From Vandammella animalimorsus (GTDB lineage Bacteria > Pseudomonadota > Gammaproteobacteria > Burkholderiales > Burkholderiaceae_C): a stretch of DNA of 64,000 nucleotides. Of the stretch, positions 1 to 64,000 are shown piece after piece. Positions within the stretch are counted from its first letter, which is position 1. Each line of letters starts with the position of its first letter. The stretch is from contig NZ_NSJB01000004.1 of assembly GCF_002285265.1 (NCBI RefSeq), forward strand, positions 1 to 64,000, in the 5' to 3' direction. A model generated the notes under the pieces. That model worked only from the letters and a program-made list of their open reading frames with translations. It was not told the DNA's origin and did no database searches. Made by a program: the position numbers and the translations under genes.

Positions 1-112
1 CGGCGAGCGCACGGTGGATGCGCTGTGGCGGCGCATGGGGCAACTGGTTGATCTGTTCTCGGCTCAAGAGTGTGCCAATTACTTCAGATCAGCTGGATAT
101 GTAATTAATTAA
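1..112 (+). CDS. IS630-family transposase, C-terminal end (cut by window edge)
   Basis: Reading from base 2, the frame runs to a TAA at 110-112 and encodes about 36 residues. They include the strings ERTVDALWRRMG and ECANYFRSAGY. This is the pattern I know from the C-termini of one IS630/Tc1-type transposase group (ERTxDALW ... ECANYFxxAGY). The catalytic DDE part lies outside the window, so integrity cannot be judged. The right end of the insertion sequence should lie within the next tens of bases, but I could not define its inverted repeat. Confidence 0.6.
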   Translation, partial: GERTVDALWRRMGQLVDLFSAQECANYFRSAGYVIN

Positions 113-397
113 ATCGAAAATGCTCTATCGCTTCAACCACCGTGGACAAGACCTCAAACCCTTGCTGCACAAGCTTTTGAAGCACACTTCGATCCAGAAC
201 ATCAAACCCATTCTGGTCCGAAAAAGCTAGGAATTACCCTTCCTGAATACAGGCCAAGCAGCATGCCCGACTGTCTACCGTAGCATCAGGGCGCTTTGCA
301 GAGCAGAACGCCATCAGTGGGCATCAATCATTGAACTGGCCCTCGTGATAGGAGCCGCGGGACTCAAGACCGGCACCCTCTCCCACCATCACGGATA
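113..397. other. Gene-free stretch between IS630 remnant and rlhA
   Basis: No convincing gene is visible. A 36-codon frame (120-230, ATG to TAG) follows the transposase stop directly, but it has no ribosome binding site, relaxed third positions and no family resemblance that I recognise. The segment is clearly lower in GC than the rest of the window. It probably contains the right end of the IS element and debris of whatever it interrupted. Upstream of rlhA there is a GATAGGAG string near 347 but no clear promoter. Confidence 0.4.
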
Positions 398-2617
398 ATG
401 CCGGCCCGCAAAAAACCACCCCACCGCCCCACCGCCCCACGCCCCACCATGCAAGCGCACGAACTGGAACTGCTCGCCCCGGCGCGCGATGCCGATATTG
501 GCATCGAGGCCATCAACCACGGCGCCGATGCCGTCTACATCGGCGGGCCGGCCTTTGGCGCGCGGGCCACGGCAAGCAATGCCATTGCCGACATCGAGCG
601 ACTGGTGCGGCACGCGCACCGCTATCGCGCGCGCATTTTCATCACGCTCAACACCATCTTGCGCGACGATGAGCTGGAGGCGGCGCGCCGCATGGCCTGG
701 CAGGTGTACGAGGCGGGCGCCGATGCGCTGATCGTGCAGGACATGGGTCTGCTGGAGTTGGATTTGCCGCCCATCCAACTGCACGCCAGCACGCAGACCG
801 ACATCCGCACGCCCGAGAAGGCGCGCTTTTTGCAGGACGTGGGCTTTTCGCAAATCGTGCCCGCGCGCGAGCTGACGCTGGCGCAGATCGCCGCCATCCG
901 CGACGCCATCGACCCGGCGCGCACCACGATTGAGTTCTTCATCCACGGCGCGCTGTGCGTGGCCTACAGCGGCCAGTGCTACATCAGCCACGCCCACACG
1001 GGCCGCAGCGCCAACCGGGGCGATTGCTCGCAGGCCTGCCGCCTGCCCTACCAGGTGCAAGACAGCCAGGGGCGCTTCATCGCCTACGACAAGCACGTGC
1101 TGTCGATGAAGGACAACAACCAATCGGCCAACCTGGGCGCGCTCATCGAGGCGGGCGTGCGCAGCTTCAAGATCGAGGGCCGCTACAAGGACATGGGCTA
1201 TGTGAAAAACATCACCGCCCACTACCGCCGCCTGCTTGATGAGCAGATCGAGGCCAGCCAATCGGGCGCCCGGCCGCTGGCGCGCGCCTCCAGCGGGCGC
1301 ACCACGTTTTTCTTCACGCCCGATCCGCAGCAGAACTTCAACCGCGCCTTCACCGATTACTTCGTCAACGGCCGCCAGCAGGACATTGGCGCGTTCGATT
1401 CGCCCAAAAACCCCGGCACGCCCATTGGCTGGGTGCTGGCCATCAACAAGGCTGCCGTCAATAAAGCCGCCAGCAAGGCCGCGCCCGCCGCCAGCGCAGG
1501 CCGCCAGGCCGCCAAAGCGGGCCGCCAGCGCCCGGCAGCGGCTGCTGCGCTTTCTGCCACGACCACTGCCAACGCCAGCGCCGCCGACAACTGGCTGGAC
1601 GTGCAATTGAGCGACAGCGCCGCGCAGCTCTCCAACGGCGATGGCCTGTGCTATTACGACCTGCGCGGCGAGCTGGTGGGCATGGCCATCAACCGCGCCG
1701 AGCCAGCGCCCAGCGGCCGCCCCGGCCAGTGGCGCATCTGGCCCAAAGACCCGATCGCCAGCCTGAAAGACCTGCGCAAGGACTTGACGATCAACCGCAA
1801 CCGCGACATGCACTGGCAGCGCATGCTCGAGCGCCCCTCCAGCCAGCGCCGCATCGGCCTGTGGGCCACGCTCAGCGAGCCGCAGCCGGGCCAGTTGCTG
1901 CTGCAATTGAGCGATGAGGACGGCTTTGCCGCCAGCGCCCAGGCGGCGCACCCGCAGCAGGCGCCACGCCAGCCGCAGACCCTGGCCGAGAGCGAGCGCG
2001 CCGCCGCCCAGCAGTTGCAGCGCTTTGGCAACACGATGTTCGAGCCGCTGGCTGTGCAGGCGCGGCTGCAACAGAGCTGGTTTTTGCCCGCCTCGCTGCT
2101 CAACCACCTGCGCCGCGACGCCCTGGCCGCGCTGGAGGCGGCGCGCGCCAGCGGCTACGTGCGCCCGCCGCGCGCCCAGCCTGTAGAGCCGCCCGCGCCC
2201 TTCCCCGAGGACACGCTGACGTATCTGGCCAACGTGCTCAACCACCAGGCGCACGCCTTCTACCTCAAGCACGGCGTGCAGGTGATCGACGCGGCCTACG
2301 AGGCCGACCAGGAGCTGGGCGAAGTCAGCCTGATGATCACCAAGCATTGCGTGCGCTATTCCATGAGCCTGTGCCCCAAGCAGGCCAAGGGGGTGATCGG
2401 CGTCAAGGGCACCATCAAGGCCGAGCCGCTGCACCTGATCAACGGCAAGGAAAGGCTCACCCTGCGCTTTGACTGCAAGCCCTGCGAAATGCACGTGGTG
2501 GGCAAGATCAAGCCCGGCGTGCTGGCTCAGCAACGCCAGGCCCAGCAGCAGGCGTTGGCCGAAGGCGTGCCCATGCGGTTCTATCGCCAACGCCCGGCCG
2601 GCACGCGGCATGTATAA
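398..2617 (+). CDS. rlhA: 23S rRNA 5-hydroxycytidine C2501 synthase (U32 'peptidase' family)
   Basis: RlhA (formerly YdcP) hydroxylates C2501 in the peptidyl-transferase centre of 23S rRNA, using a prephenate-dependent route. The protein starts with LELLAPARD after a short tail and carries the U32 strings [32 protein letters not shown] and [13 protein letters not shown]. The C-terminal part has [18 protein letters not shown] and [10 protein letters not shown], whose cysteines likely hold an iron-sulfur cluster. It is 739 residues against about 650 in E. coli. The excess is mainly an Ala/Lys-rich low-complexity insert around residues 350-395, plus an 18-residue N-terminal extension. Met18 (base 449) aligns better with the family start than base 398, and neither has a good ribosome binding site. 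The gene ends on the -10 of the next promoter. Confidence 0.9.
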
Positions 2618-2798
2618 TCGCCGGTTTCCCTGGGCAGGGGCAGGCTTGCCGCGCCGGGGGGAAACCACAAGTGGCTGCAGGCAGATCGGCAACGATCACC
2701 AAGGGTCAGCGCGCGCGGGCTGCAGCGGCAAACGCCATTGCAACGGCGCGGGCGGCACGCCTGAACAGCCACAATGTCAAACAAGTCAGGAAACTGTT
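2613..2798 (+). promoter_or_regulatory. Candidate promoter and structured leader of rpmI-rplT
   Basis: A perfect TATAAT lies at 2613-2618, overlapping the rlhA stop codon, without a good -35 at 17 bases. The following roughly 170-base leader starts with an inverted repeat, GGTTTCCC (2623-2630) pairing with GGGAAACC (2659-2666). In E. coli and other bacteria L20 represses rpmI-rplT translation by binding structured mRNA just upstream. This leader is a plausible place for such control, because the usual infC gene is missing here. The L20 role is inference. Confidence 0.4.
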
Positions 2799-3002
2799 AT
2801 GCCAAAGATGAAGAGCAAGAGCAGCGCGAAAAAGCGTTTTCGCGTTCGCCCGGGTGGGACCGTCAAGCGCGGCCAGGCGTTCAAGCGCCACATCCTCACC
2901 AAGAAGAGCACCAAGAACAAGCGCCAGCTGCGCGGCGCGGTGAATGTGCATGAAACCAACCTCGGCCACATGGCGCAAATGCTGCCATTTGCCGGTCTGT
3001 AA
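2799..3002 (+). CDS. rpmI: 50S ribosomal protein L35
   Basis: L35 is a 67-residue basic protein of the large subunit. The protein begins [14 protein letters not shown] and ends [11 protein letters not shown], both diagnostic. The start follows a CAGGAAA ribosome binding site. The rplT start is 18 bases after the stop, so the two form an operon. In most betaproteobacteria thrS-infC lies directly upstream. Here the upstream gene is rlhA, so the operon has lost its normal leader gene or was rearranged. Confidence 0.97.
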
Positions 3003-3020
3003 TCAGAAGGAGTCACGCAC

Positions 3021-3380
3021 ATGCCTCGCGTCAAACGTGGTGTTACGGCACATGCCCGTCACAAGAAAATCCTGAAGCTGGCCAAAGGTTTCCGCGGTCG
3101 CCGCGGCAACGTCTTCCGCGTTGCCAAGCAAGCGGTGATGAAGGCTGGCCAATACGCCTACCGCGATCGCCGCAACAAAAAGCGCGTGTTCCGCCAGTTG
3201 TGGATCGCCCGTATCAATGCCGCTTCGCGCGAATTGGGCCTGACCTACAGCCAGTTCACCAACGGCCTGAAGAAGGCCCAGATCGAAATCGATCGCAAGA
3301 TGCTGGCCGATCTGGCCGTGCATGACAAAGCCGCATTCGGCAGCCTGGTCGAGCAGGCCAAGGCCAAACTGGCGGCGTAA
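3021..3380 (+). CDS. rplT: 50S ribosomal protein L20
   Basis: L20 is an early-assembly protein of the large subunit and a translational repressor of its own operon. The 119-residue protein shows the family hallmarks [20 protein letters not shown] and [26 protein letters not shown] lies 8 bases before the ATG. Length is standard. It is followed by a terminator-like hairpin at 3420 before pheS. Confidence 0.98.
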
Positions 3381-3419
3381 TCGCTTCACCATACAAGGCA
3401 ATTTGCCTTTTCCGCCGTC

Positions 3420-3477
3420 GGGCCGGGCTTTGCGAATCTGCATGCAGGTTCTCTGAGCGCCGGCCCTTTTTTCTTTT
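3420..3477 (+). terminator. Terminator or attenuator between rplT and pheS
   Basis: GGGCCGG (3420-3426) pairs with CCGGCCC (3460-3466). The loop holds the palindrome CTGCATGCAG, and a run of T residues (TTTTTTCTTTT, 3467-3477) follows. It can end the rpmI-rplT transcript. In enterobacteria pheST is controlled by attenuation, but I see no start codon for a Phe-rich leader peptide in front of this hairpin, so a plain or partial terminator is more likely. From 3478 to 3678 nothing else is recognisable. Confidence 0.6.
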
Positions 3478-3678
3478 GCAGCGCGTGGCGCACCGCCTGC
3501 GTGTGATTCCATCCCTGCCGCCGGCAGCCTGCGCGGCATTGCGCCGGCACTGGCAGGCCCAGGTCGGCCGCTGCGGCCAAGCCCTTGGCCCCTGGGATTG
3601 GAATGCCAAGGCCAGCCCCGCGCCGCCCCATCCGCTGCCAGCCCCTGCGCTGCCAGCGCCTGATTTGAGAGCACGGAT

Positions 3679-4734
3679 ATGAGCACCGATCTGGCTGCCC
3701 TGGTCGAACAGGCCCAAGCCCAATTTGCACAATGCGCCACCCCGGCGGCGCTGGAAGATGCCAAAGCCCGCTTCCTGGGCAAGAGCGGCCAGATCACCGC
3801 GCTGATGAAAGGCATGGCCCAGCTCAGCGTGGAGGAGAAAAAGACCCAGGGCGCGGCCATCAACCAGGCCAAGCAGGCCATCGAAGCAGCGCTGAACGCG
3901 CGCCGTCAGGCCCTGGCCGATGCCGAGCTGCAGCGCCAGTTGCAGGCCGAGCGCCTGGACGTGAGCCTGCCCGGCCGCCGCCGCGAAACAGGCGGCCTGC
4001 ACCCCGTGACCCTGGCCTGGGAGCGCATCGAGCAAATCTTCGGCTCCATGGGCTTTGACGTGGCCGATGGCCCCGAAATCGAAAACGACTGGTTCAACTT
4101 CACCGCGCTGGGCAACCCGCCCAACCACCCCGCGCGCTCCATGCAGGACACCTTCTACGTGGACATGCAGGGCGAGGACGGCCAGCCCTACTGCCTGCGC
4201 ACCCACACCAGCCCGATGCAAATCCGCTACGCCACAGCCCATGCGCGCAAGCACGCCCAGGCCCTGGCGCGCGGCGAGGTGCAGGAAGTGCGCGTCATCG
4301 CCCCCGGGCGCACCTACCGCGTGGACAACGACGCCACGCACTCGCCCATGTTCCACCAGGTCGAGGGCCTGTGGCTGGGCGAGAACGTCAGCTTCAAGGA
4401 CTTGAAGGCCACCTACCTGAACTTCTGCCGCGCCTTCTTCGAGGCCGATGACTTGGTGCTGCGCTTTCGCCCCAGCTACTTCCCCTTCACCGAGCCCAGC
4501 GCCGAGATCGACATCCAGTTCCAAAGCGGCCCACTGGCGGGCAAGTGGCTGGAAGTCTCCGGCTCCGGCCAGGTGCACCCGCAGGTGGTGCGCAACATGG
4601 GGCTGGATCCGGAGCGCTTCATCGGCTTTGCCTTTGGCTCGGGCATCGACCGCCTGGCCATGCTGCGCTATGGCGTGAACGACCTGCGGCTGTTCTTTGA
4701 CGGCGATGTGCGCTTTTTGCAGCAGTTCCGCTGA
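3679..4734 (+). CDS. pheS: Phenylalanine-tRNA ligase alpha subunit
   Basis: Catalytic subunit of the alpha2beta2 enzyme that charges tRNA(Phe) in the cytosol. The 351-residue protein has an N-terminal coiled-coil arm (about 1-90). The class II core follows, with motif 2 ([13 protein letters not shown]), the Phe-pocket string [14 protein letters not shown] and motif 3 ([14 protein letters not shown]). The ATG follows a purine-poor leader (GAGAGCACGGAT). The beta subunit gene follows after an intervening membrane protein gene instead of immediately. Confidence 0.97.
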
Positions 4735-4756
4735 CCCCATCTGCCGGATCAACCGC

Positions 4757-5404
4757 ATGAAACGCCCTGCCCTGTTCACTGCCACCCTGGCTTTGGCAAT
4801 GGCGCTTGCAGGTGCAACAGCCAGCGCCGCCGCGCCCGGCTACGACACCGTGCGCCTGAGCGACATCGATTTCAGCTACAACGCGCCCGCCGAAGGCAAA
4901 GCCTGCTGCGGCACGCTGACTGTGCTGGGCAAGGCCACCAACACCAGTGATCAAGCGCTGGAAGACCCCACTTTCGAAGTGCAATTCTTCGATGCCCAGG
5001 ACAAGCTCATCGATGCCTTCAGCGAGTCCACCTACGGACTCAACCTGCCGCCCGGCCAAGACATGATGGTGCGCCTGAGCGACCGCGCCCGTCACGAAGC
5101 CGGGCGCTACGCCAGCGCCCAAATCCGCCTGATTTCGGGTGCATTCACCGAAGCCGGCAGCGGCCCGCAAGCTCCGGCGTTTGCGCAAACCATCTGGATG
5201 CGGCTGCTGCTCAATTGGGGCCCCATGCTGCTGCTCATTGGCGTCTGGCTGTGGCTGATGCGGCGCTCCGGTGGTTCAACCTATTCCAGGGATCTGCTGG
5301 CCTCGGTGCAAGAACAAAACCAGCTGCTGGCGCGCCAAGCCGCCGCCCTCGAACGCCTTGCCGACCATGCGTCCGCGCGCGATGCGCGCGACGCCCAAAC
5401 CTAA
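4757..5404 (+). CDS. Predicted membrane-anchored periplasmic protein with FxLyD-like domain
   Basis: This 215-residue protein is not a named family member that I can identify. Residues 1-24 form a signal peptide (ALAMALAGATASA). The central part has the pattern LGKATNTSDQALEDPTFEVQFFDAQDKLID, typical of FxLyD/DUF3426-like beta-sandwich domains that decorate bacterial envelope proteins. A transmembrane helix (WGPMLLLIGVWLWLM, near 155-175) and a basic, coiled-coil-prone cytoplasmic tail follow. A CC pair sits in the domain start (KACCG). It lies 22 bases after pheS and 10 bases before pheT, so it is cotranscribed with both. Its link to aminoacylation is unknown. Confidence 0.75.
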   Translation: MKRPALFTATLALAMALAGATASAAAPGYDTVRLSDIDFSYNAPAEGKACCGTLTVLGKATNTSDQALEDPTFEVQFFDAQDKLIDAFSESTYGLNLPPGQDMMVRLSDRARHEAGRYASAQIRLISGAFTEAGSGPQAPAFAQTIWMRLLLNWGPMLLLIGVWLWLMRRSGGSTYSRDLLASVQEQNQLLARQAAALERLADHASARDARDAQT

Positions 5405-5414
5405 AGCACACACC

Positions 5415-7907
5415 ATGCAATTCCCAGAATCCTGGCTGCGCGCCTTCTGCAACCCGCCTTTGAACACCGAGCAACTGGCCGAGACCCTGACCATGGGCGG
5501 CTTCGAGGTGGAGGAGATCCGCCCGGCCGCGCCGCCGTTTGGCGGCATCGTCATCGGCGAGATCAAGGAGGCCGTGCAACACCCGGATGCCGATCGCCTG
5601 CGCGTCTGCCAGGTGGACGTGGGCGCGGCGGGCGATGGCGCGCTGCTGAACATCGTCTGCGGCGCGCCCAATGCGCGCGTGGGCATCAAGGTGCCCTGCG
5701 CCATGGTGGGCGCCGAACTGCCGCCGGGCGAGGATGGCAAGCCCTTCAAGATCAAGGTCGGCAAGCTGCGCGGTGTGCAAAGCTTTGGCATGTTGTGCTC
5801 GGCGCGCGAGCTGGGCATTTCCGACGAGCACGGCGGCCTGCTGGAGCTGCCCACCGACGCCCCCTTGGGCCAGAACGTGCGCGAATACCTGCGCCTAGAC
5901 GATGCGCTGCTGACCATCAAGCTCACGCCCAATCTGGCGCACGGCCTGAGCGTGTACGGCATCGCGCGCGAGCTGGCCGCGCTGACCGGCGCGCCGCTGC
6001 ACACACCAGCCATCCCCGCCGTGCCCGCCACCATGAGCGAAACCCTGCCCGTGCAGGTGCAGGCTGCCGATCTGTGCGGGCGCTTCTCCGGCCGCATCGT
6101 CAAGGGCGTCAACCCCCAGGCCACCACCCCGGCGTGGATGGTCGAGCAACTCGCGCGCTGCGGCCAGCGCAGCGTCTCGCCGCTGGTGGACATCTCAAAC
6201 TACGTCATGTTCGAGTACGGCCAGCCCAGCCACATCTTCGATCTGGACAAGATCGAGGGCAGCCTGCACGTGCGCTGGGCCCGCGCGGGCGAAAGCCTGG
6301 AGCTGCTCAATGGCAACACCGTCGCGCTGGATGAGCAGGTGGGCGTCATCGCCGATGAGCGCCAGGTCGAATCGCTGGCGGGCATCATGGGCGGCAACGC
6401 CACCGCCGTGGGCGATGCCACGCGCAACATCTACATCGAAGCGGCCTTCTGGCATCCCGAGGCCATCCAGGGCCGCTCGCGACGTTTCAACTTCGCCACC
6501 GATGCCGGCCACCGCTTCGAGCGCGGCGTGGACCCCAGCCGCACGGTAGAAATCATCGAGCGCATCACCGCCCTGGTGCTGGAGATCTGCGGTACGCCGC
6601 ACACCCAGGTCGGCCCCATCGACGACCAGCGCCTGCGCCTGCCCGAGGCGCGCCCCATCGAGCTGCGCGTGGCGCGCGCCGCCAAGGTCATCGGCATGGC
6701 CATCAGCGCCCAGCAGTGCGAGGAGGTCTTTGCCCGCCTGGGCCTGCCCTGCGAGCGCGTGGCCCATGCCGAAGGGGAAGGCGAAGGCGAAGTGCTGCGC
6801 GTCACCCCCCCGCCCTACCGCTTTGACCTGGCCATCGAGGCCGATCTGATCGAGGAAGTCGCCCGCATCATCGGCTTCAACCAATTGCCCGATACCGCGC
6901 CGCTGGCGCCCATCGTCGCGCAAGCCCCCAGCGAAACCCAGCGCGGCCAATTCGCCGTGCGCCGCCTGCTGGCGGGCCTGGGCTATCAGGAAACCATCAA
7001 CTTCAGCTTCGTGCAAGAGAGCTGGGAGCGCGACCTGGCCGGCAACGCCAACCCCATCGGCCTGCTCAACCCCATCGCCGCGCCCATGAGCGTGATGCGC
7101 TCCAGCCTGCTGGGCTCGCTGCTGAGCGTGCTCAAGTTCAACCTGGACCGCAAAGCCAGCCGCGTGCGCCTGTTTGAAGTCGGCCGCGTCTTTGCGCGCG
7201 ATGCCAGCGTGCCCACCAGCGAGGCCAGCGTGCAAGGCGTGCACCAGCCCCTGCGCGTGGCCGGCATCGCCTATGGCGACGCCGCCGGCCGCCAATGGGG
7301 CCAGGCCGAGCGCCGCGTGGATTTCTACGACCTCAAGGGCGACGTGCAGGCCCTGCTGGCGCCCGCTCAGGCCGAATTCGTCCCCTGCGAGCACCCTGCG
7401 CTGCACCCCGGCCGCAGCGCCCAGGTGCTGCTGCACGGCCAGCCCATCGGCGTGCTGGGCGAGCTGCACCCCAAATGGCGCCAGCAGTGGGAGCTGCCGC
7501 ACGCGCCCATGCTGTTCGAGCTGGATTGGCAGGCCGTGCTGGCGCGCCAGCTGCCCAAGGCCCAGCCCGTGCCCCGGCACCAGCTGATCGAGCGCGACAT
7601 CGCCATCGTCGTGGCCGAGGCCACCGCCTATGCCCAGGTACACCAGGCCATCGTGCAGGCCAAGCTGCCCATCGCCCTGGCCCATGCCCTGCTGTTTGAC
7701 ATCTACCGCCCCGCCGCCAGCGCGGGCGCTGGTGAGCAGGCCGCGCCGGGCAGTCAGGGCGGCATTGGCCCGGGCGAGAAAAGCCTGGCCATGCGCCTGA
7801 GCTTTGACGGCGCCGGCGCAGCCCTGACCGATGCCGACATCGATGCCGCCGTCGCGGCTGTGGTACAAGCGCTGGAGCGCGCCGTGGCCGCGCGCCTGCG
7901 CCGCTGA
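5415..7907 (+). CDS. pheT: Phenylalanine-tRNA ligase beta subunit
   Basis: The 830-residue beta subunit edits and binds tRNA(Phe). From the N-terminus it has the MQFPESWLR start, an EMAP-type tRNA-binding domain (HPDADRLRVCQVD, GAPNARVG, roughly 40-150), the B3/B4 editing domain (DISNYVMFEYGQPSHIFD), B5, the core-like domain and a C-terminal anticodon-binding FDX-ACB fold. The ferredoxin-like C-terminus carries a glycine/alanine-rich insert (ASAGAGEQAAPGSQGG) near residue 770. That insert and a few others account for its excess over the 795 residues of E. coli. ihfA follows 13 bases after the stop. Confidence 0.97.
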   Translation: MQFPESWLRAFCNPPLNTEQLAETLTMGGFEVEEIRPAAPPFGGIVIGEIKEAVQHPDADRLRVCQVDVGAAGDGALLNIVCGAPNARVGIKVPCAMVGAELPPGEDGKPFKIKVGKLRGVQSFGMLCSARELGISDEHGGLLELPTDAPLGQNVREYLRLDDALLTIKLTPNLAHGLSVYGIARELAALTGAPLHTPAIPAVPATMSETLPVQVQAADLCGRFSGRIVKGVNPQATTPAWMVEQLARCGQRSVSPLVDISNYVMFEYGQPSHIFDLDKIEGSLHVRWARAGESLELLNGNTVALDEQVGVIADERQVESLAGIMGGNATAVGDATRNIYIEAAFWHPEAIQGRSRRFNFATDAGHRFERGVDPSRTVEIIERITALVLEICGTPHTQVGPIDDQRLRLPEARPIELRVARAAKVIGMAISAQQCEEVFARLGLPCERVAHAEGEGEGEVLRVTPPPYRFDLAIEADLIEEVARIIGFNQLPDTAPLAPIVAQAPSETQRGQFAVRRLLAGLGYQETINFSFVQESWERDLAGNANPIGLLNPIAAPMSVMRSSLLGSLLSVLKFNLDRKASRVRLFEVGRVFARDASVPTSEASVQGVHQPLRVAGIAYGDAAGRQWGQAERRVDFYDLKGDVQALLAPAQAEFVPCEHPALHPGRSAQVLLHGQPIGVLGELHPKWRQQWELPHAPMLFELDWQAVLARQLPKAQPVPRHQLIERDIAIVVAEATAYAQVHQAIVQAKLPIALAHALLFDIYRPAASAGAGEQAAPGSQGGIGPGEKSLAMRLSFDGAGAALTDADIDAAVAAVVQALERAVAARLRR

Positions 7908-7920
7908 AAGAGCCCATGCC

Positions 7921-8241
7921 ATGACCGAGTTCCCCATCGACATCGCCAGCCTGGAGCCCAACTCGCTGACCAAGGCCCAGCTGGCCGATCTGCTCTACGA
8001 GCGCATCGGCCTGTCCAAGCGCGAATCCAAGGACATCGTCGACGCCTTCTTCGAGCTCATCGCCAGGCAACTGATCGCTGGCGACAGCGTACGCATCTCG
8101 GGCTTTGGCAACTTCCAGGTCCGCACCAAGGCCGCGCGCCCGGGGCGCAACCCTCGCACCGGCGAGGCCATCCCCATCGAAGCCCGCAGCGTGGTCACCT
8201 TCCACGCCAGCAACAAGCTCAAGGAAAAAGTCCAGCCCTGA
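7921..8241 (+). CDS. ihfA: Integration host factor alpha subunit
   Basis: IHF-alpha pairs with IHF-beta to bend DNA in replication, recombination and transcription. The 106-residue protein has the HU/IHF fold strings LTKAQLADLLYERIGLSKRESKDIVDAFFE and the DNA-intercalating beta arm ARPGRNPRTGE. It is a few residues longer at the N-terminus than the E. coli protein. The location after pheT is the conserved pheST-ihfA arrangement and implies one transcript. A small inverted-end repeat overlaps its stop codon. Confidence 0.96.
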   Translation: MTEFPIDIASLEPNSLTKAQLADLLYERIGLSKRESKDIVDAFFELIARQLIAGDSVRISGFGNFQVRTKAARPGRNPRTGEAIPIEARSVVTFHASNKLKEKVQP

Positions 8242-8287
8242 GCGCCTGTTCGGACGCCTCTGCACGGCAGGGCGTCGAACAGACTCT
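8240..8287. repeat. Short (48 bp) inverted-end element after ihfA
   Basis: The left end GAGCGCCTGTTCGGACGCC and right end GGCGTCGAACAGACTCTT are near-complementary, giving a hairpin that starts on the ihfA stop codon. The ends resemble those of the longer element at 46778-46940, so I list it as a probable short derivative of that family. It may also act as a transcript end. No T-run follows. Confidence 0.45.
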
Positions 8288-8490
8288 TGCGGCGCTCTTG
8301 CGCCCCATGCAGGCTTGGCCCTGAATGGCCTGGGCCAGCCAGCGACTGGCGTTATGATGGCGCGCGCTGCCATGCCATGCCATGCCGTGCGCTGGCCTGT
8401 GCCCATCGGCACCAAAACGGCCAGGGCCGCCACGCACGGGCAGCGCGCGCCAGCCATCGCTGTGCACGCCATGGCCATTGTCTGCCTGCT

Positions 8491-9006
8491 ATGAACACCC
8501 CCTTGCCACCCATCCCCGTCAAGCGCTACTTCACCATTGGCGAAGTGGCCGAGCTGTGCGACGTCAAACCCCATGTCCTGCGCTACTGGGAGCAGGAATT
8601 CACGCAGTTGCGCCCCATGAAGCGCCGCGGCAATCGGCGCTATTACCAGCACCACGAGGTGCTGATGATCCGCCGCATCCGCGAGCTGCTCTACGAACAG
8701 GGCTTCACCATCAGCGGCGCACGCTCGCGCCTGCAGAACTGGAGCCCCAGCAAGCCTCCGGCCGCCGAGGCTGCGCCCGCCGCCGAGCCCGCCGCAGCAG
8801 TCCATGAACCCGCCATGGGCAGCGCCATGGCGCCCCAGCAGCAAGGGCCCGGGCAGGCGCAAGCCAGCCTGTTCACAGCGCCTGCGGCCCACCCCGGCAT
8901 GGCCGGGCCTGTCGCCAGCGCCAGTACCAACGCCAGCGCAGGCGGCCTGTCATGGGATGAAGTGCGCGAGGAGCTGTCAAAAATTCGCGCCATTTTGTCC
9001 AACTAG
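8491..9006 (+). CDS. MerR-family transcriptional regulator
   Basis: A 171-residue DNA-binding regulator. The winged-helix MerR domain spans about residues 12-85 (YFTIGEVAELCDVKPHVLRYWEQEF, RRGNRRYYQHHEVLMIRRIRELLYEQGFTI). The linker that follows is rich in Ala/Pro. The extreme C-terminus (SWDEVREELSKIRAIL) is a short amphipathic helix conserved in this subgroup, which lies next to ihfA in beta- and gammaproteobacteria. There are no effector-binding cysteines, so it is not a metal sensor of the MerR/CueR type. The 249 bases before it hold no other gene. Targets are unknown. Confidence 0.88.
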   Translation: MNTPLPPIPVKRYFTIGEVAELCDVKPHVLRYWEQEFTQLRPMKRRGNRRYYQHHEVLMIRRIRELLYEQGFTISGARSRLQNWSPSKPPAAEAAPAAEPAAAVHEPAMGSAMAPQQQGPGQAQASLFTAPAAHPGMAGPVASASTNASAGGLSWDEVREELSKIRAILSN

Positions 9007-9020
9007 GCAAAAAACTAGGC

Positions 9021-9026
9021 TAGAAT
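9021..9026 (+). promoter_or_regulatory. Candidate -10 element for the tRNA(Pro) gene
   Basis: TAGAAT lies 11 bases before the mature tRNA(Pro) 5' end, in an A/T-rich pocket directly after the merR stop. The same TAGAATC string precedes tRNA(Lys) at 61270. The best -35-like string (TTGTCC, 8995-9000) is 20 bases upstream, longer than ideal. Confidence 0.35.
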
Positions 9027-9036
9027 CTCGCGTTTT

Positions 9037-9113
9037 CGGCGTGTAGCGCAGCCAGGTAGCGCACTTGCATGGGGTGCAAGGGGTCGCGAGTTCGAATCCC
9101 GCCACGCCGACCA
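9037..9113 (+). tRNA. tRNA-Pro (anticodon GGG)
   Basis: A 77-base cloverleaf with encoded CCA. The acceptor stem is CGGCGTG/CACGCCG, and the anticodon stem CTTGC/GCAAG encloses loop ATGGGGT with anticodon GGG. The T arm is TCGCGAGTTCGAATCCCG, which contains the TTCGAAT loop. It reads CCC/CCT proline codons. It heads a cluster of three tRNA genes. Confidence 0.96.
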
Positions 9114-9182
9114 TTCACACGCATTGCATCGTCAGCGCCTCAAGCCCTTCGGGGCGCCAGTCACTGACATGCCATGCACCAA

Positions 9183-9257
9183 GACCCTATCGTCTAGCGG
9201 TTAGGACATCGCCCTTTCACGGCGGTAACCGGGGTTCGAGTCCCCGTAGGGTCGCCA
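9183..9257 (+). tRNA. tRNA-Glu (anticodon TTC)
   Basis: A 75-base cloverleaf with encoded CCA. The acceptor stem is GACCCTA/TAGGGTC, and the anticodon stem CGCC/GGCG encloses loop CTTTCAC with anticodon TTC. The T loop GTTCGAG matches the consensus. It lies 69 bases after tRNA(Pro), probably in the same precursor transcript. Confidence 0.95.
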
Positions 9258-9318
9258 AAATTGGCTCGCTGCAGCCCAAGCCCATGGCACCAAGCTGCAG
9301 CGCCTGTTGGCACTACCA

Positions 9319-9395
9319 GGAGCGGTAGTTCAGTTGGTTAGAATACCGGCCTGTCACGCCGGGGGTCGCGGGTTCGAGCCCCGTCCGCTCCGCCA
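9319..9395 (+). tRNA. tRNA-Asp (anticodon GTC)
   Basis: A 77-base cloverleaf with encoded CCA. The acceptor stem is GGAGCGG/CCGCTCC, and the anticodon stem CCGGC/GCCGG encloses loop CTGTCAC with anticodon GTC. It is the last gene of the Pro-Glu-Asp cluster and is followed by a terminator hairpin. Confidence 0.96.
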
Positions 9396-9402
9396 CAACA
9401 TG

Positions 9403-9439
9403 AAAACCCTTGCAACCTACCGGCTGCAAGGGTTTTTTT
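9403..9439 (+). terminator. Rho-independent terminator of the tRNA cluster
   Basis: ACCCTTGCA (9406-9414) pairs with TGCAAGGGT (9425-9433), with a 10-base loop and seven T residues (9433-9439). The AAAA on the left side also allows use by the convergent minus-strand gene ending at 9471. Confidence 0.85.
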
Positions 9440-9470
9440 CTTGGCCGCTTTTCTTCGTACTTTTCCTGGC

Positions 9471-11321
9471 TCAGCTTCGGTAGATGGGCTCGAAGGCCTG
9501 CTGCTCGATCGCCTGCAGCGGTAGGGATTGGCCGGCCCAGAGCGCCAGCAACGGCCCGGGCAGCTCCAGCGTTTGCTCCAAGTGGTCACACAGGCGGGCG
9601 CATTCGGGCTCGTCCAGGCCATCATGGGCCTGGATGAACAGCACATAGGCGCGGCGGCGGGGGAATTCGCGCAGCTGCTTGCGCACCAGCCAGGCCGTGC
9701 GGATCGGGGCCGTCTCGCGCAGCTGGGCCCGCAGCTGCTGCAGCTCGAAATCGCCCAAATCGTGGCGGGAGATGCGCTCAAAGCAAGGGGTTTCATGCAA
9801 CTCCTGCCAAGCGCGCGACTCGGCGGCCGTGGCCTCTTTCAGGCGCTGCCGCCAGAGTTTGAGCAGCGCCTCGTGTGCCGGCTCCTCTTGCAGGGCCTGC
9901 TGCAGCCATTGCACGGCGTGGTCGCTGGCCCACCACTGATACTGGGCATCGACCGCCCACAGCCGCTCGCACAGGGCCAGAGTGCGCGCATCGCGGGCGG
10001 GCAAGTTGGTGATCAGGGCCTGCAGGGCCTGGGCATGGTTCGGATCAGCGGCCACTGCCTGCTCAAACAACGGCGCCACTGCCGCCCTGGGGTTGAGTCG
10101 CTGCAACAGCAGGCCCAATTCCGTCAGCTCATCGGCATTGGCCTGCGCCTGCCGCGCCTGCAAGGCCTGCACGCGCTGGGCAAGGCGCGCCAGATGGTGG
10201 TGGTGGCTGCGCCAGCGTTGGTGGTGCTCACGGCGCCACTGCTGGTCCAGCAGCTCAATCCAGCGCCTTGGCTCACGCAGCAAGCCCATGGCCGGCTTGA
10301 CCGACCAGGCCGGCAGCACCGCAGGCTTTTGCAGGGCCTCGATGCGCTCGCGCAGGCTGGGGTGGGTGTCGTCGGGCTGGGGGCGCTGCCGCAGCGCCTG
10401 GCGCAAGGCCGTTTGCGCAAACTCGGGCTGTGGCGGTGCGGCCAGCATGGTGCGCATGGCGCTATAAGGCCCGATGGGCGCGGGCTGAGCGGCGGCCTGG
10501 CTCCAGTGGGCGGGCCAGAAATGCCTTTCCAGCCAGATCGCTTTCACATCGAGTTCCACCAAAGCGGCTGCGGCCGTGCTGCGCCCGGTCAGGCTGGCGG
10601 CAATGCGGTCGGCCTCGTATTCGTCCTGCCTGGCCATGGCAAAGGTCTTGGCGCAAAAGCGCGGGAAGTACCAATCGAGAAACTGGTCGGTGGCCACGCC
10701 GGCAAAACTGAAGTTGCGCTCCAGGCTGGCGTGCAGACGCGCCCAGGACAGGCGGCTGCGATAAATCCATGCGGCAAAGCGCCCATGGTCGCCACGCAAG
10801 TGGCCGTATTCGTGCGCCAGCACGGCACACAGGCGCGGGGTATCCAACGCCATCAGCATGGGCAGGCCCACGGTCAACGTGTTGCGCGCCGCGCCGAACA
10901 GGCCAAACCGCGGCGTCTGCGTGATGCAGGCATTGAAATCGCCATCGAGCAGCACCTGATGGATGGGCGGGCCCTGCACTTTCTTGCGGATGCGCTCGAG
11001 CAGCTCGAACAGGCGCGGCGCGTCTTCGCGCGTCAGCTCCAGGCCCTGGGGCGGCGGCAGGCGCAGCCACAGTGCGCGCAGCCCGGCCCACAGCAGCGAG
11101 AGCGCCGCCACCAGCAACCAGACATACCCTCCATGAAATCGCCCCTTCCAGATCGCCGCCAACAATACTCCCAGCAAAATCAGGCCCACACAGACGAAAC
11201 CCAGCACCCACAAATAACCCAAAGCGGCAAACCAAAACACAGAACGCCGATAGGCCCGCTCATCGCTGGCGCTGTCCTGCTCCGACAGGCGCACCAAATG
11301 AATGAAGTCCGAATATTTCAT
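9471..11321 (-). CDS. Membrane-anchored M48-family zinc metallopeptidase with TPR-like tail
   Basis: A 616-residue protein. Two transmembrane helices occupy about residues 28-85. The M48 catalytic domain carries LAHEYGHLRGDHG (zinc ligands His170 and His174, catalytic Glu171) and the third ligand region QDEYEADRIAASLTG. The C-terminal 300 residues are helical and TPR-like (AAVAPLFEQAVAADPNHAQALQALI). Related proteins are HtpX/YfgC-type envelope or membrane quality-control proteases. The substrate is unknown. The start at 11321 is chosen because the membrane region follows directly. The gene diverges from the acylase gene, leaving a 207-base promoter region. Confidence 0.85.
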   Translation of the reverse strand: MKYSDFIHLVRLSEQDSASDERAYRRSVFWFAALGYLWVLGFVCVGLILLGVLLAAIWKGRFHGGYVWLLVAALSLLWAGLRALWLRLPPPQGLELTREDAPRLFELLERIRKKVQGPPIHQVLLDGDFNACITQTPRFGLFGAARNTLTVGLPMLMALDTPRLCAVLAHEYGHLRGDHGRFAAWIYRSRLSWARLHASLERNFSFAGVATDQFLDWYFPRFCAKTFAMARQDEYEADRIAASLTGRSTAAAALVELDVKAIWLERHFWPAHWSQAAAQPAPIGPYSAMRTMLAAPPQPEFAQTALRQALRQRPQPDDTHPSLRERIEALQKPAVLPAWSVKPAMGLLREPRRWIELLDQQWRREHHQRWRSHHHHLARLAQRVQALQARQAQANADELTELGLLLQRLNPRAAVAPLFEQAVAADPNHAQALQALITNLPARDARTLALCERLWAVDAQYQWWASDHAVQWLQQALQEEPAHEALLKLWRQRLKEATAAESRAWQELHETPCFERISRHDLGDFELQQLRAQLRETAPIRTAWLVRKQLREFPRRRAYVLFIQAHDGLDEPECARLCDHLEQTLELPGPLLALWAGQSLPLQAIEQQAFEPIYRS

Positions 11322-11528
11322 GGGTATCACACCCCCGCATGAGTGAAATGCAGAAGCTGCCTTGCAGCTGGTAGGTTTCATATCGTAACAACGCCCTGGC
11401 CATTCACTGCGCTGGGTGGATTGGCAGTGATGTCGCCACCCGCCCGCCCCTTGGCACGCGCTCGGCCTTGGCGCTATCCTTTGCGCCGCCCCGCACAAGA
11501 GGGCGGCATATTCAAAGGAGACATTCCC

Positions 11529-13952
11529 ATGGCAAGGCATGCACCGGGCGGCCGCTGGCCGCTGTTACTGTTGACCGCCACCTGGCTGGCCGCTTGTGGC
11601 GGCTCGGACGATGGGGCCCCAGCGCCTGTGGCCCCCAGCTACCAGGCCGAGCTGCGACGCACGGCCATGGGCATCGCCCACATCAAGGCCGAGGACTGGC
11701 GCGGGCTGGGCTATGGCCTGGGCTATGCGCAGGCCCAGGACAACCTCTGCACCCTGGCCGATGCCTTTCTCACCTACCGCGGCGAGCGCTCGCGCCATCT
11801 GGGCGGCCAGGCGCTGGCGGTGAACAACAGCACCATCGGCCGGCCACGGAACATCGACTCGGACTTTTTCCATCGCCATCTGTTGCCTGACGATGCCGTG
11901 CAAACCATGGCCGCCGCGCAATCTACGGACATGCATGCGCTGGTGGACGGCTTTGCCACTGGCTACAACCGCTATGTGCGCGAAATCCAGGCCGGCGAGC
12001 ACCGCAGCGCGCACGCCGCCTGCCGCGCGCAGCCCTGGGTGCAGGCCATCACCGCCCAAGACCTCTGGCGGCGCATGATGCAGGCCGGCCTGGCTGCCGG
12101 GCACAGCAATTTCGTGGCCGCCATCGCCAATGCCCAGCCCCCGGCCGCTGGCGGCGGCAAAGCCGCACCGGCCGACTGGCCCAAGCCAGGCCAGGTGCAC
12201 ACGCCCCGGCTGGAGGTGGGCGGCAGCGCGGGCGTGGGCAGCAACATGTACGGCTTTGGCAGCGCCGTCACCGGCGGCGATGGCCCGCTGCTGTTTGGCA
12301 ACCCGCACTGGTACTGGAAGGGGGCCGACCGCTTCTACCAAACGCAGCTGACCATCCCCGGGCGCATCAACGTCAGCGGCGTGTCCTTCCTGGGCGTGCC
12401 GCTGGTGCTCATCGGCTTCAATGAGCACGTAGCCTGGAGCCACACCGTCTCCACCGCGCGGCGCTTTGGCCTGTTCCAGCTCAGCCTGGTCGAAGGCTCG
12501 CCCACCACCTACCTGGTCGATGGCCAGCCCGTGCCCATGCAGGCCACACCCATCAGCGTGCAAGTGCGCAACGACGATGGCAGCCTCAGCACCGTCACCC
12601 GCACGCTCTACAAAAGCCGCCACGGCCCGCTGGTCAACCTGGGCGCCATGCACCCCGCGCTGGGCTGGGGCAGCGCCAGCGCCTTCGCCATGCGCGACAT
12701 CAACAGCGACAACCACCGCATCTTCCGCAACTGGCTGCGCTGGGGCCAGGCCACATCGCTGCAGGCCTTCATCGCCATCCAGAAGCAAGAATCCGCCGTG
12801 CCCTGGGTGAACACCGTGGCCGTGGGCCGCGGCAGCGACCAGGCCTGGTACGCCGACATCGGCGCCGTGCCCAACGTGCCCGACGCGCTGCTGGCCCAGT
12901 GCGCCACGCCCGCCAGCCAGGCCCTGGCCGCCGCGCTGCCGGGCGTGCCGGTGCTCAACGGCGCGCGCAGCGCCTGCAACTGGCAAAGCGATGCCGACTC
13001 GGCCCAGCCCGGCGCCCTGGGCCCGGCGCGCATGCCCAGCCTGCTGCGCAGCGACTACGTGGCCAACATGAACGACAGCCACTGGCTGGCCAACCCGGCC
13101 GCGCCGCTGAGCGGCTACCCCGCCATCTTCGGCCCCGCCGGCAGCAGCGCGCAAACGCTGCGCACCCGCCTGGGGCACATCATGGCGCAAGAGCGCCTGG
13201 CCGGCGCCGATGGCTACCCCGGCCGCCAGGCCAGCTCCGCCATCGTGCGGGACATGGTGCTCAACAGTCGCGTGCTGAGCGCCGAGCTGTTCAAGGAACC
13301 GGCGCTGGCGCTGGTGTGCACCGAGGCCAGCATCGAAGGCGTGGACGTGCGCGCCGCCTGCGCCGCCCTGCAAGCCTGGGACAACCACGGCCACGCAGAC
13401 TCACGCGGCTCGCACCTGTGGGACGAATTCTGGGGCCGCGTGCAAGTGCCAGCCGCGCAGCTGTTTGCCGTGCCCTTCGATCCGCAGGACCCGCTGCACA
13501 CCCCGCGCGGCCTGCAGGCCAGCGCCGCGCCCGCGCTGCGCAAGGCTTTCGCCGCCGCCGTGCAGGCCGTGGCCGCCAGCGGCGCCGCCATGGACGCGCC
13601 GCGCGGCCAGCTGCTGTACGCCAGCCGCGATGGCCAGCGCATTGCGCTGTACGGCGGCTGCGGCGGCCTGGGCTACTTCACCATCGCCTGCTCCGAGCTG
13701 CCCCTGGGCCAAGGCGGCTACGCCATGGACGGGCAACCGCACGGCAATACCTACATGCAAGTGGTGAACTTTGCCAGCAGCGGCGTGCAGGCGCACAGCT
13801 TCCTGACCTTCTCGCAATCGGACGACCCGGCCTCGCCGCATCACGGCGACTACACCCGCGCCTATGCCGCCAAGCAGTGGCACCGCGTGCCATTCACCGA
13901 AAGCGAAATCACAGGCCACAGCAGCTACCGAACGCAAACGCTGAGCCAATAG
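11529..13952 (+). CDS. Penicillin-acylase-family lipoprotein, acyl-homoserine-lactone acylase type
   Basis: An Ntn-hydrolase precursor of 807 residues, expected to be cut into two chains. It has a lipoprotein signal (LTATWLAAC, Cys23). The autocatalytic nucleophile is Ser238 in GSNMYGFG, the alpha chain lies before it and the beta chain after it. The beta chain has LLFGNPHWYWKG, RFYQTQLTIPGRINVSGVS and IGFNEHVAWSHTVS, close to the pattern of PvdQ/AHL acylases and aculeacin acylases. The likely reaction is hydrolysis of long-chain acyl amides, such as quorum signals or lipopeptides. Substrate cannot be told from sequence. Membrane anchoring by lipid is less usual, since most relatives are soluble periplasmic enzymes. 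AAAGGAG precedes the start. Confidence 0.88.
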   Translation: MARHAPGGRWPLLLLTATWLAACGGSDDGAPAPVAPSYQAELRRTAMGIAHIKAEDWRGLGYGLGYAQAQDNLCTLADAFLTYRGERSRHLGGQALAVNNSTIGRPRNIDSDFFHRHLLPDDAVQTMAAAQSTDMHALVDGFATGYNRYVREIQAGEHRSAHAACRAQPWVQAITAQDLWRRMMQAGLAAGHSNFVAAIANAQPPAAGGGKAAPADWPKPGQVHTPRLEVGGSAGVGSNMYGFGSAVTGGDGPLLFGNPHWYWKGADRFYQTQLTIPGRINVSGVSFLGVPLVLIGFNEHVAWSHTVSTARRFGLFQLSLVEGSPTTYLVDGQPVPMQATPISVQVRNDDGSLSTVTRTLYKSRHGPLVNLGAMHPALGWGSASAFAMRDINSDNHRIFRNWLRWGQATSLQAFIAIQKQESAVPWVNTVAVGRGSDQAWYADIGAVPNVPDALLAQCATPASQALAAALPGVPVLNGARSACNWQSDADSAQPGALGPARMPSLLRSDYVANMNDSHWLANPAAPLSGYPAIFGPAGSSAQTLRTRLGHIMAQERLAGADGYPGRQASSAIVRDMVLNSRVLSAELFKEPALALVCTEASIEGVDVRAACAALQAWDNHGHADSRGSHLWDEFWGRVQVPAAQLFAVPFDPQDPLHTPRGLQASAAPALRKAFAAAVQAVAASGAAMDAPRGQLLYASRDGQRIALYGGCGGLGYFTIACSELPLGQGGYAMDGQPHGNTYMQVVNFASSGVQAHSFLTFSQSDDPASPHHGDYTRAYAAKQWHRVPFTESEITGHSSYRTQTLSQ

Positions 13953-14027
13953 CGTGTGCAAGGGGGCCAGCCGCGCCCCAAGTTGCTGACCGCGCAAGCG
14001 CCACAGCCCCCCCCACGCCACAGCCCC

Positions 14028-14076
14028 AAAAAACGCCTTGCCATGCGCCCCAAGGAAAGGAGCATGGCAAGGCGTT
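14028..14076 (-). terminator. Strong terminator at the end of the minus-strand envelope cluster
   Basis: AACGCCTTGCCATGC (14032-14046) pairs perfectly with GCATGGCAAGGCGTT (14062-14076). Read on the minus strand the hairpin ends in a run of six T residues (AAAAAA at 14028-14033 on plus). It ends transcription coming from 14116 and can also stop the acylase transcript. Confidence 0.85.
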
Positions 14077-14115
14077 CTGCCGACTGTGCGTGAGTTTTGA
14101 CGACCCCTGGCCCCT

Positions 14116-14859
14116 TCAAGGGCCTTGCGTGATCTCCAGCTGCACGCGGCGGTTTCTTTGCCGGCCCTGCGGATCGTCGCTGCCATCGGGGTGCGCATTG
14201 GGCGCAATGGGCTGGCTCTCACCGTGGGCATGCACCTGGATCGGCTGGGCCAGCACGTCCTGCAGGGCGGCGGCCACGGTGTTGGCGCGCCGTTGCGACA
14301 GGGCCATGTTGTAGTCCTCGCTGCCCTTGCTGTCCGTGTGGCCGTGCACGCTCAGGCGCACGTCCTGGTAGGCCTGCAGCAGCTCGCGCACCTTGTCCAG
14401 CACGGGCTGCGCATCGGGGCGAATGTCGGATTTGTCGAAATCGAACAGCACGTCCGAGGGCAGCTCCAGCACGATGCGTTCCTGGCCTTGCTGCACGGCC
14501 TTGAGCTCGCCCAGCAGCTCTTGCGTGCGCTGCAGGTGCGCCGCGCTGGTTTTGCTGGGGCGCAAGGCGCTGGCCGCGGCCGCCTGGGCAGGCTGCAATT
14601 GGCCAGCTTGCGCCGTGGGTTGCCACTGTGTGGCGCGCGGTGCGGCCTGCAGATTGGCCGGTTGCGCCGGCTGCGCCTGCAACTGCGTGCGCCGGGGCGC
14701 GGCCTGCAGCCCCGAGGCCGCTGGCGGCTGTTGCGGCTGCAGGCCCGTCTCGGCCCTGGGCGGCGCTGGCTGCAGGCTGGCTTGCGCCACTGCGCTGCCG
14801 GCGCTCACGGCCAGGGCCAGCGGCCAGGCGCAAGCCGCCCATGTGCGCAGCGTGCGCAT
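14116..14859 (-). CDS. OmpA/Pal-like peptidoglycan-binding outer-membrane protein
   Basis: A 247-residue exported protein. The signal peptide (ALAVSAGSAVAQA) is followed by a Gln/Pro/Ala-rich low-complexity stretch of about 80 residues. The C-terminal OmpA domain has DVLFDFDKSDIRPDAQ, HGHTDSKGSEDYNMALSQRRA and the closing NRRVQLEI, which bind diaminopimelate in peptidoglycan. It may anchor the neighbouring surface system to the wall. An alternative start at 14889 has AAGGGG six bases before it. It is the last gene before the terminator at 14028-14076. Confidence 0.85.
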   Translation of the reverse strand: MRTLRTWAACAWPLALAVSAGSAVAQASLQPAPPRAETGLQPQQPPAASGLQAAPRRTQLQAQPAQPANLQAAPRATQWQPTAQAGQLQPAQAAAASALRPSKTSAAHLQRTQELLGELKAVQQGQERIVLELPSDVLFDFDKSDIRPDAQPVLDKVRELLQAYQDVRLSVHGHTDSKGSEDYNMALSQRRANTVAAALQDVLAQPIQVHAHGESQPIAPNAHPDGSDDPQGRQRNRRVQLEITQGP

Positions 14860-14947
14860 CGCACGCCTTTCACTCTGTCGTCTCAACATGGCATGCCCCT
14901 TGTTCGTCAAAACAGTGCCTGGCGCAGATTGGCCCACAACGACTGCA

Positions 14948-15895
14948 TCAAGGCGCAGGCAACGCCATCACCAGGGCCGAGGCCCTGGTCGATGTGGCCG
15001 AGTGCCCATCGTTGATGACCAGCGTCAGCCCTTGCGCATCGGCCGGCAAAGCGCCCTGGAACACCAGCTCGCCCACCATGGCTTCGTTGTTGGCGATCAG
15101 CAGCTTGGGGTTGTCGGCCGAGCGCTGCAGCATGAGGCGGTCGCCCGCGGCGGTGCGCAGGAAGGTCTCGCCCCCGGCCAGCTCCGTGCCGCGCGGGCGG
15201 CGGCGGTTGCTGAAGGCGATGCTGACCTGCAGCCGGGTGCGGTCGGCCTCGCGCTGCACCGATTGCACCTGCACCAAGAGCCCGCCTTCGTTGCTGGCCT
15301 GCACCGGATAGCGCACATCGGCCGCCAGCTTCGCCGCATCGGCGCCCACGCTGTGCACCCGCAGCTGGGATTGGATCTCGGGCGGCACGGCGATGGGCAG
15401 CTTCAGCGCAGGCGCTCGGGTGTCCTGCTCGCCATTGCCTTCATTGACCACCAGCGTCAGCTGCTGGGTGCCCACGGGGATGGCGCCCAGAAAGGTCAGC
15501 TGCCCTTCCATGGAGGCGTTGTTGGCAATTGGCACATTGGTATCCTCGGCCGGGCGCTTGAGCAGCAGGCGAGTGCCGCCATCGGTGAGCAAGAAGGTGT
15601 CGCCACCGGCCAGCTGCGCGCCCTGCGGGCGGCGCTGGTTGGCAAAGGAGACGGCCACATCCAGCACCGTGTGGTCGGGTTGGGCGGCCATGCCCTTGAC
15701 ACGCAGATTCCAGCCGCCCTCGCTGCTGGCCTGCGCCTGCACGGCCGTCATCTGCGCCGCCGCGCTGGTCTGCGCCTGCGCTGCGGGCAGGCCCCAGGCC
15801 CACGCGCTGGCGGCCAACGCCAAACACATACAGGCCCGCGCGGCGGGCCTGGCAGTCAGCCTGAAGATGTCTGAAAACACGCGGTGGTTTTTCAT
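14948..15895 (-). CDS. Exported protein made of two copies of one domain
   Basis: A 315-residue protein of unknown family. A signal peptide (GLPAAQA) is followed by two roughly 110-residue copies of the same domain. The first copy has VSFANQRRPQGAQLAGGDTF, LLLKRPAEDTNVPIANNASM and QQLTLVVNEGN. The second copy has IAFSNRRRPRGTELAGGETF, LMLQRSADNPKLLIANNEAM and QGLTLVINDGH. The alternating hydrophobic pattern suggests beta sandwiches. GACAGGAG precedes the ATG. It lies inside the CsgG-type cluster, so a periplasmic accessory role (chaperone or subunit carrier) is possible but inferred. Confidence 0.8.
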   Translation of the reverse strand: MKNHRVFSDIFRLTARPAARACMCLALAASAWAWGLPAAQAQTSAAAQMTAVQAQASSEGGWNLRVKGMAAQPDHTVLDVAVSFANQRRPQGAQLAGGDTFLLTDGGTRLLLKRPAEDTNVPIANNASMEGQLTFLGAIPVGTQQLTLVVNEGNGEQDTRAPALKLPIAVPPEIQSQLRVHSVGADAAKLAADVRYPVQASNEGGLLVQVQSVQREADRTRLQVSIAFSNRRRPRGTELAGGETFLRTAAGDRLMLQRSADNPKLLIANNEAMVGELVFQGALPADAQGLTLVINDGHSATSTRASALVMALPAP

Positions 15896-16043
15896 GCAAG
15901 CTCCTGTCGTCATGGATCGGAATCGGCCCCTGGCCTCCAAGCCGGGCGGCCAGGCATGATGGCACATCCCCAAAATGGCGGGCAAGCCATGTGCACGCCT
16001 GCCGGGCTGGAGTGACGCGAGGGCGCATCAGCGCATGCACAGT

Positions 16044-16442
16044 TCAGCGGATGGTCACGCTGTTGATTTGCACCGGGCCAGTGCGCTGGCCTGTCGCGCC
16101 ATCTTGCGCCTCGGCGCAATCGCCGACGATGCGCACATCCTGCGTATTGCGCCCGGTCACCACAACCGTCTCGCCCCGCAGCGCACGGCCTTGAATGTTG
16201 ACGCTGTTGACGTTCACGGCAGCGTTGGCATCGCAATGCACCTGGATGCGCTCGGCCCGGTTGCCCGTGACTTCGATGCGGTTGCCGTGCTGTGGCTGGG
16301 CCTGTTGTGCCGGCATTTTCTGCTCCTGTTTCTGCGCTTGTTGCGGATGCCCAGATTGCGCCCAGCTGCCGCTGGCCATGGTCAGCATGGCCGCGGCTGC
16401 GGCGCAGGCGCCCAGGGCAATTCGGTGATGGCGGTGGTTCAT
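16044..16442 (-). CDS. Small exported protein with NSV-repeat (curlin-like candidate)
   Basis: A 132-residue protein. A signal peptide ends around GSWAQS, then a Gln-rich segment of about 30 residues. After that come roughly one and a half copies of the repeat that also builds the proteins at 22940 and 19166: IEVTGNRAERIQV ... NVNSVNIQG and VVVTGRNTQDVRIV ... QINSVTIR. Two cysteines (HCDANA and GDCAEA) could form a disulfide, which the other two repeat proteins lack. It may be a minor or nucleating subunit. A GGAGGG sequence lies nine bases before the ATG. Confidence 0.75.
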   Translation of the reverse strand: MNHRHHRIALGACAAAAAMLTMASGSWAQSGHPQQAQKQEQKMPAQQAQPQHGNRIEVTGNRAERIQVHCDANAAVNVNSVNIQGRALRGETVVVTGRNTQDVRIVGDCAEAQDGATGQRTGPVQINSVTIR

Positions 16443-16492
16443 GGCATGGCCCTCCTGAGGTGGAAGAAGTGGTGCTGCGCTCAGCGCCCGGC

Positions 16493-17368
16493 TCATGGCG
16501 CGGATGACTCTTGCCCGGGCTGCGCCGGTGTGGCCGGATCAGGCTGTGGTGGCGGTGGAGGCGCAGTGACGATCGAGCCCTGGCGCAGCCCTGGTATCGA
16601 CACTTCGGCAGGCATGGGCGCAGCGCGATCGACCGGGTGCGCCTGCATGGCCGCAGCGCCCGGCATCGGGCTGGCGTGCACCGCTGCAGCGCCTCGGCCG
16701 GGCGGCTTGCCAGATGCAATGGCCGCGCCCATTTCCTGCGCAAAGCGCTCGGACAGCGCCAGCTCCTCGGCCGCCATTTGCGAGCCCAGACTTTGGATCA
16801 GGCGCGCCACATCACGCCCACTGCGCTGGCCTTGCGCCGCAGCAAATTGCTGGGTCAGGCGTGCATAGCCCAGCGCCTTGACCGAATCCTGAGGCACGCC
16901 CTGGCCCTTGTGGTACATGCGGCTGAGGCGCTCCATGGCTGCGGGATCGCCACGCACGGCCGCCATCAAATACCAACGATAGGCCTGGCCGATGTCGGCC
17001 ATGGGCGAGCGTTCGTTGCGATAGGCATCGCCCACCAGCGCCATCAGCACCGGGTTCTGGCTTTGCAAGGCCTGGGCCTGCAGCTCGCGCAATTCGTTGT
17101 GAAACAGCGCGCCGCTGCAGCCCAGCCCGGGCTGGCCTTTGTCCAGCGCCTCCTGGCAGGCCTGCACATAGCGTGCGGCATTGCTGTGCGCGGCCGCCTG
17201 CGTCGTCGTCGGCGGCGGCGCTTCAAGCTGTGGCTGCGCCCAGCACCATGTGGCCGCCCCCATGCAGGCTGCGGCCAGTGCCAGGCCACGGCGCAGCCGT
17301 TTCGGTTGCGGCTGCGGCCTTGGCGGCGTGGGCGTTGTCTGGTGGTTGTTGATTTGCCATTGGCTCAT
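16493..17368 (-). CDS. Exported Sel1-repeat protein
   Basis: A 291-residue protein starting two bases after the stop of the CsgG-like gene, with GAGGAGGG before its ATG. Residues 1-45 are a long signal peptide (AACMGAATWCWA). The middle has two Sel1-like helical repeats (ALVGDAYRNERSPMADIGQAYRWYLMAA and RLSRMYHKGQGVPQDSVKALGYARL), which mediate protein-protein contacts. The C-terminal 80 residues are Pro/Ala-rich and disordered. Tight coupling to the secretion lipoprotein suggests a scaffold in that complex. This is inference. Confidence 0.8.
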   Translation of the reverse strand: MSQWQINNHQTTPTPPRPQPQPKRLRRGLALAAACMGAATWCWAQPQLEAPPPTTTQAAAHSNAARYVQACQEALDKGQPGLGCSGALFHNELRELQAQALQSQNPVLMALVGDAYRNERSPMADIGQAYRWYLMAAVRGDPAAMERLSRMYHKGQGVPQDSVKALGYARLTQQFAAAQGQRSGRDVARLIQSLGSQMAAEELALSERFAQEMGAAIASGKPPGRGAAAVHASPMPGAAAMQAHPVDRAAPMPAEVSIPGLRQGSIVTAPPPPPQPDPATPAQPGQESSAP

Positions 17369-17370
17369 GC

Positions 17371-18579
17371 TCAGCCCTCCTCATAACGCACCGGCTCAGC
17401 CTGCGTGCGGGCGCGCTGCGCGGCCTCCTCGGCCTGGCGCTGTGCAGCTTCCTGAGCCTGCGCAGCCTCGCGCTTGAACTCCTCATCCCATGGCATGGGC
17501 ACGTTGAAGAACAGGGGCTCGAAATGCTCCCAGCGCGTGAGGTCGATCTGCGCGCCCAACTGCGGGAAATGCGCCGCATACACCTGGGCCACGGCCTGGG
17601 CCGTGGGCGCATCGAGCTGCTGCGTCACCTGCACGGGCTGCTGGTACTTTTGCAGCATCACCTGCGCCAGGCCGATGCGCACCTGCGGGCTCAGCGCCTC
17701 GAAGGCGTTGCGCATGTTCTCCACCACCACCGGATCGGGGTGGCCATTGGGGATGGTGCGCCAGTACGGGGTGTTGGTGACCTTGCCGACGATTTCCAGC
17801 ACGCTCAAATCCACCAGGGTGCGAATGGCCGAATGCCGGCCCTGCATGTACTTGCCCTCGGTCTTGAAGCCAAAGGCGTCGCCGTAAAAGCCCAGGCTGG
17901 CATTGCGCTCGCTGGTCATGTCCAGCACCTTCACGACGTTGGAGGACTGCATGCGCGGCACCATTTGCTGCGTCTGGAAGTTGACCACGTTCAAGTCCAG
18001 CGCCAGCGCCGAATAAATCGCCACATTGGTGGCGTTGTAGCCCAGGGCCGTGCTGCCATGGCCCTTGCCGAATTCGACCGAGGCGTTGTTGGAGCGGCCC
18101 GCGCCCGACAGCGCGCGATCGAACTCGGTCAGCGCGCCGGTGATCAGGTAATCGGGCATGGTGACGCCGAACTGCCCGCCCAGCTGGGCCTGGGCCACCA
18201 GGTAATCCGGGTGGTAGGGCACGTACACCACCTTGGCGCCAATGCGGTTGAGCGCCGTGCGCACCATCTCGGTCACATCCCCGGGGATTTCGGCCCCGGC
18301 CAATGGGCTGGAGAGGTTGGTGGAATCCAGGATGGTGCGCGACTGCACATACAGCACCGGATCGCCGGACTTGTAGACATTGAGCATGTAGCCCAGGCGC
18401 TGCAGCGCCTGGGAGTACAGGTTCAGGTTGGCCTGCGGCAGCTCGCGCAGCTCCTGATAGGTGGCCAGCTGCTTTTGCGCATCGCGCATGGCGTGTTTGG
18501 GCGTCGAGCAGGCAGACAGCAGCGCCGTCGCTGCCAAAGCAGCGCACAGCCCGGCACGGCCGGGCCAATGGTTTTTCAT
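17371..18579 (-). CDS. CsgG/HfaB-like outer-membrane secretion lipoprotein
   Basis: A 402-residue lipoprotein (lipobox LLSAC, Cys24). The region from about 85 to 290 follows the CsgG plan: VTEMVRTALNRIGAKVV, then MPDYLITGALTEFDRA (near 141-156), then ALDLNVVNFQTQQMV and the closing helix IRTLVDLSVLEIVGKV. CsgG forms the nine-fold outer-membrane pore for curli. Its Caulobacter relative HfaB exports the holdfast-anchoring proteins HfaA and HfaD. After the core there is an extra helical segment and a charged Gln/Ala/Glu tail (about 365-402) not found in CsgG. A GTG at 18591, with GAAGAG six bases before it, may be the true start. Family assignment is from pattern memory, not a search. Confidence 0.72.
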   Translation of the reverse strand: MKNHWPGRAGLCAALAATALLSACSTPKHAMRDAQKQLATYQELRELPQANLNLYSQALQRLGYMLNVYKSGDPVLYVQSRTILDSTNLSSPLAGAEIPGDVTEMVRTALNRIGAKVVYVPYHPDYLVAQAQLGGQFGVTMPDYLITGALTEFDRALSGAGRSNNASVEFGKGHGSTALGYNATNVAIYSALALDLNVVNFQTQQMVPRMQSSNVVKVLDMTSERNASLGFYGDAFGFKTEGKYMQGRHSAIRTLVDLSVLEIVGKVTNTPYWRTIPNGHPDPVVVENMRNAFEALSPQVRIGLAQVMLQKYQQPVQVTQQLDAPTAQAVAQVYAAHFPQLGAQIDLTRWEHFEPLFFNVPMPWDEEFKREAAQAQEAAQRQAEEAAQRARTQAEPVRYEEG

Positions 18580-18708
18580 TGTTGTATTCACGAAATTCTC
18601 TTCAATGGACAAACCGGCAGGCACCGGCGCAAAACGCACAGTGCCTGACCTGGGGGGATCGGATGGAATGCAGGCAGCCTGCCCCCATGCGGCAGGCCGC
18701 CGCGCCAC

Positions 18709-19155
18709 TCACCGGCGGTTGTTCAGCACAGTGATGTTTTCCACGCCCTCGCCTTCTACATACAGCGTGACATTGCCCGAGACATTGCCCTGGATCACCG
18801 GGCTGGCCACGCGCACCGAGCCATCGGGGCCCTGCGTGACATCCGTGTAGTCCGTGCGGATCACGAGGTTGCTCTGGTTGGGCGGCAGTCGCAGCGTGCC
18901 GTCCTCGCCCACCATGGCCCTGGCATCGACCATGGAACGATCGGCCAGCGCCTTGGCCACGCGCGAGCGCGCCGCCACGCTGGGCGTGACGGTGTCCGTG
19001 ACCTTGATCTCCTTGTCCTGCATGTCCTTGTACATGCTCATGGCCGTGCCGTACTGCACCATCTGCGCCTGCGCCAGGCCGGCGCTGCCCAGCCAGGCCA
19101 GGGCGGCACAGCTGCTTGCCACTGCGGTGCGATGGATTGCTGTTCGTCTGCGCAT
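18709..19155 (-). CDS. Small exported protein of the CsgG-type cluster
   Basis: A 148-residue protein of unknown family. A signal peptide (LGSAGLAQAQ) is followed by a charged helical part (EIKVTDTVTPSVAARSRVAKALADRSM). The beta-rich C-terminus (VIQGNVSGNVTLYVEGEGVENITVLNNRR) resembles a single amyloid-type strand-turn-strand unit. It sits between the giant repeat protein (10 bases) and the CsgG-like gene, the place where small subunits or accessory factors such as HfaA or CsgF are found in related loci. GAGGAG lies seven bases before the ATG. Confidence 0.7.
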   Translation of the reverse strand: MRRRTAIHRTAVASSCAALAWLGSAGLAQAQMVQYGTAMSMYKDMQDKEIKVTDTVTPSVAARSRVAKALADRSMVDARAMVGEDGTLRLPPNQSNLVIRTDYTDVTQGPDGSVRVASPVIQGNVSGNVTLYVEGEGVENITVLNNRR

Positions 19156-19165
19156 TGCTTGCTCC

Positions 19166-22100
19166 TCATTGAAAGACAAAGTTGTAGGCCGGCGCGATCA
19201 GCACGCTCTGGTTGATCACCCCGGTGGAGGGCACGGTATAGGTGTAGCCCGGGTTGGCCACATGCGGCACATTGGCCGCCACGCCCGCTGCCCCCACCAG
19301 CGCGCCGGCATTGATGACGCTGCCCGTGGTCGTGCCCGGCGCCGCGGCGCCCCGGTTGGCAACGATGTTCACCGAGCCCGTCATCACGCCGTGGTTGATG
19401 AGCGAATTGACCGTACCCCCGGCCGTGCTCGACTGGTTGCCGGCAATCAGCACGCGCCCGGCCAACAGCCCGTTGTTCACCACCGAGTTGCTCACCCCGC
19501 CCATGCTGGCCGAGCCGCGATTGCCCACGATGCTGACATCGGCGGCCATCATCCCGTTGTTGACCACGCTGTTGACCGTTCCGCTCGTGGAAGCCGTGCC
19601 ATCGTTGCCGACGATGTTCACCCGGCCCGAGAGCTGCCCTTGGTTCTTCACGGCATTGGCCACGCCCGCCGAGCTGGCATTGGCCTTGTTGGCCGCCAGC
19701 ACGATGCGGCCATTCAGCGACCCGCTGTTGTGCACCGAGTTGGCCAGCGCATTGCCGCTGGCCTGCCCCTGGTTGCCCACGATGGTGACGCTGCCCGACA
19801 GACTGCCGCCGCTGTTGTCCACGCTGTTGAGCACGCCGCCAGCGGCCGCCTGACCCCGGTTGTTGAGGATGGCAATCTGCCCGCCCAGGCGCCCATGGCG
19901 ATTGCGCACCGAGTTGGCCAGTGCGGCATTGGCGCTGCCGCGGTTGCCACTGATGGTGATGGCGGCATTGCCCAGACTGCCGCTGTTGATCACCGAGGCA
20001 TTCGCCCCACCCTGGGTGGCGCTGGCCTGGTTGTTGGCGATCGTGATGCGCGACTGGGCAATGCGCCCGCCTTGCTGGTTTTTCACGCTGGCCACCGCGC
20101 CACCCGTGCCGATGGAGGCGCGATTGCCCGTGATGCCGATCGAGCTGTGCGTCACGCTGGAGCCGCCATCGGCCTGCACGCTGCTGGCCTCGGCCCCGGC
20201 CGCATCCGCATGCACCTGCTGGGCCTGATTGCCCACCACATCAAAGCGGCTATTACTGGCCGTGCCATCGATGGTCACGCTGTGGACCAAGGCCTGCTGG
20301 CCCTGGCTGGAGCGCACGCCAGTGGCCTGGTTGCCGGCCACGCGCATCTCCAGCGCGCGCAGGCCTTGGGCCCTCTGGCCCAGCGCCACGCTGTTGACCG
20401 AAGCGCCGCCCTCCTGCGCATCGACGCGCTCGATTCGGTTGTCCTCCACCAGCAAGCTGCTGGCTGTCAGCGGGGCCTGGATGTCCAGCGTATTGAGGTT
20501 CACATCGGCAAAGCTCTGCCGCTCGTTCACACCGAACAGGCCGCGCGTGGTCTGAGCAAACGCGCTCACCGATGCCGCCTGGTTGTTGCGCACCAGAGCC
20601 TGGCTTTCCAGTAACCGGCCACGTTGGCTCAGCGCCAGCGTATTGGCCTGCACCAGCGCGCCATCGGCATGCACTTCCTCGGCCCGGTTGGCCTGCACCT
20701 GCACATGGCTGTCGTTCAGGCTGGCGCCCTGCTGCCCTTCCAGATACACGCTGTTGACTGCAGCAATGCCATGGCGCGACGACCCGTAGCCCAGCGTCTG
20801 CTGATGGTCGCCACGCGCATGGATGCCCTGGGCGCGGTTGTTCTCGATCGTCACCGGCGTGCGCACCAAACTGGCGCCCCGGTAGGCGGCCAGCGACTGC
20901 ACCAGCGCCGTGCCGCCCATGCCGGAGACCAGCTCGGCGCGGTTGCCTGCAATCTGCAACTGCGAATCGGCATCGACGCTGCTGTGATCGTGCAGCAGCA
21001 CCGCATTGAGCGCCGCCCGCGCACGGGTGTGGCTGCTGCTGATGGCCGTGCTGCTGGATTCGGCCTGCGTCTGCACCTCGGTGGCCGTATTGCCCTTCAG
21101 CCAGACCGGCGCATGCAAGGCGCTGCCCGAGCCATCGCCACGCTCCAGGCTGACGGAGTTGGCCGTGATGCTGCCGCCATCGGCATGCAACTGCCCGGCC
21201 GTATTGGCCTGCAGCGCCAGCTGCGGGCTGCGCCACTGAGAGCCAACCACCGCCAGGCTGTTGGCCAGCACCACCGCATCCTGCTGGGCCTTCCACAGCA
21301 GGCCGCCGGCCAACTGCTCCTGACCGCCTTGCGTGCTCAGGCCCTGAGCCTGGTTGCGCTCGATCAGCACCTGCCCATCCTGAAGGCTGGCCTGCTGATC
21401 GGCCAGCACGCTGTTGGCCATGGCCTGGCCGCCGCGCACGTCCAGGCCCCGCGCCTGGTTGGCCTGCTGCAGCACTTGCATGTTCTTGAGCACGGCCTGA
21501 TCGGCCAGCACCACGCTGTTGGCCCCAGCGCGGCTGGAGCGCTCTGCCGCGCCCAGGACGCCGCCCAATGCAGACACACTGCCGCCATTGGTGCGCACCT
21601 GCTGCGCGCTGTTGTCCTGCTGCGTCAGGCCGCTGGCATCGAGCTGCGCCTGCAGCGCCCAGACGCTGTTGGCCAGCGCCACGCCGCCACGCGCCTGCAC
21701 ATCCTGCGCATCGTTGCCGGTCTGCGTGTGCTCGTTGCGGCCCGTCAGGCGGGAGCGATCCAGGTTAATGCTGTTGGCCAGGGCGCTGGCATGGTTGTCC
21801 ACCGAGGCCAAGGCCCCCATCAGCACGGAGCCCTCGCCACCGAATGCGCCAATGCGCTGGGCCACATTGCCTTGCTGCACGGCGTGCCAATCGCGCACCT
21901 GACCGTCCATTTGCGTCAACGCCATGGAGTTGGCCAGGGCGCCGCCGCCAGCCCCAACGATCTGGCGGACCTCATTGCCTTGCTGGTGCAGGCGGCTATT
22001 GCTCAGCTGCGTCTGTGCCAATGCGATGCTGTTGGCCAGCGCCGCACCCTCGAGCTTGGCCTGCGCCAGCGCGCCATAGCCCAGCGCGGCCGAAGCTCCC

Positions 22101-22810
22101 GAGGCCAGAACCTCGCTGGCCGTATTGCCATGCTGATGAATGCGCACCTGCTTCAAGGCCGACTGGCTGGCTGTCAGCACATTGGCCAGGGCCGAGCCCC
22201 CCACACTGCGCACGCCATGCGCACGCTGCTGGGTGTTGCTGATTTCAGAATCCTCTACATCAGTGCTTTGCAGCAACACGCTGTTGGCGCTGGCGCGCCC
22301 CGGAATCTGCAGCGAGGCGCTGCCCAGAAAGGCATACAGCTCGGCGCCCTGGGCGTGGACATCGCCCACCTCATTGCCGGCCACCGTCACCTGCGAGCCC
22401 TGCAGGCGTTTGCGCTCGCCCTGGCCGGAAATCAAAATGCTGTTGGCGCTGGCTGCGCCGCCCAGGGTCGTCATCGGCCCGCTGAGGCGGTTGCCGCTGA
22501 CCAGCAGTTGGCTTTGCCCCACGTCCATGGCCTCCAGACCAATGGTGTTGACCTGTGCCGTGGCGATCAGACGCAACACACCTGCCAAGCCAAACCCCAG
22601 GCTGCCGCCCAGGCCCACGGCCTCGACCTTGGCCGCGCTGCGGTTGCCCGATACCGTGATGGCGCTGGAGCGGATGCTGCTGCCAGGGTTGCCCTCCATG
22701 ACCCAACCCAGGCCATGCAGCATGTTTTCCTGCGCCTGCACCGGCCATGCCGCCAGCGCACAGGCTGCAGCGCAGGCCGCGGCCACCACGGTCTTGTCCA
22801 TTCGCACCAT
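19166..22810 (-). CDS. Giant exported repeat protein (HfaD/curlin-like adhesin candidate)
   Basis: A 1214-residue protein. A signal peptide (ALAAWPVQAQ) is followed almost entirely by repeats. Residues of roughly 30-850 hold about 18-20 units of 40-45 residues with the pattern ANSVxL ... xSxVxxxGNxAxxVxAxGGxA, rich in Gln and Asn. From about 860 to 1150 shorter units of about 28 residues follow (GSLSGSVTIVGNQGQASGNALANSV type). The end (STGVINQSVLIAPAYNFVFQ) is unrelated. There are no cysteines beyond the signal peptide and few aromatics. Such spacing predicts a beta-solenoid or cross-beta fibre. Gln/Asn ladders are typical of CsgA and HfaD. GGAG five bases before the ATG supports 22810, and an ATG three codons later is possible. 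Confidence 0.8.
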   Translation of the reverse strand: MVRMDKTVVAAACAAACALAAWPVQAQENMLHGLGWVMEGNPGSSIRSSAITVSGNRSAAKVEAVGLGGSLGFGLAGVLRLIATAQVNTIGLEAMDVGQSQLLVSGNRLSGPMTTLGGAASANSILISGQGERKRLQGSQVTVAGNEVGDVHAQGAELYAFLGSASLQIPGRASANSVLLQSTDVEDSEISNTQQRAHGVRSVGGSALANVLTASQSALKQVRIHQHGNTASEVLASGASAALGYGALAQAKLEGAALANSIALAQTQLSNSRLHQQGNEVRQIVGAGGGALANSMALTQMDGQVRDWHAVQQGNVAQRIGAFGGEGSVLMGALASVDNHASALANSINLDRSRLTGRNEHTQTGNDAQDVQARGGVALANSVWALQAQLDASGLTQQDNSAQQVRTNGGSVSALGGVLGAAERSSRAGANSVVLADQAVLKNMQVLQQANQARGLDVRGGQAMANSVLADQQASLQDGQVLIERNQAQGLSTQGGQEQLAGGLLWKAQQDAVVLANSLAVVGSQWRSPQLALQANTAGQLHADGGSITANSVSLERGDGSGSALHAPVWLKGNTATEVQTQAESSSTAISSSHTRARAALNAVLLHDHSSVDADSQLQIAGNRAELVSGMGGTALVQSLAAYRGASLVRTPVTIENNRAQGIHARGDHQQTLGYGSSRHGIAAVNSVYLEGQQGASLNDSHVQVQANRAEEVHADGALVQANTLALSQRGRLLESQALVRNNQAASVSAFAQTTRGLFGVNERQSFADVNLNTLDIQAPLTASSLLVEDNRIERVDAQEGGASVNSVALGQRAQGLRALEMRVAGNQATGVRSSQGQQALVHSVTIDGTASNSRFDVVGNQAQQVHADAAGAEASSVQADGGSSVTHSSIGITGNRASIGTGGAVASVKNQQGGRIAQSRITIANNQASATQGGANASVINSGSLGNAAITISGNRGSANAALANSVRNRHGRLGGQIAILNNRGQAAAGGVLNSVDNSGGSLSGSVTIVGNQGQASGNALANSVHNSGSLNGRIVLAANKANASSAGVANAVKNQGQLSGRVNIVGNDGTASTSGTVNSVVNNGMMAADVSIVGNRGSASMGGVSNSVVNNGLLAGRVLIAGNQSSTAGGTVNSLINHGVMTGSVNIVANRGAAAPGTTTGSVINAGALVGAAGVAANVPHVANPGYTYTVPSTGVINQSVLIAPAYNFVFQ

Positions 22811-22876
22811 AAAAACTCCAGCGCCCAAAAAAACTCCGGGAACCTCTGGCGACAGACTGGCCCGGAACACGAGAAC

Positions 22877-22926
22877 CAATCCGCGCCTGCGCCACCCTCA
22901 CAAGCCGGAGGCGCAGGCGCGGATTG
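22877..22926 (-). promoter_or_regulatory. 17-bp perfect hairpin between first subunit gene and giant gene
   Basis: CAATCCGCGCCTGCGCC (22877-22893) pairs perfectly with GGCGCAGGCGCGGATTG (22910-22926), with a 16-base loop. No T-run follows on either strand, so it is not a classic terminator. It lies just downstream of the 120-residue subunit gene. It may protect that short message from 3' decay or partly stop transcription, giving more small subunit than giant protein. Confidence 0.6.
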
Positions 22927-22939
22927 CATTCATGCCGTA

Positions 22940-23302
22940 TCAGTTGATGTTGACGCTGTTGACGTTGGCCGTGCCGCCAATGGCGTAGATGTCCTCGGCG
23001 GTGTTGCCCGTCACGTTGATGACGGAGTCACTGACCTCGGAGCCGGTGATGTTGACGCTGTTGACGTTGGCAACGCCTTCCATTTCCAGCTCGAACACCT
23101 TGATGCCTGCGCTGCCGCCGCCAGCGATCACGTTCTTGGCCGAGTTGCCCGAGACGTTGATGGTGCTGTTCTTGATCGTCGAGCCGCTCGAGCCTGACGC
23201 GGAAAACAAGCCAGGAATACTGGCATTGCCAGACTGGGCCATGGCGCTGGACGCCAGTACCGAAGCGAGCAATGCACCCACACAAACCAGTTTGCGAGAC
23301 AT
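22940..23302 (-). CDS. Small exported NSV-repeat protein (major fibre subunit candidate)
   Basis: A 120-residue protein, first gene of the cluster. The signal peptide ends at SSAMAQ. The mature part has two clear repeats: STINVSGNSAKNVIAGGGSA ... VANVNSVNITG and SVINVTGNTAEDIYAIGGTA-NVNSVNIN. The same strand-turn-strand unit builds the protein at 19166 and part of the one at 16044. Size, repeat number, lack of cysteine in the mature part, and leading position suggest a curlin/HfaA-like major subunit. AGGAGAACCCCT precedes the ATG, a strong ribosome binding site. Confidence 0.78.
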   Translation of the reverse strand: MSRKLVCVGALLASVLASSAMAQSGNASIPGLFSASGSSGSTIKNSTINVSGNSAKNVIAGGGSAGIKVFELEMEGVANVNSVNITGSEVSDSVINVTGNTAEDIYAIGGTANVNSVNIN

Positions 23303-23715
23303 AGGGGTTCTCCTAAAAAGTTCAGAGCATTCGCCAAGACATGACCGACCATGTGGGCCCCATGGCCCTGACGCGACCGGCACAAGGCCTGACGGACAAC
23401 TGAGTCGGGCAGTCTCACTGCCTGACCAGCGCTGCGAAATTTAAGAAAAACCCGCACGCCGCCGATGCGCAAAATGTTCGCGACTGTATGGAGTTGCAAG
23501 CGCCGCCACCGTGCCCCGCCCCAAGTGATCGGCACCTGCACTGCCCGCTTTCAATGGGGTTGCTGTTGGTTGCAATCCTTGATGGGCGCTTACCAAAAGC
23601 ACATTTTTGCGACGCAGGCGGCGCAACAGTCTCACTATCATCGCCGCGCCCTTCACTGCGGCCCCCGCTGCGCCATGGCCTGCCTGGCGCCCTTGCCACA
23701 GGACTTCTCTCGCCC
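23303..23715. promoter_or_regulatory. Divergent promoter region of the repeat-protein cluster
   Basis: These 413 bases between two divergent genes contain no gene. Visible elements are an inverted repeat GGCAGT-CTC-ACTGCC (23408-23422), an A/T-rich patch (AAATTTAAGAAAAA, about 23437-23451) that could hold a minus-strand -10, and the string CAGTCTCACT occurring twice in the same direction (23410-23419 and 23627-23636), once near each end. The doubled string may be an operator shared by both promoters. No sigma-54 site was found. Confidence 0.4.
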
Positions 23716-24426
23716 ATGAATGCCCCGTATTCGCCAGCCCTCAGCGCACAGCGCTCTCCCAGCCCGCGCCACCTTGCCGCGGCCGGCGCGGCCTTGCTCG
23801 CCCTGGCGTTGAGCGCCTGCGATCTGCGCGGTGCGACGTCTGGCGCCATCGCCTACCCCGATGACACAGCCATTACCAAGGCCTTGCGCATCGACTGGGA
23901 CAGCGACCCGGCAGGGCAGCAGGCCCAGGCCTTGCTGCACACCCTGGGCGGCCCCGGGGCCAGCGTGCGCTACCGCATCCACCGGGTGATTGCGCAGCCT
24001 GTGGGCTTTCTTGTGCAATACGATGCCGTTGTGCAGCTGCAGCAGGACGGGGCCCAGAGCCTGCAGCAGTTCCAGCGACAACTGGCCGCGCAATTGGCTC
24101 AGCAGGCTCAGCAAAGCGCAGCGAAGGGCAAGGGAGACAACGCCCCAGCCGCTCCAGGCCAACAAGCGCCGCAACCATCGGGCGATCCGGGCAAGGCCGA
24201 GCTGCAAAAAGCCATCGAGCAGCTGCGCATCACCCAGGCAGAGCAAGCCCAGGCTTTAGACAACATGCTGCAGAACATGCAACAGTGCTACCAAGAACGC
24301 CACAAGGGCGATGAGGTGGTGCTGATGGCGCGGCTGCGGGCCCACCTCTGGCCCGAGCGCAATCAGGGCTGGTATGCAGAAAAAATCGCCGCGCCGGACA
24401 TGCAGATCGCCTGCCTGCCGCTTTAA
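23716..24426 (+). CDS. Predicted lipoprotein divergent from the repeat-protein cluster
   Basis: A 236-residue protein of unknown family. A lipobox (LALALSAC) lies near residue 35, after a long basic N-terminus. The mature part has a small alpha/beta domain (ALRIDWDSDPAGQQAQALL, RYRIHRVIAQPVGFLVQYDAVVQL). It continues into Gln-rich coiled coils (RQLAAQLAQQAQQSA, EQLRITQAEQAQALDNMLQNMQQCYQ) and ends with a second short domain. The shared promoter region suggests coregulation with the CsgG-type cluster. A role in fibre assembly is inferred only from position. Confidence 0.65.
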   Translation: MNAPYSPALSAQRSPSPRHLAAAGAALLALALSACDLRGATSGAIAYPDDTAITKALRIDWDSDPAGQQAQALLHTLGGPGASVRYRIHRVIAQPVGFLVQYDAVVQLQQDGAQSLQQFQRQLAAQLAQQAQQSAAKGKGDNAPAAPGQQAPQPSGDPGKAELQKAIEQLRITQAEQAQALDNMLQNMQQCYQERHKGDEVVLMARLRAHLWPERNQGWYAEKIAAPDMQIACLPL

Positions 24427-24476
24427 AGACCTGTTCAAAATCCCGGTGCGGCGGGCAGCGATCGTGAACGTGCTCT
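24427..24476. repeat. Short inverted-end element between convergent genes
   Basis: The left end AGACCTGTTCAAAATC directly follows one stop codon, and the right end GATCGTGAACGTGCTCT directly precedes the stop of the opposite gene. The ends match, with a few changes, the 18-bp ends of the 163-bp element at 46778-46940. At 50 bp it lacks the internal body, so it is a deletion form of the same family. Confidence 0.55.
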
Positions 24477-25939
24477 CAAATGCCCGTCACCGCCACGGCC
24501 TTGCTGATCAGGTGCTCCTCCAGCGCCTCGTGGCCGCCTTCGGTGCCCAGGCCGGAGTCTTTCACGCCTCCGAAGGGCAGCTCTGCCGATGGCGTGGCCG
24601 GCTGGTTGATCCACAGCATGCCGACCTGGACTTGCTCGGCCAAGGTATGCACGTTCTTGAACGAGCGCGTGAAGGCGTAGGCCGCCAGTCCGTAGTCGAG
24701 CCGGTTGGCCTCGGCGATGGCCTCATCCAGGCTGGTGAAGGTGCGCAGACCGGCAATCGGGCCAAAGGGCTCTTCATTGAAGAGCAATGAGTCCATCGCT
24801 GGCTGCAGCACCAGGGTGGGGGCGAAGAAGTTGCCCGCCTCGCCCACGCGGCGCCCGCCAGTGACGACCTCGCCCCCCTTGGCCTGCACGTCGGCCACGA
24901 TGCGCTCCATGGCCTGCACGCGGCGGGCGTTGGCCAATGGGCCGAGCTTGGTGTCCTCGGCCAGGCCATTGCCCAGCTTGAGGCTTTCGCAGTGGGCCAC
25001 GAAGGCATCCTGGAAATCGCGCGCCAGCGACTCATGCACCAGAAAGCGCGTGGGCGCAATGCACACCTGGCCGGCGTTGCGGAACTTGGCCATGGCCACG
25101 GCCTTCACGGCCAGGGCCACGTCCGCATCCTCGGCCACGATCACCGGCGCGTGCCCGCCCAGCTCCATCACCACTTTTTTCATCTGCGCTCCAGCCTTGG
25201 CGGCCAGTTGCTTGCCCACGGGGGTGGAGCCGGTGAAGGTCACGAAGCGGATGACCGGGCTGGCAATCAGGTAGTCGGAAATCTGCGCCGGGTCGCCATA
25301 CACCAGGCCGACCACGCCCTCGGGCAGGCCCGCGTCCACAAAGCATTGCAGCAGCGCCGCTGGCGAGGCCGGCGTTTCCTCGGGCGCCTTGCACAGGAAC
25401 GAGCAGCCCGTGGCCAGGGCCGGGCCCAGCTTGCGCGTGACCTGGTTGAGCGGGAAGTTCCACGGCGTGAAGGCCGCCACCGGCCCAATGGGCTGCTTGA
25501 GCACCATTTGCTGGCTGGCCAGGTTGGCGCCGGGCACGATGCGGCCATAGACGCGCCGCCCCTCGTCAGCAAACCAATCGATCATGTTGGCGCAGGACAG
25601 CGCCTCGACGCGCGCCTCGGCCAGGGGCTTGCCCTGCTCCATGGTCATCAGCGCAGCGATGTGATCGGCCCGCTCGCGCAGCAAGGCCGCGGCCTGGCGC
25701 ATGATCTTCTGGCGCTCCACGCTGGAGGTGGCGCGCCAGCGCTCAAAGCCGCGCTGGGCCGCCGCCAGGGCCTTGTCCAGATCGGCCTGGGCGGCATGGG
25801 CCACGCGGCCAATGGCCTGGCCCGTGGCCGGGTTCAGCACGTCCAGGGTGCGGCCATCGGCCGCGTCCTGCCATTGGTTGTCGATCAGCAAACGGGTGTC
25901 TGGGTATTGGGTGGCTTGGCTTGGGCTGGTGGCTGTCAT
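24476..25939 (-). CDS. gabD: Succinate-semialdehyde dehydrogenase (NAD(P)+)
   Basis: A 487-residue aldehyde dehydrogenase oxidising succinate semialdehyde to succinate, the last step of GABA and related amine breakdown. It has the ALDH glutamate motif ([13 protein letters not shown]), the catalytic cysteine in [12 protein letters not shown], and [11 protein letters not shown], which is typical of the GabD group. GGAAG lies six bases before the ATG. No gabT or gabP neighbours are present, so other semialdehyde substrates remain possible. Confidence 0.88.
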
Positions 25940-26214
25940 CGCAATCTTCCGGTCGGGCAAAAGAAACTCTGGAAACTCTGCAAGGCCTGCGGCACGGGCC
26001 TTGCAAAAGCCTTGCAAAACGCAAGGCAGACGCATTTTTCCACCAAATCCATGGCCGCAACAACCTCCTATACCCCGGGCGCCGCGCCGAACCGGCGGAT
26101 AATCAAGCCGCAAGCCTGCATCGGGCCGTCTGCCGCATGGATTGACGGTCAAGCCTTACACGCGGCGATTTTGAGGACAGGCGCTGAGTCCCATCCACCC
26201 ACAAGGAGATTGCA

Positions 26215-26415
26215 ATGAACCAAACCTTCAAAGTCCAGGGCATGACCTGCGAGCACTGCGTTCAGGCGGTGCAAAAAGCCATTCTGAAGACCGACAACAC
26301 GGCCAAGGTACAGGTGGATTTGCCCACGGGGCTGGTGAGCATCGCCAGCTCCCAGCCGCGCAGCGCACTCGTTGCCGCCATCGAGGAAGCCGGCTACACA
26401 GTGGGCAGCCCTTGA
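26215..26415 (+). CDS. copZ: Heavy-metal-associated (HMA) domain protein, CopZ-like chaperone
   Basis: A 66-residue single HMA fold with the Cu(I)-binding motif GMTCEHC (cysteines 12 and 15) and the typical C-terminal EEAGYTV. Such proteins deliver copper to P-type ATPases. No CopA or CueR lies nearby, so metal identity and partner are inferred. AAGGAG lies six bases before the ATG. Confidence 0.85.
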   Translation: MNQTFKVQGMTCEHCVQAVQKAILKTDNTAKVQVDLPTGLVSIASSQPRSALVAAIEEAGYTVGSP

Positions 26416-26430
26416 GAGCTTGAGGGCTTG

Positions 26431-26478
26431 AGAGCCTGAGACATTGCCCGCTTATCCCGAGGTCGTGAACCGGCTCTT
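26431..26478. repeat. Probable short inverted-end element
   Basis: AGAGCCTGAG at the left and GGTCGTGAACCGGCTCTT at the right are imperfect inverted ends. They resemble the AGAGCCTGTTC ends of the element family at 46778. The 48-bp length equals the derivatives at 8240 and 24427. This is the most degenerate copy and could be chance. Confidence 0.3.
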
Positions 26479-26502
26479 ACAACTGCTGCTGATTGGCCAT
26501 TA

Positions 26503-26532
26503 AAAAAGCGCTGCTTGAAGGCAGCGCTTTTT
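26503..26532. terminator. Bidirectional Rho-independent terminator
   Basis: AAAAAGCGCTGC (26503-26514) pairs with GCAGCGCTTTTT (26521-26532), with a six-base loop. A/T tails on both sides serve the copZ transcript and the convergent response-regulator gene ending at 26577. Confidence 0.85.
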
Positions 26533-26576
26533 GATTCATGCACCACTGAGGCGAGAACTGAGGCGAAAAAGCGGCC

Positions 26577-27308
26577 TCACGCATTGCCGGGCAGGGCCGC
26601 TGGCTCTGTCAACTGGCCGTCTGCCTCGACCTGTTCCAGGCGATAGCCCACGCCATAAACGGCCGTGACCACATAGCCATTCTCTGGTTTCAAATGCAGT
26701 TTGTTGCGCAGGCGTGAAATATGGGTATCGAGCGAGCGCGATGGCATGGGGGTGAGCTGGCCCCAGACCATTTCCCGCACGTGATCGCGCGAGAGCAAGC
26801 GGCCGCAGTTCTGGAACATGAACAGCGCGAGATTGAATTCGCGGTGCTTGATGTCCACCGGCTCGCCGCGCACTTCCAGCGTGCGCTTTTCCGTGTCGAA
26901 CCGGTACACGCCAAACTCGACGACATGCGCCATTTGGGTTTCAGGGTACGAGCGGCGCAGCAAGGCCTGAATGCGCGCCAGCAATTCGCCCATGCGCACG
27001 GGCTTGGTCATGAAGTCATCGGCGCCGCTGCTCAGGCCCTGCACCACGTCCTCCTCGCTGCCGCGGCGCGTGACGAACAAAATGGGCATGTTCGAGCCAA
27101 TGCTCTGGCGCACGCTTTGCACGACCTGCGGCCCTTCCATATCGGGCAAATACCAATCGACCACCAGCAAATCCAGTGTGCGCGTGCGCAAATCTATGAG
27201 CAGGCTGGTGCCATCGGAATACAAATAGCAACTGTGGCCCAATTGCTCGATTGCCGCACGCATGAACTCCTGCACCAGGGGATCATCGTCCAAAACGCCA
27301 ATTCGCAT
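26577..27308 (-). CDS. OmpR/PhoB-family response regulator (orphan)
   Basis: A 243-residue two-component regulator. The receiver domain (1-120) has the acidic triad DDD at 7-9, phosphoacceptor Asp51 in LLVVDWYLPD and Lys in MTKPVRMGEL. The winged-helix DNA-binding domain (130-228) has REFNLALFMFQNCGRLLSRDHVREMVWG, the recognition-helix string SRSLDTHISRLRNKL and the wing YGVGYRLEQ. No histidine kinase gene is adjacent, so its partner is elsewhere. The about 330 bases upstream are unusually A/T-rich for this window and may carry its promoter. Confidence 0.9.
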   Translation of the reverse strand: MRIGVLDDDPLVQEFMRAAIEQLGHSCYLYSDGTSLLIDLRTRTLDLLVVDWYLPDMEGPQVVQSVRQSIGSNMPILFVTRRGSEEDVVQGLSSGADDFMTKPVRMGELLARIQALLRRSYPETQMAHVVEFGVYRFDTEKRTLEVRGEPVDIKHREFNLALFMFQNCGRLLSRDHVREMVWGQLTPMPSRSLDTHISRLRNKLHLKPENGYVVTAVYGVGYRLEQVEADGQLTEPAALPGNA

Positions 27309-27638
27309 GTTGATGCTCTCACGCCTTCAATGGTTTAAAAATGCTCTGCATAAATCGCCTCATGGTGATTTGCGGGCCGGACAAGCAGCTTTTCGCAAAC
27401 CATTGGCCATGGCACAGGCCATTACTGCAATTGGGGCCGCCATCTGCCATGCCAATGCAATAACACACCCTTGCTTGAGTCATCGATCCGTGCAAAGCAT
27501 CCTTAATTGCTGCAAGCCTGCAGCTGCTTTTCGTCGCTGAACTTTACCTGAAAACCCAGCAGCCAAAATTGATATTTCCCCGGAGAGATTTTCACGAATA
27601 TTTACAAGGATGTTACAAAACCCGGGCAGGTGCCTCGG
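27309..27638. other. Intergenic region upstream of the orphan response regulator
   Basis: No gene is visible on either strand. It is A/T-richer than its surroundings (for example GGTTTAAAAATGC and ATATTTACAAGG), as expected for promoter DNA. Near 27615-27640 a short imperfect GGCA/TGCC hairpin followed on the minus strand by TTTTG may be a weak end for an upstream minus-strand transcript, but the gene stop lies at 27639, so this is marginal. Confidence 0.35.
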
Positions 27639-28796
27639 TTATTGCTGCGACTGCATCCAAACCAGCAGCGCCAGCACCAACAGACCCAGCAAGACCGCCA
27701 GGGCAATCTTGACCCAGCTGTAGGGCTGCTCGCCGGCCAGAGTGCCGGTATAGCCATTGGCCACGATCTGGTAGGTCTTGGCCCCGTAGGTGTAGTGCAC
27801 CAGCCAGACGGGCACCAGCACGTGCTTGAAAGTGCGCCCCTGGTACTGCGCATCGACCACCAGATTGCGGTGGGTGTCGCCCGGCACGCGGCTGGCGCAC
27901 AGCGCGCGCAGCTGTTGCTGCATTTGCTGCTCGCCCAGCGTGGCCGCGCGGCGCAGATCCACCTGGTAGCGCTCCACCGTCCAGCCGCGCACGTACTCGG
28001 GCGAGTAGGGGCGCAAGTCGGTCAGGGTTGGGAAGGGCTCGATCTTGCGCAGCAGCCCGGCATGCACGCCCACGGTGCCCGGCACCAGTTCGTCGTCGAA
28101 GAAATGCTGCAACTGGCCCGAGGCCTGCACCCAGCGGATGTGCTGCACCTGCCGGGTTTGCAGATTGCCCTGGCTGTCGCGGTAGGTCTGGGTGGTGTAG
28201 TAGTAGTGGCCCGCATCGGCGCGCCAGCGCGCACTGGCGTGCGCATCGAAAGTCCAGTACGGCAGGTACACGCCCTTGAGCGTGTCGGTCAGCGCCGCCC
28301 GCTTGAGCTTGTTGGGCGCAAACCAGCGCGAGCCATACCACTTGCGCACGCGCTCGCGCATTTGTGCATCGCTGAGGCGAAAGGGCAGGATGCTTTGCGG
28401 CGTGATCGCATCCTGCAGCTGCTCGTGGGCGACGATGGCCGGCGAGCCGCAGAAATCGCAGCGCTGCGCCACCCGGCCATCGACGAACACCGAAATGGCA
28501 TGGCAGTTGCGGCATTGCACTTCGCGCCGCTGGTTGCTCCAGCCGCGTTGGTTGGCCGGGTCGCGCAGGGCCTGCTCCAGATCCTGCTCGAGCACGCCGC
28601 CGGCCTCGCTGCCATCGCCGGCGCTCGGGTCGGGCGGGCGCCAGGCGGCGGTGGTGCCGCAATAGGGGCAGACCAGTGCCTGCCGGGCGGCATTCCATTC
28701 CAGATTGGCGCCGCATTCAGGGCAAGGGTGTTTGCCAATGGCGGTCGTGGGGGCTGCCGCCGCGCTGGCAGGCGCTGGGGGGGGAGCGTTTGTCAT
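27639..28796 (-). CDS. Zinc-ribbon protein with C-terminal membrane anchor
   Basis: A 385-residue protein with two zinc ribbons: CPECG ... CPYCG (about 25-45) and CRNCH ... CDFCG (about 94-118). A large alpha/beta part follows (LPFRLSDAQMRERVRKWYGSRWFAPNKLK, GVYLPYWTFDAHASARW, HVLVPVWLVHYTYGAKTYQI) and one C-terminal transmembrane helix (IALAVLLGLLVLALLVW). Database names such as 'primosomal protein N-like zinc ribbon' exist for relatives, but function is unknown. It lies 103 bases downstream of the SPFH gene on the same strand, a recurrent pairing. Confidence 0.78.
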   Translation of the reverse strand: MTNAPPPAPASAAAAPTTAIGKHPCPECGANLEWNAARQALVCPYCGTTAAWRPPDPSAGDGSEAGGVLEQDLEQALRDPANQRGWSNQRREVQCRNCHAISVFVDGRVAQRCDFCGSPAIVAHEQLQDAITPQSILPFRLSDAQMRERVRKWYGSRWFAPNKLKRAALTDTLKGVYLPYWTFDAHASARWRADAGHYYYTTQTYRDSQGNLQTRQVQHIRWVQASGQLQHFFDDELVPGTVGVHAGLLRKIEPFPTLTDLRPYSPEYVRGWTVERYQVDLRRAATLGEQQMQQQLRALCASRVPGDTHRNLVVDAQYQGRTFKHVLVPVWLVHYTYGAKTYQIVANGYTGTLAGEQPYSWVKIALAVLLGLLVLALLVWMQSQQ

Positions 28797-28899
28797 GCCG
28801 GTTCTCTCGCTGCCTGCCCTTGCAACAGCGCAGGCGAATGCGCAGCGCTTGTGCAATGGACGCCCGCAGGCTGATTGCGGGCGTGTGATGGGAAGGCCA

Positions 28900-29982
28900 T
28901 CAGCCGCGCAGGAACTCCTCCAGCGCGCTGCGGGCGATGCGCCAGGCGCTGCCGATCTTGCGCGCCTTGAGATCGCCGGCCTCGATCGAGGCCATCACGT
29001 CCTCCACCGAGACGCCCAGCGCTTGCGCGGCCTGCTCGGGCGTGAGCACGTCCAACGCGCCGGCCCCCGCCACGCCCTGGGCGGTGCCAGCGGCCGCCAT
29101 GCCAGCGGCCGGGGCCTGCTGGGGCTGCTGCATGCTTTTCATCATCTCCTGCGCCATGCCAAAGCCCATGGCCATTTGCGCCGGCATGGTGGCCGCGGCG
29201 CCAGCCTCGCCGCCCTGGCCCATGGCCTGGCCCATCTGGTATTTGACGTAGTCGTTGAGGTTGCCGATCACGCTCATGCTCGAACGCTTGTCAATGGCCT
29301 GCTCGACCTCCGGCGGCACCGAGACGTTTTCCAGAATGAAGCTGCTGACCTCCAGGCCGTACTTGTCGCGGATGGCCGGGTTGATGATGGGCAGCAGCGC
29401 ATCGCCCAGCTCGGCATAGCGCTGGGCAATGTCCAGCACTGGCACATGGGCCTTGGCCAGCGCCTCGGTGAACACGCTGACGATGCGCGAGCGCATGGTG
29501 TCGTTGAACTCGTCGAGGCGGAAGTTCTGATCCGTGCCGGCCACTTCCTTGAGGAACCTGGGCGCATCGACGATGCGGAAATCGTAGGTGCCAAAGGCGC
29601 GCAGGCGCACCACGCCAAAGTCCTGGTCGCGCATCATCACCGGGTTGGAAGTGCCCCATTTGTTGCCGGTGAACAGGCGTGTGTTCAGGTAATACACATC
29701 GCACTTGAAGGGCGATTGAAAGCCGTACTTCCAGCCCAGGATGGTCGAGAGGATGGGGATGTTCTCGGTGGTCAGCGTGTGCTTGCCCGGGCCGAACAGG
29801 TCGGCGAACTGGCCGGCGGCGACGAACTGCACCATCTGCGACTCGCGCACGATGAGCTGCGCGCCGTTCTTGATTTCCTTGTCCTCGTCGGGCCAGCGAA
29901 ACGACAGCGTGTCGCGCGAGTCATCGGTCCACTCGATGACTTCAATCAGCTGGTTGCGCACCAAGTTCCAAATCCGCTCCAT
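28900..29982 (-). CDS. SPFH-domain protein with C-terminal excisionase-like helix-turn-helix
   Basis: A 360-residue member of the YdjI/virion-core SPFH group. The SPFH part (about 1-265) starts MERIWNLVRNQLIEVIEW and includes IVRESQMVQFVAAGQFADLFGPG, GTYDFRIVDAPRFLKEVAG and ISSFILENVSVPPEVE-like text (VSSFILENVSVPPEVEQAI). A Met/Gln/Ala-rich linker follows. The last 48 residues (LTPEQAAQALGVSVEDVMAS ... ALEEFLRG) match the helix-turn-helix/excisionase pattern, replacing the zinc ribbon often found there. There is no transmembrane segment, so it is peripheral to the membrane. The role is unknown, and it probably works with the zinc-ribbon protein. Confidence 0.82.
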   Translation of the reverse strand: MERIWNLVRNQLIEVIEWTDDSRDTLSFRWPDEDKEIKNGAQLIVRESQMVQFVAAGQFADLFGPGKHTLTTENIPILSTILGWKYGFQSPFKCDVYYLNTRLFTGNKWGTSNPVMMRDQDFGVVRLRAFGTYDFRIVDAPRFLKEVAGTDQNFRLDEFNDTMRSRIVSVFTEALAKAHVPVLDIAQRYAELGDALLPIINPAIRDKYGLEVSSFILENVSVPPEVEQAIDKRSSMSVIGNLNDYVKYQMGQAMGQGGEAGAAATMPAQMAMGFGMAQEMMKSMQQPQQAPAAGMAAAGTAQGVAGAGALDVLTPEQAAQALGVSVEDVMASIEAGDLKARKIGSAWRIARSALEEFLRG

Positions 29983-30119
29983 AAAACGCCTCTGCTCTGT
30001 TTGATCGATAGGGGTCAGTCTTGGCTGCGCGCGGCCTGGCGCAGCCAGCCGCATTCTGCATGAAGTGCCCGCACGCCGGCCGGTAGCCTGCGCCCGGCAC
30101 AGGCCATTCTGGCCGGCGC

Positions 30120-31160
<1,041 letters not shown>

Positions 31161-31376
31161 TCACAACATGCTCTGCACCAGACGCAGGTACTCGCCCACA
31201 GTGCGGCATTGGCTGGCGCTTTGGGTGCTGATGTTGATGTTCAGCGCCAGGCATGTCTCGTCGTTGATGATGGTCATCTTCAGCCAATCGCGAATGGGCG
31301 TATGGGCATCGATGTCCCCGCGCGGGCATTCCAGCACCTGCGACACGATATGAAAGACCTGCAATTCAATCGACAT
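31161..31376 (-). CDS. Small acyl-carrier-protein-like protein without Ser-attachment motif
   Basis: A 71-residue protein, predicted from consistent codon use. The pattern (VFHIVSQVLECPRGDIDAHTPIRDWLKMT ... TVGEYLRLVQSML) resembles the helix I, loop and helix IV layout of acyl carrier proteins. The Asp-Ser-Leu phosphopantetheine site is absent (IRDWLKM instead). It could be a degenerate ACP or an unrelated small helical protein. Its ribosome binding site is weak (GGCGG). It lies upstream of hemB on the same strand, 33 bases away, so cotranscription is likely. Confidence 0.5.
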   Translation of the reverse strand: MSIELQVFHIVSQVLECPRGDIDAHTPIRDWLKMTIINDETCLALNINISTQSASQCRTVGEYLRLVQSML

Positions 31377-31539
31377 GCCGCCATTGTGCATGGTTTTGCC
31401 CATCGGGCCGCCCCATGATGATGAGCGCCCAGGCGCGCCGCGTGCAGGCACCGCGCCCGGGATTTGAGGCGCATGGCCGAGATTGCTACACTGCGGCCCC
31501 TTTGCCTGCCAGCCCTGCATTCCGCCTGCTTTTCCGCCC

Positions 31540-32529
31540 ATGCTCCAATTTTTCTTTCGGCGCCTTGCCTCGCTGCTGCTGTCCCTGGCGGGCGCATCGG
31601 TGCTGGTCATGTTCGTGCTGGAAGTGCTGCCGGGCAATGCCGCGCAGACCATGCTCGGGCCCGATGCCGCGCCCGAGGCCGTACAGGCGCTGTACGAGCA
31701 ACTGGGGCTGGATCAGCCCGTGCTGCGGCGCTACGGCGACTGGATCGGCGGCCTGCTGCGCGGCGACATGGGCGAGAGCTACGCCTACGGCATTCCGGCC
31801 AGCGAGCTGATTCTGGAGAGCCTGAAGCTGACCCTGCCGCTGGCCCTGCTGGCCATCGCGCTGGCCATCGCCATGGCGCTGTGCGCCGGCATCTACGCCG
31901 CAGCGCGGCACAACCGCGCCGGCGACGTGCTCACCATGGGGCTGACGCAGATCGGCATCGCGGTGCCCAACTTCTGGCTGGCCATCTTGCTCATCATGCT
32001 GTTTGCCGTGCGGCTGCGCTGGTTCTCCGCCGGGGGCTTTCCCGGCTGGAGCAGCGAGTACGGCGGCGGTCCCTGGCCAGCGCTGAAGGCCTTGCTGCTG
32101 CCCGCGCTGGCCCTGGCCATGGTGCAGGCTGCCATGCTGGCGCGCATGACGCGCTCGGCCATGCTGGAGGTGCTGCGCGAGGACTACATCCGCACGGCCC
32201 AGGCCAAGGGCCTGGCGCGCTGGCAGGTGCTGCTGGGCCATGCGCTGCGCAATGCGCTGATCCCGGTGGTCACGGTCGCCGGCCTGCAATTTGCCAACCT
32301 GCTGGCCGGCACCATCGTGGTGGAAAACGTCTTCCAGCTGCCTGGCCTGGGGCGGCTGATCTTTCAGGCCATCGAAAACCGCGACATGGTGGTGGTGCGC
32401 AACTGCGTGCTGCTGCTCTCGGCCATGGTGATCGTGGTGAACTTCCTGGTCGATCTGGCCTACGCCTGGCTGGATCCGCGCATTCGCCACACGCGCACGC
32501 GCCGCGCGGCCCTGTCCGCCCCCGCCTGA
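31540..32529 (+). CDS. Opp/Dpp-type ABC transporter permease (DppB-like)
   Basis: A 329-residue inner-membrane permease. Six transmembrane helices begin at LASLLLSLAGASVLVMFV. The periplasmic loop carries LGLDQPVLRRYGDWIGGLLRGDMGESY, characteristic of DppB/OppB. The ATPase-contact EAA loop reads EDYIRTAQAKGLARWQVLLGHALRNALIPV. The second permease gene starts directly after the stop, so the four genes 31540-35266 form one operon. No substrate-binding protein gene is present. Confidence 0.92.
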   Translation: MLQFFFRRLASLLLSLAGASVLVMFVLEVLPGNAAQTMLGPDAAPEAVQALYEQLGLDQPVLRRYGDWIGGLLRGDMGESYAYGIPASELILESLKLTLPLALLAIALAIAMALCAGIYAAARHNRAGDVLTMGLTQIGIAVPNFWLAILLIMLFAVRLRWFSAGGFPGWSSEYGGGPWPALKALLLPALALAMVQAAMLARMTRSAMLEVLREDYIRTAQAKGLARWQVLLGHALRNALIPVVTVAGLQFANLLAGTIVVENVFQLPGLGRLIFQAIENRDMVVVRNCVLLLSAMVIVVNFLVDLAYAWLDPRIRHTRTRRAALSAPA

Positions 32530-33402
32530 ATGAGCGCCGCCATGCCCACGCTGCCCGCCACCGCCGCCCACACGCTACGCACCGCCTGGCGCCAGCCATC
32601 GCTGCTGGTGGGCGGCCTGCTGACGCTGCTGCTGCTGTGCACGGCCCTGCTGTCGATGGTCTGGACGCCGCACCCGCCCGGCGAGCAATACACCGACCGG
32701 CGCCAGGCCGCGCCCAGCGCCGAGCACTGGCTGGGCACGGACGTCTACGGCCAGGACATGCTCTCGCAGCTGATGGTGGGCGCGCAAAGCTCCGTGCTGG
32801 TGGGCGTGGTGGCCGTGGGCATCGGCCTGCTGCTGGGCGTGGCCCTGGGCCTGCTGGCCGCCACGCGCAAAGGCTGGGTCGAGGAACTCATCATGCGCCT
32901 GGCCGACCTGACCTTTGCCTTCCCGGCCATCCTCACGGCCATCATGATGCGCGCCGTCTATGGCTCCGGCGTGGTGATCTCCATCATCGCCATCGGCATT
33001 GCCAGCGTGCCCATCTTCGCGCGCCTGACGCGCGCCTCGGCCAATGCCCTGCTCGAGCGCGACTTCGTGCTGGCCGCGCGCGCCTGCGGCCGCCGCCCCT
33101 GGGCCATCGCCTGGGAGCACGTGCTGCCCAACCTGCTGCCCATTCTGATCGTGCAGGCCACCATCCAATTTGCCATTGCCATCCTGGCCGAGGCCGCGCT
33201 GTCCTACCTCGGCCTGGGCACGCAATACCCCACCCCATCGTGGGGGCGCATGCTCAGCGAGGCCCAGTCCACGCTGTTCGACGCCCCCATGCTGGCCGTT
33301 TACCCCGGCGTGACCATCGCCCTGGCCGTGTTCGGGCTGAACCTGCTGGGCGATGGGCTGCGCGACCGACTTGACCCGCGGCTGACGGGCAGCCAGCGAT
33401 GA
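32530..33402 (+). CDS. Opp/Dpp-type ABC transporter permease (DppC-like)
   Basis: A 290-residue second permease. It has an N-terminal helix (LLVGGLLTLLLLCTALLSMVW), the DppC hallmark HWLGTDVYGQDMLSQLMVGAQSSVLVG, the EAA loop ERDFVLAARACGRRPWAIAWEHVLPNLLPILIV and the end SYLGLGTQYPTPSWGRML. The start codon abuts the stop of the first permease (translational coupling). The stop overlaps the ATG of the first ATPase. Confidence 0.92.
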   Translation: MSAAMPTLPATAAHTLRTAWRQPSLLVGGLLTLLLLCTALLSMVWTPHPPGEQYTDRRQAAPSAEHWLGTDVYGQDMLSQLMVGAQSSVLVGVVAVGIGLLLGVALGLLAATRKGWVEELIMRLADLTFAFPAILTAIMMRAVYGSGVVISIIAIGIASVPIFARLTRASANALLERDFVLAARACGRRPWAIAWEHVLPNLLPILIVQATIQFAIAILAEAALSYLGLGTQYPTPSWGRMLSEAQSTLFDAPMLAVYPGVTIALAVFGLNLLGDGLRDRLDPRLTGSQR

Positions 33403-34327
33403 GCCACGCCGCCGCAGCCAGCGCCATGACCAACGCTCCCCCCAGCGCCGTGCCCAGCGCCGCGCTGCTGGCCATCGAAGGCCTGCGCGTCAGCCTGGGC
33501 AGCGCGCCGCACAGCACCGCCGTGCTGCACGACATCCACCTGCAAGTGCAACCCGGCCAGACCCTGGGCCTGGTGGGCGAGTCGGGCAGCGGCAAATCCA
33601 TGACGGCGCTGGCCATCATGGGCCTGCTGCCCACGCCCGCGCAATGCAGCGGCAGCATCCGCCTGCAAGGCCAGGAGCTGCTGGGGCTGTCGCAGCGGCA
33701 GCTGCAGCGCCTGCGCGGCAACCGCATGGCCATGGTGTTCCAAGAGCCCATGAGCGCCCTCAACCCCGTGCACGCCATTGGCCAGCAGGTGGCCGAGCCG
33801 CTGCGCCTGCACCAGGGCCTGGGCCGGCGCGCCGCGCTGCAGCAAGCCGCCGCCTTGCTCGAGCGCGTGGGCATTGCCCGCGCCGGCCAGCGCCTGGCCG
33901 ACTACCCGCACCAATTCTCCGGCGGCCAGCGCCAGCGCATCACCATCGCCATGGCGCTGGCCTGCAAGCCCGCTTTGCTGATTGCCGACGAGCCCACCAC
34001 GGCGCTGGACGGCATCGTGCAGCAGCAAATCCTGGACCTGCTCGACGAGCTGGTGTTGGAGCGCCACATGGGCCTGCTGCTGATCTCGCACGACCTGGCC
34101 GTGATCTCCGACTACTGCGACAGCGTGGCCGTGATGACCCAGGGCCAAATTGTCGAGTACGGCGCCACGGCCAGCGTCTTCGCGCAACCGCAGCACCCCT
34201 ACACCCAGCAGTTGATGCAATCGCGCCAGCGCCTGATGGCCTTTTGTCAGATCGCAACGCCCGCCCCTGCCGCCGCACCCGGCGGCAATGGCGGCGGAAA
34301 CGGCGGCAACGCCCACGGAGGCGCGGC

Positions 34328-34331
<4 letters not shown>
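33399..34331 (+). CDS. Opp/Dpp-type ABC transporter ATP-binding protein (DppD-like)
   Basis: A 310-residue ATPase with Walker A GESGSGKSM, signature FSGGQRQRI and Walker B LLIADEPTTALD. After the signal for the C-terminal peptide-transporter extension (QPQHPYTQQLM) the usual Cys-rich iron-sulfur segment of DppD is reduced to one Cys (FCQIATP) and a glycine-rich tail. The N-terminus has about 20 extra Ala-rich residues, and Met10 could also start. Overlaps of four bases at both ends. Confidence 0.9.
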
Positions 34332-35266
<935 letters not shown>

Positions 35267-35302
35267 CCAGGGCTCCACGCCGCTAGGCCACAACCGCACC
35301 GC

Positions 35303-36295
35303 ATGCAAGACCACCTGCGCGCCCATCGCAAGGCCATTGCGCTGCTGGCCCGCCAGGGCCGGCTGGACATCCAGCGCGGCCCGGGCTACCAGATCAACCG
35401 TTTGTGCGAGCCGTTTGGCGCCGGCTTCAGCGATTTCTACGACTTTGGCCGCATTGCGCTGGGGCGCGGCTGCTTTGCGCTGCGCCAGAGTCTGACGCTG
35501 ACCCAGAAGCCGCAGGACGTCGCGCATTTGTGCGGCATCAACATCGTGATCCGCGGGCGCTACCGGATTGCCTTCGCGGAGCCGGCCATTGAGGCCGAGG
35601 GCGCGCCCGGCCGGGTCTGGCTGCGCCGTGGGCGTTTTGGTCACATCGGCACCGAGCTGGGCGCGGGCCAGCGCTTTGCCATGCTGTCGCTGGACTTCAG
35701 CCCCGAGTTGCTGGCGCGCTTTGCCCAGACCGAGGCGCCCAGCCCGGTGCTGGCGTTTTTCCGGGACGAGCGGCCCGGCCCGGCGCAGGTGCGGCCCTTG
35801 CACCCGGCGCCGGCGCGGCTGCTGGGGCGGGCCGCGCAACTGCTGGACCTGCCGGCGGCGCGCGATGCCATCGATCTGCTGGAACTGGAGGGCGCGGCGC
35901 TCAGCCTGCTGGGGCTGCTGCTGCGCAGCGGCGACGGGCAGGCCGCCGGGCAGGCGCCGCTGGCCTGGCGCACCGAGACGGACCGGGCCATCGATGCCGC
36001 GCTGCACATCCTGGAGCAGGAGTGCGCGCAGAAGATCACCATTGCCCAGCTGGCGCGCCGGGTGGGGCTGAACGAATGCGATCTCAAACGCGCCTTTCGC
36101 CAGCGCACCGGCAAGACCATCGCCGTGTGGCTGCGCGAGCGGCGCATGGCGCTGGCCCTGGCCTTGCTGGAGGAGGGCTGCACGCTGGCGCAGGCGGCGG
36201 TGCGCAGCGGTTATGGCAGCCCGCGCTACTTCGTGCAGGTGTTTCAGCGCCACTTTGGCTACAGCCCCGTGCCAGCCGCGGGGCCTGAAAAATAA
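35303..36295 (+). CDS. AraC-family regulator, PchR/AlcR-like
   Basis: A 330-residue regulator. The N-terminal 200 residues form a ligand-sensing domain of the PchR type (FSDFYDFGRIALGRGCFALRQSLTL). The C-terminal double helix-turn-helix (about 235-325) has KITIAQLARRVGLNECDLKRAFRQRTGKTIAVWLRERRM and ALLEEGCTLAQAAVRSGYGSPRYFVQVFQRHFGYSP, the wording common in siderophore regulators such as PchR, AlcR and YbtA. These activate receptor genes when the ferric siderophore is present. Position between importer and TonB receptor fits this. Confidence 0.87.
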   Translation: MQDHLRAHRKAIALLARQGRLDIQRGPGYQINRLCEPFGAGFSDFYDFGRIALGRGCFALRQSLTLTQKPQDVAHLCGINIVIRGRYRIAFAEPAIEAEGAPGRVWLRRGRFGHIGTELGAGQRFAMLSLDFSPELLARFAQTEAPSPVLAFFRDERPGPAQVRPLHPAPARLLGRAAQLLDLPAARDAIDLLELEGAALSLLGLLLRSGDGQAAGQAPLAWRTETDRAIDAALHILEQECAQKITIAQLARRVGLNECDLKRAFRQRTGKTIAVWLRERRMALALALLEEGCTLAQAAVRSGYGSPRYFVQVFQRHFGYSPVPAAGPEK

Positions 36296-36347
36296 GAACA
36301 TTGCAAATCAGGCACTTGCCCGATTTTTCCGAATTGCTCCTGATCTC

Positions 36348-36369
36348 AACAAGAACCATTCTCATCAAG
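36348..36369. promoter_or_regulatory. Candidate Fur box upstream of the TonB-receptor gene
   Basis: AACAAGAACCATTCTCATCAAG reads on the other strand as TGATGAGAATGGTTCTTGTT. Its core TGAGAAT-GG-TTCTTG is close to the two-fold TGAGAAT-NN-ATTCTCA Fur pattern. It lies in A/T-rich promoter-like DNA about 210 bases before the receptor start, as expected for iron-repressed siderophore genes. Confidence 0.5.
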
Positions 36370-36403
36370 TTTCCATAATGCGGCGTCTTGTTTGTTTTGT
36401 AAA

Positions 36404-36564
36404 AACCTGTTCAAGGTCTTGGCGCGCGCGGGCAAACAGTGGTTCGGGATAGGCTGCAAGGCGCAAAACGCAGCCATAGCCCCCGCTATGGCTGGGCTTT
36501 GCGGGCGCCGCAGAGCGCCCCAATCCGCTGTTCTGGCCGCCGTGCAGGGGCTTTGAACAAGTTT
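36404..36564. repeat. About 160-bp inverted-end element in the 5' region of the TonB-receptor gene
   Basis: It runs from AACCTGTTCAAGGTCTT to GGGGCTTTGAACAAG. The interior (CAAGGCGCAAAACGCAGCC, AGCCATAGCCCCCGCTATGGCT and GAGCGCCCCAATCCGC) is the reverse complement, with scattered changes, of the interior of the element at 46778-46940. It lies between the Fur box and the receptor ribosome binding site, so it is likely to be transcribed as leader RNA and to fold. Confidence 0.75.
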
Positions 36565-36580
36565 GAAGGAGTTCCTGCAA

Positions 36581-38812
36581 ATGCCTGCCCGCCGCTTTGC
36601 GCCTTGCCCCTTGGCCGTGTGCCTGGCCTTTTCGTTTGCCCTGCCCGCCAGTGCGCAGCAGCCTGCGGCCCCGGAGGAGAAGGAAACGCCCAGCCTGCCG
36701 CCGGTCACGGTGACGGCGCGGGGCGTCCAGGAGCAGGCGCAGGATGCGCCGCTGTCGCTGGCGCTGATCGACGGCCTGAGCGCCGAGCGGCGCGCTTTTG
36801 TCTCGGTGGAAGACAGCCTGCACAGCGTGCCGGGGGTGGAGATCCACAGCGGCGGCTCGGGCAATACCTACCTGTGGATTCGCGGCACTGGCTCGCTGTC
36901 GCACACCTCGCTGGACGACACCTCGGTGGGCATTCGCATCGATGGCGCTTCGCAGGGCCTGGTGGGGCTGGATCGCAACCTGTACGACCTGCGCCAGATC
37001 GAGGTGGCCAAGGGGCCGCAGGGCACGCTGCACGGCCACCAGGCCGATGCCGGGGCCGTGCACATCCAGACCAACGACCCGGCGCCGCTGTTCGATGCGC
37101 AGGCCGGGGCCGGCGTGGGCAGCGACCGCTTGCGCCGCACCGAGGCCATGCTGAACGCGCCGCTGGGTGAGCGGCTGTTTTTGCGCCTCTCGGGCATGGC
37201 CCAGTGGCAGGACGACTACATCCACAACCGCCGCAGCGGCCAGCCGCTCAACACCCTGATAAACCAGGGCCTGCGCGCCAAGCTGCTGTGGCAGCGCGAT
37301 GCGCGCACCGACGTGATGCTCACCGCCTACCGCGACCGGCGCCTGAACGATGTGCCGCTGGTGATCTTCCCGCCGCATGGCGGCAGGCCCGTGTTCGATG
37401 CCGGCAGCATGCCGCAGACCTCGCTGCGGCAGACCAGCGGCGTCCATCTGGATATCCGCCGCCGCTGGGCGGGGGCGCAGCTGCATGCGCTCACCGCCTG
37501 GTCGCAGCATCGCGGGCGGGTGCAGCGTTCCTACGTGCCGCTGGACAACCTGCCCTATCTGTTCGAGCGCCTGCGCGTGCCGGCGCCGATGCAGCCGATG
37601 CTCGGCGCGTTCTACGACAACCCGGCCAACAACCTGCAACGCATCGATGACGACATCCGCATGCTGGAGCAGGATGTGCGCCTGAGCTCGCTACCCGGCA
37701 GCGCCGTGCAATGGGTGGCCGGGGCCTATTTGCAGCGCCGCAACCGGGGCTTTGGCTACGACGCGCGGCGCGGCCTGCTGCCGCTGCCCGCGCCGATGCC
37801 GCCACTGAATGCCGATGTCTACAACGCCGATTTGCAGCGCGATTACCGCATCCGCACCCAGGCGCTGTATGGCGAATTGACCTATCCGCTGACGCCGCGG
37901 CTCAAAACCATCAGCGGCCTGCGCCTGTCGCACGAGCGCATGGACTACCGCGCCCACTGGCAACCCAATCCGGCCAGCCCCTTGGCGGCAGGGGGCGACA
38001 AGGTGCAGCAGCGGCGCTTGCGCGAAACCACCGTGACCGGGCGCCTGGGGCTGGCGCTTCGCCTGACAGCGCAGTGGCACGCTTATGCGCTGTACTCGCG
38101 CGGCCACAAGCCCGGCGGTTTTGGCGACTACGCCACCAACATCGCCTACGGCCAGCCGGACAACCCCTACCGCGCCGGGCGCATCGACGCGCTGGAGCTG
38201 GGCCTCAAGGGCGGCGCGGCCGATGGCCGCTGGGGCATGAGCGCCGCGCTGTTTCGCAATGCCGTGCGCGACGACAAGATCAGCGTTGCCCTTTATCCCA
38301 GCTTCATCACCGAGCCGTTCAACGTCGATACCCGTTCGCAGGGGCTGGAGCTGAGCGGCTTTGCCCGGCTGGGCGCGCGCTGGCGGGCCAATGCCGCAGC
38401 CAGCTTCATCGATGCCGAGGTCACGGCCGTGCCCGCGGTGCGGCAGAACCAGACCCGCACCGGCAACCGCGTGCCGCAGGTGCCGCGCGCCAGCGCCGCG
38501 CTGGGGCTGGAATACCGCCAGCCGCTGGCCCTGCCCGCCCTCGGCCAGGGGCAGTTCTTTGCCCGCGCCGACCTGCGCCACGTTGGCCGCCGCGCCGCCG
38601 GGCCGGACAACCGGCTGATGCTGGGCGGGCACACCCTGGCCGATGCCGCCATCGGCTGGAGCGGCCGCCATCTGGAATGGACGCTGTGGGGCAAGAACCT
38701 GGGCAACCGCCACTGGATGCGCTACGCCATGATGCCCGAGGGTTACACCGAGCCGCTGGGCCGCCCCGCGCCGGGCCGCGCGCTGGGGCTGAATGTGCGC
38801 TACAGCTTCTGA
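36581..38812 (+). CDS. TonB-dependent outer-membrane siderophore receptor
   Basis: A 743-residue gated beta barrel. A signal peptide (ALPASAQQ) is followed by the TonB-box-like LPPVTVTARG. The plug domain (about 50-190) has SVPGVEIHSGGSGNTYLWIRG and LRQIEVAKGPQGTLHGHQADAGAVHIQT. The barrel ends in ALGLNVRYSF with the terminal aromatic typical of outer-membrane proteins. Which siderophore it binds is unknown. AAGGAG lies nine bases before the ATG, immediately after the repeat element. It starts the operon with the MFS and reductase genes. Confidence 0.93.
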   Translation: MPARRFAPCPLAVCLAFSFALPASAQQPAAPEEKETPSLPPVTVTARGVQEQAQDAPLSLALIDGLSAERRAFVSVEDSLHSVPGVEIHSGGSGNTYLWIRGTGSLSHTSLDDTSVGIRIDGASQGLVGLDRNLYDLRQIEVAKGPQGTLHGHQADAGAVHIQTNDPAPLFDAQAGAGVGSDRLRRTEAMLNAPLGERLFLRLSGMAQWQDDYIHNRRSGQPLNTLINQGLRAKLLWQRDARTDVMLTAYRDRRLNDVPLVIFPPHGGRPVFDAGSMPQTSLRQTSGVHLDIRRRWAGAQLHALTAWSQHRGRVQRSYVPLDNLPYLFERLRVPAPMQPMLGAFYDNPANNLQRIDDDIRMLEQDVRLSSLPGSAVQWVAGAYLQRRNRGFGYDARRGLLPLPAPMPPLNADVYNADLQRDYRIRTQALYGELTYPLTPRLKTISGLRLSHERMDYRAHWQPNPASPLAAGGDKVQQRRLRETTVTGRLGLALRLTAQWHAYALYSRGHKPGGFGDYATNIAYGQPDNPYRAGRIDALELGLKGGAADGRWGMSAALFRNAVRDDKISVALYPSFITEPFNVDTRSQGLELSGFARLGARWRANAAASFIDAEVTAVPAVRQNQTRTGNRVPQVPRASAALGLEYRQPLALPALGQGQFFARADLRHVGRRAAGPDNRLMLGGHTLADAAIGWSGRHLEWTLWGKNLGNRHWMRYAMMPEGYTEPLGRPAPGRALGLNVRYSF

Positions 38813-38831
38813 CGACCCCGGAAGCTCGGCA

Positions 38832-40139
38832 ATGACCCTGAGGGCTTCGGACGCGCCGCCCGCCGCGCGCAGCGCCTGGCTGCTGTTTGCCACGCTGTAT
38901 GCCAGCCAGTACCTGGGCATCGGCTTCATCGGCCTGGCGCTGGCGGCGGTGCTGCGCGAGCAGGGCGCCTCGCTGGCGCAACTGGGCCTGCTCAACCTGC
39001 TGCTGCTGCCCATGTCGCTCAAGTTTCTCTGGGCGCCGCTGGTGGATCGGCATGGCCGCCGCAGCCACGGCACGGGGCGCTGGCCGGGGCGCGGCCACTA
39101 CCGCAACTGGCTGCTGCCAATGCAGGCGCTGATGGCGCTGATGCTGGCGCTGGCGGCCTTCATGCCCCCGCAAGGCGGCTTGCAGGCGCTGCTGCTGGCG
39201 GCGCTGCTCGTGTATGCCGTGGCCACCGCCACGCAGGATCTGGCGCTCGATGGCATGGCCACGCTCACCTTCGCGCCTGCGCAGCGCCCGCTGATCAACA
39301 GCATCCAGGTCGGCGCCGGCATGCTGGGCAATATCGTCGGCGGCGCGCTGGTGCTGTGGCTGTACCCGTATATCGGCTGGCGCGGCTGCCTGTGGCTGCT
39401 GGCGGCGCTGGTGGTGTTTCCCTGGCTGCTGCTCTGGGCCTGGCGCGAGCCGCAGCCGCCCACCGACACCGTCAATGCCCAGGCTGGGCGCAGCCCGTGG
39501 CGGCAACTGCTCACCTTCTGGCAGGGGCAGCTGCCCTGGCTGGCGCTGGTGGCGCTTGGCGCCACGGCGTTTGCCGCCCTGGCGATGCTGACCCCGGCGC
39601 TGGTCGATGCGGGCTGGGAGCTGCCCCAAATCGGCAGCGCCATCCGCCTTTTCGGCGCGGTCGTGGGCCTGCTGGCGGCGCTGCTGGCCGCGTGGTGGCT
39701 GCGCCGCCTGGGCCGTGCGCAGGCCATCGCGCTGTCGGCACTGTTGCAGGCGCTGGCCTTGCTGGCGCTGCTGCCGGTACTGCTGGGGCGCAGCAGCCCG
39801 GCCTGGGTGCATGCCGCCATCGCCGCCTACTACCTGGCCTTCTCGCCGCTGTATGCCAGCCTGGGCACGGTGATGATGGACAAGGCGCGCGCCACTGGCG
39901 CGCCAGCCACCCTCTACACCCTGCAAAACGCCACCGCCATGCTGCTGGCCCTGCTGGGCAGCAGCGCCTGCCTGTGGCTGGCCCAGCGCATCGGCTATGC
40001 CGGCGCGCTGCTGCTGTGCATGGGCTGCCTGCTGCTGGCTGCCATGCTGGCATTGCGCTGGCCCGGCATCACCGCCACGGACGGCGCTTGCGGCCAGCCA
40101 GCCCCCGCCTGCCAACACGATTGCACCGCCTTGCCATGA
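38832..40139 (+). CDS. MFS transporter, RhtX/FptX/AmpG-like siderophore permease
   Basis: A 435-residue inner-membrane protein with about 12 transmembrane helices. Typical strings are YASQYLGIGFIGLALAAVLREQG, SLKFLWAPLVDRHGRR, ATQDLALDGMA and NSIQVGAGMLGNIVGGALVLW. The wording matches the RhtX/FptX permeases that bring ferric siderophores across the inner membrane, and also peptidoglycan-fragment permease AmpG. The position between a TonB receptor and a siderophore-interacting protein favours siderophore import. Nineteen bases after the receptor stop, four-base overlap with the next gene. Confidence 0.85.
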   Translation: MTLRASDAPPAARSAWLLFATLYASQYLGIGFIGLALAAVLREQGASLAQLGLLNLLLLPMSLKFLWAPLVDRHGRRSHGTGRWPGRGHYRNWLLPMQALMALMLALAAFMPPQGGLQALLLAALLVYAVATATQDLALDGMATLTFAPAQRPLINSIQVGAGMLGNIVGGALVLWLYPYIGWRGCLWLLAALVVFPWLLLWAWREPQPPTDTVNAQAGRSPWRQLLTFWQGQLPWLALVALGATAFAALAMLTPALVDAGWELPQIGSAIRLFGAVVGLLAALLAAWWLRRLGRAQAIALSALLQALALLALLPVLLGRSSPAWVHAAIAAYYLAFSPLYASLGTVMMDKARATGAPATLYTLQNATAMLLALLGSSACLWLAQRIGYAGALLLCMGCLLLAAMLALRWPGITATDGACGQPAPACQHDCTALP

Positions 40140-41341
40140 AGACTGCCTTCCAGACTGACACCCCCGCCTCGGCCCGTACCCCGCTGGCCGACCAGGATCA
40201 CAAACTCGACATCCTCGAACACATCAACGACGAACACCCCGAAGAAGTGCTGGCCATTGCCCAGGCCTACGGCGCTGCCGACGCCCGCAGCGCCCGGCTG
40301 GAAGACATTTTTCAGGAAGGCTGCCTGCTGGCCGTCACCTGCGCAGAGACGGCCAATGGCTCTTCGGCCAACGGTGCGACCGATAGTGCGGCGGCCCGCC
40401 CCCTGTTCGTGCCCTTTGCCCTCAAGGGCGATCTGGAAGAAAACGTGCTGTACCTGGCCTACGAAGCCCTGGCGCGGCAGGGCAAGCCGCTGTCTGGGCA
40501 GCACAAGCAGTTCTTCAGCGTGCTCGGCAGCGAGATGCTGACCCCGCACATGCTGCGCCTGCACCTGCAAAGCACCGTGCCCCTGCCCGAAGACGCGCCC
40601 GGCCATGCCTGGTTTTTCTCCCTCAAGACGCTGGAGCGCCTGCCCGCCAAACTCCCGGCGGCGCGCCAGCGCATGTCCCTGATCGGGCAATGGTTCAGCC
40701 GCCTGCTGCTGTGGTGGCTCAAGCGCGCGTCGCCTGCGCGGCGCGAGCAGGTGATGCTGTCCTTCACCAAGGACCAGCGCTACTACACCCTGCGCCGCGC
40801 CCGCAAAAGCAGCGCCGATGCGCCCTTTGCCGACCTGGCCGAGGTGGATGTCTTTTTGCACCGGAGCGCCGATGGCGCGCCCACCCCCGGCAGCCGCTGG
40901 GCCAGCGCCCTGCGCGCAGGCGACGTCATCTTCAGCCAGGCCCAGTACCACGAACACACCGAGCACCTGGCGCAGGGCCAGTGCGTATTGATTGGCGATG
41001 AAACCGCGCTGCCCACCGTGGCCGCATTGCTGGAAGACTGGCGCAACCCGCAGCCGCCGGTGGTCTTCTGCATCACCGCCGATGCGCTCGACCAGCCCTA
41101 TCTGGCCGATGCGTCATTGCCAGCGGGCGCGCGCCTGCACCGCATCAGCGCCAGCGGCGACGTGGCCGCCGCCGTGATCGCCGAGCTGGAACGCCTGCCC
41201 GCCATCGACGCCGTCTGGGGCGCGCTGGAAAACAACGACGCCAAGGCCATCCGCCAGCACCTGCGCCACGCCCGCGGCCTGGCCGGCAGCCGCAACCGCG
41301 TCAAAGGCTATTGGCGGCGCAGTGGCAATGCGACCGGGTAG
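40136..41341 (+). CDS. Siderophore-interacting protein (FAD-dependent ferric reductase) with N-terminal DUF2470-like domain
   Basis: A 401-residue cytosolic reductase that releases iron from ferric siderophores. Residues 20-125 resemble DUF2470 (HKLDILEHINDEHPEEVLAIAQAYG). The FAD-binding barrel follows with QRYYTLRRA, and the NAD(P)H/SIP domain has CVLIGDETALPTVAALLE, WGALENNDAKAIRQHLR and the closing GYWRRSG. Fusion of DUF2470 with SIP is known. The start ATGA overlaps the MFS stop, giving translational coupling. Confidence 0.92.
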   Translation: MKTAFQTDTPASARTPLADQDHKLDILEHINDEHPEEVLAIAQAYGAADARSARLEDIFQEGCLLAVTCAETANGSSANGATDSAAARPLFVPFALKGDLEENVLYLAYEALARQGKPLSGQHKQFFSVLGSEMLTPHMLRLHLQSTVPLPEDAPGHAWFFSLKTLERLPAKLPAARQRMSLIGQWFSRLLLWWLKRASPARREQVMLSFTKDQRYYTLRRARKSSADAPFADLAEVDVFLHRSADGAPTPGSRWASALRAGDVIFSQAQYHEHTEHLAQGQCVLIGDETALPTVAALLEDWRNPQPPVVFCITADALDQPYLADASLPAGARLHRISASGDVAAAVIAELERLPAIDAVWGALENNDAKAIRQHLRHARGLAGSRNRVKGYWRRSGNATG

Positions 41342-41387
41342 ACGGCGCTTCAACTCCCGTCGCGTCCAGCGCGCCAAGCAGAGCGCT

Positions 41388-43037
41388 CTATGTGACATTG
41401 GCATCCTGGCGTCGCTCGCGCCGGCGCAGCAGCTGCCAGGCGCCCAGCAGCAAGGCCAGCACCGCCGCCAGCATGGCGGCGCGAAACACCGGCGGCAGGC
41501 GCGCGTCCAGAGCCAAGCGCCACCACGGCATATGGCTGAGATCCTCGTGGCTGTAAGCGAAATAAATGATCCAGCCCAGCGCCGCGAACACCAGGCCCAG
41601 CGCCAGCAGCCAGCCCAGCTCCAGCCGCACGGCAAACAGCGAGGAATGGCTGCTGAACTGCTCCCTGGACACCAGCAGCAGCCCCAGCAGCACCGCCAGC
41701 ATGGCCATCTCGTACCAGGCAAAGCCATTGGGCAGCGACAGCCACAGCGCCAGGCCCGTGGCCAGCAGCGCCAGCCACCAGGCCGCATCCAGCCGCTCCA
41801 GCAGGGCCCGCGCCAGCACCAGCAGCAACAGGCCGCAGACGCTGCCCAGCAGCCGCGAGGCCTCGATCCAGAACTGCGGCACATGCCAGCGCTGCAGGGC
41901 CAGCGCCGCAGCCTGGTTGTCGGGCCTGGCGCCGGCGGCCAGCAGCACCGCCCCGGCGGCAAAGGCCAGCCCGCCCAGCACCAACGGCGCCGCCCAGGCG
42001 ATGTTGCGCGCGATCTGCATGCCCGTGACGTGCAGGCGCCGGCGCGCGCGGCCCGGCCGGCTGTTCAACCGCATCCACAGCGCATAGCCGGTCAGCAGCA
42101 GCGCCGCCGCCACCAGCGGCAGCAGGTAGTACACAACGCGGTACAGCACCAGCGCCGCCGCCAGCGCCGTGGCCGGCAGGCCCGAGGCCGACAGGCCGGT
42201 GAACATCACCGCCTCGAACACCCCCAGCCCGCCGGGCACGTGGCTGAGGATGCCGGCCGTCAGCGCCAGCATGTACACCATCAGAAAGGCCCACCAGCTC
42301 AGCGGGCTGGGCGGCAGCAAAAACCACAGCGCCAGGCCGGCCAGCACGGTATCGGTGGCCGTGATCAGCAGCTGCCGCAGCGCCAGGCCCAGCGAGGGCA
42401 GTTGCACTTGCCAAGGCCCCAGGCGCAAGGTTTGCCACCGCGCGCAGCACCACAGAAACACCAGCGCCGCGGCCAGCACCAGCGCTGCCAGCGCCACGAT
42501 GGCCGCCACCGGCAACTGCGTGTGCAGCGCCGCGCGCTGCGCGCCCACCAGCAGCGCCAGGGCCCCCAGCACGGTGATGCCGGCGCCGAAGGCCAGCGCG
42601 TTGAAGGCGATCAGCCGCGTGACTTGCAGCGCCGTCAGGCCCCACTGCGTGAACATGCGCATGCGCACGGCGCCGCCGGCCAGCACCCCCAGGCCCACGG
42701 TATTGCCCAGCGTGTAGGCCATGAAGGAGGTCACCAGCACGGCCGTGCGCGGCGGCGGCTGCGCTGGCGCCAGGTATTTCAGCGCCGAGAAGTCGTAACC
42801 GGTCATGACCAGGTAGCTGGCCGCGGCCGCCAGCGCCGCATAGCCCAGCGCCTGCGCGGGCGCCTGGCCCATCAGCTGCAGCACCTGCGCGGCATCGACC
42901 TCGGCCAGCGCATGGTGCAGGGCCCACACCACCAGCAGCGCCACCGCCGCCGTCAGCGCCAGCGACAGGCCACGGCGCAGCCGCGGGTGGTAGAGCACCC
43001 GCACGAACCCATCCAACAAAGAAGACGCCCAAGCCAT
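41388..43037 (-). CDS. MprF-type flippase-domain membrane protein without synthase domain
   Basis: A 549-residue protein with about 13-14 transmembrane helices. The first eight (to about 330) match the lysylphosphatidylglycerol synthase/UPF0104 membrane region, with NTVGLGVLAGGAVRMRM and GILSHVPGGLGVFEAVMF as key strings. The remaining helices resemble the second membrane block of MprF, after which the cytosolic aminoacyl-transferase domain should follow. Here the protein ends with RRRERRQDANVT. It may flip lipids or support a separate synthase. The start codon lacks a clear ribosome binding site. It converges with the reductase gene. Confidence 0.82.
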   Translation of the reverse strand: MAWASSLLDGFVRVLYHPRLRRGLSLALTAAVALLVVWALHHALAEVDAAQVLQLMGQAPAQALGYAALAAAASYLVMTGYDFSALKYLAPAQPPPRTAVLVTSFMAYTLGNTVGLGVLAGGAVRMRMFTQWGLTALQVTRLIAFNALAFGAGITVLGALALLVGAQRAALHTQLPVAAIVALAALVLAAALVFLWCCARWQTLRLGPWQVQLPSLGLALRQLLITATDTVLAGLALWFLLPPSPLSWWAFLMVYMLALTAGILSHVPGGLGVFEAVMFTGLSASGLPATALAAALVLYRVVYYLLPLVAAALLLTGYALWMRLNSRPGRARRRLHVTGMQIARNIAWAAPLVLGGLAFAAGAVLLAAGARPDNQAAALALQRWHVPQFWIEASRLLGSVCGLLLLVLARALLERLDAAWWLALLATGLALWLSLPNGFAWYEMAMLAVLLGLLLVSREQFSSHSSLFAVRLELGWLLALGLVFAALGWIIYFAYSHEDLSHMPWWRLALDARLPPVFRAAMLAAVLALLLGAWQLLRRRERRQDANVT

Positions 43038-43220
43038 GGAGATTCCCAACAATGCCGCTGGCTGCGGCCCGCCGCGCTGCGCGCCGCCAGCGGCGCATTA
43101 TTCCCACGGCCATGGCGGCGCGCCGGCTTGCGGCCCGTGGTTTTGCAAGGGGTTACAGAAAAATGCCTGGTCAGGCTGGCCGCTACACTGTGCGCCGCCA
43201 GCCCCTGCCCCTGCCTGCCC

Positions 43221-46200
43221 ATGCCTGCCATCTGGGTCATCCTCGTCTCGCTGCTGTATGCCGCCATGCTGTTTGCCGTGGCCTGGCTGGGCGATCGCCA
43301 TGCCAGCCTGACGCAGCGCGATGGCGTGCGCCCGGTGATCTACAGCCTGGCGCTGGCGGTGTACTGCTCCTCATGGACGTTCTATGGCGCCGTGGGCACG
43401 GCCGCGCGCCACGGCCTGGGCTATCTGCCCATTTATCTGGGGCCGATGCTGCTGTTCCTGCTGGGCTGGCGCATGCTGGAGCGCCTGGCGCTGGTGGCCG
43501 GTCAGCACAACACCGTCTCCATCGCCGATTTCATCGCCTCGCGCTTTGGCCGCGCGCCGCGCCTGGCGGCGCTGGTGGCGCTGATTGCGCTGATTGCCGC
43601 CGTGCCTTACCTGGCCTTGCAGTACCAGGCCGTGGTCACCAGCCTGGGCGTGCTCACCGGGCTGGATGCGCGCGGGCAGCGCTGGGGCGACCCGGCCCTG
43701 TACGTGGCGGCCATCATGGCCTTGTTTGCCATTTTGTTCGGCACCCGCCAGGTCGATGCCAGCGAGCATCGCCCAGGCCTGATGCTGGCCGTGGCGCTGG
43801 AGTCGGTCATCAAGCTGCTGGCTCTGCTGGCCGTGGGCGTGTTGGCGCTGCGCTGGCTGGGCGCGCAGCCGCACAGCGCCGGCCAGGCCATCGCCCAGCT
43901 GATCCAGCGCGGCCCGCCCACCGGCTTTGTCGCCCAGACGCTGCTGGCCTTTGCCGCCATGCTGTGCCTGCCGCGCCAGTTCCACGTGGCCGTGGTGGAG
44001 TGCGGCGACGTCGCCGACATCCGCCGCGCGCGCTGGCTGTTTGGCGGCTACCTGCTGCTCATCAGCCTGATGGTGCTGCCCATTGCCGCAGCCGGGCAGG
44101 CCCTGTTCCACGCGGCAGGCGCGGTCACGCCCGACAGCTTCGTGCTGGCCCTGCCGCTGTCGCTGGGCCACGAGGCGCTGGCGCTGGTGGCCTACATCGG
44201 CGGCTTTTCGGCCGCCACCGGCATGGTCATCGTGGTCAGCGTGGCGCTGTCGAACATGGTCAGCAACGATCTGGTCATGCCCTGGCTGCTGCGCCGCCAG
44301 CCGCAGCGCCTGGCCGCAGGCGCGGACACCGCCGCCCTGGTGCTGTGGGTGCGCCGCGCCGCCATCGTGCTGCTGGCGCTGCTGGCCTATGGCTACTCGC
44401 GCGGCATGGACGGGCGCATGCCGCTGGCCAGCCTGGGCCTGATGGCCTTTGCCGCCGTGGCCCAGTTTGCCCCGGCGCTGGTGGCCGGGCTGTACTGGCC
44501 GGGCGCCAGCCGCCGCGGTGTCGAGGCCGGGCTGCTGGCCGGCTTTGCGCTGTGGGGCTATACGCTGCTGCTGCCCAGCCTGGCCGAGAGCGGCTGGCTG
44601 GATACGGCCTGGATCGAGCACGGCCCCTGGGGCCAGCAATGGCTGCGCCCCCACCAGCTGCTGGGCAGCAGCGTCGGCCTGGTGCTGGGCAGCGCCGACT
44701 GGGACGCCATCACCCACGGCACCTTCTGGTCGCTGCTGGCCAATGCCGCCACGCTGGTGCTGGTGTCGCTGCGCTGGCGCCCCAGCCTGACCGAGCAGAT
44801 GCAGGCCCAGCCCTTTTTGGCGCCGCAGCACGCGCCGCGCCCTGGCGCAGGCCAGGCACAGCCGGCCGCCGATCAGCCCGGCGCGCCGCTGCAGGCCAGC
44901 CGGCTGCGCGTGCGCGATCTGCAGACCGTGGCCAGCCGCATCGTGGGCCAGCGCACCGCCGAGCGCGCCTTTGCCGAGCACGCGCGCCGCCATGCGCTGA
45001 CGCTCAGCCCCGAGCTGCGCGCCGATGCCCGCTGGCTGCGCCTGACCGAGCTGCTGCTGGCCGGTGCCGTGGGCGCAGCCTCGGCGCGGCTGCTGCTCAC
45101 GCGCGCGCTGCAGGGCTCGGGCATGGAGCTGGCAGCCATCGTCTCGGTGCTGGACGAGGCCGGCCAGGAGCTGCGCTTCAATCGCGACATCCTGCTGGCC
45201 ACGCTGGAGCACATCGACCCTGGCGTGAGCGTGGTCGATGCCGAAATGCGCCTGGTGGCCTGGAACCGGCGCTACCAGCAGCTGTTCAACTACCCGGCCG
45301 GGATGCTGTATGTCGGGCGCAGCGTGGCCGATTTGATCGCCCACAACCTGCGCCACGACCCCCTGGGCCTGGCGCGCGAGCCGGCGCAGCATCTGCCCAT
45401 CGAGGAGCAGGTGCAAAAGCGCATCGCCCTGATGCGCCAGGGGCGCGCCTACACCCTGGTGCGCGAGCTGCGCGACGGGCGCTTCATCGAAATGCGCGGC
45501 CACCCACTGCCCAACGGCGGCTACGTCACCAGCTACAGCGACATCAGCGCCTTCAAGCACGCCGAGCGCAAGCTGCGCGACGTCAACGAAACCCTGGAGC
45601 AGCGCGTGGCCCAGCGCAGCCGCGAGCTGGCCGCAGCGCACGAATCGCGCTCGCGCTACCTGACGGCCATCAGCCACGACGTGCTGCAGCCCATCCACGC
45701 CACAAGGCTGTTCGCCTCCGCGCTGCGCGAGGAGGCGCATCCGGCCCAGATGCGGCAACTGGCCGGGCAGATCGACGCTGCGCTGGGCGCTGCCGAAGAC
45801 CTGCTCGATGGCGTGCTGGACATCTCGCGCCTGGATGCGGGCGCGCTGCAGCCGGACATCCAGGCCATCGACCTGCACGCCCTGCTGGGCGCGCTGCAGC
45901 AGCAATACGCCCCGCTGGCGGCCAAGCGGCAGCTTCAATGGCGGCTGCGCATCAGCGCCCGCCACGGCGCACCGCTTTGGGTGCGCAGCGACGCGCGGCT
46001 GCTGCGCCGCGTGCTGCAGAACTTTGCCGCCAACGCGCTGCGCTACACCCAACATGGCGGCGTGCTGATGACGGCCCGCCCGCGCGGCAGCGCGCTGCTG
46101 CTGCAGGTGTGGGACACCGGCCCCGGCATCCCGCCAGCGCATCTGGCGCGCATCTACGATGAGTTTCACCGCTACCAGCAGGTCTTCGACTGGGACGGGC

Positions 46201-46778
46201 GCGGCCTGGGTCTGGGCCTGTCAATCTGCCAGCGCATCGCCCGGCTGCTGCAGCACCCGCTGCAAGCGCGCTCGACCCTGGGGCGCGGCAGCATGTTCGC
46301 CATCACCGTGCCGCTGGTCGGCGACGTTGCGGCCCAACGCGGCCTGGGCAACACGAGCGCAGCCCAGCGCAGCGCCAGGCCTGCCCTTGCCACGCCCTTC
46401 AACCCCTTGCAGGGCATGCAGGTGCTGTGCCTGGACAACAGCCCGGACATCCTGCAAGGCATGCAGGCCCTGCTGGGCCGCTGGGGCATTGCCGTGCACA
46501 CGGCGCTCAATCTGCAGCAGGCCCTGGACATTGCCGCAGGCACGGTGCTGGACTGTCTGTTGGTGGACTACCACCTGCACGAACGCCTTGATGGCCTGGC
46601 TGCGCTGCAGGCGCTGCACCAGGCCAGGCCCGGCACACCGGGGGCGCTGGTCACGGCCGATGGCAGTGACCAGCTCAAGGCCCGGGCCGCAGCCCATGGC
46701 GTGGTGGTGTTGAACAAGCCCATCAAGCCGGCCGCGCTGCGCGCCTTCTTGCTGGCGCAGCGCCGCACGGCTGGCTAA
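43221..46778 (+). CDS. SLC5-domain hybrid sensor histidine kinase, CrbS-like
   Basis: A 1185-residue protein. Residues 1-505 form a sodium/solute symporter-like block of about 13 helices (YCSSWTFYGAVGTAARHG, AFAAMLCLPRQFHVAVVECGD). A PAS-type sensor (ILLATLEHIDPGVSVVDAEMRLVAWNRRYQQLFNYP) and a coiled linker follow. The kinase has His819 in AISHDVLQPI, the N box LQNFAANALRYT and WDTGPGIPP. A C-terminal receiver has Asp1116 in LLVDYHLHE. CrbS of Vibrio and Pseudomonas has this plan and, with CrbR, controls acetyl-CoA synthetase and acetate use. The LuxR-type gene at 46960 is its natural partner. The start is the first Met before the first helix; no ribosome binding site is visible. Confidence 0.88.
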   Translation: MPAIWVILVSLLYAAMLFAVAWLGDRHASLTQRDGVRPVIYSLALAVYCSSWTFYGAVGTAARHGLGYLPIYLGPMLLFLLGWRMLERLALVAGQHNTVSIADFIASRFGRAPRLAALVALIALIAAVPYLALQYQAVVTSLGVLTGLDARGQRWGDPALYVAAIMALFAILFGTRQVDASEHRPGLMLAVALESVIKLLALLAVGVLALRWLGAQPHSAGQAIAQLIQRGPPTGFVAQTLLAFAAMLCLPRQFHVAVVECGDVADIRRARWLFGGYLLLISLMVLPIAAAGQALFHAAGAVTPDSFVLALPLSLGHEALALVAYIGGFSAATGMVIVVSVALSNMVSNDLVMPWLLRRQPQRLAAGADTAALVLWVRRAAIVLLALLAYGYSRGMDGRMPLASLGLMAFAAVAQFAPALVAGLYWPGASRRGVEAGLLAGFALWGYTLLLPSLAESGWLDTAWIEHGPWGQQWLRPHQLLGSSVGLVLGSADWDAITHGTFWSLLANAATLVLVSLRWRPSLTEQMQAQPFLAPQHAPRPGAGQAQPAADQPGAPLQASRLRVRDLQTVASRIVGQRTAERAFAEHARRHALTLSPELRADARWLRLTELLLAGAVGAASARLLLTRALQGSGMELAAIVSVLDEAGQELRFNRDILLATLEHIDPGVSVVDAEMRLVAWNRRYQQLFNYPAGMLYVGRSVADLIAHNLRHDPLGLAREPAQHLPIEEQVQKRIALMRQGRAYTLVRELRDGRFIEMRGHPLPNGGYVTSYSDISAFKHAERKLRDVNETLEQRVAQRSRELAAAHESRSRYLTAISHDVLQPIHATRLFASALREEAHPAQMRQLAGQIDAALGAAEDLLDGVLDISRLDAGALQPDIQAIDLHALLGALQQQYAPLAAKRQLQWRLRISARHGAPLWVRSDARLLRRVLQNFAANALRYTQHGGVLMTARPRGSALLLQVWDTGPGIPPAHLARIYDEFHRYQQVFDWDGRGLGLGLSICQRIARLLQHPLQARSTLGRGSMFAITVPLVGDVAAQRGLGNTSAAQRSARPALATPFNPLQGMQVLCLDNSPDILQGMQALLGRWGIAVHTALNLQQALDIAAGTVLDCLLVDYHLHERLDGLAALQALHQARPGTPGALVTADGSDQLKARAAAHGVVVLNKPIKPAALRAFLLAQRRTAG

Positions 46779-46940
46779 GAGCCTGTTCAAAATCTTTGCA
46801 CGGCGGTCAAGAGAGCGGATTTGGGCGCTCTGCTGCGTTGCAAAGCCTCGCCATAGCCCCAGCTATGGCTGCGTTTTGCGCCTTGCAGCCCACCCCAAAC
46901 CGCTTCTTGCCCACTCGCGCCGAGATTTTGAACAGGCTCT
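46778..46940. repeat. 163-bp MITE-like element with perfect 18-bp inverted ends
   Basis: AGAGCCTGTTCAAAATCT (46778-46795) and AGATTTTGAACAGGCTCT (46923-46940) are perfect inverted repeats. The interior holds CCATAGCCCCAGCTATGG and GCAAAGCC/GCGTTTTGC-type pairings, so the whole unit can fold. There is no reading frame of note. It begins on the last base of the kinase stop codon. Related copies lie at 36404 and 55271 (long) and 24427, 8240 and perhaps 26431 (short). Confidence 0.88.
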
Positions 46941-46959
46941 GAAAGCCCTGGCCTCTGGC

Positions 46960-47595
46960 TCAGCGCTCGCTCAGGCCCCAGCGCTGCGCCAAAGTCACGG
47001 CCTCGGTGCGGTTGCTGGCGCCGAGCTTGCGCAGAATCGCCGACATATGGGCTTTGACGGTGGCCTCCGACGTGCCCAACTCATGCGCAATCTGCTTGTT
47101 CAAGCGGCCAGCGGCGGCCATTTGCAAGACCTTGGTTTGCTGCGGCGTCAGCCCGGCCAGCGCGCTCGGGCCGGGCTGCGCCGCGCCGGGCGCGGCAGCT
47201 TGCAGCGCATCAGGCGGGAACCAGGGCTCGCCATCCAAAATGCCTTGCAGCGCCTGCGCCAGCGTGGCCGCATCGGTGGATTTGGGCAGATAGCCCAGCG
47301 CGCCCTGCTCCATGGCGCAGCGCATGGTTTGCGCGTCTTCATCGGCCGAAACCACCACCACCGGCAGCTGCGGATGGCGCAGGCGCAGCTGGCGCAGCGC
47401 CTCAAAGCCCTGCTGGCCGGGCATGCGCAAGTCCAATAGCAGCAGATCCGCATCGCCGTGCGCCTGGGTTAAGGCATAAAGCTGCTCGGCCGATTCCGCC
47501 TCATGGATGCGCGCCTGCGGCCAGATGCGCAGCACCGTGGTGCGCAGGGCGTCACGAAACAGCGGGTGGTCGTCGGCGATCAGCAGCGTGGGCAT
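46960..47595 (-). CDS. LuxR/NarL-family response regulator, CrbR-like
   Basis: A 211-residue regulator. The receiver (1-120) has DDHPLFRDAL and phosphoacceptor Asp55 in LLLLDLRMPG. The LuxR helix-turn-helix (about 145-205) has LTPQQTKVLQMAAAGRLNKQIAHELGTSEATVKAHMSAILRKLG. It is convergent with the SLC5 hybrid kinase, from which it is separated only by the repeat element, and matches the CrbR/AgmR type. Expected targets are acs-like genes, none of which lie in the window. Confidence 0.88.
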   Translation of the reverse strand: MPTLLIADDHPLFRDALRTTVLRIWPQARIHEAESAEQLYALTQAHGDADLLLLDLRMPGQQGFEALRQLRLRHPQLPVVVVSADEDAQTMRCAMEQGALGYLPKSTDAATLAQALQGILDGEPWFPPDALQAAAPGAAQPGPSALAGLTPQQTKVLQMAAAGRLNKQIAHELGTSEATVKAHMSAILRKLGASNRTEAVTLAQRWGLSER

Positions 47596-47692
47596 GGGCA
47601 GTCAAGGGGCGTGCATGGTGCCGATCATGATAGAGCGCTTGGCACTGCAGCGGCCTGGGGGCTTTCCCTGCGCAGGGCCCGGCGCGCGATGC

Positions 47693-49051
47693 TCACGACA
47701 CGGCGCCGAACAGGTCGTTGAGCGCTTCGGTCATCGACGGATGGGTGTAGATGGCGTCGCGCAGCGCGGTGTAGGGCAGCCCGGCATTGACGGCCATTTG
47801 CACGATGTTGATGACTTCGTGCGCCTCGGGGCACAGCAAGGTGCAGCCCAGCACGCGGCCGCTGCCTTCTTCGACCAGGGCTTTGAGAAAGCCCTCGGTC
47901 TGCCCCAGGATGCGGGCCTTGGGCACGGCCGCAGCGGGCAGCTTGACGAGCTGGAACTTCAAGCCCTGCTGGCGGGCCTCGCGCTCGCGCAAGCCGATGT
48001 GCGCCAGCGGCGGCGAGGTGAAAACACACGTGGCCCATTGCTTGCGCTGCGCGCGCGAGTGGTAGCTGCCGCCGTCGAGCTGGCCGAGCACGATGCGCTG
48101 GTCATCCAGCGAGATGAAGGTGAACTGCGGGCCGCCGTTGATATCGCCCAGCGCCCAGATGTGCGGGTGGCTGGCCTGCAATTGCTCGTTGACCTGGATG
48201 AAGCCGCGCTCGTCGGTGGCGATGCCGGCGGCGGGCAAATCCAGATCCGCAGCGGTCGAGGCGCGGCCCGTGGCCAGCAGCACGGCCTGGGCCTGCAGCG
48301 ATTGCTCGGCCCCGTCCTGGCCCTGCCGGTAATGCAGGCGCACGCCACCATCCCCGCCAGCCTGCTCATCCTGCACGCGCAGCACGCGCGCGCCGGTGAG
48401 GATGCGCACGCCGCGCTGTTCGAGCTGGGTGCGCAGGGCGGCGGCCACGTCCTCGTCCTCGCGCGGCAAAAAGGTTTCGGCCCCCTCCAGCAGCGTGACC
48501 TGGCTGCCGAACTGCGCCAGCATGCTGGCAAATTCGACGCCAATGAAGCCACCTCCGACGATGGCCAGGCTGGCCGGGCGCTCGGGCAGCTCCATCAGCG
48601 TGGTGCTGGTGTAGCAGCGCTGCGACTGCGCCAGCCCTTCGATGGGCGGCAGCGCCGGCACAGTGCCAGTGTTGATGTAGATGCGCTCGGCGCGCACCTG
48701 GGTCTGGCCGCCATCGGCCAGCTGCACCGCCACGGTATGCGGGTCGATGAAACGGGCCTGGCCGGTCAGCAGCGTCAAGCTGGGGTGGCGCGTGAGCGCC
48801 TCCTGGTTCTTGGCGCGCAGCGCGCCCACCAGCTCCTGCTTGGTGGCCAGCGCCTGGGCGTAGGGGTGGCCCAGCTCGGCGCCGTGGATCAGCGTCTTGG
48901 TGGGGATACAGGCCACGTTGATGCAGGTGCCGCCATACATGGCGGCGCTGCGCTCGACCAGCACGACCGACTCGCCGCGCGCGGCCAGCTTGCCCGCCAG
49001 GGTCTTGCCGCCCTTGCCAAAGCCGATGACCAGGTGTTGGGTGTGTTGCAT
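47693..49051 (-). CDS. rclA: RclA-like flavoprotein disulfide reductase
   Basis: A pyridine-nucleotide disulfide oxidoreductase of 452 residues. E. coli RclA protects against reactive chlorine and acts as a copper(II) reductase. Visible are the FAD motif VIGFGKGGKTLA, the redox Cys pair in YGGTCINVACIPTKTLIH, the NAD(P)H motif IVGGGFIGVEFASM, ALGDINGGPQFTFISLDD and the C-terminal HEVINIVQMAVNAGLPYTALRDAIYTHPSMTEALNDLF, the last almost word-for-word RclA. The start at 49051 aligns with E. coli RclA. An in-frame ATG at 49078 overlaps the fumarase stop by one base and would add nine residues. No RclR or RclB/C neighbours. Confidence 0.87.
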   Translation of the reverse strand: MQHTQHLVIGFGKGGKTLAGKLAARGESVVLVERSAAMYGGTCINVACIPTKTLIHGAELGHPYAQALATKQELVGALRAKNQEALTRHPSLTLLTGQARFIDPHTVAVQLADGGQTQVRAERIYINTGTVPALPPIEGLAQSQRCYTSTTLMELPERPASLAIVGGGFIGVEFASMLAQFGSQVTLLEGAETFLPREDEDVAAALRTQLEQRGVRILTGARVLRVQDEQAGGDGGVRLHYRQGQDGAEQSLQAQAVLLATGRASTAADLDLPAAGIATDERGFIQVNEQLQASHPHIWALGDINGGPQFTFISLDDQRIVLGQLDGGSYHSRAQRKQWATCVFTSPPLAHIGLREREARQQGLKFQLVKLPAAAVPKARILGQTEGFLKALVEEGSGRVLGCTLLCPEAHEVINIVQMAVNAGLPYTALRDAIYTHPSMTEALNDLFGAVS

Positions 49052-49077
49052 GTGTGGGTCTTTCATGAAATGGGCCA

Positions 49078-50628
49078 TCAGCCCGCCGTGACGGCCAGGC
49101 CCTTGAACTCGCCGCTGGCGATGCGTTTTTGCCATTCGGCCGGGCCGGTGATGTGGGCGCTGGTGCCGCCGGCGTCCACGGCCACGGTCACGGGCATGTC
49201 CACCACGTCGAATTCGTAGATGGCTTCCATGCCCAGGTCCTCGAAGCCCACGACCTTGGCGGTCTTGATGGCCTTGCTGACCAGGTAGGCCGCGCCGCCC
49301 ACGGCCATGAGGTAGGCGCTTTGGTGCTTTTTGATGGCCTCGATGGCGGCCGGGCCGCGCTCGGCCTTGCCGATCATGGCGATCAGGCCGGTTTGCGCCA
49401 GCATCATCTCGGTGAACTTGTCCATGCGCGTGGCCGTGGTGGGGCCGGCGGGGCCGACGGCCTCATCGCCCACGGGATCGACCGGGCCGACGTAGTAGAT
49501 GACGCGGTTGGTGAAGTCCACCGGCAGCGGCTCGCCCTTGGCCAGCATGTCCTGGATGCGCTTGTGCGCGGCGTCGCGGCCGGTGAGCATCTTGCCGCTG
49601 AGCAGCAGGGTTTGGCCGGGCTTCCAGCTAGCGACTTGTTCTTTGGTGAGGGTGTTGAGGTCCACGCGCTGGCTTTGCTCGGTGTTGGGCTGCCAGTCCA
49701 GCTTGGGCCACAGGTCGATGGAGGGCGGCTCCAGATGCACGGGGCCAGAGCCGTCGAGCACGAAGTGCGCATGGCGCGTGGCGGCGCAGTTGGGGATCAT
49801 GGCCACGGGCTTGCTGGCCGCATGCGTGGGGTACATGGCGATCTTCACGTCCAGCACGGTGGTCAGCCCGCCCAGGCCCTGCGCGCCAATGCCCAGGGCG
49901 TTGACTTTTTCGTACAGCTCCAGGCGCAGCTCCTCGACCTGGGTGAGCTTCTCGCCACGCGCGGCCTTGGCCTGCAGCTCGTACATGTTCAGGTCTTCCA
50001 TCAGGCTTTGCTTGGCCAGCAGCACGGCTTTTTCGGCCGTGCCGCCAATGCCGATGCCCAGCATGCCCGGCGGGCACCAGCCCGCGCCCATGGTGGGCAC
50101 GGTTTTGAGCACCCAGTCCACCAGCGAGTCGCTGGGGTTGAGCATGACCATCTTGCTCTTGTTCTCGCTGCCGCCGCCCTTGGCCGCCACCGTGACATCC
50201 ACTGTGTTGCCGGGCACGATCTCGGTGACGATGACGGCCGGCGTGTTGTCGCGCGTGTTCTTGCGCGCGAAGTGCGGGTCGGCCACGACGGAGGCGCGCA
50301 GCGTGTTGTCCGGGTGGTTGTAGCCGCGGCGCACGCCTTCGTTGATGGCGTCTTCCAGGCTGCCGGTAAAGCCTGCCCAGCGCACGTCCATGCCCACTTT
50401 CAGAAAGACGTTGACGATGCCCGTGTCCTGGCAGATGGGCCGGTGGCCAAAGGCGGCCATCTTGCTGTTGGTGAGGATTTGCGCCATCGCATCCTTGGCG
50501 GCGGGCGATTGCTCGCGCTCGTAGGCGCGCGCCAGGTGCTGGATGTAGTCGGCCGGGTGGTAGTAGCTGATGTATTGCAGCGCGGCGCTGATCGACTCGA
50601 TCAGCTCGTCTTGGGTGATGGTGGTCAT
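49078..50628 (-). CDS. Class I fumarate hydratase
   Basis: A 516-residue [4Fe-4S] enzyme interconverting fumarate and malate in the citric acid cycle. Cluster cysteines are seen in GHRPICQDTG (Cys66), GAGWCPPGML and IPNCAATRHAHF. The N-terminal (alpha-like) and C-terminal (beta-like, GDEAVGPAGPTTATRMDKF) parts are fused as in FumA. The ATG opens MTTITQDELIESI after a GGGATG-poor leader. The stop overlaps an in-frame start of the RclA gene, so the oxidant-sensitive enzyme and the oxidant-defence reductase are probably cotranscribed. Confidence 0.95.
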   Translation of the reverse strand: MTTITQDELIESISAALQYISYYHPADYIQHLARAYEREQSPAAKDAMAQILTNSKMAAFGHRPICQDTGIVNVFLKVGMDVRWAGFTGSLEDAINEGVRRGYNHPDNTLRASVVADPHFARKNTRDNTPAVIVTEIVPGNTVDVTVAAKGGGSENKSKMVMLNPSDSLVDWVLKTVPTMGAGWCPPGMLGIGIGGTAEKAVLLAKQSLMEDLNMYELQAKAARGEKLTQVEELRLELYEKVNALGIGAQGLGGLTTVLDVKIAMYPTHAASKPVAMIPNCAATRHAHFVLDGSGPVHLEPPSIDLWPKLDWQPNTEQSQRVDLNTLTKEQVASWKPGQTLLLSGKMLTGRDAAHKRIQDMLAKGEPLPVDFTNRVIYYVGPVDPVGDEAVGPAGPTTATRMDKFTEMMLAQTGLIAMIGKAERGPAAIEAIKKHQSAYLMAVGGAAYLVSKAIKTAKVVGFEDLGMEAIYEFDVVDMPVTVAVDAGGTSAHITGPAEWQKRIASGEFKGLAVTAG

Positions 50629-50739
50629 GGCGTGGGGATGATGGTGAAGGTGCCGCAGGCGCGGCCCTTCTGTTGTTGGAATCGGGGCGGCAATTATCGC
50701 CGCTGCGCCCCGCCCCCTGCTGCCGCCCTCGGCCCAGCC

Positions 50740-51480
50740 TCAAGCGCCTTGCACTTCGGCCAATCGCCCGGCCTCGATGCGCACGCGCATGTCGCAGCGC
50801 GCGGCCAGCTCCCGGTCGTGCGTGACCATGACCAGGGTCGTGCCGCGCTCCTGATTGAGTTGCAGCATCAGCTCCATCACCGCCTGGCCGGTGGCGAAGT
50901 CCAGGCTGCCCGTGGGCTCATCGGCAAACAGCACCTGCGGCTGCACGACGAAGGCGCGCGCCAGCGCCACGCGCTGCTGCTCGCCGCCGGAGAGCACCTT
51001 GGGGTAATGCCCCAGGCGCTGGCCCAGGCCGACGCGCTCGAGCATCTGCGCCGCCAACTGGCGCGCGCCGCGCTGCCCGGCCAGCTCCAGCGGCAGCATG
51101 ACGTTCTCCAGCGCGGTGAGGCTGCCCAGCAGCTGAAAGTTCTGGAACACAAAGCCGGTCTTGCGCGCGCGCAGCGCGGCGCGGGCATCCTCATCCAGGG
51201 CAAAAATGTCCTGCCCATCGAGCCAGACGCTGCCGCGGCTGGGCGTGTCCAGCCCGGCCAGGATCGACAGCAGCGTGCTCTTGCCCGAGCCGGACGCGCC
51301 CACAATGGCCACGCTCTTGCGCGCCGGGATGCGCAGCCCGATGCCTTGCAGGATGTGCAGCGTGCCGCTGGAGTCCTGCACGGTCTTGTCCAGATGTTCC
51401 ACCATAATCATCGGCACGGTCGCCGCCGGCCCTGCCGCCACTGCGGGGGGCGCTGCGGCGCTGGTTTCTTCGGAGTTCAT
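50740..51480 (-). CDS. ybbA: ABC transporter ATP-binding protein, YbbA/LolD-like
   Basis: A 246-residue ATPase with Walker [33 protein letters not shown] (typical of the MacB/LolD group), signature [15 protein letters not shown] and Walker [13 protein letters not shown]. The N-terminal 25 residues are Ala/Pro-rich. It is divergent from a TesA esterase gene, exactly as ybbA and tesA are in E. coli, which supports YbbA. The partner permease (YbbP) is not next to it: upstream on this strand is the fumarase gene. An ATG four codons upstream (51492) is an alternative start. Confidence 0.85.
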
Positions 51481-51498
51481 GAGGCAATGCATAGGGAA

Positions 51499-52323
51499 AT
51501 GCTGAATCGGTTGGGGCGCTGGGCCATGGCGGGGCGGGGCCGCGCCGCCCAAGGGCTGGGCGCGTGGTTGCGCTGCGCGGGCGCATGGTTTTGGCCTCTG
51601 CCCTGGCCTGGCAGCGCGCAGCGGCATGACTGTAGCGCCAAGCCGGGGGCGCCGGCCCCAGCGCGGGGGCGCAGGCTGCTGGCGCTGCTGGCGGCGCTGG
51701 CGCTGCTGCCCGGCCCGCTGACCGCACAGGAGGGGCCGGCCGCCAGCGCCGCGCCGCAGCCAATACGGCTGCTGGTCGTGGGCGATTCCATCAGCGCCGA
51801 GTACGGCCTGGCGCGCGGCCAGGGCTGGGTGCAGCTGCTCAGCGCCCGGCTGGCGCAGCGCCAGCCGCCCATCGAGGTCATCAACGCCAGCATCAGCGGC
51901 GAAACCACTGCCGGCGGCCGCGCGCGGCTGGCGGCGCTGCTGCAGGCGCATGCGCCGCAGTACCTGCTCATCGCCCTGGGCGGCAACGATGCGCTGCGCG
52001 GCCTGCCGCTGCAGAGCACGCGCGAGAACCTGACGGCCATGCTCGATGCCGCGCGCCAGGCCCAGGCGCGCGCGCTGCTGGTGGGCATTCAGGTGCCGCC
52101 CAACTACGGCGCGCGCTACAGCCAGGAGCTGGAGACGATGTTCGGCGAGCTGGGCAAGGCCCATGCCGTGCCGCTGGTGCCCTTCATGCTGCAGGCCATT
52201 GCCGAGCCGGCCGACCTGGAAAAATACTTCCAGGCCGACCGCATCCACCCCAACGCCGCCGCGCAGCCGCTGATCCTGCAAACCATCTGGCCCGCGCTGC
52301 AAAGCCTGCTGCCGCCGCAATGA
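51499..52323 (+). CDS. tesA: GDSL esterase / acyl-CoA thioesterase I, TesA-like
   Basis: A periplasmic SGNH hydrolase. Block I VVGDSISAEYGLARGQGW (Ser nucleophile), block II NASISGETTAGG, block III LIALGGNDALRG and block V ADRIHPNAAAQ (catalytic Asp/His) are all present. The hydrophobic signal segment (LLALLAALALLPGPLTAQ) starts only about 50-60 residues after the ATG chosen. Alternative ATGs are 51487 and 51526, and the true start is unsure. The stop overlaps the ATG of the pabB-pabC gene by four bases. Typical length of the mature enzyme, about 185 residues, is preserved. Confidence 0.85.
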   Translation: MLNRLGRWAMAGRGRAAQGLGAWLRCAGAWFWPLPWPGSAQRHDCSAKPGAPAPARGRRLLALLAALALLPGPLTAQEGPAASAAPQPIRLLVVGDSISAEYGLARGQGWVQLLSARLAQRQPPIEVINASISGETTAGGRARLAALLQAHAPQYLLIALGGNDALRGLPLQSTRENLTAMLDAARQAQARALLVGIQVPPNYGARYSQELETMFGELGKAHAVPLVPFMLQAIAEPADLEKYFQADRIHPNAAAQPLILQTIWPALQSLLPPQ

Positions 52324-54461
52324 GCCCCGCCGCCTTTGCGCTGCTGGACGATTGCCAGGCCCACCCCGGCCAGCCCAGCAGCCGCCTCTACCAACACTGG
52401 CACAGCCGCCTGATCTGCACCGATGCCGCCACGCTCGATGCCTGGGAGCAGCAGCTGCACCAGGCCCTGGCCGCGGACCTGCACGCCATCGTGCTGGCCG
52501 ACTACGAATGGGGCCTGCAGCTGCAGGGCCTGCCGCACACCCCGCCCGAGGGCGCGCCAGCGCCCAGCCTGCGCGCCGAGCTGTTTGGCCACATGCAGCG
52601 GCTGGACAGGCAGCAGGTCGATGCCTGGCTGGCGGCCCAATGCCGCAGCCACGCCCAGCGCACTGACCAGGTCAGCGCCCAGGCGCCCGGCACTCCCGGC
52701 GAGCCCGACGCCGGCCTGCTGGCCTGGCACGCCAGCCTGGACGCCCAGGCCTTCGCGCAGCGCATCGCCCGCATCCACCAGGCCATTGCCCGCGGCGACA
52801 CCTACCAGATCAACTTCACCTTTGCGCTGCACGGGCGCAGCTGGGGCCAGCCGCTGGCCTTGTACCAGCGGCTGCGCGCGCGCCAGCCCTCGCGCTACGG
52901 CGCCTTGCTGCATCTGCCCGCCGATGGCCCTGGCAACGCCAATGACGTCAATGACGTCAATGACGCCGATGACGCCCAGGCGCCTGGGCAATGGGTGCTG
53001 TCGCTCTCGCCCGAGCTGTTCCTGCGCTGCCAGGGCGGCCACATCCAGGCCCAGCCCATGAAGGGCACGGCCGCCGCCCCGGCGGGCGATGATCCTGCGC
53101 AGCTGCAGGCCGCTGCCCAGCGGCTGAGCCAGGACGCCAAGAGCCGCGCCGAGAACATCATGATCGTGGACCTGCTGCGCAACGACCTGGGCCGCATCGC
53201 CCAGACCGGCAGCGTGCAGGTGCCGGCGCTGTTCGAGGTGCAGCGCAACGGCCGCGTGCTGGGCATGACCAGCACCGTCAGCGCCCGGCTGCGCCGCGGC
53301 GTGGGCCTGGCGCAGGTGCTGCGCGCCAGCTTTCCCTGCGGCTCCATCACCGGCGCGCCCAAGCGCAAGGCCATGCAGTACATCGACGAGCTGGAACGCA
53401 CCAGCCCGCCCACGCCGCGCGGCCTGTACACCGGCGCGCTGGGCTGGGTCGAGCGCCCGGCCCAGGCCGCGCCCGACGCCAACGCCAACGCCAACGCCAA
53501 CGCCAACGCCAACGCCAACGCCAACGCAGGCGAAGGCACAGGCGCAGAACAGAGCCAGAGCGATGCGCCGGCGCTGGACTTCTGCCTGTCCATTCCCATC
53601 CGCACCTTGCTACTGCACGGCCCTGCCGGCACAGGCCCGGCCCTGCCCAGCCACCATGCGCGGCTGCACGTGGGCGCGGGCATCGTCTGGGACAGCCAGG
53701 CCGAACAGGAATGGCAGGAGTGCCAGCTCAAGGCCGGCTTTGCCGTGCAGGACATGGCCGGCCTGGCCCTGTTCGAGACCATGCTGCTGCCCGCCCGCGC
53801 CAGCCTGCCCCAGCACTGGGCGCTGCACTGCGCGCGCCTGCAGCGCAGCGCCCAGGCCCTGGGCTTTGCCAGCGATGCGCCAGGCTGGCAGGCGCGGCTG
53901 CAGGCCTACATCGCGCAGCAGCGCCCCGGCGCCGCGCCCGGCCCCTGGCGGCTGCGCCTGACGCTGCACCAGGGCGGGCAGCTGGACATCGAGCACACCG
54001 TGCTGGCCGGGCCCGAGGCCCAGCTGGCCCAGCCCGTGGGCTTGCTGCTCAGCCCCCAGCACAGCCGCGTGCCGACCTGGCTGCGCCAGCACAAGACCAC
54101 GCTGCGCCAGGATTACGACGCTGCGCTGCGCCAGGCCATGGCCCAGGGCGCGTTCGACTGCCTGTTCTTCAACGAACAAGGCCTGCTGACCGAGGGCGCG
54201 CGCAGCAACGTCTTCGTGCAGCTGGACGACGCCCCTGATGCGCCCTGGCTGACGCCGCCCGTCAGCGATGGCCTGCTGCCCGGCATCCAACGCCAGCTGC
54301 TGCTCAACAGCCCCGAATGGCATTGCCAGGAGCGCAGCATCCACCGCCAGGAGCTGCTGGCGGCCAAGCGGGTGATGGTGTGCAATGCGCTGCGCGGCAT
54401 CCTGCAGGCCCAGGTGCTGCCGCCGCAGGGCGCAGCGCCCGCGCAACAGACCTCGGGCTGA
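52320..54461 (+). CDS. pabB: Fused aminodeoxychorismate synthase component I / aminodeoxychorismate lyase
   Basis: A 713-residue fusion for p-aminobenzoate (folate) synthesis. The PabB half (1-475) has GDTYQINFTF, PMKGTAAAP, KSRAENIMIVDLLRNDLGRIA, SFPCGSITGAPKRKAMQYIDELE and GAGIVWDSQAEQEWQEC. The PabC half (about 480-700) is a PLP fold-IV lyase with LFETMLLP, LRQHKTTLRQDYDAAL (catalytic Lys) and FNEQGLLTEGARSNVF. A loop in the PabB half (residues 387-402), between YTGALGWVERP and LDFCLSIPIRTL, is enlarged by an Ala-Asn repeat. A second small repeat, NDVNDVNDADD, lies near residue 207. The glutaminase PabA is encoded at 63008. Confidence 0.94.
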   Translation: MSPAAFALLDDCQAHPGQPSSRLYQHWHSRLICTDAATLDAWEQQLHQALAADLHAIVLADYEWGLQLQGLPHTPPEGAPAPSLRAELFGHMQRLDRQQVDAWLAAQCRSHAQRTDQVSAQAPGTPGEPDAGLLAWHASLDAQAFAQRIARIHQAIARGDTYQINFTFALHGRSWGQPLALYQRLRARQPSRYGALLHLPADGPGNANDVNDVNDADDAQAPGQWVLSLSPELFLRCQGGHIQAQPMKGTAAAPAGDDPAQLQAAAQRLSQDAKSRAENIMIVDLLRNDLGRIAQTGSVQVPALFEVQRNGRVLGMTSTVSARLRRGVGLAQVLRASFPCGSITGAPKRKAMQYIDELERTSPPTPRGLYTGALGWVERPAQAAPDANANANANANANANANAGEGTGAEQSQSDAPALDFCLSIPIRTLLLHGPAGTGPALPSHHARLHVGAGIVWDSQAEQEWQECQLKAGFAVQDMAGLALFETMLLPARASLPQHWALHCARLQRSAQALGFASDAPGWQARLQAYIAQQRPGAAPGPWRLRLTLHQGGQLDIEHTVLAGPEAQLAQPVGLLLSPQHSRVPTWLRQHKTTLRQDYDAALRQAMAQGAFDCLFFNEQGLLTEGARSNVFVQLDDAPDAPWLTPPVSDGLLPGIQRQLLLNSPEWHCQERSIHRQELLAAKRVMVCNALRGILQAQVLPPQGAAPAQQTSG
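53478..53525 (+). repeat. Hexanucleotide microsatellite (GCCAAC)x8 inside pabB
   Basis: Eight perfect copies of GCCAAC encode (Ala-Asn)8 in a surface loop of the PabB half. Six-base units keep the frame, so slippage would change loop length without inactivating the gene. Perfect identity of all copies suggests recent expansion. Confidence 0.9.
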
Positions 54462-54558
54462 AGAGCCGGGGCACTCACAAATCAATTGCATGTTGATACA
54501 CTCATTGCGCCAGCGCGCATGGCGCTGCCCGTCCACACATTCCCGGGAGGAGATCCGC

Positions 54559-55257
54559 ATGCACCAGCCCCGCCTTTCCCTGCTCGCCTGCCTGGCCGCT
54601 GCCAGTGTCTTGTTCAGCGCCTGCGGCGGCGGCAATGATGAGCCCAGCCCGCCCCAGCAGCCTGGGCCGGGCCACTCCGGTCCGCCGCCGGTCATCATCA
54701 AGCCGCCCATGACTGGCCCTATGCTGCCTGCGCCCCGCCCCAATCCACCCAGCACTGTCCCACAGCAGCCCGGCGGCAGCCTGCAATTGCCCGAAGGCGT
54801 AACGCTGCGCGGCCAGCCCATCTCCAGCGAGCGCGACTACAACGACCTGAGCACGCACACGCTGGTGCCGCTGTCCATCACCTTCGCCAACGACAGCCAC
54901 GAAACCCGGCAGGTGACTATTCCCTCCTGCTTCGTCTTTCTCTCCAGCCAGCAAAGCTACCAGGACGGCCTGAACCTGCAAACCCGCGTCGTCACACTGG
55001 CGCCGCGCAGCACCCAGACCGTGCTGCTGGGCACCTACTGCCTGAACCTGTACCGCTACGCCCCGCCGCCAGGCATCCCCTACAGCCCGGACAGCGTCAC
55101 TCAGGGCGCAGAACTGCTGCGCGTGTGCCAGGCAGTGAACAACCGCCGCACCCCGCTGGATGCGGCGCAAATGATCCGCGTGCAGCAAATCCTCTGGAAC
55201 ATCACCGACCGCAACGGCATGACCGAGGACGACAAGGCCTGGCTGAACGCGCTGTAA
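54559..55257 (+). CDS. Predicted lipoprotein of unknown function
   Basis: A 232-residue protein. The lipobox SVLFSAC gives Cys22, followed by GGG and a Pro-rich spacer of about 50 residues. The globular part (about 75-232) has FANDSHETRQVTIPSCFVFLSSQQSYQDG, a TTQTVLLGTYCLNLYRYAPPPG-like stretch and a helical end (TPLDAAQMIRVQQILWNITDRNGMTEDDKAWLNAL). Three cysteines in the exported part may form disulfides. GGGAGGAG lies six bases before the ATG. I recognise no family. It may be cotranscribed with pabB, 97 bases upstream. Confidence 0.72.
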   Translation: MHQPRLSLLACLAAASVLFSACGGGNDEPSPPQQPGPGHSGPPPVIIKPPMTGPMLPAPRPNPPSTVPQQPGGSLQLPEGVTLRGQPISSERDYNDLSTHTLVPLSITFANDSHETRQVTIPSCFVFLSSQQSYQDGLNLQTRVVTLAPRSTQTVLLGTYCLNLYRYAPPPGIPYSPDSVTQGAELLRVCQAVNNRRTPLDAAQMIRVQQILWNITDRNGMTEDDKAWLNAL

Positions 55258-55270
55258 AAGGCGCTGGAGT

Positions 55271-55428
55271 GCTGTTCACAATCTCAGCCCTATGGGCACA
55301 AACTGTTTGGGGTGGACTGCAAGGCAGGCCACCCCTTTTTGTGCATACCGCGCGGCCATAGCGCCACTTGTGGTCCGCGCGCTGCAACGCGCCGCCCAGA
55401 TTGCGCAGTGCAGCGGCTTTGAACAGCC
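55271..55428. repeat. About 158-bp inverted-end element between convergent genes
   Basis: It runs from GCTGTTCACAATCTC to GCTTTGAACAGC. Its interior, read on the minus strand, includes CTTGCAGTCCACCCCAAAC, matching CTTGCAGCCCACCCCAAAC of the element at 46778. It is the most diverged long copy and fills the space between the lipoprotein gene and the convergent ABC exporter gene, ending 10 bases from the exporter stop. Confidence 0.65.
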
Positions 55429-55437
55429 GTCCGGCAA

Positions 55438-57276
55438 TCAGGCCGCGCCCGTTACCGGCCCGGCGGCGTCATCGCCCTGCTGCCCGGGCTGCGCATGCAG
55501 GCGCGCATACAGCCCCCCGGCAGCCAGCAGCTGACTGTGGCTGCCTTGCTCGACGATGCGGCCCTGCTCCATGACGACGATGCGGTCGGCGTGCTCGATG
55601 GTGGCCAAGCGGTGCGCGATGACCAGCGTCGTGCGCCCCTGCATCAGCCGCTGCAGAGCCTGCTGCACCAGGCGCTCGGACTGGGTATCCAGCGCCGAGG
55701 TGGCCTCATCGAGAATCAGCACCGGCGCATCTTTGTAAAGCGCCCGGGCAATGGCCAGGCGCTGGCGCTGGCCGCCCGAGAGCTGCGAGGCGTTGTGGCC
55801 CACGATGGTGTCGATGCCCTGCGGCAGGCTGGCGACGAACTCGCCCAGATTGGCCGCTTCCAGGCAGGCCTGCACGCGCGCCGGATCAGGCTGGCTGCCC
55901 AGGGCCACGTTCTCGGCCAGACTGACGTGCAGCATGACCACGTCCTGGCTGACGACGGCAAACTGGCGCCGCAGGTCTTCCAGATGCCAATCGGGCAGGG
56001 CGTGGCCGTCGAGCAGGATGCGACCGGCCGTGGGTTCGATAAAGCGCGGCAGCAGATTGACCAGCGTCGTCTTGCCCGCCCCCGAAGGACCGACCAGGGC
56101 CACGACCTGCCCGGCCGGGATGTGCAGGCTCACGCCATCGAGCGCCGGCTGCGCCTGGGCAGGGAACTGCACGCCCACGTCCTGCAACACCAGCTCGCCA
56201 CGGGCACGCTCAGCGCGGTGCTGGCCGCTGAGCTCCTGCTGGGCCTGATCGAGCAGGCTCAAGCCACGCTCGAGCGCCGCCACGCCGCGCGTGAGGGGAT
56301 TGGCCACATCGGTCAGACGGCGCATGGGCGCCACCAGCAACAGCATGGCCGTGGCAAAGGCGGTGAAGTCACCCACCGTCCAGTTGACCTGGCCGCTGCG
56401 GTTTTGCCACAGGGCAATGCAAATGACGATGGACAGCGAAATGGCCGCCAGGATTTGCGTGGTCGGCGTCATGGCCGCAGAGGCGATGGTGCTTTTCACG
56501 GCCAGGCCTTCGAGCCTGCGGCTCAGGCCGGCAAAGCGCTGGTTTTGCTGCTGCTGCGCGCCGTGCAGGCGCACCATGCGGTGCGCCAGGGCGTTTTCCT
56601 CCACCACATAGGCCAGCTCATCGGTGGCCTGCTGGCTGAGCTTGGTGACTTTGTAGAGCCGGCGCGAGAGCTGCTTCATGACCCAGGCGATGGCTGGCAC
56701 CATGACGAACACGATGCAGGTCAGCTGCCAGTTGCGGTAGAGCAAAAAGCCCACCAGCGCCAGCAGCGTGAAGCCATCGCGCGACACCCCCAGCAGCGCC
56801 TGCACCAGCTGCTGCGCGCCCAGCTGGGTCTCATAGACGATGGTGTTGGCCAGCTTGCTGGCCGAGTGGTCGCGGTACAGCCCCATGTCGGCGCGCATGA
56901 TGCACTCGAACAGCAGCGTGCGGATGCGAAACATGCCGTTGTTGGTGATGCGCGCCAGCGAATACTGGCCGATGAACTGGGCCATGCCGCGCATCAGGAA
57001 GATGCCCACCATGACGAGCGGAATCCACCACAGCGCAAGGCTACTTTCTGTAAAACCCTTATCCAAAATCCGCCCCATCTCCTGCGCCATCAGCGGCTCG
57101 GTGATCGCGGCAATGGCCGAGGCCAGCACCGCCAGGGCCCAGGCCCAGCGGTGTTTGGCAAAGTACGGGGTCAGGCGCTTGAGCCGCTGCCACAGCGGCG
57201 GCAAGGCCACATCGGCGGCGGCAGTGGGCAAGTCCGAAGCGGCAGGCGGCGGGGCCGCAGAGGGGGAGGAACGCAT
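55438..57276 (-). CDS. msbA: MsbA-like ABC exporter (lipid A flippase type)
   Basis: A 612-residue half-transporter. Six transmembrane helices (about 40-320) are followed by the nucleotide-binding domain, with Walker A GPSGAGKTTLV, the Q loop VSQDVVMLHVSLAENVA, signature LSGGQRQRLAIARAL, Walker B VLILDEATSALD and switch His in VIAHRLAT. MsbA flips lipid A-core across the inner membrane. Genes that often sit beside msbA (lpxK, waaA) are absent, so export of another lipid cannot be excluded. Confidence 0.85.
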   Translation of the reverse strand: MRSSPSAAPPPAASDLPTAAADVALPPLWQRLKRLTPYFAKHRWAWALAVLASAIAAITEPLMAQEMGRILDKGFTESSLALWWIPLVMVGIFLMRGMAQFIGQYSLARITNNGMFRIRTLLFECIMRADMGLYRDHSASKLANTIVYETQLGAQQLVQALLGVSRDGFTLLALVGFLLYRNWQLTCIVFVMVPAIAWVMKQLSRRLYKVTKLSQQATDELAYVVEENALAHRMVRLHGAQQQQNQRFAGLSRRLEGLAVKSTIASAAMTPTTQILAAISLSIVICIALWQNRSGQVNWTVGDFTAFATAMLLLVAPMRRLTDVANPLTRGVAALERGLSLLDQAQQELSGQHRAERARGELVLQDVGVQFPAQAQPALDGVSLHIPAGQVVALVGPSGAGKTTLVNLLPRFIEPTAGRILLDGHALPDWHLEDLRRQFAVVSQDVVMLHVSLAENVALGSQPDPARVQACLEAANLGEFVASLPQGIDTIVGHNASQLSGGQRQRLAIARALYKDAPVLILDEATSALDTQSERLVQQALQRLMQGRTTLVIAHRLATIEHADRIVVMEQGRIVEQGSHSQLLAAGGLYARLHAQPGQQGDDAAGPVTGAA

Positions 57277-57565
57277 AGGGCGGCGATTTTACGGGCCGCG
57301 CAGCGGCAGCCGCGCGCACCCTGTCACGGGCCAGGCCCACCACGCTGGCTGAGCAAAATCCGCGCGCGCCCATTCGGGAAAGGCGCGTGCTCTGTGGCTT
57401 TACGGCACAATCGGCCTGCTTTTACTCTCAGCAGGGGCTGCCCAGGGATGCTGTGCACGGAGGCCAACAGCGCGCTGGCGTAGCCATCCACGCCAGCATT
57501 GCCCCCGAAGCCACAGTCAGGATTTGGCCAGCCCCCGCAGCGTCAGTGTCAAAACGGAAAACAGC

Positions 57566-58897
57566 ATGAGGAAGTTTGATTTGCCAGGGCCAGCAGGCCG
57601 CCGGTTGCAGCCCGTGGTGGGCACAGGCGCATCGCGCCGCCAGGCGCTGGCCGCCCTGCTGGCCGCCAGCGCCGCCCCGCAATTGCTGGCCCAGCAAGGC
57701 CCGCGGGTAGACATCAGCGGTCGCAACCGCCAATACCCCATTGCCATCGCCAGCTTCCGAGGCGAAGCGCAGGCGCCGCAACGCGTGGCCGAAATCGTGC
57801 GCGCGGATCTGGAGCGCAGCGGTTTTTTCCGCAGCATTGATGCCTCCGGCCAAGCGCTGGACGAGCTCTCTCGCCCTGACATGAACGCCTGGCGCGAGCG
57901 CGCCGCTGGCTGGCTCAGCGCCGGCAGCGTCAACCGTCAGGCCGATGGCCGCTTCGATGTGCGCTTTCGCCTCTGGGACGTGGTGCGCGGCGAAGACCTG
58001 GGCGGGCAAAGCTACGTTGTGCCCCCTGCCGACCTGCGCCTGGCAGCGCACCGCATCGCCGACTTCATCTACGAGAAGATCACCGGCAAGCCCGGCATTT
58101 TCTCGACCCGCATTGCCTACGTCACCAAAGCCGGGCGCTACTCGCTGTGGGTGGCCGACTCCGACGGCGAAAACGCCCAGGCGGCCCTGACCAGCCCCGA
58201 GCCCATCATCTCGCCAGCCTGGTCGCCCGACGGTCGGCAGCTGGCCTATGTGTCGTTCGAGTCGCGCAAGCCGGTCGTTTACACGCACGACGTGGCCAGC
58301 GGCCGCCGGCGCCTGCTGGCCAACTTCCGCGGCTCCAACAGCGCCCCCACCTGGTCGCCCGATGGCAGCCGGCTGGCCGTGACGCTCACGCGCGATGGCG
58401 GCTCGCAGCTCTACACCATCAGCGCCAGCGGCGGCGAGCCCAGCCGCATCATGCAAAGCGCCGGCATCGATACCGAACCGGATTTCTCCTCTGACGGGCA
58501 GTTCATTTACTTCGTCAGCGACCGCGGCGGCTCGCCCCAGATCTACCGCGTGGGCAGCCGCGGCGGTGCAGCCCAGCGCGTGACCTTCAGCGGCAGCTAC
58601 AACATCTCGCCCTCGATCAGCCCCGATGGCAAGTACCTGGCCTTCATCTCGCGCACCGGCGGCGGCTACCGCCTGCACGTCATGGACCTGGCCGGCGGCG
58701 GCGTGCAAGCCGTCACCGACACCAACGCCGACGAAAGCCCCAGCTTCTCCCCCAACAGCGAGCTGCTGCTGTACGCCACCCGCCAGGGCGGCGCCAGCGC
58801 GCTGATGACCTGCACGGTCGACGGCAGCGTCAAGGTGCGCCTGGCCGCCAAGGGCGGCGAAATCCGCGAGCCGGCCTGGGGGCCTCTGCTGCGCTGA
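57566..58897 (+). CDS. tolB: Tol-Pal system beta-propeller protein TolB
   Basis: A 443-residue periplasmic protein of the Tol-Pal envelope-constriction system. An N-terminal alpha/beta domain (FRGEAQAPQRVAEIVRADLERSGFFRSID) precedes the six-bladed WD40-like propeller, whose blades show SPAWSPDGRQLAYVSFES, APTWSPDGSRLAVTLTRDG, EPDFSSDGQFIYFVSDRGG and SPSISPDGKYLAFISR. The signal region (SRRQALAALLAASAAP) has a twin-arginine look instead of a plain Sec signal. tolQ, tolR and tolA are not upstream: the neighbour is the divergent exporter gene. pal follows 108 bases downstream. Confidence 0.94.
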   Translation: MRKFDLPGPAGRRLQPVVGTGASRRQALAALLAASAAPQLLAQQGPRVDISGRNRQYPIAIASFRGEAQAPQRVAEIVRADLERSGFFRSIDASGQALDELSRPDMNAWRERAAGWLSAGSVNRQADGRFDVRFRLWDVVRGEDLGGQSYVVPPADLRLAAHRIADFIYEKITGKPGIFSTRIAYVTKAGRYSLWVADSDGENAQAALTSPEPIISPAWSPDGRQLAYVSFESRKPVVYTHDVASGRRRLLANFRGSNSAPTWSPDGSRLAVTLTRDGGSQLYTISASGGEPSRIMQSAGIDTEPDFSSDGQFIYFVSDRGGSPQIYRVGSRGGAAQRVTFSGSYNISPSISPDGKYLAFISRTGGGYRLHVMDLAGGGVQAVTDTNADESPSFSPNSELLLYATRQGGASALMTCTVDGSVKVRLAAKGGEIREPAWGPLLR

Positions 58898-59005
58898 CAT
58901 TGCGCCCAACGCTGAAAACAACCACACACGCCTGGCCACCGCCTGCCGGCGCCCCTGAACGATGCAAACTTTCGGCGCACACGCGCTTTCTTGAGGAGTG
59001 AAACC

Positions 59006-59551
59006 ATGCTGACAATCAAAAAAACCCTTTCCTATGGCGCACTGGCAGCGGCCATCGCCCTGACAGGCTGCAGTTCCAAGACCAAGCTGGATGACCAGGC
59101 CAATGCCGGCACGGGCGTGCCCACCACCAGCGGCCAGTACGACCCCAACCAAGGCAGCCAAAGCCGCATCGAGGGGCTGGACATCCCTGTCTCCTCGGTG
59201 CCCGGCGAAGGCCCGGTCAATGTCTCGCACGTCATCTACTTCGACTTCGACAGCTACACCGTCAAGCCCGAATACCAATCGACGCTGCAGGCCCATGCCG
59301 ACTTCCTGCGCGCCCAGGGCGGCATGAGCGTGGCCCTGGAAGGCCACACCGACGAGCGCGGCGGCCGCGAATACAACCTGGCGCTGGGCCAGCGCCGCGC
59401 CGAGGCCGTGCTGCAGACTCTGGGCGTGCTGGGCGTGCCCACGGCCCGCGTCGAGGCCGTCAGCTACGGCAAGGAAAAGCCCAAGGCCATGGGCCACAGC
59501 GAGGAAGCCCACGCCGAGAACCGCCGCGTAGAGATTCGCTACAACAAGTGA
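59006..59551 (+). CDS. pal: Peptidoglycan-associated lipoprotein Pal
   Basis: A 181-residue outer-membrane lipoprotein (lipobox IALTGC, Cys22). The OmpA-like domain has HVIYFDFDSYTVKPEY, LEGHTDERGGREYNLALGQRRAEAV and HAENRRVEIRY, which bind peptidoglycan and TolB. Length and order are standard. TTGAGGAG lies eight bases before the ATG. cpoB follows after seven bases, in one operon with tolB. Confidence 0.96.
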   Translation: MLTIKKTLSYGALAAAIALTGCSSKTKLDDQANAGTGVPTTSGQYDPNQGSQSRIEGLDIPVSSVPGEGPVNVSHVIYFDFDSYTVKPEYQSTLQAHADFLRAQGGMSVALEGHTDERGGREYNLALGQRRAEAVLQTLGVLGVPTARVEAVSYGKEKPKAMGHSEEAHAENRRVEIRYNK

Positions 59552-59558
59552 GCCTGCC

Positions 59559-60359
59559 ATGACCCAAGGACGACCCGTGCTCCCATTCCCGAGCGCTGGC
59601 CAACGCGCCAGCGCCCCGGCGCGCGCGCGGCGCTGGAGCGCCGCCGCAGCGCGCGCGGCCGGCCTGGCTGGCGCAGCGGCGCTGCTGCTGCCTGGCGCCG
59701 CCCACGCCCTGTTCGAGGACGGCGACGCCCGGCGGGCCATCCTGGATTTGCGCAGCCGGGTCGAGCAACTGCAGCTGGTGGACCAGAACACCAGCTCGGA
59801 GATCCAGCAGCTGCGCTCCAGCCTGCTGGAGCTGCAGGGCCAGATCAGCACGCTGCGCAATGAAATCGCATCCTTGCGCGGCCAGAACGAAGAGCTGGGG
59901 CAAAGCCTGCAGCAGGCCCAGGCGCGGCTCAAGCAGTTCGAGCCGCGCCCGGTGCAGATCGACGGCGGCAGCTTCCAGGCCCAGCCGGCCGAGCAACAGG
60001 CCTTCGAGGCCGCGCTGGACTTGCTGCGCAAGGGCCAGTACGCCAACGCACGCGATGCCTTCAGCCAGTTCATCGGCCAGTACCCGGGCAGCGGCTACCT
60101 GCCATCGGCCCAGTTCTGGCTGGGCAACTCGCTGTACGCCACGCGCGAATACCAGCGCGCCATCGACACCTTCAACGCCATGCTCAGGCAAGCGCCGCAG
60201 CATGAGCGCGCGCCCGATGCCGCACTGGCCATCGCCAACTCGCAGATCGAGCTCAAGAACGTCGCCGCCGCACGCAAGACGCTGCAGAACCTGGTGGCCA
60301 CCTACCCGGACTCCAACGCTGCCAGCGATGCCAAGGAGCGCCTGGCGCGCCTGCGTTAA
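59559..60359 (+). CDS. cpoB: Cell division coordinator CpoB (YbgF)
   Basis: A 266-residue periplasmic protein that links Tol-Pal with peptidoglycan synthesis at division. A long N-terminus (about 45 residues with a hydrophobic core, AAALLLPGAAHA) is the signal. A trimer-forming coiled coil follows (RRAILDLRSRVEQLQLVDQNTSSEIQQL, about 55-125). The C-terminal TPR domain (about 145-266) has AFEAALDLLRKGQYANARDAFSQFIGQYPGSGY and AQFWLGNSLYATREYQRAIDTF. A hairpin with a T-run ends the operon. Confidence 0.95.
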   Translation: MTQGRPVLPFPSAGQRASAPARARRWSAAAARAAGLAGAAALLLPGAAHALFEDGDARRAILDLRSRVEQLQLVDQNTSSEIQQLRSSLLELQGQISTLRNEIASLRGQNEELGQSLQQAQARLKQFEPRPVQIDGGSFQAQPAEQQAFEAALDLLRKGQYANARDAFSQFIGQYPGSGYLPSAQFWLGNSLYATREYQRAIDTFNAMLRQAPQHERAPDAALAIANSQIELKNVAAARKTLQNLVATYPDSNAASDAKERLARLR

Positions 60360-60382
60360 GAGCCGGCTTCAGAGCCCTCGCG

Positions 60383-60410
60383 CGCGCGGCCCTGCCGCGC
60401 GTTGTTTTTT
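60383..60410 (+). terminator. Terminator of the tolB-pal-cpoB operon
   Basis: CGCGCGG (60383-60389) pairs with CCGCGCG (60395-60401), with a five-base loop, followed by TTGTTTTTT (60402-60410). Confidence 0.8.
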
Positions 60411-60426
60411 CCCGCCCCGCCCGCCT

Positions 60427-61272
60427 GTGCCTTTGCCCTCTTCCAAGACCTCCAACCCCGCCAGCGCCCAGCCCGACCTGGCGCGCCGCTTTGGCGGCAT
60501 GCAGCGCCTGTATGGGCTGGACGGCGCTGCGCGCCTGGCCGGCGCCCACGTCGCCATCGTGGGCATTGGCGGCGTGGGCTCCTGGGCCGCCGAGACCCTG
60601 GCGCGCAGCGGCGTGGGCCAGCTCACGCTGATCGACCTGGACAACGTGGCCGAGTCCAACATCAACCGCCAGGTGCACGCCCTGAGCGACACCATCGGCC
60701 AGCCCAAGGTGCTGGCCATGCAGGCGCGCATCGCGCAGATCAACCCGGCCTGCCAGGTGCACGGCATCGAGGACTTCCTCAGCGCCGACAACGCCCACCT
60801 GCTGCTGGGCGCGGCCGACCTGGATGCGGCCATCGACGCCTGCGACCAGATCGGCGCCAAGGCCGCCGTGGCCTGCCACATGCGCCAGCGCCAGCTGCCC
60901 TTCATCGTCGTGGGCGCGGCGGGCGGGCGCGTGCAGGCCCAGCAGGTGGAGGTCGATGACCTGGGCCGGCTGACGCACGACCCGCTGCTGGCGCGCCTGC
61001 GCCAGCAGCTGCGCAAGCGCCACGGATTTGCCGCCGCCGGCCAGCGCATGCAGGTGCCTTGCGTTTTCAGCCGCGAGCCCGTGCGCCGCGCCGATGCCAG
61101 CTGCGGCCTGCAGCAAGAAGGCTCGCTCAACTGCGCCGGCTACGGCTCCTCCATGGCCGTCACCGCCACCTTCGGCGCCGTGGCCGCTGGCTGGGTCATG
61201 AATGCCCTGGCGCAGACAGAAAAAAATAAAAATTGCACGCAACAAGCCAAACCGTCAAAAAACTCATGCTAG
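60427..61272 (+). CDS. tcdA: tRNA threonylcarbamoyladenosine dehydratase
   Basis: TcdA (CsdL/YgdL) is an E1-like enzyme that cyclises t6A37 in ANN-decoding tRNAs using ATP. The 281-residue protein has RFGGMQRLYG, the adenylate-binding VAIVGIGGVGSWAAETLARSGVG, DLDNVAESNINRQVHAL, the CxxC-free core with VPCVFSREPVRR, and the closing MAVTATFGAVAAGWVMNAL. The start is probably the GTG at 60427, because the family N-terminus lies before RFGG and no upstream ATG is usable. The first in-frame ATG (60499) would cut the fold. The stop overlaps the -10 of the tRNA(Lys) gene. Confidence 0.88.
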   Translation: MPLPSSKTSNPASAQPDLARRFGGMQRLYGLDGAARLAGAHVAIVGIGGVGSWAAETLARSGVGQLTLIDLDNVAESNINRQVHALSDTIGQPKVLAMQARIAQINPACQVHGIEDFLSADNAHLLLGAADLDAAIDACDQIGAKAAVACHMRQRQLPFIVVGAAGGRVQAQQVEVDDLGRLTHDPLLARLRQQLRKRHGFAAAGQRMQVPCVFSREPVRRADASCGLQQEGSLNCAGYGSSMAVTATFGAVAAGWVMNALAQTEKNKNCTQQAKPSKNSC

Positions 61273-61275
61273 AAT
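61270..61275 (+). promoter_or_regulatory. Candidate -10 element for the tRNA(Lys) gene
   Basis: TAGAAT overlaps the tcdA stop codon in an A/T-rich pocket and equals the hexamer before tRNA(Pro) at 9021, including the following TC. The -35 is not clear. It lies 89 bases before the tRNA, which would leave a long 5' precursor. Confidence 0.3.
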
Positions 61276-61364
61276 CGCGGCTTTCGCATCGCATGCTTCT
61301 TCAGATGCTGAAGAAGATACCCAAGGCACTCAAACGCCGCTGTGTATCTGGCATGCTGTGAGGC

Positions 61365-61440
61365 GGGTCGTTAGCTCAGCTGGTAGAGCAGCGGACTTTT
61401 AATCCGTTGGTCGCAGGTTCGAATCCTGCACGACCCACCA
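61365..61440 (+). tRNA. tRNA-Lys (anticodon TTT)
   Basis: A 76-base cloverleaf with encoded CCA. The acceptor stem is GGGTCGT/ACGACCC, the D arm is AGCTCAGCTGGTAGAGCA, and the anticodon stem CGGA/TCCG encloses loop CTTTTAA with anticodon TTT. The T loop is GTTCGAATC. The class is standard. Confidence 0.97.
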
Positions 61441-61450
61441 AAAATTCCAG

Positions 61451-61484
61451 AGGGTTACAGCACAATCGGGCTGTAACCCTTTTT
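61451..61484 (+). terminator. Rho-independent terminator after tRNA(Lys)
   Basis: AGGGTTACAG (61451-61460) pairs with CTGTAACCCT (61471-61480), with a 10-base loop and TTTTT immediately after. Confidence 0.9.
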
Positions 61485-61561
61485 GTTTGGCCGCTTGTCC
61501 TGCAACTGCGCCAAAAGCCAGCGGCCACCGACAGCCAGCCCCCCAAAAAAAAGAGGCCTGC

Positions 61562-62869
61562 ATGTTTCACTGGATCGAAAAGTCCCCCAAAGCGCTGGAC
61601 AACGGCGGCGTCATCGCCCCGGATGAGCGCCTACCCTGGCCGCAGACCGGCATCATGGGCCTGCAACACGTCATCGCCATGTTCGGCTCGACCATTCTGG
61701 CGCCGATCCTCATGGGCTTCGACCCCAACATCGCCGTGCTCATGAGCGGCATCGGTACGCTGATCTTCTTTCTCATCACCGGCGGCAAAGTGCCCAGCTA
61801 CCTGGGCTCGAGCTTTGCCTTCATCGCCGTGGTCGTGGCCGCCACCGGCTATCCGGGCAGTGGCGCCAACGCCAACATCGGCCTGGCGCTGGGCGGCATC
61901 GTCGTCTGCGGCCTGCTCTACACCCTCATCGGCGTGGTCGTGCACGCCATCGGCACGGGCTGGATCGAGCGCCTGATGCCGCCGGTCGTCACCGGCGCCA
62001 TCGTGGCCGTCATCGGCCTGAACCTGGCGGCCATCCCGATCAAGAACATGGCCAGCAACAATTTCGAGAGTTGGATGCAGGCCCTGACCTTCGTCTGCGT
62101 GGCCCTGGTGGCCGTGTTCACGCGCGGCATGCTGCAGCGCCTGCTGATCCTGGTCGGGCTGGTCATCGCCAGCCTGTGCTACATCGCCCTGACCAACGGC
62201 CTGGACCTGGGCAAGCCGGTGGATTTCAGCGGCATCGCCAATGCCGCCTGGTTCGGCCTGCCCAGCCTGACCGCCCCGGTCTTCGACAGCAAGGCCATGC
62301 TGTTGATCGCGCCGGTGGCCATCATCCTGGTGGCCGAGAACCTGGGCCACATCAAGGCCGTCACCGCCATGACCGGGCGCAACATCGACCAGTACATGGG
62401 CCGGGCCTTCATCGGCGATGGCGTGGCCACCATGGTCAGCGCCAGCGTGGGTGGCACCGGCGTGACCACCTATGCCGAAAACATCGGCGTCATGGCCGCC
62501 ACGCGCATCTACTCCACGGCCATCTTCCTCGTGGCCGCCGCAGCGGCCATCCTGCTGGGCTTCTCGCCCAAGTTCGGCGAAGTCATCCGCGCCATCCCGG
62601 TGCCGGTCATGGGCGGCGTCTCCATCGTGGTGTTCGGCCTGATCGCCATCGCCGGGGCGAAGATCTGGGTCGACAACCGCGTGGACTTCTCCCAGAACAA
62701 AAACCTGCTGGTGGCGGCCATCACGCTGATCCTGGGCACGGGCGACTTCACGCTGCACTTTGGCAGCTTCGCCATGGCCGGCATCGGCACCGCCACCTTC
62801 GGCGCCATCGTGCTGTACGCCCTGCTCAACCGTGCCGAGCCCGACCCGCGCCAGGGCGGCGCGCAATAA
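61562..62869 (+). CDS. Uracil/pyrimidine permease, RutG/UraA-like (NCS2 family)
   Basis: A 435-residue proton-coupled nucleobase importer with 14 membrane segments. The N-terminal APDERLPWPQTGIMGLQHVIAMFG and the repeats LMSGIGTLIFFLITGGKVPSYLGSSFAFI, PVVTGAIVAVIGLNLA, ILVAENLGHIKAVTAMTGRNIDQYMGRAFIGDG and GGTGVTTYAENIGVMA follow E. coli RutG closely. RutG serves the Rut pyrimidine-degradation pathway, but no rut genes are here, so uracil salvage is equally likely. AGAGG lies five bases before the ATG. Confidence 0.9.
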   Translation: MFHWIEKSPKALDNGGVIAPDERLPWPQTGIMGLQHVIAMFGSTILAPILMGFDPNIAVLMSGIGTLIFFLITGGKVPSYLGSSFAFIAVVVAATGYPGSGANANIGLALGGIVVCGLLYTLIGVVVHAIGTGWIERLMPPVVTGAIVAVIGLNLAAIPIKNMASNNFESWMQALTFVCVALVAVFTRGMLQRLLILVGLVIASLCYIALTNGLDLGKPVDFSGIANAAWFGLPSLTAPVFDSKAMLLIAPVAIILVAENLGHIKAVTAMTGRNIDQYMGRAFIGDGVATMVSASVGGTGVTTYAENIGVMAATRIYSTAIFLVAAAAAILLGFSPKFGEVIRAIPVPVMGGVSIVVFGLIAIAGAKIWVDNRVDFSQNKNLLVAAITLILGTGDFTLHFGSFAMAGIGTATFGAIVLYALLNRAEPDPRQGGAQ

Positions 62870-63007
62870 GCCACCAGCGCCTGGCCGCCGCCGTGACACC
62901 CCGGTCATCGCCTGCGGCCATGGCGCACGCGGCCTGCGGCACAATCGGCGCCGCAGCACGCCGTGTTGCCTCATGCCACCGCCACCCTCTTGCAAAGGCC
63001 CCTGCCC

Positions 63008-63592
63008 ATGACCCGGGTTTTGATGATCGACAACTACGACAGCTTCACCTACAACATCGTGCAGTACTTTGGGGAGCTCGGCGCCGAGGTGGGGGTGTTT
63101 CGCAACGATGAGATCGAGCTGGCCGGCATCGAGGCCTGGGCGCCGCAGCGGCTGGTGATCTCGCCCGGCCCATCATCGCCCGCGCAAGCGGGCATTTCCG
63201 TGGCGGCCATCGAGCATTTCGCGGGCCAGCTGCCGATCCTGGGCGTGTGCCTGGGCCACCAGAGCATTGGCGCAGCCTTTGGCGGCCAGATCGTGCGTGC
63301 GCAGCAGCTCATGCACGGCAAGACCAGCGTCATCACCACCGACGAGCGCGGCGTGTTCGCAGACCTGCCGCGGCAATTCACCGTCAACCGCTACCACTCG
63401 CTGGCCATCGAGCGCAGCAGCCTGCCCGAAGTGCTGGAGATCTCCGCCTGGGCCGAGGACGGCGAAATCATGGGCGTGCGCCACCGCACGCTGTCCATCG
63501 AAGGGGTGCAGTTCCACCCCGAGTCCATCCTCACCGAACACGGCCACGCCATGCTGCGCAACTTCCTCGAAAGGCCCTGGCAGCCCGCCTGA
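63008..63592 (+). CDS. pabA: Glutamine amidotransferase PabA/TrpG (aminodeoxychorismate or anthranilate synthase component II)
   Basis: A 194-residue class I glutaminase supplying ammonia to PabB or TrpE. It has [33 protein letters not shown], catalytic Cys81 in [11 protein letters not shown] and the His/Glu pair in [18 protein letters not shown] and EIMGVRHR favour PabA over a dedicated TrpG, and there is no trpE or trpD neighbour. A dual-role protein is possible. The PabB-PabC fusion lies 8.5 kb upstream, not adjacent. Confidence 0.88.
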
Positions 63593-63670
63593 GCCCAGGC
63601 CCGCCCCCAGCCCGCGAAGCGCGCGGCCTGCGTCATCTTTTTGTCAAGAATCCTTTTTACATTTCGCCCC

Positions 63671-64000
<330 letters not shown>

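Follow-up and report, generated by a model that had tools for sequence, protein, structure and literature searches.

What does a block of nine genes for exported proteins build in Vandammella animalimorsus, when one of the products recalls the outer-membrane pores of fibre systems and another is a repeat protein of 1214 residues? Pores of the CsgG type are known from curli and from the Caulobacter holdfast anchor, and parallel beta-helices on bacterial surfaces are so far known mainly as the cargo of type V secretion. In this work we have followed up an earlier note on the locus, which proposed a fibre or adhesin system dependent on a CsgG/HfaB-like pore. The block lies within the stretch of 64,000 nucleotides that was analysed, referred to here as the window. 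What it makes appears to be a fibre or an adhesin on the cell surface, based on an unusually long beta-helix protein which is probably exported through an outer-membrane pore of the HfaB type.

Organization of the locus

The features, in window coordinates, are as follows.

23716..24426, plus strand: P0009, divergent exported lipoprotein of 236 aa, of no known family (lipoprotein call by eye)
23303..23715: divergent intergenic region of 413 bp between P0002 and P0009
22940..23302, minus strand: P0002, small exported repeat protein of 120 aa
19166..22810, minus strand: P0003, exported protein of 1214 aa, a predicted long parallel beta-helix, with repeats of ~86 and then ~28 residues
18709..19155, minus strand: P0004, exported protein of 148 aa, of no known family, its gene lying immediately before the HfaB-like one
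17371..18579, minus strand: P0001, HfaB-family lipoprotein of 402 aa with a C-terminal helical domain
16493..17368, minus strand: P0005, exported Sel1-repeat protein of 291 aa
16044..16442, minus strand: P0006, small exported repeat protein of 132 aa, related to P0002
14948..15895, minus strand: P0007, exported protein of 315 aa with an internally duplicated domain
14116..14889, minus strand: P0008, exported protein of 257 aa with an OmpA-like peptidoglycan-binding domain at its C-terminus
14032..14076, minus strand: intrinsic terminator at the operon end, an inverted repeat with arms of 18 nt and a T run behind it

The earlier note had described eight minus-strand genes running from 23302 to 14116 and one gene diverging from them, and all nine open reading frames are found at or near these positions. 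Signal peptides and lipoboxes were judged by eye, and on this basis all nine products read as exported. The strong terminator claimed for the end of the operon is also present, with arms at 14032-14049 and 14059-14076 which are 94% complementary and with the T run 3' of the stem on the minus strand; it was not listed by a consensus terminator scan, probably because its loop of 9 nt exceeds the 8-nt limit of that scan. A consensus scan found no sigma-70 consensus promoter. Judging from the layout, P0002 and P0009 should each be transcribed from a promoter in the region which separates them.

When the nine proteins were scanned with Pfam, only two exceeded the family cut-offs, P0005 with PF08238 (E 2.2e-8) and P0008 with PF00691 (E 8.8e-18), which bears out their description as a Sel1-repeat protein and an OmpA-like protein. 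P0003, P0004 and P0009 matched no Pfam family above cut-off. The duplication in P0007 was confirmed by its relatives in L033-L044, in which both halves of the protein match the same single domain at one place.

Conservation of the gene block

Is this set of genes more than a chance neighbourhood? We searched 299 genomes of the family, evenly drawn from a larger group, with P0001 at E <=1e-3. Matches were found in 58 genomes; 14 of these hold orthologues (63-100% identity, the source genome included) and 44 hold distant relatives only. All eight operon genes were present in each of the 13 orthologous regions that were fetched, and P0009 in 12 of them. A contig collection of 84,980 species, filtered by two peptide patterns and then searched with the P0001 profile, yielded 36 loci, several of which come from the same genomes as the 13 regions. 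They are titled Vandammella, Xylophilus, Xenophilus, Variovorax, Pseudacidovorax, Acidovorax, Brachymonas, Ottowia and Diaphorobacter, the remainder being unplaced Comamonadaceae, Burkholderiales, Proteobacteria or Pseudomonadota; L084 is the locus of Acidovorax radicis N35. The full eight-gene set, in the same order and on the same strand, occurs in 31 of the 36, and the five incomplete loci (L057, L058, L063, L071 and L086) run into the end of their contig. P0009 is present in 32, being absent from three Brachymonas loci and one contig of 3.4 kb. In L057 and L083 some genes match in two or three open frames and may be broken or misassembled there. The gene set is thus co-conserved in other Comamonadaceae, as the earlier proposal had demanded.

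The surroundings behave differently. Within the fetched stretches, the two genes which flank the block in the window both recur only in L052 and L053, two Vandammella-like loci, and a weak aldehyde dehydrogenase relative (32%) was seen in L070. That the nine genes keep together while their surroundings change speaks for a functional unit. Its distribution within the genus is patchy: P0001 of G188, a genome of the same genus, is 99% identical, whereas G086 and G263, also listed under this genus, have no P0001 match. A class-wide search of 369 genomes, few of them from the same family, with the P0002 profile returned the source genome and one marginal match (G605, E 9e-4), and none of the other genes was seen by eye in the minus-strand frames around the latter.

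The HfaB-family lipoprotein

The earlier note had called P0001 a CsgG/HfaB-like pore candidate, and it is the HfaB part of this name that stands. In a profile-profile comparison P0001 was aligned to HfaB with a probability of 98.1% (E=1.1e-13, 279 columns), the alignments being shallow (Neff 1.6-2.8) and including the lipoprotein signal. The HfaB equivalog model NF037935 weakly matches all 14 members of the P0001 family (best E 1.5e-5), and P0001 itself scores 23.8 bits, below the curated cut-off of 300 bits; the source genome was not among the hits when HfaB was searched in six frames at E <=1e-4. CsgG itself is barely detectable. With PF03783 the source genome reached 12.5 bits, under the curated cut-off of 20.8, and 6 of the 14 members matched at E <=1 (best 0.0012), while the direct profile-profile comparison gave 12%, and 2% after the sister family had been added. 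HfaB and CsgG are linked to each other at 99.6%, against 0.6% for a control comparison. By its sequence, P0001 is a remote member of the HfaB family, nearer to HfaB than to CsgG. The other CsgG protein of the source genome did not match P0001 (profile-profile 9%).

Cys24 of P0001, which lies in a lipobox recognized by eye, is invariant in 14 of 14 sequences. The AlphaFold model of the monomer has a pLDDT of 43.9 and a pTM of 0.35, and the pLDDT of the presumed pore domain (residues 40-270) is below 50; the structure comparison covered residues 280-399. Of these, residues ~280-362 are helical and resemble a peptidoglycan-binding domain, and the C-terminal domain is likely to be of this kind.

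The repeat proteins

The structure model of P0003 is a very long, all-beta parallel beta-helix (pLDDT 81), with three strands and ~28 residues per rung, roughly 40 rungs and a length of ~20 nm. The motif N[SA][VIL] occurs 20 times in this protein, compared with 5.4 times on average, and never more than 15, in 2000 shuffled sequences. The large repeat subunit of the earlier note is thus borne out as regards its repeats, but it models as a parallel beta-helix and not as a curlin-like solenoid. In P0002 and P0006 the motif occurs twice each, and its count alone is uninformative, because shuffled sequences reach the same number (maxima of 5 and 3). That the three proteins of 120, 1214 and 132 residues have the N-S-V repeat in common is nevertheless supported by profile-profile comparison, in which P0002 is related to P0006 at 98.1% and to P0003 at 97.6%, corresponding to one super-repeat of P0003 of ~85 residues. 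Cys70 and Cys109 of P0006 are invariant among its relatives.

Foldseek matched the P0003 model to solved parallel beta-helices of the adhesin, lyase and tailspike type, with low probabilities (0.57 at most and nearly all <0.3) and with only one match at E <1e-3. The predicted fold also fits enzymes. Could P0003 be a carbohydrate-active beta-helix enzyme or a polysaccharide binder, such as a lyase, an epimerase or a tailspike-like protein, in a locus which serves a surface polysaccharide? We regard such a role as improbable.

The same matches include passengers of type V secretion (antigen 43 ranks first, EtpA eighth and pertactin 36th), and a parallel beta-helix shaft, predicted for P0003, is what these adhesins would share with it. 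It might be supposed that P0003 leaves the cell by a type V (two-partner) route and that its HfaB-like neighbour is incidental. However, the translocator domain or partner of such adhesins was not found here: P0003 lacks any Pfam domain, none of the nine genes encodes a translocator and no ShlB-type partner was found in the source genome at E <=0.01, in a search without a strong positive control (of 14 control genomes 2 gave matches, none of them above cut-off). We consider this route very unlikely.

Comparison with curli and the holdfast anchor

As in curli, a lipoprotein of the CsgG superfamily (by way of HfaB) adjoins small and larger repeat proteins. The likeness does not extend to the other curli components; the earlier note had already remarked on the absence of CsgE and CsgF. 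In the source genome, which at 3.1 Mb in 22 contigs is 99.7% complete, neither CsgE (best E 0.55, 11.9 bits; cut-off 25) nor CsgF (no match at E <=1) was found above cut-off, and the curlin repeat PF07012 had no match at E <=1. The pattern QX10Q occurs in none of 14 P0002 sequences and a looser curlin pattern once in 3 of the 14; in P0003 sequences QX10Q is found 0-7 times, a raw count made without a chance comparison. The rungs of the P0003 model, moreover, differ in length from the curlin repeat, which is given as ~23 residues in an excerpt of PMC10192328.

Is the locus then a holdfast anchor? With HfaA-HfaB-HfaD of Caulobacter it shares an outer-membrane lipoprotein of the HfaB family beside exported repeat proteins, and in L119 and L120 the HfaB gene is immediately preceded by one for a short exported protein, as the P0001 gene is by that for P0004 here. 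This position suggested that P0004 might be an HfaA homologue, for which profile comparison gave no support (1.8%); nor did it support a relation of P0003 to HfaD (0.2%). P0002 likewise had no detectable relation to HfaA (19%) or HfaD (0.3%). These negatives hold at the sensitivity of alignments of 4 HfaA and 3 HfaD sequences. The locus further differs from the holdfast anchor in its added Sel1, OmpA and further conserved genes, and P0001 differs from HfaB in its extra C-terminal domain and in falling short of the NF037935 cut-off. The architecture is therefore distinct from both known systems, as had been proposed.

Related HfaB-like loci

Seven loci with distant P0001 relatives from the same bacterial family, L045-L051, were also fetched. 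In each of them an open frame of ~560-710 residues encodes an HfaB-like protein. This related family of ~600 aa is tied to P0001 at 99.2% and to HfaB at 96.8% by profile-profile comparison, and the NCBIfam HfaB model matches the two proteins that were scanned at E 7e-7 and 0.03. The gene order resembles that of our locus: a repeat subunit (7/7; six by the count of QN[LVI][AS]SN motifs and L051 by eye), an exported protein of ~140 residues, whose gene precedes the HfaB-like one (4/7), the HfaB-like protein and a Sel1-like protein. A homologue of the downstream protein of L046 is present in 7/7 loci, its Sel1 label resting on a Pfam score of 21.3 bits, below the cut-off of 30.7 (E 4e-4). The differences are an extra DUF4384 in the HfaB-like protein (both of those scanned) and subunits with the repeat QN[LI]ASN, which profile comparison did not link to P0002 or to HfaD. 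The ~140-residue proteins also have no profile relation to P0004, and the Sel1-type proteins of the two locus types align over 40 columns only, with a low probability of 21%. The same type of exporter thus appears with unrelated repeat clients.

These loci bear on a further reading, in which P0001 has the HfaB fold but translocates nothing. The beta-helix proteins would then be held inside the envelope, as a scaffold which is periplasmic or associated with the outer membrane and is tied to the wall by P0008. Two observations argue against it. The most conserved block of P0001 aligns to a stretch of HfaB which we take to be its second hairpin region, and the related loci keep the HfaB-like protein while their repeat proteins differ, which suits an exporter. 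We think a scaffold of this kind unlikely.

Proposed mechanism and significance

On balance we lean towards a secretion and surface-assembly system of the HfaB type with a wall anchor and beta-helix clients, its export and fibre formation being inferred. In such a system an oligomer of the lipoprotein P0001 in the outer membrane would export the repeat proteins P0002, P0003 and P0006, as its homology to HfaB suggests. P0003 would fold outside the cell as a rigid beta-helix and serve as an adhesin or as the shaft of a fibre. P0002 and P0006, each a module of one super-repeat with about three rungs, may stack on the helix end to end, extend it or cap it. From their positions, P0004 and the Sel1 protein P0005 could be periplasmic accessory factors, while P0008, by its OmpA domain, and P0001, by its C-terminal domain, would anchor the assembly to the cell wall; P0007 and P0009 are perhaps accessory exported proteins. 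Do we then have a new class of surface-fibre pathway, in which an HfaB-type pore exports giant parallel beta-helix adhesins and P0002 and P0006 are added end to end to lengthen the shaft? This we put forward tentatively, as a possibility somewhat short of even.

In open-licence PubMed Central text we found no description of the locus and no report of an HfaB-type pore exporting a protein as large as P0003, and the terms curli, CsgG, HfaB and OmpA do not occur in the excerpt of a Vandammella vaccine paper. We conclude that the system is real and that it is without a description in that literature. An HfaB-family lipoprotein together with a beta-helix of ~20 nm and one-module proteins would widen the known cargo of CsgG-type pores, and the locus would offer a modular adhesin for studying how beta-helices stack end to end. 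It would also point to a family of assembly systems built on HfaB in Comamonadaceae, which the Pfam and NCBIfam models used do not name. If the proposed pathway exists, HfaB-like exporters may be a general, exchangeable platform for repeat-protein fibres, given the related loci with unrelated subunits. Among the carriers, Acidovorax, Variovorax and Xenophilus are bacteria of soil, water or plants. For Vandammella animalimorsus, the route to people is by the bites and saliva of animals, according to an excerpt of PMC11278545.

Related exporters and distribution

All seven fetched loci that hold distant relatives of P0001 (the HfaB-family lipoprotein and putative exporter of the operon) share one arrangement, in which an HfaB-like lipoprotein of about 560–710 aa has a protein with QN[LI]ASN-type repeats encoded upstream and a Sel1-like protein downstream. 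Both of the two lipoproteins of this group that were scanned contain DUF4384. These loci represent a fibre-like system distinct from that of the window, with a putative exporter akin to P0001. One example is:

L046:6924-11409, minus strand, related HfaB-like locus

The window's own genome encodes an additional CsgG protein, which scores above the Pfam cut-off and carries a C-terminal PG_binding_1 domain as a fusion; no repeat proteins were recognised by eye among the neighbours of its gene:

L097:8258-9427, contig C1, additional CsgG protein

Two further genomes of the same genus (G086 and G263) gave no P0001 match, and the locus is therefore patchy even inside the genus.

Surroundings and variation of the block

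9037-9395, tRNA cluster Pro-Glu-Asp, about 2 kb upstream of the penicillin-acylase-like gene
11343-13952, penicillin-acylase-like gene adjoining the block, function assigned by eye

The internal duplication of the exported protein P0007 (14948-15895) was found in the window and in the orthologous locus L032 (315 aa). In the other twelve orthologous loci (L033-L044) both halves match a single place, and the called counterparts measure 160–207 aa in 11 of the 12, the L033 protein being 369 aa with an uncertain start; several of these counterparts show a lipobox by eye. The small repeat protein P0006 (16044-16442) has two cysteines, one in each repeat, which are invariant in 14 of 14 relatives, and the pair may form a disulfide, which would lock the module. 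The predicted beta-helix protein P0003 (19166-22810) differs in length across 14 relatives, the shortest version having 986 aa and the longest 1216 aa, and the gaps are about as long as its repeats.
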